From the NCBI RefSeq assembly GCF_003264935.1, contig NZ_QLOE01000006.1:1-64000 (forward strand): a stretch of DNA of 64,000 bases, in the 5' to 3' direction. This DNA comes from Methanothermobacter tenebrarum (lineage in GTDB: Archaea; Methanobacteriota; Methanobacteria; Methanobacteriales; DSM-23052). Below are positions 1 to 64,000 of this stretch, piece by piece. Position 1 is the stretch's first letter, and the number at the start of each line of letters is the position of its first letter. The notes beneath the pieces are model-generated. The model saw only the letters and a program-made list of their open reading frames with translations, did not search any database and was not told the DNA's origin. The position numbers and the translations under genes are program-made.

Positions 1-132
1 AAAGCCCTCACAGAAACCCTGAAAAAAGGAATAAAAACACCAGACCTCAAAGGAAAACACACAACAACACAAGTAGCCCAAAAAATCAGAGAACAAGTAG
101 AAGAATACCTCTCAAACACCCCAAACTCCTAA
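1..132 (+). CDS. C-terminal end of a LeuB-type beta-decarboxylating dehydrogenase (partial)
   Basis: The window opens inside a gene; the last 43 codons and a TAA are present. The residues GIKTPDLKGKHTTTQVAQKI match the C-terminal signature of 3-isopropylmalate, isocitrate and homoisocitrate dehydrogenases (usual form TPDLGG-x-T-T-x-E-V-x-x-x-I). These enzymes oxidise and decarboxylate a 2-hydroxy-3-carboxylate in leucine or coenzyme B synthesis. Which substrate this one uses cannot be told from the tail. The next gene follows after 11 bases with its ribosome site AGGTGAT starting in the stop codon, so the two are probably cotranscribed. Confidence 0.7.
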   Translation, partial: KALTETLKKGIKTPDLKGKHTTTQVAQKIREQVEEYLSNTPNS

Positions 133-143
133 GGTGATACAGG

Positions 144-1349
144 ATGAACCCTAAAGAACTGAGAAAGGATATTCCACTCTTGGAAAATTATGTCTACCTT
201 GATGCTGCAAGCACAACACCAACCCCCAGACCAGTGGTAGAGGCCATGGACAAATACTATTATGAGTATAATGCGAATACAGGAAGAGGTGCATATTCAC
301 TTGCAGTTAAAGCAACTGAAAAATTAGAAGAAGCGAGGAAAAAGATAGCGGATTTCGTGAATGCACAGGCAGAGGAGATAATATTCACAAAGAATACAAC
401 AGAATCAATAAATCTTGTTGCAACAGGCCTTACATTTGAGAAGGGGGATTCTATTATAGTTCCAAATATTGAACATCATTCAAATTTCTTGCCATGGTTA
501 AAACTCCGAAAAAAAGAAGGAGTGAACATAAAAATAATCAAGGCAGATAAAAATGGTATTATCGACCCCGGGCGCGTAGAAGAGGCTGTCGACGAAAATA
601 CCAAGCTTATAACAGTAACACATGTATCTAATGCTATAGGCTCAGTACAAGATATAAAAGAGATCGGTAGGATCGCGGAAGAGAATAATATACTTTTCAT
701 GGTAGATGCTGCTCAATCATTTGGGCATATGAAAGTTGATGTTAAGAAATTTAAGGCAGACTTCATAGCATTCCCAGGACATAAAGGGGCTCTAGGCCCA
801 GTTGGCACAGGATTCCTCTACTGTAACATTCAAAGTGTCGATGAACTTGAACCTCCAAATCTCGGCGGCGGGACCGTGATTGACGTCTTAGAAGATCAGT
901 TTAAATTAGAAGAACCGCCAAGGAGGTTTGAGGCCGGAACATTAAATATAGCAGGTTTCATAGGCCTTGGAAGAGCCATAGACTACCTCAAGAGGATAGG
1001 CATGGATAAAATAGAAAAACATGGCAAGGATCTTACAAGAAGATTATATGAATCCCTCACTGAGATCAACACACTTGAATGTTATGGGGATCCCAAAAAT
1101 ATTTATGGGATAGTGTCCTTCAACATAGATAATATAAACCCTGATGATGTTGCGAGAATGCTAGATGAGATGGCTTGGATATGCGTTAGGAGCGGTCATC
1201 ATTGCGCCATACCCGCTATGAGACATCTTGGAGTCCATGAAAAAGGTGGTACCGTTAGAGCCTCCATACACTATTATAATATTCTAGAAGATATTGAAAT
1301 ACTAACAGAAACTATAAATGAGATAGCGAAAATGGGGAGTGTAAAATGA
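144..1349 (+). CDS. Class V aminotransferase, cysteine desulfurase (SufS/NifS-like)
   Basis: A 401-residue PLP enzyme of the SufS/CsdA type, expected to remove sulfur from cysteine for Fe-S cluster or thio-cofactor assembly. Visible signatures are YLDAASTTPTP at residue 16, FTKNTTESINLV near 80, HHSNFLPW near 112, MVDAAQSFGHM near 190, the PLP-lysine region AFPGHKGALGP near 212 and the late motif VRSGHHCAIPAM near 350, whose Cys is the likely persulfide carrier. Length fits the family. The ATG has AGGTGATACAGG just upstream. It overlaps the next tiny reading frame by 4 bases (ATGA). Physiological role in a methanogen that may take sulfur from sulfide is uncertain. Confidence 0.85.
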   Translation: MNPKELRKDIPLLENYVYLDAASTTPTPRPVVEAMDKYYYEYNANTGRGAYSLAVKATEKLEEARKKIADFVNAQAEEIIFTKNTTESINLVATGLTFEKGDSIIVPNIEHHSNFLPWLKLRKKEGVNIKIIKADKNGIIDPGRVEEAVDENTKLITVTHVSNAIGSVQDIKEIGRIAEENNILFMVDAAQSFGHMKVDVKKFKADFIAFPGHKGALGPVGTGFLYCNIQSVDELEPPNLGGGTVIDVLEDQFKLEEPPRRFEAGTLNIAGFIGLGRAIDYLKRIGMDKIEKHGKDLTRRLYESLTEINTLECYGDPKNIYGIVSFNIDNINPDDVARMLDEMAWICVRSGHHCAIPAMRHLGVHEKGGTVRASIHYYNILEDIEILTETINEIAKMGSVK

Positions 1350-1423
1350 CAAAGGCACAGGTAATAGCCATACTAATAATAATCATAATGATTATAAGCA
1401 CAATAGCATACGCACTAATATAA
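1346..1423 (+). CDS. 25-residue single-helix membrane peptide
   Basis: A 25-codon frame starts in the ATGA overlap with the desulfurase stop and ends 15 bases before ribH. It encodes almost nothing but a membrane helix: a short polar start (MTKAQ) followed by Ile/Met-rich residues to the end. The ATGA coupling and its position between two genes on the same strand suggest real translation as part of the operon. It has no recognisable family. It could be a translational coupler rather than a functional peptide. The call rests on coupling and composition only. Confidence 0.45.
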   Translation: MTKAQVIAILIIIIMIISTIAYALI

Positions 1424-1438
1424 TTAGGAGGAACACTA

Positions 1439-1855
1439 ATGGAAAAAGTTAGGATAGGGGCTGTGGTAGCTGAATTTAATTATGATATAACCCAGATGAT
1501 GTTAAAGTTGGCTGAAGAACATGCAAAATTTCTCGGTTCTGAAATAACTAAAGTCGTGCCCGTGCCCGGCGTCTTTGACATGCCCCTTGCAATCAAAAAA
1601 CTCCTAGAAGATGATAACATAGATGCTGTCATAACATTGGGGGCTGTTATCGAAGGGGCTACAGATCATGATCAGATAGTAGCACAACACGCATCCCGTA
1701 AAATAGCCGACCTCGCCCTAGAATATGATAAACCAGTAGCCCTCGGAATCTCAGGACCTAGCATGACCCGCTTAGAAGCCCATCAACGAGTAGATTATGC
1801 TAAAAGGGCCGTTGAAGCTGCTGTTAAAATGTATAGGAGACTGAAAAAACTCTAG
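1439..1855 (+). CDS. ribH: 6,7-dimethyl-8-ribityllumazine synthase
   Basis: A 138-residue lumazine synthase that condenses 5-amino-6-ribitylamino-uracil with dihydroxybutanone phosphate, the penultimate step to riboflavin and hence FAD; the uracil is also the F420 precursor. Family motifs are [11 protein letters not shown] near residue 11, [12 protein letters not shown] near 42, [15 protein letters not shown] near 65 (substrate loop and the catalytic His region) and [15 protein letters not shown] near 104. The ATG follows TAGGAGGAACACTA, a strong ribosome site. The length is typical of archaeal forms, which build icosahedral shells or pentamers. Confidence 0.93.
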
Positions 1856-1863
1856 ATTTTGGG

Positions 1864-2805
1864 ATGGAATTGCAGATTCTAAAACCTGAAGAATTAAGGG
1901 AGAAATTTAAAGATCCATGGATAGCCCCTTATAAAAAGATTATCACAATGGTGGACAACGACCTTGTAGAGATAATAGAATATCATCCTTGTATTTCAGG
2001 TTCCCATTGGATGATCTACCAATACCCACGGACAAGTAAACTAATACTAAAAGCAAAAAGGGATGGTAACCGCCACATTTACCTTACAAAGACGGGAAAA
2101 ACTCATCTAAATTTAAGGGCGAGCTTGAATGCTGCTGGAATCGAAGAAGTCACCGTAACCAAGGATGAGGTTAAGGTCGTTCACGCCGGCCTTGCAGGGG
2201 CTGGAGTTGGCGCTGCAATGTGCAGGGGGATGGCAAAAGGCGTTAAACGGGTTGAACTATACGATGTTGGTGGAGGATCAAAGGTTGGACGGGCCGCTGT
2301 TATAACACCAAGACTTGAAAAGGTTATCATAGGCATAGATGATACAGATACAAAGGATAAAGGAGCCACATGGACCCTAGCACATAATATTGGGGTTGAA
2401 CTTTCAAGCGAAGGTTTCGAGTACTTGGATCATATTATAGTGCAACTTTATCCACACAATCCATATAAGACACAAAATTGTGTGTCTGTTGCATTAACAT
2501 TCGCAGTTAAACCCGGAACCCAAGAGGAACTCATAGAAAGGATCATAGAGAAATTAAAGGAGAAAACTCTCTCCGATAAGACCTCTATCGCAATCTTTAA
2601 TGGTATAATGATCCCAGAAAAGCTTAGAGAATATTCTATAAGAGCTAAGAAAAAACTAGTCACTGTAGATGAGGCCAGAAAAATTGCAGAGGAGGTTGGG
2701 GTCCAATTAATAGAGGTCACAGGAGCCCAAGGACAAATTGGGGCCCTTGCAGCCATAGGATTATCTGATGATGTTGATGAGGCTGTTAAAGTTTATCAGA
2801 GATGA
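1864..2805 (+). CDS. Methanogenesis marker 11-like protein
   Basis: A 313-residue protein with N-terminal DPWIAPYKKIITMVDNDLVE and YHPCISGSHWMIYQYPR, a Gly-rich stretch GLAGAGVGAAMCRG near 115 and IGIDDTDTKDKGATW near 158. The IGIDDTD box is shared with TiaS, the tRNA-Ile2 agmatidine synthetase, where it binds ATP/metal. The arrangement fits the protein family known as methanogenesis marker 11, conserved in methanogens but of unknown biochemical role. It starts 8 bases after ribH. Its 3' end overlaps the convergent glycosyltransferase gene by 20 bases. The family assignment is from memory of motifs, not a search. Confidence 0.6.
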   Translation: MELQILKPEELREKFKDPWIAPYKKIITMVDNDLVEIIEYHPCISGSHWMIYQYPRTSKLILKAKRDGNRHIYLTKTGKTHLNLRASLNAAGIEEVTVTKDEVKVVHAGLAGAGVGAAMCRGMAKGVKRVELYDVGGGSKVGRAAVITPRLEKVIIGIDDTDTKDKGATWTLAHNIGVELSSEGFEYLDHIIVQLYPHNPYKTQNCVSVALTFAVKPGTQEELIERIIEKLKEKTLSDKTSIAIFNGIMIPEKLREYSIRAKKKLVTVDEARKIAEEVGVQLIEVTGAQGQIGALAAIGLSDDVDEAVKVYQR

Positions 2806-4495
2806 TATTGAGGAATATACCCTCTTCTATTGTGGCAAATTGCATATTAGTCTTTATCGGCTTCCCGATCTCTACTATTATAATATGATCACCCCAGTAT
2901 ATGGTATAATTTTCCCTGGGTGAATTTTCATTAAAGTATATTGTCCTAACATGTATTCCATTTATATAAATTGCATATGAACCATTCTTCATCGCGCCCA
3001 AGGCTGTTGTGATCTTTTTACCATCAAGGTAGATGTTTACTTCACGGCCACTTTTATCATTATCTTCAATTAAAATACCATTTTCTATCGTAATATTAGA
3101 CTGGTTTGAAATTTTACGGACTGCAAATATATTATTGAAGACTTTTCGAAGGGCGCTATCCCTGATCACATCCCCTACGTTCACATCTAATATTTCTCTA
3201 GCATTTGCCGGTATCCTAATGATGTTAACATCATTAGGCCTTGATTCCTTTAATGTGTAATCTACTCCCCCAATATAAACTATGTCACCATAGTTGAGTC
3301 CCAAGGTGTCAACAGCCTCCTTTGGCAATCTTATAGTATCATTTTCACCTTCAAGGGCACTATCTATAGTGTATGGCCCCCTAACATCGAATGTTCTATT
3401 CTCCGCATTCTTCTTCCATATTATAAGGTTTCCAGGGTTGGGTTCGATGGATATTTTACCCTCATCAATATGAACCGCTCCAAGAAGCGCTGAAATCATG
3501 GCAACAAGGATAAGGGCCGACACCAAAATGGGAAAATGCATGTAGATGAATGATCTTAAAACTTGTAAGCGCCCCTTTGAACTGGCTAAAACATGATATG
3601 ATCTTTTAACCAACGCCACAAAATAATAAGCTGCTATAATAACCCCCACAACACCCATTATAATACCTACAGTTGGGGGAAGAGCCCTGATAAAAAATAT
3701 GCTAAAAATTCCCAAGGTAATGAGTGAAAGTCCAAGTATGCACATCCGAATTGATTCACCCATGGAATCCATCATGGTTATCCTACCATATTCAAGGGCC
3801 CTGTCAACAATGGTACGGACAACCTCTGTAGCTACAATGTTAAGGTCAGAGAGACTTGCCATGTCATGTTCAAGTTCGCCTATATCAACCTCTTTGACAT
3901 TTAACCCTTGGACGTCGGCATCGAGAATTATACCCACATCAACTCCATAATCATCTTCAAATTTCATCCGTTCAAGGACGCTCCTTTTAGCGGCGAACTG
4001 GCCACTTAATGGCTGCTCAAATTTTATCTCCGGGAAGAAAAATCTCAAGAGAGGTTTCGCGGTCAATTCAGTGACTCTACCAGCTCTTCTTTTAAATTTG
4101 GTCTTTGTAATATCCGCCCGGCCCTCTATGATGGGCTTTATCATCTTGTCTATCTTGGCTGTTGTGATATTTCTAAGATCAGCGTCTAAGAAGACTACGA
4201 TATCACCTTTTGAATGTTTAAAACCTGTTTTAAGGGCCGCGCCTTTGCCGCGATTGCTTGCATGGCGTATTATCTTTGCACCTGCCCTTTTAGCCTCCTT
4301 GTAAGTATTGTCAAATGAACCATCATCAACTACAATAACTTCATCCACATAAGATGAACTATGGGCCGCCTTAACAACTTTTGCAACAGTTTTTTCTTCA
4401 TTATAGGCTGGGATAACCACCGAAACACTTAAATCCCTTTCATGCTTCTTCAAAACACATAGTAGTATTACTATGATGAGGATTAACCAATACAT
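2786..4495 (-). CDS. Membrane GT2 glycosyltransferase with large C-terminal extracytoplasmic domain
   Basis: About 569 residues. A short N-terminal membrane helix is followed by a GT-A domain (residues 25-240) with VVIPAYNEEKTV, VVDDGS, NRGKGAALKTG and the DxD motif FLDADLR, most like dolichol-phosphate glycosyl/glucosyl-3-phosphoglycerate synthase types. Three hydrophobic segments follow (about 250-345), then roughly 220 residues without helices, rich in Asn-x-Ser/Thr and beta-type sequence, probably outside the membrane. I take ATG 4495, which has GGAG nine bases upstream, over the TTG at 4510. Acceptor and sugar are unknown. The long outer domain is unusual for this enzyme class. Confidence 0.7.
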   Translation of the reverse strand: MYWLILIIVILLCVLKKHERDLSVSVVIPAYNEEKTVAKVVKAAHSSSYVDEVIVVDDGSFDNTYKEAKRAGAKIIRHASNRGKGAALKTGFKHSKGDIVVFLDADLRNITTAKIDKMIKPIIEGRADITKTKFKRRAGRVTELTAKPLLRFFFPEIKFEQPLSGQFAAKRSVLERMKFEDDYGVDVGIILDADVQGLNVKEVDIGELEHDMASLSDLNIVATEVVRTIVDRALEYGRITMMDSMGESIRMCILGLSLITLGIFSIFFIRALPPTVGIIMGVVGVIIAAYYFVALVKRSYHVLASSKGRLQVLRSFIYMHFPILVSALILVAMISALLGAVHIDEGKISIEPNPGNLIIWKKNAENRTFDVRGPYTIDSALEGENDTIRLPKEAVDTLGLNYGDIVYIGGVDYTLKESRPNDVNIIRIPANAREILDVNVGDVIRDSALRKVFNNIFAVRKISNQSNITIENGILIEDNDKSGREVNIYLDGKKITTALGAMKNGSYAIYINGIHVRTIYFNENSPRENYTIYWGDHIIIVEIGKPIKTNMQFATIEEGIFLNIISDKL

Positions 4496-4571
4496 GCCCT
4501 TTGACTCCAAAAAATTCTATATATGGGAAAATATCCCTTAACAATTCTACTAATGTTATTATAAAAAGCAC

Positions 4572-4583
4572 TTTAATATATAG
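4572..4583 (+). promoter_or_regulatory. Candidate TATA box for purE
   Basis: TTTAATATATAG lies in the 210-base gap between the divergent glycosyltransferase and purE. Initiation about 25 bases downstream would leave a leader of roughly 115 bases before purE. A second, weaker candidate (AAAGCTTAATAG near 4605) would give a leader of about 80 bases. Confidence 0.35.
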
Positions 4584-4642
4584 ATTAGACAAGATTATAA
4601 AGAAAAGCTTAATAGTATGATTTCACTCTAAGTAAAAGATTA

Positions 4643-4720
4643 ATGGAGAACCTGTCAAGGAAAAGACATCTTCTACCCTATATCAAAGGTTATGTTTACT
4701 TTCATGGTTTGGGTGGTTAA
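4643..4720 (+). CDS. Possible 25-codon leader reading frame before purE
   Basis: An ATG frame of 25 codons in the purE leader ends with TAA immediately abutting the purE ATG (TAAATG). It is basic and aromatic (MENLSRKRHLLPYIKGY...). Its last codons contain the GGTGG that serves as the purE ribosome site, so translation of this frame would couple to purE. No clear ribosome site of its own is visible. It may be chance. Confidence 0.2.
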   Translation: MENLSRKRHLLPYIKGYVYFHGLGG

Positions 4721-5725
4721 ATGAAACCAAAGGTAATGATAGTTCTTGGAAGCGGAACAGATTATATGATAGCTGAAAAGGCTATGGACATTCTTGAAGA
4801 ACTTAAAATCTCCTATGATTTGAAGGTGGCATCGGCTCACAGAACCCATGAAAGGGTTAAGAGCATCGTTTTAGATTCTGTTAAAAATGGTGTGGAAGTT
4901 TTCATAGGCATAGCTGGATTATCAGCACATCTTCCAGGGATAATAGCCGCGAACACCTATCGACCAGTTATCGGGGTGCCTGTTGATGTTAAAATAGGAG
5001 GTCTTGACGCCCTATTCGCATGTTCTCAGATGCCATTCCCAGTCCCAGTTGCCACTGTTGGTATTGACAGGGGAGAAAACGGCGCCTTATTCGCAGCCCA
5101 GATACTTGGAACCTATAATCAGAAAATAAGAGCCCGTATAATAAAACTTAGAAAAGGATATTATGAAAAGGTTGAAAGTGATGAATCACATATCACTAAT
5201 AACATTAAAGGAAATTATTACTCTCCAATCGAAATAGCAATCCCAGAGCCAACATGGACAACCAATGAGAGGACAGCAAATAATGACAGCCCACTTGTTT
5301 CTGTCATCCCGGGCAGTTATTCTGATATGAAAATCACTAAAAAAGTCACCATGTTCTTGGATAGACTGGGCATACCCTATGATTTGAATGTTATATCCCC
5401 TATAAGATATCCTGAACGTTTCCAAAAATACATAGAGAATATGGAAACTGTTAAATTGTTCATAGCGATCAGTGGATTATCTGCACATGTAACCGGCACA
5501 ATAGCAGCCCTTACAGACAAACCAGTTATAGGAGTCCCTTGTGCCTTTAAAGCTTATGGTTTAGACTCTTTATTCTCTATGGTTAACATGCCACCAGGAG
5601 CCCCTGTAGGCATTGTTGGAATAGGAAATGGTGGTAACGCCGCCATATTAGCGGCTGAAATCCTCGGGATAAAAAATGAGAAAATAGAAACAAGAATAAA
5701 AAAATTAAGAGGAGGGATCCAGTAA
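4721..5725 (+). CDS. purE: PurE, two tandem PurE domains (AIR carboxylase/N5-CAIR mutase)
   Basis: A 334-residue protein made of two PurE modules (about residues 4-145 and 192-330) that acts in purine synthesis at the carboxyaminoimidazole ribotide step. Module 1 carries LGSGTDYMIAEKAMD, the catalytic box SAHRT (residues 38-42, His40) and GLSAHLPG (67-72). Module 2 repeats the fold with PGSYSDM, GLSAHVTG and GVPCAFKAYGLDSLFSMVNMP, but the catalytic box reads SPIRY (226-230): the His is replaced by Ile. Tandem PurE is known in methanogens, and the second copy here looks structural or regulatory. GGTGG stands 4 bases before the ATG. Confidence 0.9.
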   Translation: MKPKVMIVLGSGTDYMIAEKAMDILEELKISYDLKVASAHRTHERVKSIVLDSVKNGVEVFIGIAGLSAHLPGIIAANTYRPVIGVPVDVKIGGLDALFACSQMPFPVPVATVGIDRGENGALFAAQILGTYNQKIRARIIKLRKGYYEKVESDESHITNNIKGNYYSPIEIAIPEPTWTTNERTANNDSPLVSVIPGSYSDMKITKKVTMFLDRLGIPYDLNVISPIRYPERFQKYIENMETVKLFIAISGLSAHVTGTIAALTDKPVIGVPCAFKAYGLDSLFSMVNMPPGAPVGIVGIGNGGNAAILAAEILGIKNEKIETRIKKLRGGIQ

Positions 5726-5743
5726 CCTGAACTAGGTGATCAA

Positions 5744-7009
5744 ATGAGAAAATTTCTACAAACCATAAAAGACGAATTTGATATTATAAGAATCGAAAAG
5801 GAAGTTTCAACCCATATTGAAGCCGCTAAAATCCTCAGAGAACATCCCGGAGAAATAGTAATCCTAGAAAATATCAAGGAATCCGACATACCAGTGATCT
5901 CAGGAATATGCAACAGCAGAAAAAAAATCTCAAGGGCACTTAACTGCAAAAAAGAGAACATAACAAAACGAATAATCCAGGCAATGGATAACCCAACCCC
6001 AATAGAAGATATTAAAAAACTTGAAGGTTACCATTCCCAAAAAGCAAATTTAGAGAAGCTACCAATCCTCAAATACTATCAAAAGGACGGGGGCCCCTAT
6101 ATTACCGCTGGTGCCATCATAGCCAAAGATCCAGAAACAAGGGTACGGAATGCTTCTATCCATAGGATGATGTTACTCGATAAAAGACACTTAGCTGTGC
6201 GCATAGTTCCAAGGCATCTCTACAGTTATTACAAAAGAGCCGAAGAAATGGGAGAAGACTTGCCCATAGTTATAGTCATTGGAATGCACCCTGCAACATT
6301 ACTCGCAACAACAACATCAGTACCAATAGATGTTGATGAACTAGAAGTTGCAAACAATTTCCATGATGGAAAACTTAAACTTTTCAAATGCGAAAAAGTG
6401 GACATTGAAGTCCCAGATGCGGAGATAATAATAGAAGGGAAGATCTTGGCCAATAAAAGAACCGATGAAGGTCCCTTCGTGGATTTAACCGGCACCTATG
6501 ATATTATAAGAAAAGAACCTATTATAGAAGTTGAAAGGATCCACTTTAAAAACAACCCACTATATCATGCTATTTTACCCGCCGGACTTGAACATAAACT
6601 CCTTCAAGGACTCCCACAAGAGCCGAGAATATTCAAAGCAGTGGAAAATACCGTTCCAAGTGTGAAGAATGTGATTCTTACAGAGGGTGGTTGCTGCTGG
6701 TTACATGCAATCGTATCTATAAAAAAACAGGCTGAGGGTGATGCTAAAAACGTTATAATGGCAGCTTTATCAGCTCATCCATCATTAAAGCATGTTGTAG
6801 TTGTTGACGATGATATAAACCCCTTTGATCTAGAGGATGTGGAGTATGCGATAGCTACACGAGTAAAAGATGATGATATACTTATAGTCCGAGGGGCTAG
6901 GGGTTCATCACTTGATCCTTCAGCATCAGCCGATGGGACAACCACAAAGGTTGGTGTAGACGCCACAAAACCATTAAAAGGATCTGAAAAATTCGAGAGG
7001 ATAATCTAG
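5744..7009 (+). CDS. UbiD-family decarboxylase, probable anhydromevalonate phosphate decarboxylase
   Basis: A 421-residue prenylated-FMN decarboxylase. Family marks are [19 protein letters not shown] near 148 (the prFMN-binding Arg region), the metal/cofactor stretch [17 protein letters not shown] near 182, and [20 protein letters not shown] near 232, which holds the catalytic Glu pair. It is shorter than bacterial UbiD (about 490) and matches the archaeal form that decarboxylates trans-anhydromevalonate 5-phosphate to isopentenyl phosphate. The partner dehydratase large subunit (aconitase X) is encoded at 27198-28370 in this window, which supports that role. AGGTGATCAA precedes the ATG, 18 bases after purE. 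A prFMN synthase is not in the window. Confidence 0.78.
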
Positions 7010-8016
7010 ATTATTATGTCTATTTTCGCATTACAAGAAGGGCACCTACCCTTTTTCAGATTTAACCGGTTTATCTGGAAGCCATATCTTTGTACTAGAA
7101 GTTCGCCGCAATTATAACAATAAGTGTTTTCCTCTGAAAGACCCGGAACATTCCCCACATAAACGTATCTCATACCCTCTTCAAGTGCAATTTCACGGGC
7201 TTTGAGAAGCGTCTCTGTTGGTGTTGGGGGTAAATGTTGCATCTTATAATGGGGGTAGAAACGTGTGAAATGTAATGGGACTTCAACCCCGACTTCATCG
7301 ACCATGAACCTGACAAGGGCCCTGAGCTCATCCTCTGAATCGTTATATCCTGGTATTATAAGGTTTGTGACCTCAATGTGTATCCCCGCGTCATGCATCC
7401 ATTTTATGCTGTCAAGTACTGGTTGTAATTTTGCACTGCACACAGTCTTATAGAATTCATCCGTCATCCCCTTTAAGTCTATGTTAGCAGCATCTAACAA
7501 TGGGGATAAGAGCTCGAGGGTTTCCTCGGTCATATAACCATTCGTAACATAAACAGTCTTAATATCATCCTTATGTGCAAGTTTTGCACAGTCAAGTGTA
7601 TATTCAAGCCAGATAGTGGGCTCGTTATATGTCCATGCAATAGACCTACAATTGTACCTTTTAGTAGTCTCGATGGCCTCCTCAGGCGGTATATCCTCTG
7701 TATATGCTTCGTCTATTACTGCTTGTGAAATATTCCAATTTTGGCAGTGCTTGCAACGAAAGTTACAACCAACCGTCCCTAGAGAGTAGACAAAACTGCC
7801 AGGGTAGAAATGAAATAATGGTTTCTTTTCGATTGGATCCACTGCAGCGGAAGATACAGCAGCATAAATTAAACTGTAAAGCTTACCATTCCTGTTTTCC
7901 CTTGTGAGGCAAAATCCCCTTCTACCTTCAGGGATCGAACACCTTCTATTACATACACTACATCTCACCCTCTCATTGACTTTTTCATAAAGGATAGCCT
8001 CTTTTATCAACTTCAA
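7006..8016 (-). CDS. AmmeMemoRadiSam-type radical SAM enzyme (PflA-like)
   Basis: A 336-residue radical SAM protein. An N-terminal zinc-like knuckle ([18 protein letters not shown]) precedes the cluster motif [15 protein letters not shown] (Cx3Cx2C, near residue 80); SAM-binding NEP and TNGY follow, and a C-terminal CYNC...CPSC ribbon closes it. This layout matches the AmmeMemoRadiSam family, which pairs with AMMECR1 and Memo proteins; neither partner is in this window and the reaction is unknown. The first codon (TTG) overlaps the thiL stop (TTGA). A second TTG at 8010 sits at better spacing from GAGGGG and may be the true start. The 3' end overlaps the convergent UbiD gene by 4 bases. Confidence 0.8.
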
Positions 8017-9020
8017 CCCCTCAGATGTTCATATCCTTTTACTGGTGGTATGTATGTTCTTCCCTCTTTATCAACTATTTCAATTCTCCCTGTTTTAGTG
8101 ACTTCACCTATGATATAGAAATTTAATCGATCGCTGAGGGGGATGACATTTTCGGGTGGTATTGTGAAAAGAAGTTCGAAATCTTCACCATAATAAATCC
8201 CCAATTCAATGGGGTCCTCCTTGATTAATCTCGCTATCTCCTTCACCTCATAAGGGATGGGGAGTTTTTCCTTGTATAATCTTATTCCAATTTTATTGGA
8301 GGTGGCAGTTATCAGTTCATTCAATTCACTTACAAGACCATCTGTTATATCGGTAGCTGCGTTTACAAGATGCGATTTTGCTAATATTCGAGCCTCTTTT
8401 AATCTTGCTTCTGGTTTAAGCGCGTGATCCATGATCTTGGATAATATATCATCTGTTACTGGTACTTCTTCTATATTATGGAGGAGTATTTTTATCCCGG
8501 CTGCTGCGAGGCCTAATTGTCCAGTTACTCCTACCAGATCTCCCTCTTTTGATCCGCTTTTTAAAAGCGCATCTTCTTTCAGTGTTCTCCCAATGGCAGC
8601 CCCTGCTAATATTATCTCATCTGCTTCCTTTGTATCCCCTCCAATGAGAGGTATCCTGTAATGGTCACAAGCTTTGAGGATGCCTCTAAGGAGTTCGTCG
8701 AATTCTTCAACTTTCATATGGGCTGGAAGACCCATTGACATTAGTAGTCCCAATGGTTTAGCCCCCATTGCGGCTAAATCGCTTATATTGACTGTTACGC
8801 TTTTCCAGCCCATTTGCTCATGGTTCATGGCCTTGGGGAAATGAGAGGTTTGTCTTAGTAGGTCGGTTGTTGCAACAATGTATTCTTTGCCCATGTCTAT
8901 GAGGGCGGCATCATCACCAAGACCTTCTATGTTAAAATCCTTCAGATGCAATTTTATATTGGCTATTATCCTTTTAATAAGCTTTTTTTCTCCTAAATCT
9001 GAGACTTTCATCTTTATCAT
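8013..9020 (-). CDS. thiL: Thiamine-monophosphate kinase
   Basis: A 335-residue PurM/ThiL-fold ATP-dependent kinase that phosphorylates thiamine phosphate to thiamine diphosphate. Diagnostic stretches are GLGDDAALIDMG near 35 (nucleotide/Mg Asp), ATTDLLRQTSHFP near 50, VNISDLAAMGAKPLG near 78, GGDTKEADEIILAGAAIG near 127, AATDITDGLVSEL near 215 and YYGEDFELLFT near 275. It starts in an ATGA overlap with the cfbA stop and ends in a TTGA overlap with the radical SAM gene, so the four genes form one minus-strand unit. Confidence 0.92.
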   Translation of the reverse strand: MIKMKVSDLGEKKLIKRIIANIKLHLKDFNIEGLGDDAALIDMGKEYIVATTDLLRQTSHFPKAMNHEQMGWKSVTVNISDLAAMGAKPLGLLMSMGLPAHMKVEEFDELLRGILKACDHYRIPLIGGDTKEADEIILAGAAIGRTLKEDALLKSGSKEGDLVGVTGQLGLAAAGIKILLHNIEEVPVTDDILSKIMDHALKPEARLKEARILAKSHLVNAATDITDGLVSELNELITATSNKIGIRLYKEKLPIPYEVKEIARLIKEDPIELGIYYGEDFELLFTIPPENVIPLSDRLNFYIIGEVTKTGRIEIVDKEGRTYIPPVKGYEHLRG

Positions 9021-9448
9021 GAAAGGGCGGAATTTACCCTGTCTTTTATTATTTCAACTATTCGGGGGTCCGCGCCTAGGGGTTCTGTGTAGATTATTTC
9101 ACCGTTAAATTCGATTTTTTCGTCGTGTTGGTGTTCATGGGAGTGGTGGTGTTCTTTTCCATCATCTATTCCTAGTATGTGTGGTATGTCATGTTTTGTG
9201 TGCACTCCATGTGCTAGGAATACTGGTGTGACGATTATTTTTTTAACGCCTTTTTTTGAAAGTTTTTTTACGGCTTCGGGGATGGTTGGTTTTGAAATGT
9301 TCATGAAGCCTATTTCAACTGGGTATTCTACCTCCTTCTCGTAGAGTTTGGCGAGTTTTTTTATAACTTTTTCTCCATATGGTAGTCTGCTGCCATGGCC
9401 TACGAGTAGGACTCCTATTTTATTTGGCTGGTTTGAATTTGAAGCCAT
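9017..9448 (-). CDS. cfbA: Sirohydrochlorin chelatase CfbA/CbiX-short with His-rich loop
   Basis: A 143-residue single-domain class II chelatase. The short archaeal enzyme works as a homodimer and inserts Ni into sirohydrochlorin for coenzyme F430 (or Co for cobamides). Metal-handling residues are LVGHGSR (residue 15) and FLAHGVHTKHD (78-88). A histidine-rich insert, HHHSHEHQH near 102, is probably a metal-buffering loop. GGAGTGATAACAT lies directly before the ATG even though this start is 29 bases inside the upstream DUF35 gene, which supports the overlap. Ni versus Co preference cannot be read from sequence. Confidence 0.9.
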   Translation of the reverse strand: MASNSNQPNKIGVLLVGHGSRLPYGEKVIKKLAKLYEKEVEYPVEIGFMNISKPTIPEAVKKLSKKGVKKIIVTPVFLAHGVHTKHDIPHILGIDDGKEHHHSHEHQHDEKIEFNGEIIYTEPLGADPRIVEIIKDRVNSALS

Positions 9449-9818
9449 ATGTTATCACTCCATCTTTTCCTTCTTCTCTTATTTTTCTGAATACCATTTC
9501 TACTTCGTCTCCTATTTTTATATTGTCAGGGTTGCAGTCAACGATTTGTGTGGTTATTTTAACCCCTTCTTCTAATTCGACTATGGCCACTACATATGGT
9601 GCTATGTTTTTGAATTCGTCGCTTGGAGCGTGTATCACGGAGTAACTGTGTATTTTACCTTTTCCTTTAAATTTTATGTCTTCTAGTTTGCCTTTTCTCC
9701 TGCAGTGGGGGCATACTATGCGTCTTGGGAAGAATATTGAACCACATTTTAGGCATTTAGAGCCTAGTAGATTGTAACGTTGGGGTATATGGCGCCATGT
9801 TCTCACAGTTTCTGACAT
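9420..9818 (-). CDS. Zinc-ribbon/OB-fold DUF35 protein
   Basis: A 132-residue protein with an N-terminal rubredoxin-like zinc ribbon (CLKCGSIFFPRRIVCPHC, residues 22-39) followed by an OB-like beta domain. DUF35 proteins act as scaffolds or CoA-substrate binders beside thiolases, and in methanogens one holds acetoacetyl-CoA thiolase and HMG-CoA synthase together. Neither enzyme is adjacent here, so this may be a paralogue. The start is set at the second ATG (9818): GGAGGT sits 9 bases before it, inside the first codons of the longer frame that begins at 9833. Confidence 0.75.
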   Translation of the reverse strand: MSETVRTWRHIPQRYNLLGSKCLKCGSIFFPRRIVCPHCRRKGKLEDIKFKGKGKIHSYSVIHAPSDEFKNIAPYVVAIVELEEGVKITTQIVDCNPDNIKIGDEVEMVFRKIREEGKDGVITYGFKFKPAK

Positions 9819-9980
9819 TTTATGAACCTCCATTCTGCACTATCTTGTGGTTTTAGAATACTTTTTAGTTTGTATACATACCATGGGAGTTGTTAAAACC
9901 CTTTTTAAGTTTTCATGTTATTTAAACTATTAGGGGGGTAATACTTTTTTCATGATTTGCTAAAAATTGTTATGATAATA

Positions 9981-9990
9981 TTTTTATAAT
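9981..9990 (+). promoter_or_regulatory. TATA box for a leaderless transcript (pilin-like pair)
   Basis: TTTTTATAAT is centred about 27 bases before the ATG at 10013, and no ribosome site is present, so the message probably starts at or next to the ATG. The rest of the 194-base gap from 9819 shows nothing else I can name. Confidence 0.5.
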
Positions 9991-10012
9991 ATTTTATATT
10001 ATAGTATTATTT

Positions 10013-10912
10013 ATGATTGGGGATAAAGGTTATGTTTTGAATGGAACGGTACTTTTACTTATAATACCAGTTTTCATATTACTTTTCAGCGCGTTAACTG
10101 TGTTAAATTATGAGAATAGGGCTAATTATGATTCAATGAATTCAAACAATGTCATTTCAACATTTAAAGACGTGAAAAATAATATACCAGTTATAACCTT
10201 GGATGTTCTGAATGAAAGTGCCTATGAAGTCATCGAAGAAAATATGACAATTATAAACAGTAGTGAATATGTGAAAGAGAAAGTGCAGGAAAGAATCAAT
10301 AAACTCAGCTATGATTGCGATGTTAACTGCACAATAAAGAGCATAGCATCATATGAGAATGACCCATTCTATATTGAAGTGAATTCGACAATAACAGTCC
10401 AAAAAGACAATATTAAACATGTAGAAAACATTTCACAATTAGTATCAATTGAAGGCTTGCCAGATCCGCTCCCATTTACGAAATGCGATTCAATCTCCCA
10501 CAATATGACTTGTATAGAATATCATCACGGCTTAGTAGCTTATCTTGGAGGTGTGGAAAACGGATCATTTTATGAAAACGCTACTTCACCTTTTATTATC
10601 AAAAAATGCCCCTATGAACCCTATGAAACCCATGGATCCATCCCAGTCATGTTAGATTGCATCCAAAACGGCTATTATCATAAAAGTAATGATGGGGCCT
10701 GTTACCTCTGTCGGTTAGAAGGAAGAGCTACATGCCTCCATCAAGGCTTGGAGACTTTCATAATATCTTATATGTTGAATAATGGCTCTACCATAGCCTC
10801 AATAGATCATGTTATATTCAACGATTTATATGAAGGCCAACCATTTATCATAAATGCCACATATGCGCTCTTCTTGGATGAAGCTCATCAAAAAAAGTAT
10901 GGGATAAAATGA
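10013..10912 (+). CDS. N-terminally anchored extracytoplasmic protein, pilin-like
   Basis: A 299-residue protein with short charged start MIGDKGYVLNGT and one strong hydrophobic helix (residues 11-28), then about 270 residues outside the membrane. The outer part has many Asn-x-Ser/Thr sites and paired cysteines (CDVNC, CDSISHNMTC, CPYEP..., CYLCRLEGRATC). The layout, helix right after a K/D-G-x stretch, resembles archaeal type IV pilin-like minor subunits, but no standard class III signal site is obvious. It overlaps the next gene by 4 bases (ATGA) and that gene has the same architecture. No specific family recognised. Confidence 0.6.
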   Translation: MIGDKGYVLNGTVLLLIIPVFILLFSALTVLNYENRANYDSMNSNNVISTFKDVKNNIPVITLDVLNESAYEVIEENMTIINSSEYVKEKVQERINKLSYDCDVNCTIKSIASYENDPFYIEVNSTITVQKDNIKHVENISQLVSIEGLPDPLPFTKCDSISHNMTCIEYHHGLVAYLGGVENGSFYENATSPFIIKKCPYEPYETHGSIPVMLDCIQNGYYHKSNDGACYLCRLEGRATCLHQGLETFIISYMLNNGSTIASIDHVIFNDLYEGQPFIINATYALFLDEAHQKKYGIK

Positions 10913-11748
10913 AAGAAGAAGGCCTAGTATTCTCAACAGACATGCTATTATCGATAGTCGTCATAATTGTCATAATAGGAGTCTCCAGCGATCTGATGGA
11001 TATGAACAGGGAGATAACCCATGAAAATTTTCAAAGGTATTATTTTGAAAGGATAGCAAGCGAAACAACAGAAATATTGATAAATATACCAGGATCGCCG
11101 GATAACTGGGAGACTCTTCCCACTACTAATAATGTGATCCCAGGCTTATCTACTACTGAAAATTCCAAAATTTTATCCTATGATAAAATATGTAAATTAA
11201 AAGCCAACCCAGAACTCCTCAACAGGATACTCCCACCACAAGTACATATGAACATAACATTATATCCTAAAAATGAGATAATACCACCCATTATAATTAA
11301 AGGGGATGATGGAACACCTCATGAGATATTCATAGTGAATAGGACAGTCCAATGTGATTTCTACAAGAAATATGTTATCCTAGAATTAAATTCGAAATCT
11401 AATGGTTGCTATAGGCATGATAAATGGAAATGTGGCTACTTCAAAGCAACACTTGAGGAAATTGAAGAGAATAATTATTACCTTTTAGCAGACAATCCAA
11501 GGATATCATGGATTATAGACACGCCCGAAAACAAGAACTATGAAGAAAATACCTATGAGTCTCCTGTACTTTTAAATAATATAATAGAAGGCTTTTTATC
11601 CTCGAATTCTACTGGGATAATCTGGGTACATGTAAAAGGTGATGGGAATGTTTTAATCATTTCAGTGCCTAAGGGATATTCTGTACCGCTTCAACCAGCT
11701 TATTTCCAAGTTCAACCATGCGATTTTGTCATGGTAGCATGGATTTAA
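10909..11748 (+). CDS. Second N-terminally anchored extracytoplasmic protein, pilin-like
   Basis: A 279-residue partner of the preceding protein. It begins [25 protein letters not shown]: a short charged leader, Gly, then a hydrophobic helix with a Thr-Asp early in it, the usual archaeal pilin-like pattern. The outer domain carries cysteines ([19 protein letters not shown]) that may form disulfides. Translational coupling (ATGA) to the first protein suggests a two-component surface complex. Its 3' end overlaps the convergent transporter by 4 bases. Function unknown. Confidence 0.6.
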
Positions 11749-13070
11749 ACATTTAAAAATAATATTATCATGAAAACAAGACAAATATTCGCCATAGGAT
11801 CTGTTAAACTTGTTGAAAGGGGCACTACAACATTATCCGGGTCTAATTCTCTTCTATATGAAAGAGAGTTCAAGTAGAAGCCTAAAATCAAAAGGAAGGG
11901 TGTTAGAATGTAACCTGCAAGTGCGCTTATCAAGATCATCTTATGAAGTGGAATGGTTGGCAAGCCCAACCCAGCACTTACAATATGGGCTAAAACCCCT
12001 ATCACTGGATAGATTATAATGGAAAGTATGATAATTATGCCAAAATTATAAAGAGCCCCTTTCCGTGGTATCAGTGTTGGAGGTATAATACCTGAATGTA
12101 GACCAGAGGATAATCTAGCACCTAATATACTTACAAGGTCCCCACTTTCTCCTGAGAATAATGGTACAAGTGCAAGTATACTAGGATTATCTAATATGAC
12201 AGATAATCTACTGTTTAGGATGCTACCAGCACTTGTTCCAAAGATAGAACAGAGAAGTAGCACCGGGACGCTTTGACTAATTATACCCTTTAAATATTCA
12301 TCCCCTTTTAACCCTATTAAAAGGCCCAATAGTCCCATTAAAATGAAAAGAAGAAAAAATGTTGGTTCTAAGATTGTATTTTTTATTAATTCTAAGAATA
12401 GTATGGCTAAAAAAACTGATGGTAGTGTGAAAAGGTCTCCTGATGCTGCTATCAATGGAGTGGTAATATTGTCAGGATCCCACCCGTTTTCATAACTTTT
12501 GAGCGCGATCAGGATCGTGGCAGGTAATAAAAAAATCCCGGAGATTATACCACCCATGACTGATATGATGGTGAAATCAATTATTCCTATGTTTTTAAAA
12601 TTTGAAATTTCACAGATTGTCCATGCCATAAGCCCAAGGAATAAGGACATTATTATAGTTAAAATTATGGTGGATTCTATGTTATCATTTAAAATTTTAG
12701 ATTTTTTAAGTTCTGTTGAGAGGGTACCTATATGAAGGTTCGATCCGAGACGTGAACCTAAAGCCCCGAAAATGTTACCTCGCATCCCTATTGCACCAGG
12801 TATAAGGACTATAAGACCTGGGTAGGCTTCAAGGAAATGTGTCATTTTACTTAGGACTATACCTGCTATAAGGTCGCCGATGGCACATATAAGAAGTGCG
12901 AATAAACTTTCGCCAAGGATCCTTTTTACGCTTTTGATAAAAAAATTTATTTTCTTGAAAATTTCGAAGAATTTTATAAAAGCCTTTGAGAACAATATTG
13001 AAATGTTAACTAGGAGCGTGAGCAGGTGATCCATTATAATCTTTATTTTCTCTGTTAATTTTTTCGTCAT
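11745..13070 (-). CDS. MgtE/SLC41-type divalent cation transporter (duplicated membrane domain, no CBS)
   Basis: A 441-residue integral membrane protein with two homologous five-helix repeats. The first carries [32 protein letters not shown] (near 85-115), the second [32 protein letters not shown] (near 295-325), the conserved MgtE cation-channel half-motifs. The CBS and N domains of bacterial MgtE are absent, as in eukaryotic SLC41 and related archaeal proteins. The ATG follows AGGTGATCCTAT. The next gene upstream on this strand encodes a soluble TrkA-C/PhoU-like protein that probably regulates transport. Ion selectivity (Mg, Co or other) is not determinable. Confidence 0.82.
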
Positions 13071-13102
13071 ATAGGATCACCTGCAACTTCTCCCTTTGTT
13101 AT

Positions 13103-13687
13103 TCAGAGTTCATCGAGTGACATTTCATTCTTGGCAAGTTTTCTCAATAACTCTGCCCCGGCTTCATTGCCCTTGGCGATAAGAGTATCCTCTTCAGCTA
13201 ATACTGTGTTCCTGTCAGGTCCATAGATCCATGATTCACCCCTTCTTATAGCGATTATCCTCATACCAGTCCTTGTTCCCAAGAGAATCTCCCCTAGTGA
13301 TTTTCCGATGAGTTCTGATCCCTCTTCTATGGTTACCCTCATGATTATCTCATCAGATTCCTCCATCACCATCTTAAATACTGGGTGGGGTTTTATACCC
13401 TTCAAAACTAGTTCTGCAATGTCTTTGGCGGCGTCAGCTATGTTTTCGGCGGCTTGCCCTACCTCAAGTAAAGCTGTGAGTTCTTCCGCGTCTTCAACAG
13501 ATCTTGCAGCGAGGAGGGACTCTTTCTTGATCTCATAATTAAGCCTATTCACTTTATTTTCCAATTTTTTAACTTCCTCAGCAGCGTCCCTACTATTAAA
13601 TAAAAGCGCGGAATATGCCAAGTCGACCATTAACTCCGAAAGGTTTTTCATTTCAATTAGGATATCTTTAACACTAGCCTTTGACAA
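13103..13687 (-). CDS. PhoU-like/TrkA-C regulatory protein paired with the cation transporter
   Basis: A 194-residue cytoplasmic protein: residues 5-100 are an alpha-helical PhoU-like bundle ([27 protein letters not shown]..., [16 protein letters not shown]) and residues 108-185 form a TrkA-C/RCK_C ligand-binding domain ([12 protein letters not shown]... [26 protein letters not shown]). This domain pair is found beside MgtE-like and K+ channels in archaea and likely gates the neighbour at 11745-13070. The start is TTG, with GGGGAG at ideal spacing. Confidence 0.8.
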
Positions 13688-13697
13688 TTTTCTCCCC

Positions 13698-14753
13698 TCA
13701 CATTAGTCTAGTTTCATGAATGCAATTCCTCCTCAACTTTAAAAGCTCTTTCTTTTTCTTGTTGAGATCTTCAACCTCCTTAATAATATCATCTAAACTT
13801 TTCTTTAAACATTTAACAGTGTCTTCTTCATGGATCCATTCACATTCTTGACAACTCCAAACACCTTTATCCTTTATCCAATAACCACCTGTCGAACCGT
13901 CACCACAAGGATAGAAAGGACAATAACAGAATGTGCAATCTTGGCCCATGAAATGGCAAGGATAATATTCACATTCGAGGTTAGGACCTTCCTGGATTTC
14001 TCCATTGATGTACCTTTGATAATATTCGCGCGCAAGTGGGTGAATAAAATATTTAAGAGCGTATCCCCTCGGTGTTATCATGTAACCTTCTTTAATGTAG
14101 GTTGTGGGATTGCCAATTATTATTGTAGTTGACATGTCCACATTCTCCACATCTAATCTTTGGAGGTTTGTCAACTTGGCTTTTCCATCCTTAACCACCC
14201 CAACTGGTGTATAAGGGGCTAAATGTTCCTTTATTATCTTTAATACTTCCATTAGCGGCCTTTTCCTCCTTTTGCTCTTTGGGTTATAGAATACTATGAT
14301 AAATCCTGCTGTCACAGCATTTTCAACCTTCTTTTTTATCTCGGAAAGTGGTGTTAGAATGTCACTTAAACTTATGACTGCAAAATCATGTAGAGGCGCT
14401 CCAAGTAGAGAAGCGGCATAATTTACTGCCGTCACCCCAGGTATCACTTCAACTTCAATATTGGAGTATTTGTCGATTAAATGAAAGAATACATTGGCCA
14501 TGCCAAAAATTCCAGGATCCCCTGAGCTTATTAGTGCAACATTTTTTCCTTCTCTGTGTTTTTTTATCGCGATCTCGGCCCGTTTAATCTCTTCTCGCAT
14601 CCCCTTCTCAATGACTTCTTTGTCCTTTATGATATCGCGGATTTTATCAATATACTTTTTGTAGCCTATTATAACATCAGCGTCTTTTATAGCTTTAAAA
14701 GCTCTGAATGTCATGTCATCTCTTGTAGGTCCAATTCCAACGATTTTAATCAA
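13698..14753 (-). CDS. cobJ: Precorrin-3B C17-methyltransferase fused to a Cys-rich domain
   Basis: About 351 residues. The N-terminal 235 form a tetrapyrrole SAM methylase ([21 protein letters not shown] at the start, [13 protein letters not shown] near 80, [20 protein letters not shown] near 105, [11 protein letters not shown] near 155, [11 protein letters not shown] near 210) that methylates C17 with ring contraction in the anaerobic cobamide route. A Cys-rich segment follows ([24 protein letters not shown] and later CQECEW), like the small metal-binding family PF04071, and a coiled-coil tail. I prefer TTG 14753 (GGGTGG five bases ahead) over GTG 14762. It is coupled to the anchored protein upstream. 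Confidence 0.85.
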
Positions 14754-14763
14754 TTTATCCACC

Positions 14764-15255
14764 CTAATAAACGCGAATAATAGAAAGTATTTTTATTGTC
14801 CCTACATCTACTTTGATCTCGTGATCTTCAACCGTTGCAACTGCTGTTGCTGTTATCATGAATCGTGCTGTTGGCTTTATGACTATTTGACCAGTGGATT
14901 CAGTCACATTTTCCCTATAGGCCATTGCTGTGATGTTAACATTCACGCGCTCATTTTCCAAGTCTTCGAAGGTTGTTGCATTGAGTGTTTCTAATTCAAC
15001 ACCATCTACTTGGGCCTTTTTTTGAAGTGTCTCAGCCACTTCCACATTATTAGTGATGTTAACTATTTCTGGTTTGGGGCCTACTATCTCTTTACCTATT
15101 TTTAGATAGGATGAGAGTATATCTAATTGTGTGTTTATTAATTTTTCCACGTCAGGTGGTTGGGAGGTAACTAGGGTATATGAGCTTATAACTCCTACTT
15201 CAAAGAATATTATGAAGAGTAGAAAGAATAGGAAGAATTTAAGTATTCTTGACAT
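14764..15255 (-). CDS. Hypothetical N-terminally anchored protein upstream of cobJ
   Basis: A 163-residue protein with one N-terminal membrane helix (residues 5-27, [18 protein letters not shown]) and an outer domain with several Asn-x-Thr/Ser sites and a Thr/Val-rich C-terminal part that looks beta-stranded. GGGTGAT precedes the ATG. Its stop lies a few bases from the cobJ start, so the two are cotranscribed, but no functional link to corrinoid synthesis is visible. I do not recognise a family. Confidence 0.6.
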
Positions 15256-15430
15256 TAAATCACCCTTTTAAGTTTTTTACAACTTAGATGTGTTACCACA
15301 TTGTGAGTCTTATAATAATTTATAATATTTTTTAAAATCTGTAGTGTGGTGGGAGGGTAACTGATTTATCATAGTTTTTATCATATATTTTGTAGTGGTC
15401 TATAAGAAAGTTTCGACTACATTATCTCCG

Positions 15431-15440
15431 TATATTATAA
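15431..15440 (+). promoter_or_regulatory. TATA box for leaderless polD small subunit mRNA
   Basis: TATATTATAA is centred 27 bases before the ATG at 15462, and no ribosome site lies between, which indicates a leaderless message and supports that ATG over the TTG at 15453. Confidence 0.55.
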
Positions 15441-15461
15441 AATTGTCAAAGATTGGTTATT

Positions 15462-16892
15462 ATGAGCCGAGATATACTTCTGAGACTTGCAGAGGATGGT
15501 TTGCTTGTACAACCTGAAGCTTATGAAAAGATGAAATTGTTAGGGGAAGAAACCATTCTTAATCTTATTGAAAATTTAAAGAGCCAAAGAAAAGATGGTG
15601 AACTTTTAATTATAACACCTGAAATCCTTAGCATGGATTCTAGCGATCAAAGAGTAGATTTAGAAGCCAGAGGGGCGAAAAAATTTGATTTTAAAATAAT
15701 TAAGGATACAAGTATGAAATCTTATACAACTGGTGAAATAAAGGATATGGGTGACTACTTCAATAGTAGATATAATAAATTAAAAGAGATATTCTTAGGA
15801 AGGGGTGAATTCAGGGATTTTCTGCCGATTTCAAGCGTTTCACCGCGTCATGATGTTGTAGCTATAATTGGGATGATACGTGAGATTAGAGACACGAAAA
15901 ATAATCATAAAATAATAGAAATAGAGGATGAAACCGGAGAAATAAACCTTTTAGTCCATAAAGAAAACCGTAAATTATTTGAGGAAGCTAACAGGCTAGT
16001 AAGGGATGAGGTTATTGGAGTTAAGGGGAGTTTGAAGGGGAGGTTCGTGATACCATCAGAGATAGTCCATCCAGGTCTGCCTAGAATTGAGGAAAAACCC
16101 ATGGATTTTTCCACAGTTTTCATTTCAGACACTCATATAGGAAGCTCCACATTCTTGGAAGAATCATTCAAAAAGTTCATAAAATGGTTAAACTGTGAAC
16201 TCGGAACCAAAGAACATATGAAAATAGCAGAAGATGTTAAATATCTTATCATAGCCGGCGATATCGTTGATGGTATAGGGGTATACCCAAACCAGGAAAA
16301 AGAACTCATAATAAAAGACGTGAATGAACAATACGAAGAGGCCGCGAGGCTGATAGGTGAGATAAGAGACGACATAAAGATAATAATAGCTCCTGGCAAC
16401 CACGACGCTTCCAGGATAGCTGAACCACAACCAGCCATACCAAAAGAGTATGCAAAACCATTATACCAGATAAAAAACATAGAATTCGTAAGCAACCCGT
16501 CGATAGTGAGCTTAGACGGTGTAAAAGTACTCATATATCATGGTAGAAGCTTCGATGACATGGCAATGACCGTCAACCATTTATCACACGACAAATCACA
16601 CCTTATAATGGCCGAACTTTTAGAAAAGAGACACCTAGCCCCAATTTATGGGGAGAGAACACCAATAGCCTATGAAGTTGAAGACCATCTCGTCATAGAT
16701 GAAATACCACATATTTTCCATGCAGGACACGTCCATATCAACGCCTACAAAAAATACAAGGGAATCCACCTCATAAATTCAGGGACATTCCAGTCCCAGA
16801 CAGAATTCCAGAAAATCTACAATATAGTTCCAACTTGTGGCCAAGTACCAGTATTACATAGGGGAGAGATAAAAGTACTACAATTCAATTAA
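15462..16892 (+). CDS. dp1: DNA polymerase D small subunit (DP1)
   Basis: A 476-residue archaeal replicative polymerase exonuclease subunit. An OB-fold region (about 130-200: [29 protein letters not shown]) precedes the Mre11-like phosphodiesterase with all metal motifs: SDTHIGS near 222, AGDIVDG near 265, GNHD near 313, YHGRS near 360 and GHVHINAY near 425. It gives 3'-5' proofreading to the large subunit DP2, which is not in this window. Length matches euryarchaeal DP1 (shorter than Pyrococcus forms with long N-termini). The gene sits about 3.4 kb left of the replication origin. Confidence 0.95.
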
Positions 16893-16920
16893 ACTATTCT
16901 CCACCTATAGGAGGTATGAT

Positions 16921-17493
16921 GTGGGAGAAAATATAAATATAAAAGAGTTAGTTAAAGCAGCCCACTACTTGTATAGTAGCGGTCTTGTATTAGGGAGCGC
17001 GGGTAATATTAGTATCCGTTTAAGTATGGGGGAAATCGCCATAACCCCTACAGGTGTCCCCCTTTCCCTTGTGACAGAGGAAAATGTAGCTATCGTCGGC
17101 ATGGATGGGAGCAGATTATTAGGAGGGGACCCCTCATCTGAGCTATATCTTCACCTTGGAATCTATAAGGTAAGAAAGGATATAAAAAGTATAGTACATA
17201 CACATTCACCCTATGCAACTGCCTTTGCTTTCTCAGATAAAAGATTGAAAGGACTTGAAGGTTTCAATGGAGTTGAGGAAGATTCCATGGTGGAAGTAGC
17301 ATATCATAAGCCTGGTAGTTTGGAATTGGCCAGAGAATGCGCCGAAAAGATAAAAGAGGGTAAGATTTTAATCTTAAAAAATCATGGTGTTGTCTGTTGC
17401 GGTTCAAATCTCCGAGAAGCAATTCAACTTGCAGAGTTTATAGAACAAAGTGCTAAGACACAATTCTTAGCCTATATACTCACTAAAATTTAA
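16921..17493 (+). CDS. fucA: Class II aldolase, L-fuculose-phosphate aldolase type
   Basis: A 190-residue zinc aldolase of the FucA/AraD family. Signatures are GSAGNISIRL near 24, ITPTGVPLSLV near 41, the zinc ligands VHTHSPYATAFA near 96 and ILKNHGVVCCG near 150. In methanogens the homologue has been linked to dihydroxyacetone-phosphate/lactaldehyde chemistry feeding F420 precursor synthesis, so the in vivo substrate may not be fuculose phosphate. The start is GTG, preceded by AGGAGGTATGAT. It follows the PolD subunit by 28 bases. Confidence 0.85.
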   Translation: MGENINIKELVKAAHYLYSSGLVLGSAGNISIRLSMGEIAITPTGVPLSLVTEENVAIVGMDGSRLLGGDPSSELYLHLGIYKVRKDIKSIVHTHSPYATAFAFSDKRLKGLEGFNGVEEDSMVEVAYHKPGSLELARECAEKIKEGKILILKNHGVVCCGSNLREAIQLAEFIEQSAKTQFLAYILTKI

Positions 17494-17504
17494 TTAGAGC
17501 AGTT

Positions 17505-17753
17505 TTATATTGATTCAAGTTCACTTAAGATTTCCCATATCAGTGTCCTTGCATGTATGGGAATGTTAGGGTCGTTGCTAATCTCATCAAGTATTGATAT
17601 AACAGTACTTGCTCTGATGGTTACATCTTCTTCCTCATTTTGTAATATTTCATTTGATTCCTCCGCGGCCCTTCTAATATTCCTTGGGACGCTAGTATCC
17701 TCCATTATACTCTTTAAGATTTTGGAAACTTTCTCAAAAGTCTTGTTACTCAT
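17505..17753 (-). CDS. UPF0147 family protein
   Basis: An 82-residue all-helical acidic protein conserved in archaea, without known function. Recognisable stretches are [21 protein letters not shown] and [25 protein letters not shown], a duplicated pattern (short linker, D-P/T-x-V/I-P, then a helix). The start is set at ATG 17753, which has AGGGAGGATTTTAAC upstream; the longer frame to 17825 adds a Lys-rich stretch without support. It is convergent with the aldolase gene. Confidence 0.85.
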
Positions 17754-17830
17754 GTTAAAATCCTCCCTTTCTTTTAAAATAAAATTTTGATAATACTTTT
17801 TCTTGGTGGTTTTATTTTGTTGCACACTCT

Positions 17831-18826
17831 TTAAAAAACTTTTTCTCGGGATACAGCTATTGCTATCGCAATCCCATTATAAGTTGTTTTTCTTAGGATA
17901 AGCCGCGATCCTTTGCCTGCAACATGAAGTGCAGCGGCTTCACAGACGCTTCCCACACCAAACTTATCCTCCACGAAACTAGACCTTGAATGCGTATCCT
18001 CTAATTTCAAATCATCCAAATCAACGAACTTTAATGGCTTTTTCAAAATTTTTGAAGCGTTTATTATACCTTTTTCGCCTCTTTTCATCTCTCCTGTCGC
18101 TATGACATCTAATCTTTCAAGTGGAAGATCCAATAATGACAAACTCTTTTTTAAACTTTCTATTATCTTTTCTTCATTGACACCCTTTTTCGTACCTATG
18201 CCTGCAACAAGCTTATTGGGTTTTATTAAGATCTCATCTCTATCTAGTATTGCTTTGATGATTTTATCCTCTCTTTTCATTATAATGTAACTTTTCCTGA
18301 AAAGTGGATCATCACATAAATATTCTAGATTTTCAGGGCCCTTGATTGTTATTTTTTCACCGTTTAATAATGCCTTGTTAAATTTAACTATTTTTTCCGT
18401 GTTTTTTATCTGCCAATAGTATTTTTTTGCAAGTGCATCTATACCTATGTAACCATGGACGTCTGTAGATGTTGTGATAATCGGCCTCGCCTTTGTTAAT
18501 TTTGCTATTTTTAATGTTAAGTCATTCGCCCCTCCTAAATGTCCCGATATTAAACTTATAACATTCTTTCCAGCATCATCCATGACAATAATTGCAGGGT
18601 CTTCTTTTTTATCTGATAAAAGCTTGCAGATACTTCTTACCATTATACCAGTAGCCATTATACCAATAATCGCATCATAATCCTTAAATATTTCTTTGAG
18701 GGTTTTTTTAACATTTTTATGGAAAATATCAATTTGAAATATTCTTGGATCTTGTGAAAGTTTTCTTTTAAGTTGCTTTGAGATTTCTAAACCGTTTTTT
18801 GTCACTGATAACAGCGCTATTTTCAG
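17831..18826 (-). CDS. cbiG: Cobalamin biosynthesis protein CbiG, probable CTG start
   Basis: About 331 residues; CbiG opens the delta-lactone of cobalt-precorrin-5A in anaerobic corrin synthesis. Visible parts are [18 protein letters not shown] near 50, [16 protein letters not shown] near 85, [17 protein letters not shown] near 117 and C-terminal VAGIGTKKG... [12 protein letters not shown]. The first ordinary start is a GTG at 18805, but family members begin with M-K-I-A-x-I-S-V-T. That sequence is present here when translation starts at CTG 18826 (L-K-I-A-L-L-S-V-T). The CTG overlaps the cbiB stop as CTGA and has GGGGGTG five bases upstream. I therefore place the start there. Confidence 0.87.
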
Positions 18827-19713
18827 ATTAACACCCCCAAGATTATGATGGGTAATATGAACAATGATATAGTAACATATGATAATTTTAATGCATCAGA
18901 AATTGCTGATGTTTTTGGTTCATTGTTTTCATCCCCTATTATGTATACACCGGGCTTTTCTAATCTGATATTGAGAGCTCCAGCGGCGGCGGCCATTGGA
19001 TAACCAGAGTTGGGGCTGGGAGTTAATTTACTGTCACGTAACATGGTTTTCAGGCTTTTTTTCCAATCCATTCTTAGTATGAAAGCCGCGGCTACTATGA
19101 GGAGTCCTGTTATCCGCGCTGGTATATAATTTAGGATGTCATCTGTCTTCGCAGGGAACCATCCAATAGAGCGATTTTGCTCGTCTTTGTAGCCTACCAT
19201 AGCATCTAATGTATTAATAACCCGGTATCCCATTGCCCCTGGGAGCCCTAGTATCATGAAGAATATTATGGGGGAAATTATGGAATCTGTTATATTTTCT
19301 GTTAAACTTTCTATTACAGCAGATGTAAGCTGTTCCTTGTTAAGTTTAGACGTGTCTCTGCTTACCAAATTCGAAATATGCAAACGGGCTCTTCCAATAT
19401 CCTTCTCAAGTTCACTTTTTGCTTTTTTTATCGATTTAAAGAAGAATCTGATGGAAAATGTTATAGAAAACAAAAAGGATGATAACAAGATCTTTAATAG
19501 CCAAGGTAAAAGGTTGATGAATAAAATTGGAATAATAAATGGCAGAAGGACTATGGAAGTTAGTATTATTCCTGAGATTTTCTTTTTTCCAAACTTGTAC
19601 TTCAATTTTTCAGTTATGCTACCTATCCATACTACTGGATGGAAATAAACTGGTGGTTCACCTAGTAAAATATCTATTAAAACTCCGATCATGAATATTT
19701 CCATATTGTTCAA
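18823..19713 (-). CDS. cbiB: Adenosylcobinamide-phosphate synthase CbiB/CobD
   Basis: A 296-residue membrane enzyme that attaches the aminopropanol arm to adenosylcobyric acid. Motifs are DILLGEPPVYFHPVVWIG near 14, SRDTSKLNKEQLTSAVIESLTENITDSIISPI near 117, PGAMGYRVINTLDAMVGYK near 153, FPAKTDDILNYIPARITG near 190 and PSPNSGYPMAAAAGAL near 233. Several membrane helices are visible. The listed start is a TTG with a distant GGGAGG; the ATG three codons later is also possible. It is coupled to cbiG through a CTGA overlap. Confidence 0.9.
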   Translation of the reverse strand: MNNMEIFMIGVLIDILLGEPPVYFHPVVWIGSITEKLKYKFGKKKISGIILTSIVLLPFIIPILFINLLPWLLKILLSSFLFSITFSIRFFFKSIKKAKSELEKDIGRARLHISNLVSRDTSKLNKEQLTSAVIESLTENITDSIISPIIFFMILGLPGAMGYRVINTLDAMVGYKDEQNRSIGWFPAKTDDILNYIPARITGLLIVAAAFILRMDWKKSLKTMLRDSKLTPSPNSGYPMAAAAGALNIRLEKPGVYIIGDENNEPKTSAISDALKLSYVTISLFILPIIILGVLI

Positions 19714-19807
19714 TATGATGAAATTTCCCTCCCTTTGAGAAAATTTTCCTTGCCTATCTAAATATATATACTATTGACAATAATTTAGGAAGGAGAAGGT
19801 GATAATT

Positions 19808-20278
19808 TTGGAGAGTAAAATAAAACGATGGCTCACTGAAGAAGGTCTTCTAGGGCAAATAGTAGACGATGAAAATGCCAATTTCCATTTCATTGTAAAT
19901 TACCCAGAAGACCATGTAATAGATGTCATACAACCAAAGGATAAAGAGGATCTAGTATTAGTTGCATGTGCCACGAGTGTAAGCCCAGAGCATTTATCAA
20001 AGATCCGGGAATTAAGCGAATCCAAGAGGGAAGAGTTTCTTTGGCAGGTCAGATTTTCCTTGAACAAGTTTCTCGTGGACTTCCAATTAGAACATCCAAG
20101 AAACATCCTAGAAAGTTATCTTGTAACTGATGAGATTTACAATGATGCATTAACTAAAGATAGGCTAATATCTACTATCAAAAAAGTATTTAAAGCCAAA
20201 TTACATGTCCTATGGCTCATACAGAAGAAATTCGGGGAAAAAAAGGATGAATTTCATGAAGACACAATGTATGTCTAG
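19808..20278 (+). CDS. DUF2299-like protein beside the replication origin
   Basis: A protein of about 156 residues with N-terminal ESKIKRWLTEEGLLGQIVDDENANFHFIVNYPEDHVIDVIQPKD, typical of the archaeal DUF2299 family, whose fold resembles type III secretion chaperones; function unknown. I choose TTG 19808, which has GGTGAT four bases ahead, over GTG 19799. The stop codon touches the first origin recognition box. A TATA-like run lies near 19762-19771. Its constant position by the origin could reflect synteny only. Confidence 0.65.
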   Translation: MESKIKRWLTEEGLLGQIVDDENANFHFIVNYPEDHVIDVIQPKDKEDLVLVACATSVSPEHLSKIRELSESKREEFLWQVRFSLNKFLVDFQLEHPRNILESYLVTDEIYNDALTKDRLISTIKKVFKAKLHVLWLIQKKFGEKKDEFHEDTMYV

Positions 20279-20401
20279 AGAGAGGGGTGCATTTCAAGTG
20301 TAAAAATTGAGAGAGCCCCCCATCATGAATGAGAGAGGGGTGCATTTCAAGTGTAAAAAATTTCTTGTGGGTAATTTACACTTGAAATCTATCTGACTGC
20401 A
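20278..20401. repeat. Left cluster of origin recognition boxes (3 copies)
   Basis: Three copies of the 13-mer TTACACTTGAAAT: minus strand at 20291-20303 and 20344-20356, plus strand at 20376-20388. The two minus copies belong to a perfect 29-bp direct repeat (20278-20306 and 20331-20359) that includes a pyrimidine-rich tail, read on the minus strand as GCACCCCTCTCTC. The third copy has a diverged tail (CTATCTGACTGC). The 13-mer matches the mini-ORB recognised by Cdc6-1 of Methanothermobacter. Confidence 0.85.
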
Positions 20402-21855
20402 ATGACATCCCCCCACAAATGAGGGATTACTTAGGTCTAGGTACATTATTTTATCTGAAAAATTCTTGAGATTCTCCCCAGCATTGCTCAACTATGAGCT
20501 GTATTCTTTGATTATTATTAATATTCTGAGAATACCACGAAAAAATTTAAAGGATTGCTTTATCTCCCCATTTTAATACTTGCTATCTTTTATTACTTGA
20601 AGAATTATTATAACTCCTATGCGAATTTCATTGGGTCATGCCGTCTATGTGGTTAGAGCTAATTAATAACCTTCACTTTTCGACTTGTAAAAAAATTGGC
20701 TTTCTTTTTTAACACTGAAAAATTATAGCCTGCAAAAACTGGAAAATAATATAAGCATGGGTTTTTGTGTTTTTCCATCGGAAATACATCTATTATCAGG
20801 TTTTTTCATATAATTTTTTTGATAGGCGATTACTATTATTTTTGGTTTTTTTATTGCTTTCTTCTTGGATTATTTTTTTCCCAAGATAACTTCAAGCATG
20901 CACGTATCTTAACCTTTTATTTCATTTTGTTGACTTTTTCCTATCTTTGTAAATCTCTTAGTGGATATTCATTCCTTAATTTTATTAAGTTTGATTTACT
21001 TTGGTGTAATGTTGTTCATAATCTCTCTTGGCATTTGATAGGTTCAATGTTGGTTTTTACTCCGATCACTTCCATTCCCCATTTCTTTTTGAGTTTGAAT
21101 TACCCTGTTCGAGGGTTTCTCCTTTTACTCCTTCAAAAAGTTGATGATGGGGACTAACCCTCAATTTTTTAATTATGTAAGAAGATACAGTGTAGGAACT
21201 ATTGGAATTTATAAGTTCCATGAGAGTTTAACTTTCATTTTTATCTCATTTGGGCTTGAGGAGGCCATCTTTAGAATTTCCAAGTCTTTATATACATAAC
21301 AGCGGGCGCATACCTCCAAATTATTTGATTCATTTCATATTGCAAATTACAAAGTCTATATAACTTATCTATCTTCTTTTTTTAACCTATATAATCTGAA
21401 ATTATTACAGAAATTAAATAGATAGGATTATCCTTTTTATTGTAAACTTCCATATAATGAGGAATTTAATATGGGCTAATAAAAATAGATATTTCACAAA
21501 TTGGAGGATAGGACCATTTATTTATACTTCAACGGATTTTTAGAACATATGGATGCTCTTGGCACATTAACAAATGGTAACTGTTATATTTCCTAAATCT
21601 AAATCGAATTTTTTGTTTTATCAATTTTGAAATGAATTTTGTGTGCAATTTTTAGATCTTGAGGATTTCTCATCGTGCAAATAATTTTATTCATGGAGCT
21701 TCTACATCATCCTTTACAAAATTTATTCTTCTTTTTTATTGACCTTTTTCTGAATAATATGATACAATTTTTTGTGATTTTGTTCACTGGCTAATTTCAG
21801 CGAGCTGGCATTCTTTATCCTAAGTGTTTTGAAGAATTACTATTTTTTATGGGTG
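20402..21855. other. AT-rich core of the replication origin (probable unwinding region)
   Basis: About 1.45 kb with long A/T tracts and no convincing gene. A 130-codon frame at 20765-21157 is dominated by Phe/Leu/Tyr from T-rich DNA and has no ribosome site, so I treat it as noise. The region lies between opposing ORB clusters and is the natural place for duplex opening. I found no further exact ORB copy inside it; weak partial matches occur near 20594 and 21626. Confidence 0.65.
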
Positions 21856-22008
21856 TTACACTTGAAATGTATCTCTCTCTGTTTTGGGCTGGGGGGGTAG
21901 TTATTTGTTACACTTGAAATGTATCCCTCCCTCTATCGTAATATTTTTATGGCATATTTTAATAAAAAGTTTTATGTAATATGTTTGATGAAAAGTTACA
22001 CTTGCAAT
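21856..22008 (+). repeat. Right cluster of origin recognition boxes (3 copies)
   Basis: Plus-strand copies of TTACACTTGAAAT at 21856-21868 and 21908-21920, each followed by a pyrimidine-rich tail (GTATCTCTCTCTG and GTATCCCTCCCTC), and a one-mismatch copy TTACACTTGCAAT at 21996-22008. They point away from the AT-rich core, as the two minus copies on the left do. They lie upstream of the cdc6 start, so Cdc6 bound here could also repress its own gene. Confidence 0.85.
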
Positions 22009-22116
22009 ATAACTGGAATTTCATGTGTTTTAAAATCAGGTGGGGGTACATTATCACATCATTTTGATTTTTACAAGTGGGACCAGAGCTCTAAAAATTT
22101 TATTAGAAGTGGTATC

Positions 22117-23262
22117 ATGAATGTGTTTGATGAATTGGAGGGTAAGAAGTCGGTTTTTAAAGATAGAAGGTTTTTGGATCATAGGTTTTTACCGGATAAG
22201 CTACCTCACCGTGAAGAACAAATAAGGGCTATAGCTAAGTATTGGGTAGAGGCACTTAAGGGTGTTACACCTCCAGATATTACGATCTATGGGAAGACAG
22301 GAACTGGTAAAACTGCAGTGGCTAAATTTGCCATGAAACAGCTCAATGAAGCATCTAAGAATTCTAATGTCAATGTGAGGACTGAATATATACGTTGCAC
22401 AGATTACACTACAGAGTATCAGGTTCTGGCGAGATTGTGTCAGCAGTTTGGAAAGGATGTTCCTTATCGTGGATGGACAAAGGCGGAAGTCATAAATACC
22501 TTTAGAAGCCTTTTTAAAAAGAATGTGTTTGGACAGGACCTCATACTCATAGTAGTGCTTGATGAAATAGATATTTTACTTAAAAATGATGGAGATGGTC
22601 TATTATATACTCTTACACGTACTGATAATGTCTCAATACTTTCAATTAGTAATTATGTAGATTTTAAAAAATTCATAAAACCGAGGGTAAGGAGCAGTTT
22701 AAGGGATCGTGAGATTGTTTTTCCCCCATATGCCGCTCCACAATTAGTTGATATACTTAATGAGCGTTCTAAATTATCATTCAATGATGGGGTGCTTGAG
22801 GACGATGTGATACCATTATGCGCTGCTTTAGCCGCTAGAGAAGAAGGTGATGCTCGTTATGCTCTTGATCTTTTAAGAACTGCTGGAGAAATAGCAGACG
22901 AACAAGGTTCTGATGTTGTTAAGGGAGAATTTGTAAGGGAAGCAAAGGAATATATTGAACATAACAAGGTCACTGATATTATCATGACACTTCCAAGTCA
23001 ACAACAAAGAGTATTAGAGGCAATACTTTATCTCACCAAACGAGGTGAAGAGATAACATCAGGCAGGCTTTATGAAGTTTATAAGAAAATATCACAAGGA
23101 GATTTCGTCTCCTATAGGCGAATATTTGATTTCGTTAACGAATTAGAATTACTAGGACTCATATCTACCAACACTGTTTCAAAGGGCAGGGGAAAGGGCA
23201 GAACCAATATTATAAAGTTGCAGTGCGATACATCAGTCCTTGAAAACGCCCTTTGGATGTGA
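22117..23262 (+). CDS. cdc6: Orc1/Cdc6 origin recognition protein
   Basis: A 381-residue initiator ATPase. The AAA+ part has Walker [16 protein letters not shown], Walker [13 protein letters not shown], sensor [12 protein letters not shown], and the arginine/lid region; the N-terminal [16 protein letters not shown] box is typical of Cdc6-1. A winged helix at the C-terminus (about 290-380, [15 protein letters not shown]... [19 protein letters not shown]) binds the ORB repeats found just upstream. The open frame extends back to 21919 through the ORBs, but ATG 22117 begins the conserved protein ([12 protein letters not shown]) and is the sensible start. It binds origin DNA and loads MCM. Confidence 0.95.
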
Positions 23263-23263
23263 C

Positions 23264-24178
23264 CTATTTTATAAGCGCTTTTAGGAGGGCCATTCTCACT
23301 GGCACGCCATAGAATGCTTGTTGGAAATATTTACACTGGGGCATAGTATCTACATCAACTGATATTTCATCTACGCGGGGGAGTGGATGCATTACTATAA
23401 CATCTTTACCATTTAGCATTTTACCATCTATTCGATATGCACCTTTGATTTTAGAATATTCTTCTGGATCTGGGAATCTCTCCTTTTGTATTCTTGTCAC
23501 ATAGAGTACATCCACATCATCTATAACCTCTGCAATCCTAGTGGTTTCATGGACAGATATACTTTGTTCTTTGAGATCATGGATAATGTCACGTGGCATT
23601 TTAAGTTCTTTTGGGGATACGAATATCATATCTACATTGAACATGGCAAGTGCATATGCGAGTGAGTGAACTGTCCTACCATATTTAAGGTCGCCGATTA
23701 AAGCTACTTTTAAGCCTTCTATGCCATTAAATATCCTTTTCATTGTATAAAGGTCGAGGAGTGTCTGTGTAGGGTGTTGGCCTGCTCCATCCCCGGCATT
23801 TATGACTGGTATATCTATGATGTCTGAAATGTAGCGGGCTGCTCCTTCTGCGTTATGTCTTATTACGATTGCATCAGCATAGCATGCTACCACTCTTGCA
23901 GCGTCTGCTAGTGTTTCACCTTTGGCGGCTGAACTTTCAGCGGCTTCTGAGAAGCCTATCACACTACCTCCTAATCTTTTCATGGCTGCTTCGAATGATA
24001 GTCTTGTCCTGGTTGAGGGTTCATAGAACATCATGCCTAGTATTTTACTTGACAAGATCTTTGAGGTCTTTTGGGAGCGGGCGATGGGCTCCATTTTTTC
24101 TGCTTCTTTTAATATGAATTCGATGTCTTCTTTTGTGAAATCTTTTATTGATATGACATTTTCTAATTGGAAGCCCAT
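23264..24178 (-). CDS. pyrB: Aspartate carbamoyltransferase catalytic chain
   Basis: A 304-residue catalytic subunit that forms carbamoyl-aspartate in pyrimidine synthesis. The carbamoyl-phosphate site [21 protein letters not shown] lies near 52, [17 protein letters not shown] near 79, [16 protein letters not shown] near 130 and HPLPRVDEI near 265, all in family order and length. GGTGATCAA precedes the ATG. The regulatory chain pyrI is not in the window. The 3' end is one base from the convergent cdc6 stop. Confidence 0.95.
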
Positions 24179-24186
24179 TTGATCAC

Positions 24187-24918
24187 CTATATTTTTCGGG
24201 TGAATGTTAAGTAACCTGTGTGTCCGATCATCCGTGTGCGGGGTCTTGTACCTTTCCTTTTTATTTCAATTTCTCTTGTAATAACTTCAACAGTTTTTAT
24301 CTCTTTAAATCCGCACTTTTTAGCCTTTTCGTGGATGATTTTAACAGGTTCTATGTATGGATTGTAGAATACGATCCATCCTCCATTTTTTAGGGCGTTC
24401 TTAGCGTCTTCTATGATTTTCCAGGATCCTGGGAGGTCGAGGAATATGAGATCTAAATTTTTCTCTTCTATGCCTTTTTTTATATCTTTATTTTTAAGGA
24501 TTATATTTTTCATCCCAGAATTTTTGATATTCTTTTTTGCTAATGTTGCGAAGTCTTCTCTTATCTCATAAGTGTAGACTTTGCCTGTGTCACCCACTAT
24601 ATTTGCAAGGGTTAGTGCAACACTCCCGGAACCCGTACCTGCATCTAATACTCTTTGACCGCTTCCAAGGCCCGTATATGAAATAACTATTCCGATGTCC
24701 TTGGGGAGGATAATTGATGATTTTCTTTCCATTAGTTCTATGAAATCATTGATATTGGCTTCTATTACCTTGAATTTCTTCCCGAGGTGCGTTTTCAGTT
24801 CTTCTCCTGGGGTGCTCCCTTCTATTTTTTCTTTTTTTATTATTCCAAGGTCGGTTTGGAAGTCTTCACCCGTTGGAGGCATGTATTTTTTGCCTCTTTC
24901 ATCTATTAAAATTTTCAA
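24187..24918 (-). CDS. trmI: tRNA (adenine-N1)-methyltransferase TrmI
   Basis: A 243-residue SAM enzyme that makes m1A at positions 57/58 of tRNA in archaea. A beta N-domain (residues 1-65, [17 protein letters not shown]) precedes the Rossmann core with [29 protein letters not shown] near 77 and the DLPGSWK motif near 175. The C-terminal stretch [19 protein letters not shown] is also typical. The start is TTG with GGGTGATG just ahead, and the hef stop lies within that ribosome site, so the two genes are coupled. Confidence 0.88.
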
Positions 24919-24922
24919 TTCA

Positions 24923-27127
24923 TCACCCTTCGAATTTAGAGTCTAAGACTTTGCGAATTTCTCGTGCTATTTTTTCACCTATACCCTCTACTTTTTTCAA
25001 TTCTTTTTCAGAGGCATTTACTAAGTTTTTTATTGTCTTGAAGTGTTTAAGGAGTTTTCTCGCGTTCACGGAGCCTATGTATGGTAGTGATTCTACAATG
25101 AATAGTTGTCTTTCTTTTAGGGTTAATGGTTTTTTTTCGGTTCTTATTTGTATCTCTACTTTTTCTTTTGATTGTTCACGGATTGCTATCCTTTTTATCA
25201 TGGCCGCTGTATCTTCCGGTGATCTTGTTGGGATTATGGGTATTCCAAAGTCCACTGCAATGGATGCTATGGCTCCTCTTATGGCATTTGGGTTGATGAA
25301 GGCTGAGTAGAGGTCTTCCCCTTCTAGTATCATGATGGGTTTTTTAAATTCTTTTACAAGTTCTCTTGCTTGCTTGTAGAGTCTTTTGTCAATGAGTGAA
25401 TTTATGAAATCGTTTGTTGTTTTTCTTTCTATGGCAACTTCGTCGCTGACTTGGTAATCTGCAACTGCCATTGGTTTTATGATTACTTCGACGTCCATTT
25501 TAGTTAATTCTCTTAAAACTCGTGAATTAACCTCTCTGGAATCGGCATAGACAATATATTTACCCTCCGAGGCCTTTTGAGGTTCTAAACTTCCTGATTT
25601 TATTTCTATTTCCATTTTTTTCGCTTTTTGGAGGTGTTTTTTCATTTTATTTTCTTTGTGGATACTTGACCAGTAGTATGCTTCGTCTCGGGTTTTTTCT
25701 GTTATCATGACCATCATGCGGCCCATTTTTTTCCTCCCGGTACGGCCACGTCTTTGTATCATTCTTATCTCTGATGGTACGGGTTCGTATAGGATTACGA
25801 GGTCTACGGCTGGTATGTCCATTCCTTCTTCCGCGACACTAGTTGAAATGAGAATGTCATATTTTCCTATGCGGAATGCTTTTATGATTTCCTTTTGTTC
25901 TTTTTGTGTTAGGCCTTTGGTACCGGTTCTGGTGCCTTGTCCGTAAAATTTAGCTGCGTTTATTTTTTCTTCTTGGCATTTTTTGTATATTTGTTCGACT
26001 GTGTCTCTGAATTGTGTGAATACAATGATCCTTTTTATGTCTTCTTTTTTAAGCTCCTTTTTTAATATTTTAATTAGTTTATCAAGTTTTGGGTGTTCTA
26101 TTCCTCTTTTGTATGCTCTTCTTGTTTCTATCATTGCACGTGAAAAATTTGGATCTGTTATGAGGCTTTTAGCCGCTTTTGTACTCTTTTTTTGTAATCT
26201 TAGGAAGTATTGGTGTAATGTGCTTATGCCCTGTGTTTCTAGGAGTTCTATGGCATGTTCTATGTTTATGGCCGCGGCTAGTAATGATATTCCGATGTAG
26301 TATTTTTTTGGCGGGTTTGTTGTTTTTGCGATCGTGTTTTGGATTTTTCCCCTTGCTTTGAGTAGATCTTTTTTTGTTATGTTTATTGTTGGTATTATGT
26401 GGAGGTGTTTTAGCATTTTTAGTCGGTGTTTGCGGGCTTTTTCCAAGTGTTTTTTTATATTTTTCAGGGTACTTCCCATTTTAACTTTTATCCATTCTAT
26501 TTCTATGGGATTGAAATAGGGTGATACATCAGGATCATCTTCTGTTTTTATTATAATTTCTTTTATGAAGAGGTTTTTGCATACGCTTTCTATTTTTTCT
26601 TTTTCGAAACCGGGGGATGCTGTCAGTCCTAGTATGAGGGGGTTTTGGGCTTCTTGTTGGTAGCGTGATGCCAGATATACATAAGAGTATGAGCCTATTG
26701 CATGGTGGCATTCATCAAAAACTAGGAGTGAAACATCTTTGAGGTTATATCTTCCATTTATTATGTCGGATTCAACTGTTTGGGGTGTTGCACATATTAT
26801 TTGGGATTCTTTCCAACGTTTAACACGTTCTGTGGGGTTGATGGCTCCTGTGATGGATGTGCATGGTACTGTTAAGAATTCTTGGAAGCTATCTTCATGT
26901 TGTATTGTGAGGGGTTTGCTTGGTGCGAGAATTAGGATTTTTGATTTTTTATATTTTTGTAATCTTTCAGCAGCTACTAGCACGGCTATAACGGTCTTAC
27001 CCAAGGCTGTTGGAGCTACTATCATAGAATTGCCCTTTTTGAGTACGTCTGCTGCGATTTTTTGTTGATATAGTCTGGCTTCGATTTTCTCTGGTTTTAT
27101 GAGGGGATGTTCAATATATTTTGCCAT
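24923..27127 (-). CDS. hef: Hef helicase-nuclease (FANCM/XPF family)
   Basis: A 734-residue protein for stalled-fork repair. The SF2 helicase (residues 1-500) has [13 protein letters not shown] (Walker A), [12 protein letters not shown] (DECH), LGLTASPG and motif [11 protein letters not shown]. The XPF-like nuclease (about 540-660) has [12 protein letters not shown] and the catalytic [10 protein letters not shown] (ERKxxxD). Tandem helix-hairpin-helices end the protein ([25 protein letters not shown]). Full-length and intact. A TATA box (TTATATAAA, 27158-27150) sits 27 bases ahead of the ATG with no ribosome site, so the message is probably leaderless. Confidence 0.95.
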
Positions 27128-27149
27128 GAATTTTTCTATGATGTATACG

Positions 27150-27158
27150 TTTATATAA
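27150..27158 (-). promoter_or_regulatory. TATA box for leaderless hef mRNA
   Basis: TTATATAAA on the minus strand is centred 27 bases upstream of the hef ATG, with no ribosome site between. hef therefore appears to have its own promoter although it follows aconitase X on the same strand. Confidence 0.55.
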
Positions 27159-27180
27159 TGGTTTCAAACTTCACACTTAA

Positions 27181-27199
27181 AACTTATAAATTATAAGTT
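27181..27199. repeat. Palindrome between aconitase X and hef
   Basis: A perfect 9-1-9 inverted repeat, AACTTATAA-A-TTATAAGTT, overlapping the aconitase X stop codon. The 12-mer TTATAAGTTATA at its right edge also occurs in the palindrome before parA (54468-54479). It could be an operator or a weak hairpin; in DNA this AT-rich, chance is also possible. Confidence 0.3.
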
Positions 27200-28370
27200 A
27201 TAATTCTATTAGGGTTTTCCAATCATCAAAAACAACATCCACCCCACACATGCTAGGAATATAATTAGCAGCCTTAGCTGAATCAACACCAACCACTTCA
27301 AAGCCAAGATCCTCTATAGGAGACACAACCATACAAGTATCAGAGACCATAACCCCACCAGACTCCTCTATAATATCACTATACCCCATCCGATCCGCAG
27401 CCGCCTTAAGAGCATGAGAAGTGCAAACCCAAAAATCACATGAAAGACTCTGACGGCGCAAATAACGGGCCAACAACCTAATTTCATTTAATGAACAATG
27501 AGGGCAACCGACACATATTAAATCCGGTTTATCATTAGTGGTGGAAAGCTCATCCACAGAATCCTTAAGGGATGCGCTGTCAACAGATATCTTATCCTCA
27601 AATTCACACGCAATCGCGGAGGTTAAACCCTCTACATAATATAATGCAATAGCACCAGAAGATGCGAGTGCAGCGCCCAATGATTTAAATTCATCACTTG
27701 AAGGCCGCCCATGAAACTGGAAACTAGGGACACCATCCTCCACAACTTTCCCAACATGGTATCCAAGAACACCATACTCGTAACCCTCTATGGGCTCTTC
27801 AACTTTCACAAGAATATTAGCAGTTCTATTTTCATCCAAGTGATAACCATAGGCAGGTGTTCTTCCACAAATAGCGGCTGCAAGGGCGCTAGGACCCCCC
27901 TCCCTATTGGTTCTCGCCCCCAGAATAGAATTTGCATATATGACGGCCGAGGATTCTGACCAGGCGATATGGGAGCCTCTTGTTGGAATGTTCCCAATAA
28001 GGTATGGGGTGCAAGTGCAAGTGTTCATCACATCCATTCTAGTATAGGCATCTATAATCCTATATTGTCTATCTGCAAATTCTCTTGGAAATCCTAACTC
28101 TTGCCACTTCTCTAGGTCTATACCCGCAGGGTTCAAGCTGCTTTGGACCTTCACCCTAGCAGAGGGATCCCTTGAAAATTCTTCTAAATATTCTAATCCA
28201 GCATCTCCAATGGTCTTATAAGAAACGCCCGAGATCTGGGCTGAAGATATCTCTACCATCTTCTCAGCCCCGTAAATGTCACCAAGGGCTACTAAAATTT
28301 TCATACTTTTCTCGATAGCCTCGCCATATTCTCCATCATACATTTCCTCTTCATGGGCTGTGAGATACAT
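27198..28370 (-). CDS. Aconitase X, probable phosphomevalonate dehydratase large subunit
   Basis: A 390-residue AcnX-type dehydratase. Cluster and active-site cysteines are in [15 protein letters not shown] near 125 and [17 protein letters not shown] near 285, with [12 protein letters not shown] near 340 and [12 protein letters not shown] near 215. In archaea AcnX and a small swivelling subunit turn phosphomevalonate into anhydromevalonate phosphate, which the UbiD enzyme at 5744-7009 would decarboxylate. The small subunit is not in this window. The start is ATG 28370 (AAGGAGAGTTGAG ahead), two bases after the RecJ-like stop; the upstream ATG at 28397 lies inside that gene and lacks a site. 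Confidence 0.85.
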
Positions 28371-28371
28371 C

Positions 28372-29727
28372 TCAACTCTCCTTTTTCTGACTTCCAATTA
28401 TATTATCCACAAGGCGCAGGAAATTTTCAAGCTCTCTATAAGGAATCATGGCCCCAGCCGCTATATCATGACCTCCACCCGTACCCCCAAAGTTTGAGGA
28501 GGCATCCCTAAGGGCCTTTCCAAGGTCAACGCCCCTTTCAATGATCTTGGGAGTGGCCCGTGCAGAAACTTTTACTTGATTATCCATCCTTGAAAGGGCG
28601 AGTATGGGCAGGCTTGGATCTGATAATCCTAGTGAGAATGATATGCCAGCTATGGTTCCCATCACGCCTTTGAGGGCTTTTTCTTCCGTGTAAATGTATT
28701 GTATATGTTCCATTTTCTTTGGTTTTTCCCTTTTGATCCATTCAAGACCCTTTATGATACCTTCACGATACTTTCTTTGAAGGTTTAAAGCTTTTTCTAG
28801 AGATTTTTCTTCTTCACCAAGGCATATTCCTATGGCTAGACCATACTCTTTATTTTTGCCACAAGCGTCTAGAAGTTTTGCGAAATCTGAAAGATATCTT
28901 ATGGTCAATGGAAGTCTTTTATCTGTGAAAACTTCTCCAAATATTTCCGGGTTTATTTTAATTAATTCGCTTTTTAGGGTGTCTTTTTCTTCGGCTCCAA
29001 GATCTTGAAATCTTATGGCATATGATACTCCTATTTTTTCGAGGAATTCCTTGGAACCTTCTATGTTTGCGGTTATGCCTGGAAGTGTGGGGTTGAATGT
29101 ATATGCGAGGGCTTTGTATAATGGTTCGTCATATCTTGATGCTATCCTAAGATCTTCATGTGTTTGTACTGAACCGTTTTTGATCCCTTCTTCCATTATG
29201 AAACGGTTCATGCCTATAAATTCATTAAAGTATTGCATGTCGCCAAAGGCGCCTACGAGAGCGAATGATGCGAGTGATTTTTCTAAGCCCCTTATTATCA
29301 GATACGCGGCTCCTGAGGCGCTGAGTTCCCGACTTCCATCAAACCCGAACAAATGGGGGTTGACATGGATTATATTAGTGTCTGTAGTCGAGTCTATGGG
29401 TTGGTGGTGGTCTGCTATTATAACATTTCCATGAAGGTGTGAGAGGGCAGGTAAATTGGCGCTGCCCATGTCGCAAAAAAAGAAAACTTGATATTTTTCA
29501 TTTGATAGTTTTTTTATGAAATTATCAGTTAACCTGGAGACGATGGAAATATGGAATTGGCCATTTCTGGTGGAAATGGCTTTACCTATCATACCAGCTG
29601 CTGAAAGGCCGTCTGCATCATTATGTGATATGACGCGTATTATGTCCCCTTTATCTAAGTGTTCTTTAAGTATTTTGCAAGCTTCATCGCCTCTATTTAA
29701 CAATGAGCGCTGCCTTTTCTGGGTCAT
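28372..29727 (-). CDS. Archaeal RecJ-like DHH-family nuclease
   Basis: A 451-residue DHH phosphoesterase. Metal motifs are [14 protein letters not shown] near 33, FFFCDMG near 82, the DHH box IIADHHQP near 106, and the DHHA1 motif [14 protein letters not shown] near 420. Archaeal RecJ-like proteins (GAN type) associate with GINS/MCM or act as single-strand exonucleases. The start overlaps the S15 gene end by 35 bases; alternative inner starts are possible. Position in a chain with S15, XTP pyrophosphatase and Kae1-Bud32 is a recurrent archaeal arrangement. Confidence 0.8.
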
Positions 29728-30094
29728 ATTTCCATCCTTCTGGTAGTACGCCTTTTCTCACGTAGTATTTTACTAGTCGCCTGATTTTTGATTCAACAAG
29801 TTGCAGTCCTCTCCGAGTGTGAAGGTCCTTTGGGTGTTCTTTTAGGTGTTCTCTGATGTTAACAGCTTTTTTCATGAGGTTTATTAGGTCCTCTGGGTAC
29901 TCTAATTTTATATCATGCTTTTCTAGGATCTCTGTTATCTTCATTCCTGTTATTGCTTTGACGTTTGGGATCCCATGTTGGTCCCTTAGGATTATACCTA
30001 TTTTACTAGGGGGGTTTCCTTCCTTGTATAATTTTATTATTAGTTCTTCTATTTCTTCATTGGAATATTCAACCCAATCTGGTTTTATCTTCAT
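29693..30094 (-). CDS. rps15: 30S ribosomal protein S15
   Basis: A 133-residue archaeal S15 (eukaryotic uS15/RPS13 type) that binds 16S rRNA helix 22. Recognisable are [36 protein letters not shown] split across residues 4-40, then [32 protein letters not shown]. The start is ATG 30094, in an ATGA overlap with the XTP pyrophosphatase stop and with AGGTGATCCT ahead. The longer frame from 30118 lies within the upstream gene. Confidence 0.93.
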
Positions 30095-30651
30095 AGGATC
30101 ACCTCTCTTTTGTACCATTTTGCGAATTTTCTGAAGGATTTGCTTCTGTGGGATATTTTATTCTTCTCTTCCCTGGTTAGTTCCCCGAAGGTTTTATTTT
30201 TTCCTTCTGGGTAGAATATAGGGTCAAATGCGAAGCCTTTATTTCCCTTTTCTTTAAATCCTATTTCGCCTTTCACCACGCCTAGAAAAGTCTCGGGTTC
30301 GGTGTCGGGTGCACAGTACCCTACAACCGACCTGAACTCGGCGTAGCGATCATCTATGTTTTCCATTAATTTGAGGATGCCATTATTGCCGATGGTCTCT
30401 TGCACATATGCTGAGTATGGTCCTGGAAACCACTTTAGAGCCCTTATAAATAATCCTGCATCCTCTACGATAACGGGTTTTCTGAGGAGTTTCGCAGCAT
30501 ACTTTGCACCATATTTTGCCACTTCTTCGAGCGTGCCTTGGAGTTCTGGGTATTCGATGTCTACTTGTTCTACTTGTATACCAAACTCCTTGAAAATCCC
30601 TTTTGCCTCCAATACCTTATGTTTGTTACCGGTTATAAATGTTATCTTCAT
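30091..30651 (-). CDS. rdgB: XTP/dITP pyrophosphatase
   Basis: A 186-residue Ham1/RdgB house-cleaning enzyme that hydrolyses non-canonical purine nucleoside triphosphates. Motifs are [13 protein letters not shown] at residue 5, [23 protein letters not shown] near 61, and [12 protein letters not shown] near 137, with a C-terminal [23 protein letters not shown] precedes the ATG. It is coupled by ATGA to S15. Confidence 0.93.
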
Positions 30652-30669
30652 CTTAATCTACCTTACCAA

Positions 30670-32334
<1,665 letters not shown>

Positions 32335-32376
32335 TTAAAATAAGTTTTCACAGAGTTTCACAGAGGGGTGAGAGTA

Positions 32377-33447
32377 ATGTTCGAAGAATTAAAGGTTTAT
32401 GGGTCTGAAGATTTTCTCCATGAATTAGAGGATAAGAAACCATTATTTTTATGTGTACTTGCAACTACAGCCACTTCACAGATCCCTGGTATAACAGGGG
32501 CCGGTGCTGCTCCAGATCTTACAGAATATACTCCAGCAGCCGACGTTGAGTTGATAGTCCATGAAGCCCCTTTATGTCTTCCTGAAATACCTAAAACTGT
32601 AGTGGAAGGAGGATCAACACCCACTCCAGCAGTAATAACAAAAGCTTGCATAGAATTGGCTGATATACCATTCCTTGTGGCCGATGCAGGTGCTCGGATA
32701 AAACCTAATCTACCATATATTCTTATAAATGAGAAACCAGGAGATGACATACGCACTGGGAAAGCTGTGGATAATCCGAGGAAAATATTTGAAAACGGTA
32801 AAATACTTGGAGAGATGCTATCTGGCATGGCGGAGCATCTCATAATAGGTGAAAGCACGCCTGCGGGCACCACCACAGCACTGGGGGTTTTAACAGCCCT
32901 GGGATATGATGCAAACTTTAAAGTGAGCGCAAGCCTCCCTGAAAACCCACATAACCTTAAAAGGGACGTGGTCAAAGAAGGATTAAAGAATGCTGGTATA
33001 AAATGGGGTGAGAAGGTTAAAGACCCATTTAAGGCTGTTGAAGCTGTTGGGGATCCTATGATACCTGCTATAGCAGGTATATGTATGGGAACTGACATAC
33101 CTATTACTTTAGCTGGTGGAACTCAGATGACAGCCATATGCGCTTTTATCAAGGCCATTGAGGAAGATTTTGATTTTTCAAGAACACCCATCGCAACAAC
33201 AATTTTCGTGGCCGAGGATGAAACTTCGGATATTAATCAGATAGCAAGGCAGATAGGTGATATAACCATTTATGCCGTGGATCCTGGTTTCGAAAGAGCC
33301 ACTCATAAAGGTTTGCATGGTTATCTCACAGGATCTGTTAAGGAAGGTGTTGGTGCGGGTGGCATGCTCCTTGAAGCCCTTTTGAAGGGCGTGAGCATGG
33401 ACACCATAAGGGATAGAATTGATGAATTATGTCACAAGTTATTCTAA
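32377..33447 (+). CDS. cobT: CobT-like nicotinate-nucleotide phosphoribosyltransferase family protein (UPF0284)
   Basis: A 356-residue protein of the archaeal CobT-like family that would activate a lower-ligand base with nicotinate mononucleotide in cobamide assembly. Gly-rich motifs: ATTATSQIPGITGAGA near 26, EGGSTPTPAVITKA near 80, IIGESTPAGTTTALGVLTALGY near 165 and TLAGGTQMTAICAF near 245. The start is ATG 32377, five bases after GGGGTGA; the GTG at 32368 overlaps that site. It overlaps the following membrane protein gene by 19 bases. Confidence 0.83.
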   Translation: MFEELKVYGSEDFLHELEDKKPLFLCVLATTATSQIPGITGAGAAPDLTEYTPAADVELIVHEAPLCLPEIPKTVVEGGSTPTPAVITKACIELADIPFLVADAGARIKPNLPYILINEKPGDDIRTGKAVDNPRKIFENGKILGEMLSGMAEHLIIGESTPAGTTTALGVLTALGYDANFKVSASLPENPHNLKRDVVKEGLKNAGIKWGEKVKDPFKAVEAVGDPMIPAIAGICMGTDIPITLAGGTQMTAICAFIKAIEEDFDFSRTPIATTIFVAEDETSDINQIARQIGDITIYAVDPGFERATHKGLHGYLTGSVKEGVGAGGMLLEALLKGVSMDTIRDRIDELCHKLF

Positions 33448-34097
33448 GATTTTTCAAGAACTTGAAACCATCAAATCCAATTATACTCGTGGCTTTTTTA
33501 TTTTATATAGGAGGCTTTATCTCCTATTTTTTTATAAAGACCTTTAATTTTGGCTTTTTAACAGGAGATTTTATCGTATATTTCAAATCACATCCTATAA
33601 CATGGGATTATCTTAAAATCCAATTTATAGATCGTTTAGGGGGCGTGACCTTTAATATATTCATTTCAAATGTCTTGATCGTGTTTTCTTGTATATTTTT
33701 GGGTTTTCCCATTATTAATGCTGTATTTTTAAATCTTATAGGATTTTCTGGTGCTTTGTTGAATGCTTTGATTTCTCGTTTTGGATTTGAGGGTTTGATA
33801 ATATATCTTGGATTATTCCATTTGCATTTGGAGATTTTAGGCGCTCTACTTTCAATAGATGCTTTTTTCGCCTTTTATATTTCCTTGTATCGTTCATTGA
33901 AGGCTGGTTCAGTTAATATTTTCACCAAGGAGCTTAAGAGCGGATTTTTACCATTATTGTTTAGGATACTTATCATATTTTTATTCGCAGCATTTATGGA
34001 AGTGTTCTGGAGCACTTGGTGGGTTTATATTTGGACTCATAAGTATATTCCATGGCACCAGTTTTATTTTAAAGTTTACAATGTTAAATTTTTATAA
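33429..34097 (+). CDS. Multi-spanning membrane protein, SpoIIM/DUF95-like
   Basis: A 222-residue protein with five or six hydrophobic helices, including FLFYIGGFISYFF near 22, a central FNIFISNVLIVFSCIFLGFPIINAVFLNLIG and a late FLPLLFRILIIFLFAAFMEVFW. The N-term plus NxxxS-N-V and the Gly-rich turn fit the SpoIIM-like family found widely in archaea, function unknown. It starts inside the CobT-like gene (19-base overlap) and its 3' end overlaps convergent uppP by 6 bases. Confidence 0.55.
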   Translation: MSQVILRFFKNLKPSNPIILVAFLFYIGGFISYFFIKTFNFGFLTGDFIVYFKSHPITWDYLKIQFIDRLGGVTFNIFISNVLIVFSCIFLGFPIINAVFLNLIGFSGALLNALISRFGFEGLIIYLGLFHLHLEILGALLSIDAFFAFYISLYRSLKAGSVNIFTKELKSGFLPLLFRILIIFLFAAFMEVFWSTWWVYIWTHKYIPWHQFYFKVYNVKFL

Positions 34098-34925
34098 GAG
34101 GCTTATAAGGAGTGTTAAACCTCCTATTATCCAACAGTACCAAGAGAATAAGACAAGATTTTTCGTTTTTATAAACTTCAAGAAATATTTAATAGCCAAA
34201 TAACCAGAAACTGTGGCCGCAATAAACCCTAATGTGAAACTCTGGGTTTCAAAATGGAATCCTCCCATTATATCCTTTAATTGGACTAATGAAGCCCCAA
34301 ATATTGCAGGTATAGATAATAAAAAACTGTACCTTGCCATGAACTCCCTTTCAAATCCAAGTGATAAACCAGTTGCTATAGTCGCCCCTGAACGGGATAT
34401 GCCAGGCATTATAGCGCATCCTTGGGCAAACCCGACCAAGAGAACATCGGCCAAATTCATATTATCAAAGACTCTCTTCCTCGAAAATCGCCCATATATT
34501 ATCTCAGAACCCCATAATATGAAACCTGTGACGATAAGTAATGATCCGACTGCAGGCAGATTATTGAAAAGGCCCTCGAAAAAATCTTTGAAAAAAACAC
34601 CCATCAAACCTGCAGGGATGCTCCCAATTATTATAAACCAAGACAATCTTTTGATAGGGTCATTTTTAATCCCATCACTAAAAGTCCCTTGTGGGATATC
34701 TAAGAGGCTCGAAAAAAAACCTTTAAGAATATCCACCACTTCAACTCGGAAATATCCAATAACAGCAACAAGAGTGGCTATATGAAGGAGGGTGTCAAAT
34801 GCAAGATCTGAATAATTCACACCAATAAGATAAGGGACTATTACAAGATGGGCAGAACTACTTATAGGTAAAAATTCTGTAGCACCCTGGACTATCCCTA
34901 ATATTATCGCCTGTATAATGTCCAA
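34092..34925 (-). CDS. uppP: Undecaprenyl/polyprenyl-diphosphatase UppP (BacA)
   Basis: A 277-residue membrane phosphatase that recycles the polyprenyl-diphosphate carrier used in cell-wall (pseudomurein) and glycan synthesis. Catalytic signatures are IVQGATEFLPISSSAHLVI at residue 10 and PGISRSGATIATGLSLGF near 170. Eight or so hydrophobic segments are present. I set the start at TTG 34925, five bases after AGGTGG; the GTG at 34934 lies within that site. The resulting MDIIQAIILGIVQG matches usual family N-termini. Confidence 0.92.
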   Translation of the reverse strand: MDIIQAIILGIVQGATEFLPISSSAHLVIVPYLIGVNYSDLAFDTLLHIATLVAVIGYFRVEVVDILKGFFSSLLDIPQGTFSDGIKNDPIKRLSWFIIIGSIPAGLMGVFFKDFFEGLFNNLPAVGSLLIVTGFILWGSEIIYGRFSRKRVFDNMNLADVLLVGFAQGCAIMPGISRSGATIATGLSLGFEREFMARYSFLLSIPAIFGASLVQLKDIMGGFHFETQSFTLGFIAATVSGYLAIKYFLKFIKTKNLVLFSWYCWIIGGLTLLISLL

Positions 34926-34974
34926 TAGATCCACCTTCTATAATATATTATTGGAATAGAAGCATACTATGATT

Positions 34975-35895
34975 TTATTCGATATATGTAAGCCATTCGA
35001 ATCTGTCATCGACTTCTGCTCTTAGAATTTTGAAGAAACTATCTTGAAGTTTTTCTGTTAGAGGGCCTCTTCTCCCATCTCCAATTTTTATACCATCAAC
35101 TGACCTTATAGGGGTTATTTCAGCCGCTGTTCCTGTGAAGAACAGTTCATCTGCTAAATATAACATTTCACGTGGTATGCGCTCTTCTTTCACATTTATG
35201 CCCATTTCATTGGCTAATCTTATAACAGAATCTCTTGTTATCCCAGGCAATAGTGAAGAAGATACTGGTGGAGTGTATAGTTCACCATCCTTTACTATGA
35301 AGATGTTTTCTCCACTGCCTTCACTTACCATCCCATTGTAGTCGAGCATTATACCTTCGTCATAGCCGTGCTTTATAGCTTCCATCTTCACTAGTTGCGA
35401 GTTGAGATAATTTCCACCGGCTTTGGCCATGTTTGGGAGGGTGTTTGGCGCCATCCGCCTCCAAGTTGAGACTCCCACATCAACACCTTCTTCTAATGCT
35501 TCTTGTCCGAAGTAACTTCCCCATTCCCATGCTGCGATCACAACCTCCACTGGACAATTAAGGGGGTTGACACCAAGCTCTTTATACCCTCGGAAGACAA
35601 TAGGTCTTATATAACACTCCTCGAGATTGTTAACCTTGATTGTTTCAATTATGGCTTCACATATCTCCTCTTGGGTGTAGGGGATATCAATCATATATAT
35701 TTTCGCTGAATTAAACAATCTCCTGATATGGTCTTCCAAGCGGAAAATTGCGGATCCTTCCTTGTTCTTGTAGCATCTAATTCCTTCAAATACACTTGAT
35801 CCGTAGTGTACTACGTGTGAGAGCACATGTATTTTTGCTTCATCCCATTCTATAAAACGATTGTTGAACCATATCTTCCCTTTATTAGATAACAT
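34975..35895 (-). CDS. ilvE: Branched-chain amino acid aminotransferase
   Basis: A 306-residue class IV PLP aminotransferase for valine, isoleucine and leucine. Signatures: [37 protein letters not shown] at the N-terminus (written here in parts: [21 protein letters not shown]), AWEWGSYFG near 130, PLP-Lys region [13 protein letters not shown] near 160, and [15 protein letters not shown] near 185. The start is ATG 35895 with GAGGT at proper spacing; a TTG two codons earlier is less likely. It complements ilvB/N/C/D elsewhere in the window. Confidence 0.93.
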
Positions 35896-35994
35896 AAGCA
35901 AAACCTCAAGCTTATTCTTTTTAATTATTCACTACTTGGTATATATAAGCTATAGAGCAAGTGTATTATATCAATGGTATATTTAGGGGGAAAC

Positions 35995-36002
35995 TTTATA
36001 TA
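35995..36002 (+). promoter_or_regulatory. BRE/TATA promoter of tRNA-Val
   Basis: GGGGGAAAC-TTTATATA, a purine-rich BRE followed by a consensus archaeal TATA box, lies about 32 bases before the tRNA 5' end, so transcription would begin some 5 bases ahead of the mature end. Confidence 0.65.
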
Positions 36003-36030
36003 GATTAAATATAGTATTTTTTTAATACGA

Positions 36031-36103
36031 GGGCCGGTGGTCTAGGGGTTAGGATACCTCGCTTACAACGAGGTGGTCGCGAGTTCGAATCTCGCCCGGC
36101 CCA
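36031..36103 (+). tRNA. tRNA-Val (anticodon UAC)
   Basis: A 73-base cloverleaf: acceptor GGGCCGG pairs with CCGGCCC, anticodon stem CCTCG/CGAGG encloses the loop CTTACAA with anticodon TAC, and the T arm GCGAG-TTCGAAT-CTCGC is canonical. The discriminator is A; CCA is not encoded (the next bases are CTC). No intron is seen. Confidence 0.96.
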
Positions 36104-36224
36104 CTCCCTACCTTTTTCTTATTTTTTCCTGGAAAAGATAAAAGTATATACCATGAGATATAAAAATTGTATTCGGATGGGGGGACATCTCTAGTTTCCT
36201 TATACTAAACTTGGGGGGTGAAAA

Positions 36225-36878
36225 ATGATGAGGAAAATCGTACCATTACTTGCACTGATTGTTTTGGTTTCAGTGATTGGCGCTGGGGCGGTTACGGCGC
36301 AAGAAGATGATGTTGATCAAACGGGTGAATCTGATCTTGCAGTAGATGTCATGTTAACAGATTCTGAGGGCAACCCTATTGATAATGCCACGGTCGGTGA
36401 TGAAGTCGTTGGCGTGGTTGAAGCAGCAAATCTTGGTCCTGATGATGCAACAGGAGTGGTTGTTGAACTTTGGGAAGAAGGCTTCGGAAACCCTGATGTG
36501 GAAAACATTGTAAACTGGTGGGCAGTTTCATGGGATGGTATCAATTGGATTGAGTCTGATCCTTCCTTTGATCCAGTAGAAGGTATATGGGATATTGGTA
36601 ACATGCCAGCCGGTGACATTTACGCACTCCTAATCGGTTTCACGGCAAAAACAGCAGGACCCGGGATCCTTGGCGCAGGGATAGAAGGCGACCAATACGA
36701 GCCAGACTTAACAAACAATGAAGACGAATACGTCATCGACATTATAGGACCAGTTACACCAAGCGTCACAGCAAGCGCCGAGAAAGTTCCAATGCAACCT
36801 ACAGGAGCACCATTAGCACTCGCAATACTCTCAGTACTCATGACACTCGGCGGCCTAATAATACCAAAAATAAAATAA
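36225..36878 (+). CDS. Secreted surface protein with DUF11/CARDB-like domain and C-terminal anchor
   Basis: A 217-residue exported protein. A signal peptide (residues 1-26, ending GAVTAQ) leads a beta-sandwich of the DUF11/CARDB kind (SDLAVDVMLTDSEGNP, DEVVGVVEAANLGPDDATGVVVEL, ending DLTNNEDEYVIDI), typical of archaeal surface adhesins. The C-terminus has a short linker, then KVPMQPTGAPLA, a hydrophobic stretch and a basic end (PKIK). This resembles a tripartite sorting/anchoring signal. GGGGGTGAAAA precedes the ATG. It stands alone after tRNA-Val. Confidence 0.7.
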   Translation: MMRKIVPLLALIVLVSVIGAGAVTAQEDDVDQTGESDLAVDVMLTDSEGNPIDNATVGDEVVGVVEAANLGPDDATGVVVELWEEGFGNPDVENIVNWWAVSWDGINWIESDPSFDPVEGIWDIGNMPAGDIYALLIGFTAKTAGPGILGAGIEGDQYEPDLTNNEDEYVIDIIGPVTPSVTASAEKVPMQPTGAPLALAILSVLMTLGGLIIPKIK

Positions 36879-36894
36879 ACCCATTCTTCTTTTT

Positions 36895-37629
36895 TTATAT
36901 AAGTATTATGATTATGAGTATTAGTAGGGATATGAAGAAGACTACGGTGCCCCTTAGTAATATGAGCACTTTTTCCTTTTCTCCGAGGGGTGTTACACCA
37001 TAGGATAAGATAAATGAAAAGAATATTTTTAATATTCCTAGAATCCTACCGTCTAATTGGATGAAGGTTTCTATAAGTTTTGTGAGTCCAACTGAAAGGC
37101 CGACTACTAATAGGACTAGGAAGATGAGGTTTTGAAATAATCCTCTGAACTTATTGAGGATTGGGGTTTCGGGTTCCCTCCGGGATAATAGTTTCCTTGA
37201 ATTGCTAAAATTGGATTCTTTAGGCGTGTAGGATTCTATCTCATCCTGGAATTCTTCCTCTGGCGCTTGTAGTCTCTTTGAAAAGTTTTCTGCTAATGAT
37301 ATTATCCCTTGTCTGTTTATGAGTTTGATATTCTTTCTTGCAGCATAATTTATGGCTTGTTTTGTGTAATCTGATGTGGTTACAATAACGATTTTGGAAG
37401 CTTTAAGGTTTTTTGCAACCATTTCCATTTCTTTGAGGACGTCTAATCCTACTTTCCATTTTTCATCATAATTTTTGCATGCTACAACCACGCTTATATC
37501 TCCGATAGCGGTTGGGAGTATGCCATAGATGTCCACAAGATAGTTTGAGGTTCTGAAATCTTTATAAACCTTGAAACCAGATTCCTCCATGATCTTTGAC
37601 ATGAAATTTACTAGCTTCTCTTTTTTCAA
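36895..37629 (-). CDS. Membrane-anchored Mrr-like restriction endonuclease-fold protein
   Basis: About 244 residues. Residues 1-115 form a PD-(D/E)xK-like nuclease domain of the Mrr type: KVYKDFRTSNYLVDIYGILPTAIGDISVVVACKNYDEKWKVG contains the D-x(n)-(V)xCK core, and ASKIVIVTTSDYTKQAINYAARKNIKLI is the usual tail. A linker follows, then three hydrophobic segments (about 165-244). Membrane anchoring separates it from ordinary restriction enzymes, and no methylase is nearby. The start is probably TTG 37629 (AGGTGG ahead) rather than GTG 37638. Activity and target are unknown. Confidence 0.65.
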   Translation of the reverse strand: MKKEKLVNFMSKIMEESGFKVYKDFRTSNYLVDIYGILPTAIGDISVVVACKNYDEKWKVGLDVLKEMEMVAKNLKASKIVIVTTSDYTKQAINYAARKNIKLINRQGIISLAENFSKRLQAPEEEFQDEIESYTPKESNFSNSRKLLSRREPETPILNKFRGLFQNLIFLVLLVVGLSVGLTKLIETFIQLDGRILGILKIFFSFILSYGVTPLGEKEKVLILLRGTVVFFISLLILIIIILI

Positions 37630-37757
37630 ATCTCCCACCTAGAAGTTGCTTCCCTTTGTCAATTTATATATAATTATAATAATTAAAAATGTTGCCATAA
37701 TCTTTATTCAATATGTTTATTTGATCATTAGCCACAGTACTAATTGAGGATTTGAAG

Positions 37758-38531
37758 ATGAAAATTTTGATAACAAACGATGATGGAGTGAATTCCTCGG
37801 GTATAATAGCTGCAAAGGATGCTGTGAAAGGCCTTGGAGAATGTATAATAGTGGCCCCTGCAACGCAGCAGAGTGGGATAGGACATGCTTTAACACTTTT
37901 TGAGCCTATTAGAGTTAATGATGTCACATTAAGGGATGGTACCATGGCTTATTCTGTTTCTGGGACGCCAACTGATGCTGTTATCATTGGCATTTTTGAA
38001 TTGGCAGAGGAAAAACCAGACCTTGTGATATCTGGGATAAATATGGGTGAAAACCTTGGAAAATCAGAGTTGACCACCTCAGGGACTATTGGGGCTGCCA
38101 TGGAAGCTGCTGTGCATGGGGTGCCGGCGCTCGCTGTTTCGTTGCAAGTGAAAAGGGGTGATATTAAATTCCATGATGGGCATGTTGACATTGATTTTTC
38201 CTCTGCAAAGAAGATAACCTATAGGATAGCTAAAAATATCCTAGAGAAAGGCTTGCCTGAGGGTGTTGACTTCCTAAACCTTAATATACCATTGCATATG
38301 AAAAGAGATGAAATCAGGCTTACGAGATTGGGTGACAGAATGTATAATGTACATGTGCAAAAGAGGCTCGACCCTCGTGGCAGACCCTATTATTGGATTG
38401 ATGGAGAGCCAGCAGGCCATGATTTACCTGGGACGGATGTTTATACGCTTAAAGAGGAGAATGTAGCGACCTTAACGCCTTTATCCCTTGATTGCACGTC
38501 TGATCTTAAATCCATGGAAGGATGGCTTTAA
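37758..38531 (+). CDS. surE: 5'-nucleotidase/phosphatase SurE
   Basis: A 257-residue SurE acid phosphatase acting on nucleoside monophosphates. Metal ligands: ILITNDDGVNSSGI at residue 3 (Asp-Asp), the Ser in VAPATQQSGIGHALT near 37, and VISGINMGENLGKSELTTSGTIGAA near 93 (Asn). Start at ATG 37758 with GAGGA eight bases ahead; the TTG at 37752 is less likely. Length is normal. Confidence 0.93.
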   Translation: MKILITNDDGVNSSGIIAAKDAVKGLGECIIVAPATQQSGIGHALTLFEPIRVNDVTLRDGTMAYSVSGTPTDAVIIGIFELAEEKPDLVISGINMGENLGKSELTTSGTIGAAMEAAVHGVPALAVSLQVKRGDIKFHDGHVDIDFSSAKKITYRIAKNILEKGLPEGVDFLNLNIPLHMKRDEIRLTRLGDRMYNVHVQKRLDPRGRPYYWIDGEPAGHDLPGTDVYTLKEENVATLTPLSLDCTSDLKSMEGWL

Positions 38532-38601
38532 ATTATCGAATTTGGTTGTTTTTCCGAATCATTTATAAACTTAATTTTATAAGAAATATAAAGGGGTTTA
38601 T

Positions 38602-38793
38602 ATGGTTGATAAGATTAACAGACAATTTTTAAGGTTCAAGGACAGGAGAGTGCTTATCACTTTAAAAGACAATAATGAACATGAGGGTAGGATTATATCC
38701 ATTGACAATTATCTTAACACAGTCCTTGAGACAGAGAATGGGATCCAGTTTATAAAAGGTACCAAGATAGCATTCATATCACTGTTAGGGTAA
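38602..38793 (+). CDS. Small Lsm/Sm-like RNA-binding protein
   Basis: A 63-residue Sm-fold protein: RFKDRRVLITLKDNNEHEGRIISIDNYLNTVLETENG is the Sm1 motif (split at DNNEHEG / RIISIDNYLN) and IQFIKGTKIAFIS the Sm2-like end. Such proteins form rings that bind U-rich RNA. It is shorter than the main archaeal Lsm1 and probably the second paralogue. AAGGGGTTTAT precedes the ATG. The 3' end overlaps the convergent gene by 9 bases. Confidence 0.8.
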   Translation: MVDKINRQFLRFKDRRVLITLKDNNEHEGRIISIDNYLNTVLETENGIQFIKGTKIAFISLLG

Positions 38794-39783
38794 GCTTTCT
38801 ACTTCAATTCCGAGGATTTCTTTTTTTCCTTGGTAGATGTCCCTGGCTATCTGGGCGCTGCCTAATGATCCCGAAGTGGGCGGTAATCTACGAACTTCCA
38901 TTGGACAATCTAATTGTTTTTTGAGGATACTATAAAAGTTTATGGGCTCTTTCATAGCCCCTACGGACCCTGTGAGTATTATACCATCTATTTTATCTGC
39001 TATGCTTATAAGCCCCCATATTTCCATTGTTATGGTCATTGCCATTGTATCAATAGCTAATCTTGCTTTATAATCGCCTTCGAGATATCTCTTTATGAGT
39101 TCGTCCTTCGCCCGCGCGACTTTTGTATCTATACCCGCTATTTTCACAGCCCCTGCATGTGAAAAACATTCGTTAGCAGTTTTATAACCGTCATCGATTG
39201 CCCTGATCATTTCAAGGTCTAATGGGCCATGTATTATCCCCATTGCACCTATACACGCGTCCATGGCACCTTTTATAATACCGTCTTGGATTAGGATGGT
39301 TACTGTGTTGGAGCTTATATCCGAGACTATTAGGTTTTCCCAGCCAGTTTCTAGGTGGGCATTATAGGATATGCTAACCTTTTCTGCACTTCCATGATGG
39401 GAATATGCTGCTTTGAAACGTTCATCTAGACAAGGAAGGTTCCGATGCAAGCCAGGGATTAGGACTGTTGGTATTCCTGACTTTTCTATCTCTGAATATA
39501 CTGCGGTTCCACCCCCTGTGACTTTACCTGCACCACCAATTGAGATTATACCCCTATTCTCAACTTTTTCCAATGGTTTGATGGTTGTTATGGCGTCCCC
39601 CATGGCATAAGTTATTGCCATGAGTTTGATTTCTGCAGGGTCTATTCTCTTGGAGAGCTCTTCTATTGCCGAGACTTTACCCTTTGAAAGCTCTTCACGT
39701 CCTAGTTTGAAGTGTTCGATTTCCTTTGATAAAATAGTGAATGATATGCCTGTGGTACCGTGATCCATTCCAACGAATGCCAA
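38785..39783 (-). CDS. Methanogenesis marker 12-like protein (ASKHA fold)
   Basis: About 332 residues with an ASKHA ATPase phosphate-1 loop at the start (FVGMDHGTTGISFTI), a phosphate-2 region GIISIGGAGKVTGGGTAV near 85, VSDISSNTVTILIQDGIIKGAMDACIGAMG near 160 and the adenosine motif ILTGSVGAMKEP near 270. This matches the methanogen-conserved marker 12 family, of unknown role. The start is most likely TTG 39783, eight bases after AGGTGG and 14 after the ilvC stop; the longer frame runs into ilvC. Confidence 0.68.
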   Translation of the reverse strand: MAFVGMDHGTTGISFTILSKEIEHFKLGREELSKGKVSAIEELSKRIDPAEIKLMAITYAMGDAITTIKPLEKVENRGIISIGGAGKVTGGGTAVYSEIEKSGIPTVLIPGLHRNLPCLDERFKAAYSHHGSAEKVSISYNAHLETGWENLIVSDISSNTVTILIQDGIIKGAMDACIGAMGIIHGPLDLEMIRAIDDGYKTANECFSHAGAVKIAGIDTKVARAKDELIKRYLEGDYKARLAIDTMAMTITMEIWGLISIADKIDGIILTGSVGAMKEPINFYSILKKQLDCPMEVRRLPPTSGSLGSAQIARDIYQGKKEILGIEVESLP

Positions 39784-39797
39784 TGTTTTTTTCCACC

Positions 39798-40784
39798 TTA
39801 TTTTTCTAGGCCGCAAAGTTTTCGCAGTTTGGATCCTACTTTCTCTATTTTTAATCCTACCTCAAGTTCTCGCATTCTTTTTAGCATTGGTCTGCCGGCT
39901 TTGTTTTCTAGTGTCCATTCTTTTGCGAATTCTCCTTTTTGGATCTCTTCTAGTATTTTTTCCATTTCCTTTTTAGTTTCTTGGGTGATTATCCTTGAAC
40001 GTCTTGTGAGACCCCCGAATTCTGCGGTGTTGCTGACGTTTTTCCACATTCCAGTGAATCCTTTTTCGTAGATAAGATCTACTATTAATTTTAGTTCGTG
40101 GCATGTTTCGAAGTATGCGAGTTCTGGTTGGTAGCCGGCCTCTACTAGAGTTTCGAAGGCTGTTTTTATAAGTTCTGTGACACCACCACAAAGGACAGTT
40201 TGTTCGCCGAAAAGGTCTGTTTCGGTCTCCTCTTTGAATGTTGTTTCTAGTATCCCTGCTCTTGCAAATCCACAAGCTTTACCCATTGCAAGGGCTATAT
40301 CAAGCGCGTCTCCTGTTGCATCGACTTCAACCGCCACTAGTCCGGGTATTCCGAATCCTTCAAGGTATGTTCTTCTAACCATGGCCCCAGGACCTTTTGG
40401 TGCTATCATTGTGACGTTGACTCCATTCGGAGCCTTTATGTACCCGTAGTGGATGTTGTATCCATGTGAAAATGATATGGTGTTCCCCTCTGTAAGATAT
40501 GGTTCTATGGACTGTTCATAGACTGTTGCCTGTATTTCATCAGGTATGAGAATATGTACTATATCGGCTTCCCTTGAAGCATCTTCTATTGTCATAACAT
40601 TCATACCATCTTCTTTTGCCATGTTCCATGAATTTCCTCCGCTCCTTACACCCACTATCACATTTAATCCGCTGTCAGCCATGTTTCTTGCCTGTGCTCT
40701 TCCTTGGCTACCATATCCTATGACTGCTATCTTTTTATCAGCTATCACATCCATTTCTATATCATCTTCATAATAGATCTTCAT
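39798..40784 (-). CDS. ilvC: Ketol-acid reductoisomerase
   Basis: A 328-residue class I KARI that isomerises and reduces acetolactate or acetohydroxybutyrate. NADPH loop [21 protein letters not shown] near 19, HGYNIHYG near 109, [23 protein letters not shown] near 134, and the metal Glu residues in [12 protein letters not shown] near 190 and [22 protein letters not shown] near 222. GGAGGAGGATTAAAT precedes the ATG. Third gene of the ilvB-ilvN-ilvC operon. Confidence 0.96.
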
Positions 40785-40804
40785 ATTTAATCCTCCTCCA
40801 ATTA

Positions 40805-41302
40805 TTATATTGTCTTGGGACCTCGGGACATTGCTGTTGGGCCTGTTCTAGCCAACTCTTTTATGCCGAAGCCTGTCATGAGTTCTATGAATGCATCTAT
40901 TTTGTCGGTGTCCCCGGTAATCTCCACTGTTAAGGTTTCGGTGCTCACGTCAACTATTCTTCCGCGGAAGATGTTTGCATATTGTATTATTTCTGATCTT
41001 GCTCTTTCTTCGGGGGCGTGAACTTTTATTAAGCAGAGTTCTCTTTGGACTATGTTTGTGGCTTCGAGGTCCCTTACTTTAATGACATCGATTAATTTGT
41101 TTAATTGTTTTGTTAGTTGTTCTAGGAGCTTATCATCACCTTTTGCTATAATTGTCATGCGGGCGAGCCCTGGGGTCTCGGATTCTCCCACTGTTATGCT
41201 TTCAATGTTGAAACCTCTTCTTGTGAACAACCCTGATACCCTCTGTAACACTCCTGGTTTGTGTTGGACAATAGTGCTGATTATATGAGTTTTAAGTTCC
41301 AT
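40805..41302 (-). CDS. ilvN: Acetolactate synthase small (regulatory) subunit
   Basis: A 165-residue ACT-domain protein: [34 protein letters not shown] is the first ACT domain (residues 5-38), [17 protein letters not shown] starts the second half. It binds valine for feedback control and raises catalytic-subunit activity. Its ATG shares a base with the ilvB stop (TAATG), a tight coupling giving matched subunits. Confidence 0.95.
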
Positions 41303-43026
41303 TATTCCCCCTCCACTTTCCCTTTTTTGATGGCTTTTGTTTCTACTTTATATTCACCTACTATTTCTGTAAGCCCACGGCCTGGGGGTACCATTGGGAG
41401 TATTTCCATAGGATCTATCACGATATCGATGATAGTGGGGCCCCCAGAGTTTATGGCACTTTTTAGGGCTTCTTTAACTTCTCCGGGTTTTTCCACTCTT
41501 TCCGCGTCTATATTGTATGCTTCTGCTAGTTTGACAAAGTCTGGTACTTCACCTAGGTATGTGTGTGACATTCTCTCATCATAGAATAGTCTTTGCCATT
41601 GTGCTACCATTCCAAGGTGTCTGTTGTCCATGATGCAGATTGTAATTGGTATATCATATTCTTTAAGGGTTGCGAGGTCTTGTGATACCATGAGGAATCC
41701 GCCGTCGCCGCATACTGCTACTACGTCTTCTTCTGGTAGGGCCATTTTCGCCCCCATTGCTGCTGGGAATCCGAAGCCCATTGTCCCAAGGCCGCCTGAT
41801 GATATGAATTTTCGAGGCTTTTTTGAGGTGTAGAAGTGGGCCATCCACATCTGGTTTTGCCCAACATCTGTTGTTACTATCGTATCGTCGTCTATGGTTT
41901 CCATTATCTCTTTTATGGCTTGTTGGGGTTTTAGTGGGATTTCTTTGTCGAATGATATTCTTGGCATGCATTTGTTGCGGAATTCTATTGTTTTTTCGAT
42001 CCATTCTTTCTTTTCAGAATTTATATCTTCTTTTTTTTCTAGTATTTTTAGGATGTCCTGGAGGACTTTTTTGGCGTCGCCAACGATTGGTATATCTACT
42101 TCTATGTTTTTACCTATTTCTGCCGGGTCTATGTCGATGTGGATTATTTTGGCGTTTGGTGCGAATTCTGCTATGTTTCCTGTTGTTCGATCTGAGAATC
42201 TGCATCCTATTGCTATTAGGCAGTCACATTCGTTCACTGTTAGGTTTGCGACTTTTCGCCCATGCATGCCTAGCATTCCAAGTGAGTATGGGTGGTCTTC
42301 TGGGAATGAGCCTTTCCCTAGGAGTGTTGTTGTTACCGGAGCTTTTATTGTTTTTGCTAACCTTTTGAGTTCTTTTGAAGCGCCAGATATTATTACACCG
42401 CCACCGGCTAATATAACAGGTTTTTTGGCGTTTATAATAGCATCTACGGCCTTTTTTATCTGTAATGGGTGGCCTTTTAATGTGGGTTTGTATCCTGGTA
42501 ATTTGAATGGCTTGTTTATGTATTCGTCTAATTTAGCTTCTTGTATATCCTTTGGAAGATCTATTACAACTGGTCCTGGTCTTCCTGTTCTTGCTATTTT
42601 GAAACTTGATTTTATTATGCGGGGTATGTCGTTTGGGTTGTTTGGCCTGAAGCTGTGCTTTGTGATGGGCATTGTTATGCCAAGCATGTCCACTTCTTGG
42701 AATGCGTCGTTGCCGATAAGTTGGGTTGCAACTTGTCCTGCTATTGCTATTATTGGCGATGAGTCCATGTAGGCTGTTGCGATCCCTGTTACGAGGTTTG
42801 TTGCCCCGGGACCTGATGTAGCCATGCATACACCCACTTTCCCTGAAGCCCTTGCATATCCATCTGCTGCATGGGCTGCACATTGTTCATGTCTTACCAG
42901 GATGTGTTTGAGTTCTGAATCATATAGTACATCATATAGTGGGAGCACTGCCCCGCCAGGGTATCCAAATACTGTTTCTACTCCTTCATCTAGAAGTGCC
43001 TGGACTATTGCTTGTCCTCCATTCAT
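41302..43026 (-). CDS. ilvB: Acetolactate synthase large subunit
   Basis: A 574-residue ThDP enzyme. [31 protein letters not shown] opens the PYR domain (shown in parts: [17 protein letters not shown]), catalytic Glu in [21 protein letters not shown] region, FAD-binding middle with [10 protein letters not shown] and LGMLGMHG, and the ThDP-Mg motif [21 protein letters not shown] near 440. Start ATG 43026 has AGGTG ahead; the longer frame to 43062 is not supported. First gene of ilvB-N-C. Confidence 0.95.
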
Positions 43027-43155
43027 AGGAACACCTTTGGTACTACACCCTCTTTTTATCATTATTGTTAATGATATATGCTTATAATACTTGCAACTTT
43101 ATATAAATAACTAAAAAATAAATTAATTTTATTGTCTAAAGGGGAGGATCAACCC

Positions 43156-44469
43156 ATGAAGATTTTGGTAGTGGGTACAGGAGCGCGAGAACATGCCATA
43201 TGCAAATCATTAGAAGGCGAAGCTGAAATTTATTCTTTCATGAGCAACAAAAATCCGGGCATAGCACGTATCGTGAAAGATTTCAAATTAGGAGATGAAA
43301 CAGACACTGAAAAGGTTAAAAATTTCGCAATCGAAAAAAATATTGATATAGCATTCATCGGACCGGAAGCCCCACTAGAAAAGGGCATAGTAGATAAGCT
43401 ACTCGCCGCCGACATTGAAACGGTAGGCCCCACAGCTGAAGCCGCCAAGATAGAAACAGATAAAGCCTTCATGAGAATACTCTTCGAAAAATACAAGATA
43501 CCAGGATCACTTCAATACAAGGTATTCAATGATTACCAAGAGGTTAGCCAATTCTTGGACGATTTTGAAGGCGAGGCAGTAGTAAAACCAGTTGGACTTA
43601 CAGGGGGTAAAGGTGTCAAGATAGTGGGAGAACACCTAAAAGACAATGAAGAAGCTAAAAAATATGCTAAAAAGGTAATAGAAGAAAAGATAGGAGGCCA
43701 CTCTAGGGTTGTTATCGAAGAAAAGGTCACTGGCGAGGAATTCACCCTCCAAGCATTTTCTGATGGTAAAAAATTAGTCCCCATGCCAGCAGTTCAGGAT
43801 CATCCACATGCATTCGAAGGCGATAAAGGGCCGATAACAGGAGGCATGGGGTCCTATTCAGATAAAAATGGACTACTACCATTTCTAGAAAAGAAAGAAT
43901 ATGATGAAGCAGTTAAAATAATGGAAAAGACCATAGATGCATTAGATAAAGAAGTGGGCCCATATAAGGGCATATTATATGGACAGTTTATGTTAACTTG
44001 TGATGGGCCACGTATTATAGAATATAACGCCCGATTCGGAGACCCAGAGGCCATGAACGTCCTACCATTACTTGAAACCAACATGGTTGACATATGCGAG
44101 GACATAATCAACACTAGATTAAAAACTGCTAAATTCAAGGAATTAGCAACAGTCTGCAAATATATAGTGCCTAGAGGATACCCTGACAAGGGAGAGGCTG
44201 GAAAACCATTGGAAATAGATGAAAAAATGATAAAAAGTGAGGGTGCTGACATTTATTACGCTTCAGTGAATGAAAAAGATGGTAGGATATACACAACATC
44301 ATCGAGGGCCGTGGCATTAGTTGCACTAGCAGAAGATATCTACACAGCAGAACAGACATGTGAAAATGCCACAAAATTCATCAAAGGAGACGTATATCAC
44401 CGCAGGGATATCGGGACAAGAGAACTCATCCAAAAGAGAATCAATCACATCAAACAGATAAAAAAATAG
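43156..44469 (+). CDS. purD: Phosphoribosylamine-glycine ligase
   Basis: A 437-residue ATP-grasp enzyme for the second step of purine synthesis. [12 protein letters not shown] at residue 5, [16 protein letters not shown] near 70, [17 protein letters not shown] near 145, [39 protein letters not shown] (in parts: [21 protein letters not shown]) near 205 and [15 protein letters not shown] near 290. Start ATG 43156 with GGGGAGGATC ahead; the longer frame starting at 43132 overlaps that site. Confidence 0.95.
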
Positions 44470-44484
44470 AAGCGGAGAATAAAA

Positions 44485-45384
44485 ATGAGGCACCTACTAT
44501 CAGTATGTGACATGAAAGACAAAGTAGAATACCTACTAGACCTTGCAGATAAATTCAAGAATGGCTTGATAAAAGGAAAACCATTGAAGGACAAATATAT
44601 GGCCATGGTGTTCGAGAAAGCTTCAACGAGGACAAGAGTATCATTTGAAGTGGGAATGAGCCAATTGGGGGGAACACCCCTCTATTTATCTGCTCAAGAC
44701 TTGCAACTAGGAAGGGGCGAACCAATAGCAGATACAGCCCGAACCCTAAGTAGATATGTTGATGCCATAATGATAAGAGCATTCAGGCACAAGGACGTTA
44801 TAGAATTGGCGGAAAATTCATCAGTACCGGTAATTAACGGTTTAACAGATCTTGAGCATCCATGCCAGACACTCGCAGACATGCAGACCATAAGAGAATA
44901 TAAAGGGGATTTTAATCGCAAATTAGCATTTATAGGTGATGGTAACAACGTTTGCAACTCCTTAATTTTGATATCAGCAATTCTAGGAATGGACATTTAT
45001 GTTGCATCGCCAAAAGGCTACGAACCAAATAAGGAGATAATAAAAAAAGCTGAAAAAATTGCACGAGACCAATCCGTGATAAAGATAACCAATGACCCAT
45101 ACGAGGCCGTGAAAGGGGCTGATGTTGTCTATACTGATGTGTGGGTTAGTATGGGACATGAAAATGAGGCCCAAGAACGGTTAAAGGCATTCAGACCATA
45201 CCAGGTTAACAAGGATCTAATGGATCATGCGAAAGCTGATGCTATATTCATGCATTGTTTGCCTGCAAAAAGGGGTCAGGAGACTACAACTGATGTGATT
45301 GACGGTCCAAATTCAGTAGTATGGGACCAGGCAGAGAATAGACTCCATGCTCAGAAGGCTATCATGTATTGGCTGATAAAATGA
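44485..45384 (+). CDS. argF: Ornithine carbamoyltransferase
   Basis: A 299-residue OTCase that forms citrulline. Carbamoyl-phosphate site FEKASTRTRVSFEVGMSQLGG near 48, DRHPCQ equivalent LEHPCQTLADMQTI near 128, ornithine loop TDVWVSMGHENE near 215 (the SMG motif marks OTCase rather than ATCase), and FMHCLPAKRGQETT near 255. AGCGGAGAA precedes the ATG, 15 bases after purD. Confidence 0.95.
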   Translation: MRHLLSVCDMKDKVEYLLDLADKFKNGLIKGKPLKDKYMAMVFEKASTRTRVSFEVGMSQLGGTPLYLSAQDLQLGRGEPIADTARTLSRYVDAIMIRAFRHKDVIELAENSSVPVINGLTDLEHPCQTLADMQTIREYKGDFNRKLAFIGDGNNVCNSLILISAILGMDIYVASPKGYEPNKEIIKKAEKIARDQSVIKITNDPYEAVKGADVVYTDVWVSMGHENEAQERLKAFRPYQVNKDLMDHAKADAIFMHCLPAKRGQETTTDVIDGPNSVVWDQAENRLHAQKAIMYWLIK

Positions 45385-45392
45385 GCCTATAA

Positions 45393-47075
45393 TCACATCA
45401 TAGTAGGCGCTTCTATCCCGAGGAGTTTTAGCCCATTTTTGATAGTTTTCCGGACCCTGTCAACTATGATTAGGCGCGCTCCTTCAAATTCTGATCCGAT
45501 TACTGGTGAGAACTTGTAGAATTTGTTAAATGCATTTGCAAGCTCTTGCAAGTATTGAGCTATTAAATGAACACGTCTAGTTTTCGCAGATTCCTCAACA
45601 ACCTTTGGGAATTTGGCTAACAATCTTATAACATCTTTTTCCGTTTCATCAGGTGCCCATTCCCCTTCTATTTTAACATCATTATTGAACAGGGCTTTTT
45701 TGAGTAATTTGCATGCCCTTGCATGGGCGTATTGGATTGATGCACAACCCATTTCAAAATTTAATGCCTCATCCCATTTGAAAACAAGATGTTTCTCTGG
45801 GGATAATCTTGCAATATAATATCTTATGGCACCTACACCTACCTTATCGGCGATATCCTCAATTTCAGCCATTTTTAAATCCTTTCTTCTCTTTTTTATT
45901 TCTTTGACCGCCCGTGATCTGGCTTCATCCAAGAGATCGTCTACTGATACGAAAACACCTCTACGGGTGGACATTGAACCTTCTGGGAGTGTTATGAATT
46001 CGTAGAATATAACTTCTGGTCTTTTACCGCCGAGTAATTCCATAGCCGCCTCTATTTGTCTAACGGCTAATTTATGGTCAGATCCGAGGATGTCAATAAC
46101 TATGTCACAATTATTTGACTTGTATAAGTGGTATGCGAGGTCTCGGGTGGAGTAAAGTGAGGTGCCATCCGAGCGGGTTAATATAAGCTCCTTATCAATG
46201 TCGAAATCTTCCAAGTCGAGATATAAGACATCATCTTCTCGGATGTAGTGGGTCTTTTTCAGTTTCTCAAGGACATTTTTGACTGATCCGTCCCTTACAA
46301 ATTTGCTTTCCCAGATAAATTTGTCATGTTTAATATGGAGTTCTTTGAGCGTCTCTTTTATACCTTGGAGGCATTTTTTAACAACCTCTTGGAAGATCTT
46401 TTCTAGTTCTCCGTTCTCATAGGATCTTATGAGTTCATCGATTTCATCTTTTAATTTTGGATTTTTTTCAAGGTACTGATTGACTTCAAAGTATAATCTG
46501 CCGATTTTATGATCCCATTTGTCTCCATGATAATCTGCCAAATTTTTTTGGAGATTAAGAAGGCCCCATACTATCATGGCTATTTGTCTACCCATATCAT
46601 TTACGTAATAATGGGTTTCAACATTATAACCTGCAAATTTAAGTATCCTTGCAAGGGAATCACCTATAATAGCATTTCTTATATGTCCAATATGTAGGGG
46701 TCCGTTGGGATTAGCAGACGTGTGTTCTAAAATGACTTTTTCACTTTTTTTAGATAATCTACCATAATCTTCATCTATGGAATTTAACAGTTCCCTTGAA
46801 AAACTCTGATAATCTATAAAAAAGTTTATATATGGGCCATTTGCTTCTACTCTTTCAAAGAATTTGGGTAACTTTACCATCCCTATTATTGTTTTGCTGA
46901 TTTCAACAGGATTCTTTTTTAATTTACTTGCAAGTTCGAAGGATATTGTTGTCGCAAGATCTCCCAGTTCAGGGTTGGGGGGTTCTTCAAATCTTATATC
47001 AACCATGGGGTAATCGAGGCTTGAAATGGCTTTTTTTAACGATTTTCTCGCCAAATCTTCCACTGTTTTTATCAT
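45393..47075 (-). CDS. argS: Arginyl-tRNA synthetase
   Basis: A 560-residue class Ia synthetase. The HIGH box reads [22 protein letters not shown] near 118; the later signature [15 protein letters not shown] near 362 stands for [20 protein letters not shown] and YAHARACKL in the anticodon domain are conserved. The N-terminal Add1 domain is present. Start ATG 47075 with GGTGAAGCA ahead; the longer frame runs 12 codons further into the leader without support. Confidence 0.95.
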
Positions 47076-47092
47076 TGCTTCACCACTGCCTG

Positions 47093-47515
47093 CTATAATC
47101 CTTTTATCCACAAGGTTATGTATCCTATCTTTGGTATTATAAGGAGGTGATTGTCTATTTTGATTACACGGGCTGTTACTTGTGATGGTCTTACCTTTTC
47201 AGGGTCTGGAACAGGATTGTTATCACCCTTAGTTATATAATATACTCCATTCTCATCCTTCTTTATATCTATAATCCTGTGTATAACAGGCTCGGGGAAC
47301 CAATTGGCATTATATATTATAATATCACCCTTTTTAACATCCAAGGGATCGAATTCCCGGATTCCGAGAAAGTCGCTTTTTTGGACTATAACAATGTCTC
47401 CACGGTAAAATACGGGCTCCATGCTACCTGAAACAACCACGTTCATATGCTGTGAAAGTATCACCGCCACTAATAATATTACGATATATGTTACTAGTTC
47501 TAGATGATCTTTCAA
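47093..47515 (-). CDS. Signal peptidase I, archaeal/ER type
   Basis: A 140-residue membrane protease. One N-terminal helix (residues 6-22), nucleophile motif [19 protein letters not shown] near 27, and [11 protein letters not shown] near 75, where His replaces the bacterial catalytic Lys. A GDNN motif ([12 protein letters not shown]) follows near 95. It removes Sec signal peptides outside the membrane. The start is TTG with GGGGAG seven bases ahead; that site lies within the first copy of the 53-bp duplication behind ilvD. Confidence 0.88.
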
Positions 47516-47517
47516 TT

Positions 47518-47623
47518 TTTCACACTCCCCTTAACTTCTTAATATAGCTCCTTTATCAGCAGAGGTTGCATTTCACACTCCCCTTAACTTCTTAATATAG
47601 CTCCTTTATCAGCAGAGGTTGCA
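47518..47623. repeat. Perfect 53-bp tandem duplication at the ilvD 3' end
   Basis: Copies 47518-47570 and 47571-47623 are identical and adjacent. The unit (minus strand) contains the last codons of ilvD, its stop and the ribosome site of the signal peptidase gene. The copy nearer ilvD carries the functional stop codon (47584-47586); the other leaves a non-translated duplicate of the ilvD tail and supplies the ribosome site actually used by the peptidase. Confidence 0.95.
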
Positions 47624-49236
47624 AGTTTCTGGTATCTTCTAAGCCACCCTTTAACCTTACGGGTTGGTTGTTCGACTTTGGCAAGCCTCTCCTTTATTTC
47701 ATCATCTGAGAGTTTAACATTTAGCCTTCTTTTTGGAATGTTTATCTCTATTATATCCCCATCCTCTAGGGCGGCGATTGGACCGCCTTCAGCAGCCTCT
47801 GGTGATATATGTCCTATGCACGGTCCCCTGGTGCCCCCTGAAAATCTTCCATCTGTTATAAGGGCCACTTTTTCAAATCCCATCCCTGCTATGGCCGAGG
47901 TTGGATTGAGCATCTCCCTCATACCAGGACCGCCTTTAGGCCCTTCATATCTTATAACTATAACGCATCCTTCTTCTATTTCACCATCAAAGATTGCCTT
48001 GACACATTCTTCTTCGCTGTTAAATACTTTTGCAGTTCCACTATAGGTTAACATATCATCTTTGACAGCTGCTTGTTTAACCACCGACCCCCTGGGGGCT
48101 AAATTACCCTTCAAAACGGCGATACCACCTTGTTTGTGTATGGGATCATCTAATGGCCTGATAATATTCGGATCTTTCACCTTTGCATTTTTTATATTTT
48201 CTTTTAAAGTTTTACCAGTGCACGTAATCACGTTTAAGTTTATTCTCTCCTCTAGGACTTTTAGTACGGCTGGTATACCTCCAGCTCTTTCAAGGTCTAT
48301 CATATGATTTTCACTTGCAGGGGATATTGCAGCTATATGGGGTATTTTCTTGCTTAGTTCATCGAATAAATCTAGGTTTACATCAACATTATCGAGTTCG
48401 GCTGCGATGGCGGGCAGATGAAGTGTAGTATTTGTTGAACCTCCGAGAGCAACATCCACAGCAATTGCATTTTCAAAGGCCTCTTGGGTCATTATATCCG
48501 CTGGGCGGAGATCCTCCTTCACCATTTCAACAATCCTGGCACCTGAAAGGCGTGCGATCTGTAATTTTTTGGAGTCTATGGCGTGGACTGTGGCACAGCC
48601 AGGAAGGCTCATGCCAATGGCCTCGGTAAGACAAGCCATACTATTTGCAGTGAATAGGCCAGCGCATGATCCAGGCCCTGGACAAGCACACTTCTCTAAC
48701 TCTTCAAGGTCCTTGGGGCTTATTCTACCCTCTTTAAGGGCGCCAACACCCTCATATACGTTTATAAGGTCGACATTTTTTCCTTGGCATTCTCCTGGGA
48801 GCATGGGACCTCCTGTAACAGCTATGCTTGGAATGTTGAGTCTGGCTGCGGCCATTAACATGCCAGGGACTATCTTGTCACAGGATGAGAGGAGTATTAA
48901 ACCATCTAGGCGGTGTGCTTGGATCATGCTTTCAACGGTGTCTGCTATTATCTCTCTTGAGGCGAGTGAGTAGCGCATTCCATCATGGTTCATTGCTATA
49001 CCATCACATATTGCCATGGTATGGAATTCGAATGGTATACCACCTGCTTGGTTCACACCAGCTTTTACAGCCTCTGCTAAGCTTTTAAGGTGGAGGTGTC
49101 CCGGTACTATGTTAGTGTAACTGTTCGCTATCCCAATGAAAGGTTTTTTGAAATCTTCATCTGTTAATCCGCAAGCCCTTAGTAGTGAACGGTGAGGGGC
49201 TCTTTCAAATCCTTTTTTAATCTCGTCACTTCTCAT
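47584..49236 (-). CDS. ilvD: Dihydroxy-acid dehydratase
   Basis: A 550-residue Fe-S dehydratase of the last common step before transamination in branched-chain synthesis. Cys motifs: [15 protein letters not shown] near 115, and [25 protein letters not shown] near 185 (in parts: [18 protein letters not shown]); also [17 protein letters not shown] near 268 and [29 protein letters not shown] near 458. The last ten codons lie in the tandem duplication described separately but the protein end appears normal. Confidence 0.96.
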
Positions 49237-49322
49237 GAAAACCCACCTGATGATAACAATTATAGGAGTATATGTTATTATCTGATTTATAGATATATAG
49301 GATGTATGGCTTATATTGTAAT

Positions 49323-50579
49323 ATGGAATCTTTGATTTTAAGAATCCTTATATCCCTTGGCATAGGCGCCCTTATTGGTATTGAGAGGGAGAGACGTAGA
49401 AAAAATTCTGAATTTGCAGGTATACGGACTTTCATGTTAATGGCTCTTTTGGGGACATTATCATTTTATGTTTCAGAAGTTTTCCCATATTTTTTGCTTG
49501 TGGCATTTATAGGACTTGTTGCTCTTATAGTTGCGAGTTATATTATGAGTACGAAGGATGATGGTGATATTGGACTTACAAGTGAAGTTGCGGCGCTTTT
49601 GACATTTGTACTTGGTGCCATCTGCGCATGGGGTGATGGTTACAAGCTTGCACCGATAGTGGCGATTATCATAACAGCATTACTCGCCCTTAAAAAGTAT
49701 TTACATTTATTCGCCAAGCGCATAAGTGAAAAGGAGATGATAGACACCCTAAAATTTCTAGTAGTTGCATTTGTGATATTACCATTACTTCCCAACACTT
49801 ATATGGGTCCTTTTAATGTTTTTAATCCGTATCAGATATGGTTAATGGTTGTTTTTATTTCAGGTATAAGCTATGCAGGGTATATTGCCATGAAAATAAT
49901 AGGCCCTGAGAGGGGCCTTAGTATTACAGGGATCATTGGGGGTCTTGTATCCAGCACAGCTGTTGTAACAGCTATGGCCGGGCGGGTGAAGGAATCAAAG
50001 GGTGTTATGAGGGCTGCTGTATTTGCATCTGTTGTTGCAAGTTCTATGATGTTTTTCAGGATATTATTCGAAGTCATGGTTATAAATCCTGGACTTTTAA
50101 CATTCCTTTCATTGCCACTCCTTACTATGGGTATTATTGGAATAGTTCTTGGTTTGGGTTTGCTTAGAAGTCCGGATGAAAATGTGAAATCTGAGGTGAA
50201 ATTGAAGAACCCATTCTCACTAAGACCAGCATTTATTTTCGGAGCCCTCTTTATGATGATACTTTTCACGGCGAAGGCTGCCAATATCTATATAGGGAAT
50301 ATGGGAGTCTATTTAGCAGGTTTGATATCAGGCATTGCCGACGTTGACGCCATCACAGTAAGCATGGCCATTCTCTCCAGGAATAATATGATATCACCAT
50401 ATACTGCGATAACTACAATAACACTTGCAAGCATCTCCAATACCCTTGTAAAGTTTGGAATAGCTCTATTATTTGGCACGAAGAGTTTTGGAAAAAGAAT
50501 AGGGGTAATATTCGCTACTATGATACTTGCAGGGCTAATTATAATCCTCTTAGTTGGTTTTCGCTACATGGGGCTATGA
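49323..50579 (+). CDS. MgtC/SapB-DUF4010 family membrane protein
   Basis: A 418-residue membrane protein. The N-terminal MgtC-like domain opens [20 protein letters not shown] and continues with [13 protein letters not shown]; the C-terminal DUF4010 part has [28 protein letters not shown] near 190 and [19 protein letters not shown] near 320. About ten helices. Role is unknown; MgtC relatives affect Mg/phosphate homeostasis. The start is ATG 49323: a TATA-like AGATATATAG is centred 27 bases before it with no ribosome site, indicating a leaderless message; the frame to 49302 is unsupported. Confidence 0.75.
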
Positions 50580-50894
50580 TTTTATCATGGTGAGTACCAT
50601 CTTGTACGGTTCCATTGCATATAATGCGTGTGGTTCGTTGGCCGGCATAATGATCATTTCCCCGGCTTCTAGCACATGTTTTTTGCCACTTATTGTTATC
50701 TCAGCCTTGCCGTCGATGATCTGGACCATGGCATCAAATGGTGCCGTATGCTCACTTAAGCCTTGTCCTTTGTCGAAGGCGAATATTGTAACTGTACCTG
50801 TATCACGTCTTATGATTTCACGACTTACGACCGCACCATCCTGATAATCTATCAGCTCTTTCAACTTCAAGACTTTTCCTTTTAAATCCTCCAA
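50574..50894 (-). CDS. Small cupin-domain protein
   Basis: A 106-residue single cupin barrel: GQGLSEHTAPFDAMVQIIDGKAEITISGKKHVLEAGEMIIMPANEPHALYA carries cupin motif 1 (SEH...D) and motif 2 (PANEPHAL), shown here only as GQGLSEHTAPFDAMVQ and PANEPHALYA for reference. It likely binds a divalent metal; substrate unknown. It is the last gene after the rubredoxin-hybrid cluster protein on the minus strand (5-base gap), so it may share that oxidative/nitrosative stress role. Confidence 0.82.
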   Translation of the reverse strand: MEDLKGKVLKLKELIDYQDGAVVSREIIRRDTGTVTIFAFDKGQGLSEHTAPFDAMVQIIDGKAEITISGKKHVLEAGEMIIMPANEPHALYAMEPYKMVLTMIKS

Positions 50895-50899
50895 TTATA

Positions 50900-52378
50900 T
50901 CACCTTAACATTTCCCTCATGTCCTTTTCAGGCTTGCTTATAAGTTTCAGATCATATTTTTCCACTAGGAATTTTTTGATGTCATCGTTAGCCCAACCTG
51001 GGAGTATGGGGCCGACATACATTCCTTTCATGTTTAGTGCGAGTAAGCTCCAGAGTATGGCTGTTGCTTTTTGCTCCATCCAACTTAGGACAATGTTAAG
51101 TGGTAGTTCATCTATTTCCATGTTGAATATTTTGCTGAGGGCTTCTACGATTTCTATTGCTACTATGGCATCGTTACATTGTCCAAGGTCTATAAGACGT
51201 GGTATTCCCTCTATATCCCCAAGGTTCATGTCGTTGAAACGGTATTTTCCACAAGCGAGTGTCAATATAATGGTATCATCTGGGAGTTTACTTACGAATT
51301 CTCTATAATATTTCGCTTGGGGGAGTGGGGAGTCGCATCCACCAACCAAGAAGAATCTTCCGATCTTACCATCCTCTACAAGCTCTTTTATCTTGTTAGA
51401 TAATGATAGTATGGTTGAAGCGCCGAAACCAGTTGTAAATGTTTTCTTTTCCTCTTCTTCTTTTAGTGATGGTAATTCAAGGGCTTTATCAATTAATGGT
51501 GTGAAATCATAATCTTCAATGTACTCTACTCCTGGGAGTTTTGCAACACCAGATGTGAACATTCTGTCCTTATACTCATCCTTTGGGAGGAGTACGCAAT
51601 TTGATGTTCCAAGTATTGCAATTTGATATTTTGAAAATGTTTCTTTTTGATCAAACCATGGACCGCCAAGCTGCCCCTTCAAATGTTCATATTTTTTCAA
51701 GCCAGGGTAGCCATGAGCTGGTAAAAGCTCAGAATGGGTGTAAATGTTTATACCTGTATTTTTTGTCTGTTTTAATAATTCTTCGAGTGCTTTTAAACTG
51801 TGCCCTGTTACTATGATTCCTGGCCCGGAGGATGCTCCAACTTCCACTTTTGTGGGTTTTGGTTCGCCATAATTGTCTATGTGGGCCCTTTTTAAAAGCT
51901 TCATTGTTTTTATGTTCATCTTTCCCGCTTCAAGTGCAAGTTTTATAAATTCTTCTGAGTCGAAATTGACATTTGTTAGGGTAGAATAGAATCCTCTTTC
52001 AAGAAATGCGTCTATTTCATTGTCACTATATCCTAGTTCTCTCGCATGGTAAAGATAGGCGGAAATTCCTTTTATGACAAATAATAAGTTGTCTTGTAAT
52101 CTTGCAACTGTTGGCTCTTTTCCACAAACTCCCCTTATTGTGCAAGCCTTCCCCTTTGCTGTCTGAGAGCATTGGTAGCAAAACATTTGAATATCTTCTA
52201 CCCTTGGAATGGGTCCTTCCTCTTTTAATGGCACGAATTGGTCTTTTCCAACCCCACAGATTGGACAAATCCAATCCTCTGGCAGATCCTCAAAGGGCGT
52301 TCCAGGTTTTATACCCTGGCTAGGATCGCCCTTCTCTGGATCATAGATATAATCACATACTTTACAGCGATATTTCAT
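50900..52378 (-). CDS. hcp: Rubredoxin-hybrid cluster protein fusion
   Basis: A 492-residue fusion. Residues 1-52 are a complete rubredoxin (Cys5, Cys8, Cys38, Cys41; [11 protein letters not shown] and [12 protein letters not shown]). Residues 64-492 are a short-type hybrid cluster (prismane) protein: cubane cysteines 67, 70, 79 and 85 ([21 protein letters not shown]), then [36 protein letters not shown] and GQCNDA, which hold the hybrid Fe-S-O cluster ligands. HCP acts on NO or hydroxylamine; the rubredoxin would be a built-in electron donor. GGTGATAGATT precedes the ATG; a TATA box lies near 52412. Confidence 0.9.
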
Positions 52379-52461
52379 AATCTATCACCATTTTCTGTTG
52401 TGTATGCAAAATATATAAATAGCTTTTGTCGCTAAATATCAAAGAATCGTCGAAAAGTTAA

Positions 52462-52480
52462 TCCAAATATCCTATTTGGA
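52462..52480. repeat. Palindrome between the rubredoxin-HCP gene and thrS
   Basis: TCCAAATA-TCC-TATTTGGA, a perfect 8-3-8 inverted repeat, lies in the 213-base divergent gap, about 85 bases upstream of the hcp start and 112 upstream of thrS. It may be an operator for one of the two promoters. A separate pair GAGTAAAC/GTTTACTC occurs nearer thrS. Confidence 0.35.
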
Positions 52481-52591
52481 ATTCTTTTATTAGATCAGAG
52501 TAAACCCTCCCCCAAAATTTTTATAATACTCAAAAGATTCAAATTAAATAATTGAAGTTTACTCCACATTTAAAGGCCTTAGGTGATTTAG

Positions 52592-54418
52592 ATGAGAATA
52601 CTTTTAATCCACGCGGATTATCTAAAATACAATGTACGGGATAAAACAAGTATAGCAGAGGATATACCAGAGAAGATGATGGAAGGGTCCTTCAAAGAAT
52701 CTTTAGTAGTTTTCACAGCAATTGAAAAAGAAGATGAAACCAACCCAGAGGCTGTGATCAAAAATGCCATCAAAGAGATAAAAGAGGTTTTTAACAAAGT
52801 TAAAGCCGAGAAAATCGTCATATACCCTTATGCTCACCTTAGTTCATCCTTAAGCTCGCCCGAAATGGCGAAAAAAATCCTAAAAAGCATGGAAACTGCC
52901 TTGGAAAATGAAGGATTCAATGTTTCAAGAGTACCATTCGGATGGTACAAGGCATTCAAGATATCATGTAAAGGCCATCCACTCTCGGAACTTTCAAGGA
53001 CAATAAAAGCAGAACCTAAAAGAGAAAAAATAGCCAAGGAAGAAATAGAATCCAAATGGTTCATAATCAAAAATGGAAAACTTATGGATCCCAAAGATTT
53101 TGAATTCAAAAGCAAGAATTTCAAATCCCTTGTAGACTACGAGTTAGGAGTCTTGGAAACTAAAGGAGGAGAACCACCCCATGTTAAACTCATGAAGGAA
53201 AAAAACTTGGCTGATTATGAACCTTCTGCTGATATTGGACACCTCCGCTGGTACCCAAAGGGACGTCTTATAAGGGATCTCCTAGCAGATTACGTATATA
53301 AACTCGTAACATCGGAGGGTGCCATGCCTGTGGAAACGCCAATAATGTACGACCTTGAAGACAAAGCAATAAGAGTGCACGCTGAAAAGTTTGGGGAAAG
53401 ACAATACAGGATGAAAAACAAAAAAGAATTAATGTTAAGATATGCTTGTTGTTTCGGGGCCTTCAGGATATTATCAGACTCGTTTTTAACATGGAAAAAC
53501 CTCCCTGTTCGCGTCTATGAACTTTCAACTTACAGTTTCAGACTAGAAAAGAAGGGAGAAGTTGTTGGTCTTAAGCGACTTAGAGGTTTCACTATGCCAG
53601 ATCTTCACACAGTATGTAGGGACATGGGCCAAGCACTTGAAGAGTTTGAGAAGCAAGTTGAAATTTGTCTTAGAACTTCCAGGGATTTTGAAGTGGACTA
53701 TGAGGTGATATTCAGGGCTACAGAGGATTTCTATAATAGTTACAGGGATTGGATACTTTCACTTGTGGAGAAGGTTGGTAAACCAATATTATTGGAACTT
53801 TTACCTGAAAGAAAGCACTATTGGATAGCTAAAATGGATTTTGCGGCGATAGATTATCTTGGAAGGCCCATAGAGAATCCAACAGTCCAAATAGATGTTG
53901 AGAGTGGGGAGAGATTTGATATAACATTTCTCGAAGAAGATGGGGCTGATAGAAATCCTATAATACTCCATTGCAGCCCTACTGGGAGTATAGAGAGAGT
54001 AATATGTAGTTTGTTGGAGAAGGCTGCGATTGAAATGGAAAAGAGGCCTCCAATGTTTCCTGTGTGGCTTTCACCAACTCAAGTTAGGATAATAGCAGTT
54101 GCAGAGAGGCATGTTGACTATTCAATGAAGATCGCTGATAAGATAAGGGATGAGGGTATCAGGGTTGATGTGGATGATAGGCCAGAGAGTGTTGGTAAAA
54201 AAATCAGGGATGCGGCCAAGGAGTGGATACCGTATGTTATAGTTGTGGGTGACAGAGAACTTGAAAGTGCTGAATTTTCAGTGAATATTAGGAAAACTGG
54301 TGCGAAAGAGATTTTCAAGTTGGGAGATTTTATTTCCATGGTGAAAAATGAAGTAAAGGGGATGCCTTTCAGGCCACTTACGTTACCTGTGAGGGTTTCT
54401 GAGAGAATCAATTTCTGA
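52592..54418 (+). CDS. thrS: Threonyl-tRNA synthetase, archaeal type
   Basis: A 608-residue class II synthetase. The N-terminal 135 residues are the archaeal D-aminoacyl-tRNA deacylase-like editing domain ([15 protein letters not shown]..., [11 protein letters not shown] near 75) instead of the bacterial TGS/SAD domains. The catalytic core has class II motifs ([31 protein letters not shown], zinc Cys, [18 protein letters not shown]) and the C-terminal anticodon domain starts [30 protein letters not shown] precedes the ATG. Confidence 0.95.
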
Positions 54419-54457
54419 GGGTAGGATTTTTGTGAAATTTATATGAACCCACATTGT

Positions 54458-54479
54458 AAGTTATAACTTATAAGTTATA
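54458..54479. promoter_or_regulatory. Nested palindromes upstream of parA, possible operator
   Basis: TATAACTTATAAGTTATA (54462-54479) is a perfect 18-bp palindrome and overlaps a second one, AAGTTATAACTT (54458-54469). They sit about 60 bases before the parA ATG, next to probable TATA sequences (GGTATACTTTATAAATG). ParA systems are often autoregulated, so this is a candidate binding site for ParA or its partner. Confidence 0.4.
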
Positions 54480-54539
54480 GGGTATACTTTATAAATGATA
54501 ATTTAGAACTTATTATAGTTAAATTCTTGGAGGTTTTCC

Positions 54540-55316
54540 ATGGGTGAAATAATATCCATTATAAACCAAAAAGGAGGTTGTGGTAAAACAACCACAGCAG
54601 TAAATTTATCAAGTGCACTCGCAATTTTGGGCAAAAAAGTTCTAATAGTTGATATAGACCCCCAAGCAAATGCAACAACAGGTTTTGGAGTCAACAAGGC
54701 AGAATTAAATTCGACAATATACTCTGTTATAAGCGGAGAAGCAAAAATAGAAGATACGATACATGAGACAATGATACCCAACTTGTATATTATCCCAAGC
54801 AACCTTGCCCTCAGCGGCGCGGAAGTGGAACTCACCAGCCAAATAGGCTATCACACCATACTCAAGGAAGCTATAGACCCCATCAAAAGAGATTTTGATT
54901 ACATATTCATTGACGCCCCACCATCCCTTGGAATACTAACATTAAACGCCCTTGTTGCAGGCGATAGCATTATAATACCAATACAAGCAGAATATTACGC
55001 CCTTGAGGGCATGGCTGACCTCCTTAAAACCATGAAATTGGTTGAAAGCCGCTTAAAAAGCCCATGCCCAATAAAAGGCATACTGTTAACACTCTATGAT
55101 GGAAGAACCCGACTTGGAAGGGAAGTTTACCAAGAAATTAAAAATTTCTTCTCTCCGCAAGAATACATCTTCAAAACAATAATACCAAGAAACATTCGCT
55201 TAGCAGAAGCCCCAAGTCATGGAAAACCATGCATAATTTATGACAAAGACTGTAAAGGTTCCCAAGCATACCTTAAGTTAGCAGAGGAACTGATCGAGAT
55301 GGAGGACGAGAAATGA
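54540..55316 (+). CDS. parA: ParA/Soj-family chromosome partitioning ATPase
   Basis: A 258-residue ParA ATPase. The deviant Walker A KGGCGKTTTAVNLSSALA (residues 11-28) has the signature lysine, A-prime DIDPQANATTGFG near 39, and Walker B FDYIFIDAPPSLGILTLNAL near 117 with switch residues; the C-terminal RNIRLAEAPSHGKPCIIYDK is usual for Soj-like proteins. It is a nucleotide-dependent dimer that binds DNA non-specifically to move or position cargo. GGAGGTTTTCC precedes the ATG. It overlaps its small partner gene by 4 bases (ATGA). Confidence 0.92.
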   Translation: MGEIISIINQKGGCGKTTTAVNLSSALAILGKKVLIVDIDPQANATTGFGVNKAELNSTIYSVISGEAKIEDTIHETMIPNLYIIPSNLALSGAEVELTSQIGYHTILKEAIDPIKRDFDYIFIDAPPSLGILTLNALVAGDSIIIPIQAEYYALEGMADLLKTMKLVESRLKSPCPIKGILLTLYDGRTRLGREVYQEIKNFFSPQEYIFKTIIPRNIRLAEAPSHGKPCIIYDKDCKGSQAYLKLAEELIEMEDEK

Positions 55317-55636
55317 CAAGACAAAATAAAAGTCTTGGAAGAGGTCTTGACGCTCTAATAAAAGCAAAATCAACAACCACTCCACAAAAGGAACATGCTA
55401 AGGATACATTAACACCCCCAAGCACACACTCCAAGGATAAAGTCAAAGAGGTTTTAGAAGAGGTTAAAAAGAACCCTAGGATAACATTATGGTCCGCAAG
55501 ATCAGCTGCAGTTTTAAGATACCTAAAGAAGACAAAACCGGAATTCAGCATAAGCAAAGAGGCGTCTCTTTTAATCGAAGAAGCTGTTAAAAACAAATAC
55601 CCTGAGATATGGGATCTATTTTCAGAACTTGGATAG
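55313..55636 (+). CDS. Small ParA partner with ParB-like N-terminal motif
   Basis: A 107-residue protein translationally coupled to parA. Residues 6-15, KSLGRGLDALI, match the extreme N-terminus of ParB/Spo0J (GLGRGLxALI), the segment that stimulates ParA ATPase. The ParB CTPase/nuclease domain and HTH are absent. A Thr/Ser/Pro/Lys linker (16-43) leads to a helical C-terminal domain (VKEVLEEVKKNPRITLWSARSAAVLRYLKK... LLIEEAVKNKYPEIWDLFSELG) that I do not recognise and that could bind DNA or a cargo. It looks like a minimal ParB-like adaptor. The function is inferred from the motif and the coupling. Confidence 0.7.
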   Translation: MTRQNKSLGRGLDALIKAKSTTTPQKEHAKDTLTPPSTHSKDKVKEVLEEVKKNPRITLWSARSAAVLRYLKKTKPEFSISKEASLLIEEAVKNKYPEIWDLFSELG

Positions 55637-55638
55637 GA

Positions 55639-56751
55639 TTATTGAAAGTTATCTAAGTTGCTTTGATAACCATCAATGTACAAGAATTTTCCAGCACGTT
55701 TAACCCATACACCCATTCCCTTAAGTTCATCTAGACTATTTATTCTGCTTTTCCTCCTTTTTGAGATTATCCTCTTTGCTGATATAGGGCCGATACCAGG
55801 TACTCGTATAAGTTCATCGTAAGTAGCAGTGTTAATATTTAATGGGAACAGGTCACTTTTGAGCGCTGCCACATACTTTGGATCCATTTCCAAGTCTAAA
55901 AACCCTTCATTGAATTCAAATTCACTTAATTTAAAATTATAAGATTTTACCAATGCATCAGCTTGATATAAACGTATTGAACGTCTGGGATCGGGTTCTG
56001 GTTTATCCTCTAATGGAGTGCCATCCAATGCTTGGAAGCTGCTGAAATATGTTCTTTTAATATTTAATTTATCATAAAGCCATGATATCCTCTTCAGAAT
56101 TTCCTGGTCGGTTTCTTCAACCGCGCCTACAATGAATTGGGTGCTTTGACCAGAAGGGGTGAGATCAGGGTTCTTGTCATGGATTTTCTTTATCCATTTC
56201 ATTCTCCTTATAATATCTATTTTATAGTCCTTGGTTGATGAAAGGGCTGAAAGTCCATCTGCTGTTGCTGTTTCAATGTTGATACTCACCCTATTTGACA
56301 GTTCCATGGCTCTTTTAATCAGTTCCTTCGAAGTTCCCGGCAAAATTTTAAGGTGTATGTAACCATCATATCCTTTATCATGGCGTAGAATCCTCACCAC
56401 TTCAACGAGTTTCTCCATGGTATTATCAACATCATCTATCGTGGCCGAACTTAAGAATAAACCTTTCACGTACCTTTTTTCATAATAATCCATGAAAACC
56501 TTGGATAATTCATCCGGTTCTAGTTCAATGCGCGTGAATTCCCGTTTACTACAATTTAAACAATATTTACAATCGTTGTAGCATTTATTACTAAGCAGAA
56601 CCTTGAATAAGGGAACCTTACAACCTTTCATACTACTATAATATATTCCAGGAAGATTTACATTTCTTTGCTTTTCATCTGCACTATAATCGCATAGGTC
56701 AAATTGTGCAGAATCACTTAATATTTGCAATTTTCTTTTGCGCTCTAACAT
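55639..56751 (-). CDS. Radical SAM protein with helix-hairpin-helix, DNA modification/repair type
   Basis: A 370-residue protein. Radical SAM motif LSNKCYNDCKYCLNCSKRE (Cx3Cx2C, near residue 54) sits in a TIM-barrel core with NIETATADGLSAL near 155 and TQFIVGAVEETDQEIL near 195. A C-terminal HhH unit follows (INTATYDELIRVPGIGPISAKRIISKR, residues 300-330, plus INSLDELKGMGVW). The family is known as a putative DNA modification/repair enzyme often paired with a uracil-DNA-glycosylase-like gene; none is adjacent here. A TATA-like element is centred 25-27 bases before the ATG (near 56776) and no ribosome site is seen, so it appears leaderless. Confidence 0.8.
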   Translation of the reverse strand: MLERKRKLQILSDSAQFDLCDYSADEKQRNVNLPGIYYSSMKGCKVPLFKVLLSNKCYNDCKYCLNCSKREFTRIELEPDELSKVFMDYYEKRYVKGLFLSSATIDDVDNTMEKLVEVVRILRHDKGYDGYIHLKILPGTSKELIKRAMELSNRVSINIETATADGLSALSSTKDYKIDIIRRMKWIKKIHDKNPDLTPSGQSTQFIVGAVEETDQEILKRISWLYDKLNIKRTYFSSFQALDGTPLEDKPEPDPRRSIRLYQADALVKSYNFKLSEFEFNEGFLDLEMDPKYVAALKSDLFPLNINTATYDELIRVPGIGPISAKRIISKRRKSRINSLDELKGMGVWVKRAGKFLYIDGYQSNLDNFQ

Positions 56752-56814
56752 AACTTCATACTCAAAAACACTATTTAATAAAATTTATATTACTTTCATT
56801 ATATAATTTTTATT

Positions 56815-57062
56815 TGGTTTCTGCAGGGCTGATTAGAGAGGGGGTGGTATTGTGACAAAATGGTTACTTTACATAATTGGTATATTGTTAATAATAATGG
56901 GTATACTCGGCTTTGTTGGATTCCCATTTCCAAATCTTAAGGATCCGGTTTGGCATGCAGCATTGAAAATAATCGTTGGACTCATAGCAATATGGGGCGG
57001 TACTAAGGTAGAATAAATAATTTAATAGTTGACTAAAATACCTTAAAGCCCTGCAGAAACCA
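56815..57062. repeat. Perfect 16-bp inverted repeat enclosing a small gene
   Basis: TGGTTTCTGCAGGGCT at 56815-56830 and its exact complement at 57047-57062 bracket 216 bases that hold the 54-residue membrane protein gene. Each arm contains the palindrome CTGCAG. I see no target-site duplication outside the arms. Either a tiny non-autonomous mobile cassette, a paired regulatory site, or a long hairpin could explain it. Confidence 0.75.
56852..57016 (+). CDS. 54-residue two-helix membrane protein
   Basis: GTG-started, with GGGGTGG four to seven bases ahead. The sequence has two hydrophobic helices (WLLYIIGILLIIMGILGFVG, residues 4-23, and AALKIIVGLIAIWGG, 36-50) joined by a short loop FPFPNLKDPVWH. 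Charges (K3, K30, K39, K52) are at the ends. Length and layout suggest a small membrane subunit or toxin-like/holin-like peptide, but no family is recognised. It lies alone between the radical SAM gene (divergent) and the CbiA-type gene, inside a 16-bp inverted repeat. Confidence 0.6.
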   Translation: MTKWLLYIIGILLIIMGILGFVGFPFPNLKDPVWHAALKIIVGLIAIWGGTKVE

Positions 57063-57153
57063 CAAAAATTGCTACCATAGATTCAATTTCTGAAGGATCT
57101 GCGATAAATTTTGACTTGCCTTTTTAAAGTTATATCTGTGGAAGATGGAAAGA

Positions 57154-57164
57154 TTTATATATAA
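57154..57164 (+). promoter_or_regulatory. Strong TATA box in the 57.1 kb gap
   Basis: GAAAGA-TTTATATATAA is a near-consensus BRE/TATA pair. Transcription would start close to 57182, where an ATG begins a 59-codon frame. Whatever the product, this promoter looks active. Confidence 0.5.
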
Positions 57165-57181
57165 TTTTTTGATGATATCTT

Positions 57182-57361
57182 ATGAGTACTGGATTGGAGA
57201 CGAATTCTGGACGACCATATCCTACCCCCCACAAAGGAAGCCAAAAGGCTTTTGGTATTATTAAAATTTCTTTTTTTCTTGTTAAGATAAATGGACATAA
57301 AAGGATCCTTATATACTTTTGGCTTTCATTTCTCTACTTTTTAGATGGATCCTTTCAATAA
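57182..57361 (+). CDS. Possible leaderless 59-residue protein (or small RNA)
   Basis: A frame of 59 codons starting 24 bases after a strong TATA box. It has a polar, Pro/Gly-rich start (MSTGLETNSGRPYPTPHKG) and an aromatic, hydrophobic second half with one weak membrane-like stretch (ILIYFWLSFLYFL). No homologue is recognised. An RNA product is equally possible: a short stem AGCC-AAAA-GGCT followed by T runs lies inside at 57238-57290. The rest of the gap to 57568 is AT-rich with GGATCC-containing short inverted repeats and no other feature. Confidence 0.25.
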   Translation: MSTGLETNSGRPYPTPHKGSQKAFGIIKISFFLVKINGHKRILIYFWLSFLYFLDGSFQ

Positions 57362-57568
57362 GCTAAAGATCGGACTTATACTTTTTCACTTCTAATGTGA
57401 GCATACAATATTATATGATTCAATACTCCTCATATCCCCTATTCAGATATAGAATGCGAATCTAATAATTTGAAATTTTATAGCTAGAATTTTTGACTTA
57501 TTATCCACTCTTTATGAAGGAGCTTCTTTTCGAAGGAATTAAATAGGAGTTTTATTGGATCCTATATT

Positions 57569-58912
57569 ATGAGAGTTGTGCTTGCAGGTAGTGGTAGTGC
57601 TGTCGGTAAAACCACCATTTCCACTGGTATAATGAAGGCATTATCCAGTGAGGGCGTTCAGCCTTTTAAGGTTGGCCCAGATTATATAGATCCATCTTAT
57701 CATACTATGGCCACGGGTAATCCTTCACGTAATCTTGATTCTTTTTTCATGTCAAAGGGGCAGATCAGGGAAGCATTCATAAGGGGCATGGAGGCATCTA
57801 GTGCACGTATGGCTATTATAGAGGGTGTTCGCGGTTTGTATGAGGGTATAAGTCCAGTTGATGATGTTGGGAGTACAGCATCAATAGCAAAAGCTTTAAA
57901 CGCCCCTGTTGTGTTGATAATTAATTCTAGAAGTTTGGTAAAAAGTGCAGCTGCAATAGTGCTTGGTTTCAAAGCATTGGATCCTGAGGTTAAAATTGAA
58001 GGAGTGATCCTAAACCAAGTTAAAAATAAAAAGCATTACCTTAAAACTAAAAAAGCCATTGAAGAGCTTTCAGATACTATAGTAATTGGTGGCATACCTA
58101 GAAGAAAAGATTTAAAGGTTGAACAGAGACATTTAGGATTGGTGCCTGCGGTTGAACGTGAAAATTTAAAATTTTCAATAGAAAAGTGGGGAAATGTAGT
58201 AGAAGAATATATTGACCTTGATGAACTCAAAAACATAATGAAAAACGCTAAAAAAATAAAAGGCAAAAGAGAACCTCTTTGGCAGGTAAAAAACCGTAAA
58301 AAGGTTAAAATAGGCGTAGCATATGACGAGGCATTCAACTTTTACTACATAGAGAACCTAGAGGCTCTAAAGGATAATAAAGCCAGTTTATATTATTTCA
58401 GCCCATTACATGATGAAGAGATCCCTGACGTCGATGGAATCTATATCGGTGGAGGATACCCAGAAATTTTCGCAAAACAACTCGAAAGAAATACTTCAAT
58501 GAAAGATTCCATCAAAAAGTTCCACGAAGATGGAAAACCAATATTTGGTGAATGTGGGGGTCTATTATATCTTTCAAAATCCCTAGATGGACATGAAATG
58601 TGCAACATATTCCCCTACAAGTCTACAATGACACGGAAAGTTCAAGGTTTAAGTTACGTAATAGCAAAATCAGTAATAGACAACATAATATCTCCAAGAA
58701 CTGAAATTTTCAAAGGACATGAATTCCATTACTCAAACATCCAAGTTACAGGCAATCCACAATTTGCATTTAAAATACAGAGAGGAAAGGGCATAAAAGA
58801 GGGCATGGATGGTCTCACATCTAAAAAAACCCTCGCAAGTTATATTCATATACATACAGCTTCATGTCCCACATTTGCGGCAACACTAACATCCAATGCA
58901 CTAGAACAATAA
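57569..58912 (+). CDS. cbiA: CbiA/CfbB a,c-diamide synthase
   Basis: A 447-residue glutamine-dependent amidase. The N-terminal ATPase has [20 protein letters not shown] (P-loop, residue 6), [17 protein letters not shown] near 37 and EGVRGLYEG near 88; the C-terminal class I glutaminase-like half has [17 protein letters not shown] near 295, the Cys nucleophile in [16 protein letters not shown] near 327 and a final HTASCP. It amidates the a and c acetates of cobyrinate or of Ni-sirohydrochlorin (F430 route); methanogens often have both and sequence alone does not decide here. A TATA-like ATTAAATAG is centred 27 bases before the ATG, suggesting a leaderless message. Confidence 0.88.
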
Positions 58913-58913
58913 G

Positions 58914-60011
58914 ATGATACCCATGTTTAAGAATAAGGACATTTTTTCACCTTATATAATAATTGTTGCAATCATAGCATATCTCCTAATGGCATATGTA
59001 GCATTCCATTATAAAATCAGGGGCTTAAATTTCCCATCACCAATCTCCATAATCTATATTGGTATAGGTTCACTATTTTACGCTTTAGGAGTTCTAGCAT
59101 CCTCAAATTTCAAATTATCCCCATATAAGGTCAAAGGAGAATTTAGCCACATTTATGAACCACTTTTGTTAATTATTCTAATCATAAGTACAATATTAGC
59201 GGCATGGAACTTGTACAATGTTGGTGGCATACCATTATTTAGCGGATACCTTAAAGCCAAGGCCCTAACCAAAATCTGGTTCATATCTTATCTTTTATTC
59301 CTGTTTTCTATAAATCTATTACTGGCCAGATTTAAAAGAAATTTCTATTATGGGCTTCTCATCCTTGGACTAATTTTGTTCGCTTTAACAGGATATAGGA
59401 CGACCACAGTGGTCATATTACTCAGTGTACTTATAAACCTATATTATACAAGGCACATTTCCATAGGGAAGCTTACTATCATTGGAATCCTTATAATTTC
59501 CCTAACCATTCTTATAGGTTATGTTGCCGTTAAGTCGATAGAATGGCAGCATTGGAGTTTAAATCCCATAGAATTATTTTTTTATCGTGCAGGGTATACA
59601 TTAACAGTTTTTGACCGTTTAATCCAATTTGAGGGCGCTACACAAGGTAGATTATTATATTCTACTTTGACCGGATTTTTCACATCTACTGATCCTAGGA
59701 TTATCGTGGGGACAACAGTCCTAGGATATAAACATTCAAGCACCTCAACAATCTTTGGACCCGCAACTCTAGACTTCGGCTTTTTTGCCATGATATCACA
59801 AATGTTCATCATAGGTTTGATCCTTGGTTTACTCCATATAATCCAAAGGGTCAAAAAAGGTTTTTTCACAGCTTTATACGCGATAATATTAGCTCACACT
59901 CTTGTATGGATTGAAACTGGCCCTACAGATCTTGTGGTATGGATATTCTATTTAATAGCTGTGGCTGTGATAATAAAGGAGGCATATTATGAAAGTGGCC
60001 ATCGCAGCTGA
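58914..60011 (+). CDS. Multi-spanning membrane protein, oligosaccharide polymerase-like
   Basis: A 365-residue protein with about ten hydrophobic helices and a longer extracytoplasmic loop (about residues 205-290, with RAGYTLTVFDRLIQ and STSTIFGPATLDFG). The layout resembles O-antigen/oligosaccharide repeat-unit polymerases, and the glycosyltransferase-like gene that follows (23-base overlap) supports a surface-glycan role. It starts one base after the cbiA-type stop; the ATG at 58923 may be used instead, with AGATGAT as its site. Family assignment is tentative. Confidence 0.5.
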   Translation: MIPMFKNKDIFSPYIIIVAIIAYLLMAYVAFHYKIRGLNFPSPISIIYIGIGSLFYALGVLASSNFKLSPYKVKGEFSHIYEPLLLIILIISTILAAWNLYNVGGIPLFSGYLKAKALTKIWFISYLLFLFSINLLLARFKRNFYYGLLILGLILFALTGYRTTTVVILLSVLINLYYTRHISIGKLTIIGILIISLTILIGYVAVKSIEWQHWSLNPIELFFYRAGYTLTVFDRLIQFEGATQGRLLYSTLTGFFTSTDPRIIVGTTVLGYKHSSTSTIFGPATLDFGFFAMISQMFIIGLILGLLHIIQRVKKGFFTALYAIILAHTLVWIETGPTDLVVWIFYLIAVAVIIKEAYYESGHRS

Positions 60012-61047
60012 ATTAGCACCTGCAAAAACATTCATACCATTAATGGAAGAATTTAACGCCAAATTCATCGCTTTATCCCATGGAAGAGGTGTTAAAGAAC
60101 TCTTAGAACCTTATTGTCAAAGTATATATCCAATTGGGGAGAGTAGGCGCTCCAATGGTAACAAGATCCTTATCGCAGTTAGGATATTATCAGATATTAA
60201 AAAGGCTTTTAAAGCTTTAAAAGAAAACAAACCAGAGATCCTTTTAACTTGCGGTAATGCAGGTGATGTGCGAAAGAGTATTGCAGCCGCTAAACTACTT
60301 AGAATACCAGTATTACATATTGAACAAGACATTTATAACCCCATTGAAATGATAGCATTTGCCAACCTCGTAACAGCACCCTCTGCTGAATACAAGGAAT
60401 ATCTTGAAACCAATTATCATTTAAAAAACGTAGAAAACATAGGAGGCTATCCTCATGCCCTCTATGTAAAAAATTTAAAACTCGAAGATCCAAAGGCTGT
60501 TAAAGAAAAGTACAACCTTCACGAATTCATACTTGCAGTACTTGGAGGCGATTTGAAAACCAATGATATCCCACCTCTAATCAAGACATTGGAAGCATTA
60601 AAAGAAGATGTCCTACTGGCACCTTTCAGATTTGATAGGAAACTCATCGAGAAAAATATAACCTCAAAAAAAATCCACATTCTAGAAGGGTTTGTTGATC
60701 TCCCAAGCTTAATGAAAGCTTCAAAAGCCATGATCTATGCTGCTGGCATGGGTGTCACAATAGAAGCCGGCGTTCTTAGGGTTCCCTCAATAAAAATTGC
60801 AGGATTTCATCGTCAACATGCAAGTATCGATCTCTGTGAAAAAATAGGCATACCCATAGCTAAAATAGAGGACATAGACCATCTTATACATGATCTAAAG
60901 CCTCCAGATTCAACTTACCTACTTTCAACTGCAAAGGAATCTGTAGAGAAATTGATCAACTTACTGGAAAGCTTCCAACCAAAAGGTCCATGCGGCGGTT
61001 TTAAAAGTTTCAAAAAAATATGGGAGGCCCGATCAAAATTTAAGTGA
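59989..61047 (+). CDS. GT-B-fold glycosyltransferase/UDP-GlcNAc 2-epimerase-like protein
   Basis: A 352-residue two-Rossmann-domain protein. The N-half starts MKVAIAAELAPAKTFIPLMEE and has LTCGNAGDVRKSIAAAKLLRIPVLHIEQDIYNP near 90 (like MurG/epimerase nucleotide-sugar folds); the C-half has AVLGGDLKTNDIPPLIKTLEAL near 185 and MIYAAGMGVTIEAGVLRVPSIKI near 248, the acceptor/UDP region of GT28-like enzymes. Donor and acceptor unknown. AAAGGAGGCATATT precedes the ATG. Its coupling to the membrane polymerase-like gene suggests a shared glycan pathway. Confidence 0.65.
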   Translation: MKVAIAAELAPAKTFIPLMEEFNAKFIALSHGRGVKELLEPYCQSIYPIGESRRSNGNKILIAVRILSDIKKAFKALKENKPEILLTCGNAGDVRKSIAAAKLLRIPVLHIEQDIYNPIEMIAFANLVTAPSAEYKEYLETNYHLKNVENIGGYPHALYVKNLKLEDPKAVKEKYNLHEFILAVLGGDLKTNDIPPLIKTLEALKEDVLLAPFRFDRKLIEKNITSKKIHILEGFVDLPSLMKASKAMIYAAGMGVTIEAGVLRVPSIKIAGFHRQHASIDLCEKIGIPIAKIEDIDHLIHDLKPPDSTYLLSTAKESVEKLINLLESFQPKGPCGGFKSFKKIWEARSKFK

Positions 61048-61270
61048 ACTTACCGCCCCTTAGATGATTATCCACCAATATCATCCTATTTGTATTTTTA
61101 CAAACAAAAATTTTTTTATAGGATAACAAGGGGACAAACAATCTTAGATTACCTACAAACAGCTTCTAGTAGATAATTTCACATGATTGGGGCTTTAAAG
61201 GCAGAAAAAAATATTCACAATCACCTCTTTCATCTTACTGGTATAAAAATTTAACTATAAATGTTAGATG

Positions 61271-61317
61271 AAAAAATACTTAATAAATACCGGAATAATA
61301 AAATGTGGTGATATAAA
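61271..61317 (+). promoter_or_regulatory. mtd promoter and ribosome site
   Basis: A BRE/TATA-like run AAAAAATACTTAATAAATA (61271-61289) would place transcription start near 61303, leaving a short leader with the strong site GTGGTGATATAAA before the ATG. An additional TATAAAAATTT at 61242 could give a longer leader. The remaining 61048-61241 is AT-rich without other recognised features. Confidence 0.4.
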
Positions 61318-62148
61318 ATGGTTGCGAAGATCGGTGTACTAAAATGTGGAAACCTTGGGACATCCCCAGTGATAGACCTAGTACTTGATGAAAGAGCTGA
61401 CAGACCAAATGTCGAGATCCGTGTAATGGGATCTGGAACAAAAATGAACCCTGATGATATAGAATTTGTAGTCCCCAAAATGCTCGAACTAGACAGAGAC
61501 TTTGTCATATTCATAAGCCCAAACCCAGGAGCACCAGGACCTGCAAGAGCAAGAGAACTACTCTCCGAAGCTGACGTACCCGCAATGATAGTGGGAGATG
61601 CTCCAGGACTTCGCGTGAAAGACGAAATCGAAGAACAAGGCCTCGGTTACATTATAGTTAAAGCAGACTCCATGATAGGTGCAAGGAGAGAATTCCTAGA
61701 CCCAACCGAGATGGCAGCATTCAACGCAGACTTAATGAAAGTACTTGCATTAACAGGCGCATACAGAGTAGTCCACAACACAATCGACGCCATGATAGCT
61801 GATGTAGAAGCTGGAAAAGAAATTGAACTACCACAACTTGTAATTACAAGAGATGTAGCAGTTGAAGCCGCAGACTTCAAGAACCCATATGCAAAGGCAA
61901 AAGCCATGGCAGCATATGAGATAGCATCAAAAGTCGCTGACATCGACGTTGAAGGATGCTTCATGGTACAAGACCCAGAAAAATACATACCAATAGTAGC
62001 ATCAGCACACGAAATGATGTCAACAGCCGCAAGACTAGCAGAAGAAGCAAGAGAAATAGAAAAATCCAATGACACCGTCAAGAGAACACCACACGGAAAA
62101 GAAGGAGAAACACTATCCAAGGAAAAACTACTCGAGAAACCTTCATAA
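61318..62148 (+). CDS. mtd: F420-dependent methylenetetrahydromethanopterin dehydrogenase
   Basis: A 276-residue core methanogenesis enzyme that reversibly oxidises methylene-H4MPT to methenyl-H4MPT with F420. Family stretches: KIGVLKCGNLGTSPVIDLVLDERADRPN (N-terminus, in parts KCGNLGTSPVIDL), VRVMGSGTKM near 40, FVIFISPNPGAPGPARARELL near 62, RVVHNTIDAMIADVE near 143 and PYAKAKAMAAYEIA near 190. High use of preferred codons fits strong expression. A T-rich run after the stop (62151-62176) is a probable terminator. Confidence 0.97.
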   Translation: MVAKIGVLKCGNLGTSPVIDLVLDERADRPNVEIRVMGSGTKMNPDDIEFVVPKMLELDRDFVIFISPNPGAPGPARARELLSEADVPAMIVGDAPGLRVKDEIEEQGLGYIIVKADSMIGARREFLDPTEMAAFNADLMKVLALTGAYRVVHNTIDAMIADVEAGKEIELPQLVITRDVAVEAADFKNPYAKAKAMAAYEIASKVADIDVEGCFMVQDPEKYIPIVASAHEMMSTAARLAEEAREIEKSNDTVKRTPHGKEGETLSKEKLLEKPS

Positions 62149-62149
62149 A

Positions 62150-62177
62150 ATCTATTTTTTTATTTTCCTCTTTTTTT
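62150..62177 (+). terminator. T-rich terminator after mtd
   Basis: Two oligo-T runs (TATTTTTTTATTTT and CTCTTTTTTT) immediately follow the mtd stop, the usual archaeal termination signal. The next gene starts ten bases later, so read-through or a promoter in this run must serve it. Confidence 0.5.
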
Positions 62178-62186
62178 GGTGTTTTC

Positions 62187-63569
62187 GTGTTTGATGTAAT
62201 AATAGTTGGGGCCGGTCCTGGAGGTCTCATCGCCGCAGACAAACTAGCAGATCATTTAAAGGTTTTAGTGGTTGATAAAGGAAGGGACATGGATAAACGG
62301 TATTGTCCGGCCCTAAAAGATGGTATATGTAGAAGATGTTCACCTTGTAACATAATGTGCGGCCTCGGAGGAGCTGGCGGATTATCAGATGGAAAACTAA
62401 ACCTAAGACCAGATATCGGAGGCGACCTAGAGGAATTTGTAGATACAAAAAAGGCATGGAAGCTTGTAGAAGAAGTTGACAGTTTCTTCCTCAAACATGG
62501 AGCCCCAGAGGAATTATATTCGCCCAAAGAAAAAGAAGTGGAAAAAATTTTGAAAAAATCAGCAGCAGCAGGTATAAATTTTATTCCCATCATTCAAAGG
62601 CATATAGGATCCGATAAGACGCCCATGGTCATAAAATCCATAAAAGAAGACCTTGAAAAAAGGGGCGTGGAATTTCTCCTAGAAACAAAGGCATTAGATA
62701 TCATAACAAAAAATGGAAAAATAGAGGGGCTCAAAATCGAAGATAAGAATGGGAAGGAGAATATCATAAAATGTAGGTTTTTGATCCTTGCACCTGGAAG
62801 ATCTGGTTCCATGTGGCTTGCGGAGCAAATGAAAAAACTTTCAATCCCTATAAAATACAATCCAGTGGATATAGGAGTAAGAGTTGAAGTCCCAAATATC
62901 ATAATGGAGGATATCACAAAGATAAACTGGGATCCAAAATTCCATATTATAACAAAAAGCTACGACGACTTTGTAAGAACTTTCTGCGTCTGCAACAAAG
63001 GTTTCGTGGTCGAGGAAGCCTATGACGATTTCAAAGGGGTTAATGGGCATTCGATGCGCACAAAAGCATCTGAAAACACCAATTTTGCTTTTTTAGTCAA
63101 AGTTGAGCTTACAGAGCCGGTTGAAAACACGTCTGCGTACGCCCTTTCAATCGCAAAAATTTCTAACACACTCGGCGGAGGCAAACCAATAATACAAAGA
63201 CTAGGAGATCTTAGAAAGGGGAGAAGATCCACTTGGAGGAGATTAAAAAGGAGTCCCGTGAAGCCAACATTAAAGGATGTAACACCAGGAGACATTGCAC
63301 TTGTCCTACCCTACAGGATAGTCCTTGATATAATAGAAGGCCTAGAAGCACTTGATAAAGTCATACCAGGAGTGGCCTCAGATTCCACGCTTTTATATGC
63401 TCCTGAAATAAAACTTTATGCAATGAGAATAAAAGTGGACAAGCATATGAGAACCCCAATTAGCGGATTATATGCTGTGGGAGATGGTGCAGGAGTTTCA
63501 AGGGGTATTGTAGGCGCTGCCGCAACGGCACTTATAGCCGCCGAACATATAAAATCTTTAAAGTCTTAA
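62187..63569 (+). CDS. FAD-dependent dehydrogenase (NAD(P)/FAD oxidoreductase family)
   Basis: A 460-residue flavoprotein. An N-terminal dinucleotide fold VIIVGAGPGGLIAADKLADH leads a Cys-rich segment CPALKDGICRRCSPCNIMCG (residues 38-57), like the 2Fe-2S or structural Cys region of uncharacterised archaeal FAD dehydrogenases of the COG2509 kind. LILAPGRSGSMWLAEQM near 200 and C-terminal GLYAVGDGAGVSRGIVGAAATALIAAEHI close the FAD fold. Substrate unknown. The start is GTG with GGTG in the T-run ahead. It follows mtd by 38 bases. Confidence 0.8.
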   Translation: MFDVIIVGAGPGGLIAADKLADHLKVLVVDKGRDMDKRYCPALKDGICRRCSPCNIMCGLGGAGGLSDGKLNLRPDIGGDLEEFVDTKKAWKLVEEVDSFFLKHGAPEELYSPKEKEVEKILKKSAAAGINFIPIIQRHIGSDKTPMVIKSIKEDLEKRGVEFLLETKALDIITKNGKIEGLKIEDKNGKENIIKCRFLILAPGRSGSMWLAEQMKKLSIPIKYNPVDIGVRVEVPNIIMEDITKINWDPKFHIITKSYDDFVRTFCVCNKGFVVEEAYDDFKGVNGHSMRTKASENTNFAFLVKVELTEPVENTSAYALSIAKISNTLGGGKPIIQRLGDLRKGRRSTWRRLKRSPVKPTLKDVTPGDIALVLPYRIVLDIIEGLEALDKVIPGVASDSTLLYAPEIKLYAMRIKVDKHMRTPISGLYAVGDGAGVSRGIVGAAATALIAAEHIKSLKS

Positions 63570-64000
63570 AAAGTTAAATTATATCCCAGATCAGCGTCAA
63601 CAAAATCTTTTTAAAAATTGAGAGGAAAACTATCATCAAAATGTCAAAGTAGAATTTAATCCTTCTAAAGATCATAGAAAATCGTGGGAGAAAGACTAAG
63701 CACCACTTTACAGCAGTTCCAATTGCCGTTACAATACCTCGATCCCTTTAAAACCAGTTTGGAGGGACATCCCAATTTAACATTCATAACACCAATGATC
63801 CCAATTGCCTTCGCCTCATTAAACATCTTATCTAAAACTATTTTCTTTAAAACTTCCATGCTGATACTATTATCGCTTTTTAACCACCTTCACATTACGA
63901 TACCCTAATTTCTTAATCTTTTATCCTTTATTTCAAGCGTGACTATAAGCGTCCAATCTCCTACAATCTCTTATTTTATAATCTTATTGCAAGATTAACT
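63570..64000. other. AT-rich gap at the window end, no firm gene
   Basis: No convincing gene is seen. A minus-strand frame at 63665-63859 (64 codons, MEVLKKIVLDKMFNEAKAIG..., with four cysteines) and a plus-strand frame at 63684-63908 overlap each other; neither has a ribosome site at normal spacing. The minus frame begins with plausible amphipathic sequence and could be a degraded or novel gene, but I would not assign it. Confidence 0.4.

Follow-up and report, generated by a model that had tools for sequence, protein, structure and literature searches.

The window, by which we mean the whole 64,000-nucleotide stretch of DNA from the thermophilic methanogen Methanothermobacter tenebrarum analyzed here, contains cdc6-1 (orc1) preceded by a long intergenic region, upstream of which lies a gene for a DUF2299 protein (PF10061). 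The intergenic region carries six Cdc6 boxes (ORBs), which are listed in Table 1 together with the other features of the locus. An initial annotation had described six boxes here, five exact and one with a single mismatch, with two minus boxes and one plus box on the left and three plus boxes on the right; all six were found again at the same places and on the same strands. The perfect 29-bp direct repeat ascribed to the two left copies was likewise confirmed at 20278–20306 and 20331–20359. Exact copies of the 13-bp core TTACACTTGAAAT occur five times in the 1,467,867-bp draft genome (20 contigs), all of them in this cluster and confined to 1.63 kb upstream of cdc6, where one near-copy is found as well. 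When up to one mismatch to TTACACTTGAAAT was allowed, 13 sites were detected genome-wide versus 4 for a control read backwards. The best PDB relatives of the cdc6-1 product were 2v1u, annotated as a Cdc6 homologue, and 2qby, and the RR pair of the winged helix was conserved in both alignments. We take 2v1u to be Aeropyrum Orc1 on ORB DNA and 2qby to be Sulfolobus Orc1-1/Orc1-3 on DNA.

Table 1. Features of the cdc6-upstream locus, with positions counted from the first letter of the window.
Feature	Position	Strand	Remarks
Upstream gene, DUF2299 (PF10061)	19799–20278	+	stop codon touches tail of box 1
Extended ORB 1	20278–20303	−	core 20291–20303 exact, tail GCACCCCTCTCTC
G6 run, linker between boxes 1 and 2	20316–20321	− (strand of the boxes)	
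Extended ORB 2	20331–20356	−	core 20344–20356 exact, tail GCACCCCTCTCTC; 53 bp from box 1
Strand-switch point, minus to plus boxes	20357–20375		19 bp; seen in the sequence; arrangement kept in 4 genomes
Extended ORB 3	20376–20399	+	core 20376–20388 exact, tail NTATCTGACTG; faces AT-rich stretch
AT-rich, non-coding, weakly conserved spacer	20414–21855		candidate unwinding region
Extended ORB 4	21856–21881	+	core 21856–21868 exact, tail GTATCTCTCTCTG
G7 run, linker between boxes 4 and 5	21891–21897	+ (strand of the boxes)	
Extended ORB 5	21908–21933	+	core 21908–21920 exact, tail GTATCCCTCCCTC; 52 bp from box 4
ORB 6, degenerate, without tail	21996–22008	+	TTACACTTGCAAT, one mismatch; 88 bp from box 5
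cdc6-1 (orc1)	22117–23262	+	381 aa; AAA+, Cdc6 lid, C-terminal winged helix (Cdc6_C)
Convergent downstream gene, aspartate/ornithine carbamoyltransferase family, likely pyrB	23264–24178	−	

Four tailed copies had been counted initially, and their pyrimidine tails stand (GCACCCCTCTCTC twice, GTATCTCTCTCTG, and GTATCCCTCCCTC); box 3 is tailed too, however, so that the extended boxes number five. The tail of box 3 is of a different type, CTATCTGACTG, which is kept in all four genomes of the genus, and we counted this box as the fifth extended one because it scored 25.9 bits in a matrix trained without the genus of the window. Boxes 1, 2, 4, and 5 match TTACASTTGAAATNNAYSTCTC to within one mismatch, and box 6 fails to do so. 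The G runs in the two linkers are reminiscent of the oriC1-enhancing, G-rich inverted repeat of Haloarcula (PMC3936714). The run between boxes 1 and 2 has a similar counterpart in G003 and G002 and a weaker one in G001, and that between boxes 4 and 5 has a similar counterpart in G003 and G001 and is absent in G002. Outside the origin, the sole strong tailed box found in the window's own genome (TTTCACTTGAAATGCATCTCTTAT, 25.7 bits; L008, G000:C4:3208) lies where a P-type cation ATPase gene begins, and with one mismatch allowed, the three congeners showed no counterpart of it.

Twenty genomes were compared in their cdc6-upstream regions, with the cores listed without use of the tail. In all four groups, the columns 3′ of the core were informative, and the strongest were tail positions 3 (A), 5 (C/G), 7 (C), and 9 (C), with about 0.8–2.4 bits; flanking columns were mostly near zero, and those past tail position 13 and most of those upstream of the core were approximately at background. 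Pyrimidines make up 87% of tail positions 4–13 in the genus and 77–78% in family f3 and the basal f2 genera. The initial annotation had made its reading of the tail depend on conservation in orthologous origins, and the same boxes, with tails, were indeed present at the orthologous loci of the congeners, of f3, and of the basal f2 genera. A 24-column matrix (24 bp) trained solely on boxes of the other two families placed boxes 4, 5, 2, 1, and 3 at the top of the window (36.1 to 25.9 bits), followed by a site of 5.0 bits, with box 6 at 3.1 bits. In the complete congener G002, the five cluster boxes also ranked first with this matrix, and a perfect 13-mer without a tail at 294,406 left the top ten once the tail was scored. 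Exact matches to TTACASTTGAAATNNAYSTCTC were detected in 93 of the 151 genomes of the order, representing 15 of 19 genera, and the reversed control gave 0 matches in all 151. The G-rich string that follows the core on the core strand in classical G-string ORBs was not found at the boxes of the window.

Judged by this conservation, the tail is a real part of the box and common across the order Methanobacteriales. The functional site would be an extended ORB of about 24 bp with the tail consensus NNAYSTCTCTC, to which Cdc6 is predicted to bind; the supposition of a box longer than 13 bp, initially put at about 26 bp, is thus supported. A tail lying outside the binding site might also be conserved only through the copying of neighboring boxes, that is, by concerted evolution. 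Neighboring boxes in one genome differ by a mean of 1.4 of 26 bases and orthologous boxes between genomes by 3.1, which fits copying within an arm, and the perfect 29-bp left repeat points in the same direction. The tail is conserved, however, over three families and on both strands, and its conservation peaks at positions 3, 5, 7, and 9 and ends after 13, whereas copied segments would keep the linker too; we hence regard copying as a highly improbable explanation of the tail. In the f3 origins (L077–L083), the two arms were observed to use different box subtypes, which are distinguished at core position 6 and tail positions 4–5. A G stands at core position 6 in 18 of 38 boxes on the minus arm versus 2 of 39 on the plus arm, a comparison of related boxes and genomes for which Fisher p-values overstate independence. 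At tail position 5, most minus boxes have C and most plus boxes G. The f3 boxes of one arm look homogenized inside a genome.

A simple core with outward-facing boxes on both sides, as first proposed, does not describe the layout of the window. Outward tails are supported across the order, but the tail of box 3 points into the supposed core. The boxes run −−++++, and boxes 2 and 3 diverge from 20357–20375; as box 3 is a plus box that faces the core, the strand switch lies here, and the AT-rich stretch therefore separates boxes of the same strand, 3 from 4–6. The order of minus boxes on the left and plus boxes on the right was found without exception in 14 of 15 genomes from the window genus, f3, and the f2 genera g15 and g16, and one exceptional box occurs in G147; the tails are thus directed outward from the strand switch. 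This two-arm layout was not seen in some Methanobrevibacter-type genomes and in G142. Among the 96 same-strand neighbor spacings of up to 130 bp, 64 fall at 49–54 bp and 50 at 51–53 bp, the commonest spacing, which corresponds to approximately five DNA turns; a test for helical phase across the full set of spacings was uninformative. Related families likewise have outward tails and boxes about 52 bp apart. Furthermore, boxes 4, 5, and 6 follow one another at intervals of 52 and 88 bp that match those of the last three f3 boxes (about 54 and 88 bp), which suggests that the long AT-rich stretch lies inside what is the right arm in f3 origins.

The AT-rich core of 1.45 kb in the initial annotation was recovered as a spacer of 1442 bp with 70.7% AT (61.5% for the whole window), though it sits between the same-strand boxes 3 and 4. 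Across the four genomes of the genus, the spacer is 1.44–1.81 kb long and 67–71% AT, and its identity to the window is 40–64%, versus 70–84% for the arms and 83–94% for the flanking coding sequence. In three of the four genomes, its plus strand is rich in T, and Orc1 of A. pernix favors T-rich single strands (PMC8287685); by this analogy, a link between T-richness and melting may be offered as only a suggestion. A hidden gene was considered for the spacer and rejected: no Pfam family matched the open reading frame at 20765–21157 (130 aa), and in the other three congeners, open frames there do not exceed 74 codons. A structured RNA was likewise rejected, as no Rfam match came near the gathering score.

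Box sequence, tail, polarity, spacing, and cross-species conservation, all computed here, lead us to identify the region with high confidence as a chromosomal replication origin of the oriC1 type, which would be bound by the Orc1/Cdc6 protein encoded beside it through extended ORBs of about 24 bp. The comparison across the order thus supports the replication origin with Cdc6 boxes that had been proposed from the window. Four features of an oriC1-type origin were found: an adjacent orc1/cdc6 initiator gene (22117–23262), an intergenic region with several ORB or mini-ORB repeats (six boxes), ORBs of opposite polarity around AT-rich DNA, though box 3 faces the spacer, and an orthologous locus conserved in families f1, f3, and basal f2. 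The boxes could instead serve mainly as an autoregulatory or Cdc6-titrating element of the cdc6 promoter and not as an initiation site. Such a role would suit box 6, which precedes the cdc6 start by about 110 bp and whose place beside the gene is kept across families in the comparison of cdc6-upstream regions; extended boxes also occur away from cdc6 in Methanobrevibacter-type genomes, and ORB-rich titration regions have been described in Haloarcula (PMC3936714). Autoregulation, however, needs less than two divergent arms around AT-rich DNA. M. thermautotrophicus is accepted to have a single origin (PMC4010727), and in its presumed genome (G148), none of the four exact extended boxes lies outside the homologous cluster. 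We consider a mainly regulatory or titrating role highly unlikely.

The boxes away from cdc6 in the Methanobrevibacter-type genomes (genus g10) form a second array of 3–4 extended boxes spaced about 43–55 bp apart, which is located downstream of a conserved aminotransferase gene and faces an inverted box about 4.7–5 kb away, with the tails pointing inward. It was recorded at loci L216, L217, L220–L222, L224–L226, and L230, with G083:C11:27056-27239 and 32020, G102:C28:21953-22083 and 26726, and G103:C24:171582-171692 and 176315 as examples. This array is a candidate for a second origin or a Cdc6-titrating site. A single extended box was also observed at the same intergenic position in two species (L227, G046:C1:30257; L234, G103:C13:75666), about 9.5–10.5 kb from cdc6, with an amidase-like gene on one side and another conserved gene on the other.

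Cumulative GC skew, named in the initial annotation as a check on the origin, gave a divided answer. In the presumed M. thermautotrophicus genome (1,751,377 bp), the first 1.15 Mb was sampled and had its maximum at approximately 377–397 kb. This point and the box cluster beside cdc6, at 1.278 Mb, are diametrically opposed, which agrees with an origin at the cluster as far as this partly sampled genome extends. In the complete congener G002, the skew was strongly bipolar, to a degree reached by 0 of 5000 permutations. Its extrema were located at 353 kb and 1,032 kb, but the boxes lie at 87.5–89.3 kb, about 265 kb from the extremum, and the expected sign change at the boxes was seen only within about 20 kb. 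The gene order of G002 is extensively rearranged relative to that of the presumed M. thermautotrophicus, which may explain the mismatch; we regard it as weak evidence against an origin. Extrema so far from the cluster and so highly significant could also mean that the initiation site has moved, so that the cluster would be a minor origin or a conserved relic and the genus would have its main origin at the skew extremum, about 350 kb in G002. Against this, G002 was found to be without a second box cluster, the arms, spacing, and tails stay conserved while the spacer diverges, and rearrangement can displace skew. A moved initiation site hence appears highly unlikely, and the cluster beside cdc6 is retained as the origin.

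In archaeal Orc1 structures, the monomer sits asymmetrically on the ORB, and opposite ORBs around the unwinding region are expected to direct the lid/winged-helix faces inward and to have MCM loaded between them (PMC6742236, PMC12141716); a review (PMC6742236) was the source for box polarity in archaea with G-string ORBs. The AAA+ domain contacts the G-string in classical ORBs (PMC3936714). From the sequences, we infer a comparable scheme for how Cdc6 binds and contacts the tail, how MCM is loaded, and where the DNA melts. The 13-bp core would be read mainly by the winged helix of Cdc6, and the tail NNAYSTCTCTC would stand in for the G-string, with a probable AAA+ contact, because it occupies the same place relative to the core and so most likely does the same job. 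The asymmetric box would set the polarity of Cdc6, with tails and AAA+ bases outward and the winged-helix/lid face inward, so that Cdc6 on both arms could load MCM head-to-head onto the AT-rich DNA between, and boxes about 52 bp apart, or roughly five helical turns, would place successive Cdc6 molecules on one helix face. In the genus, the arms may have been pulled apart by an AT-rich stretch whose presence is kept and whose sequence is not, and the possible places of MCM loading are the 19-bp switch point and the long spacer. The joint proposal, that the AAA+ domain of Methanobacteriales Orc1/Cdc6 reads a pyrimidine string, that phased arrays of about 52 bp are polar loading arms, and that these are split in the genus by a 1.4–1.8-kb AT-rich stretch into a bipartite origin, is speculative and, taken as a whole, rather doubtful.

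Majernik and Chong are said to have found in 2008 that binding by M. thermautotrophicus Cdc6-1 needs a conserved sequence 3′ of the original box. The oriC of this species (L083), which was studied by Capaldi and Berger (2004) and by Majernik and Chong (2008), as cited in PMC4010727, resembles the window in its cdc6-adjacent locus, 13-bp core, tail, minus-left/plus-right order, and spacing of about 52 bp. The presumed M. thermautotrophicus genome contains 11 boxes with a 103-bp strand-switch gap, whereas the window contains 6 boxes with a 19-bp switch point and, unlike that genome, a 1.44-kb spacer between plus boxes. The Methanobacteriaceae ORB motif of Ori-Finder 2, TT[TA]CACTTGAAAT[GTA]T[CT][CG]TC in the accessible part of the source (PMC4164010), consists of the core and the start of the pyrimidine tail, as in the window boxes. 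The motif thus already runs past the 13-mer, and the novelty initially seen in the tail falls away. As printed there, it ends after 6 tail bases, apparently one base short in register, and unlike the present definition, it is given without the CTCTC continuation, polarity, or spacing. Classical G-string ORBs of Sulfolobus, Methanomicrobia, and haloarchaea, as far as they are described in the accessible parts of PMC4164010 and PMC3936714, share with the window boxes an asymmetric build, with an extra element on the same side of the core, and opposite polarity around AT-rich DNA; the extra element is C/T-rich on the core strand in the window but G-rich in the classical ORB. A G-string ORB search in the phylum reached almost only Methanobacteriales and yielded 3 scattered matches, and two Archaeoglobales loci contained no ORB at 5 mismatches.

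The site is hence an ordinary, well-preserved origin of a known kind, with an unusually long and fast-changing spacer. Three points go somewhat beyond the published motif in the form accessible in its source: the complete 24-bp definition, the rule for box spacing, and the behavior of the spacer in the genus. A 24-bp initiator site with polarity and spacing gives a sharp, testable definition for an order of methanogens, and its tail separates true origin boxes from chance 13-mers, which would improve origin calling in draft genomes. Since the composition of the tail is opposite to that of the G-string, tail swaps could show how the AAA+ domain of Cdc6 reads DNA, and the long, unconserved spacer of the genus makes the site of melting directly testable.
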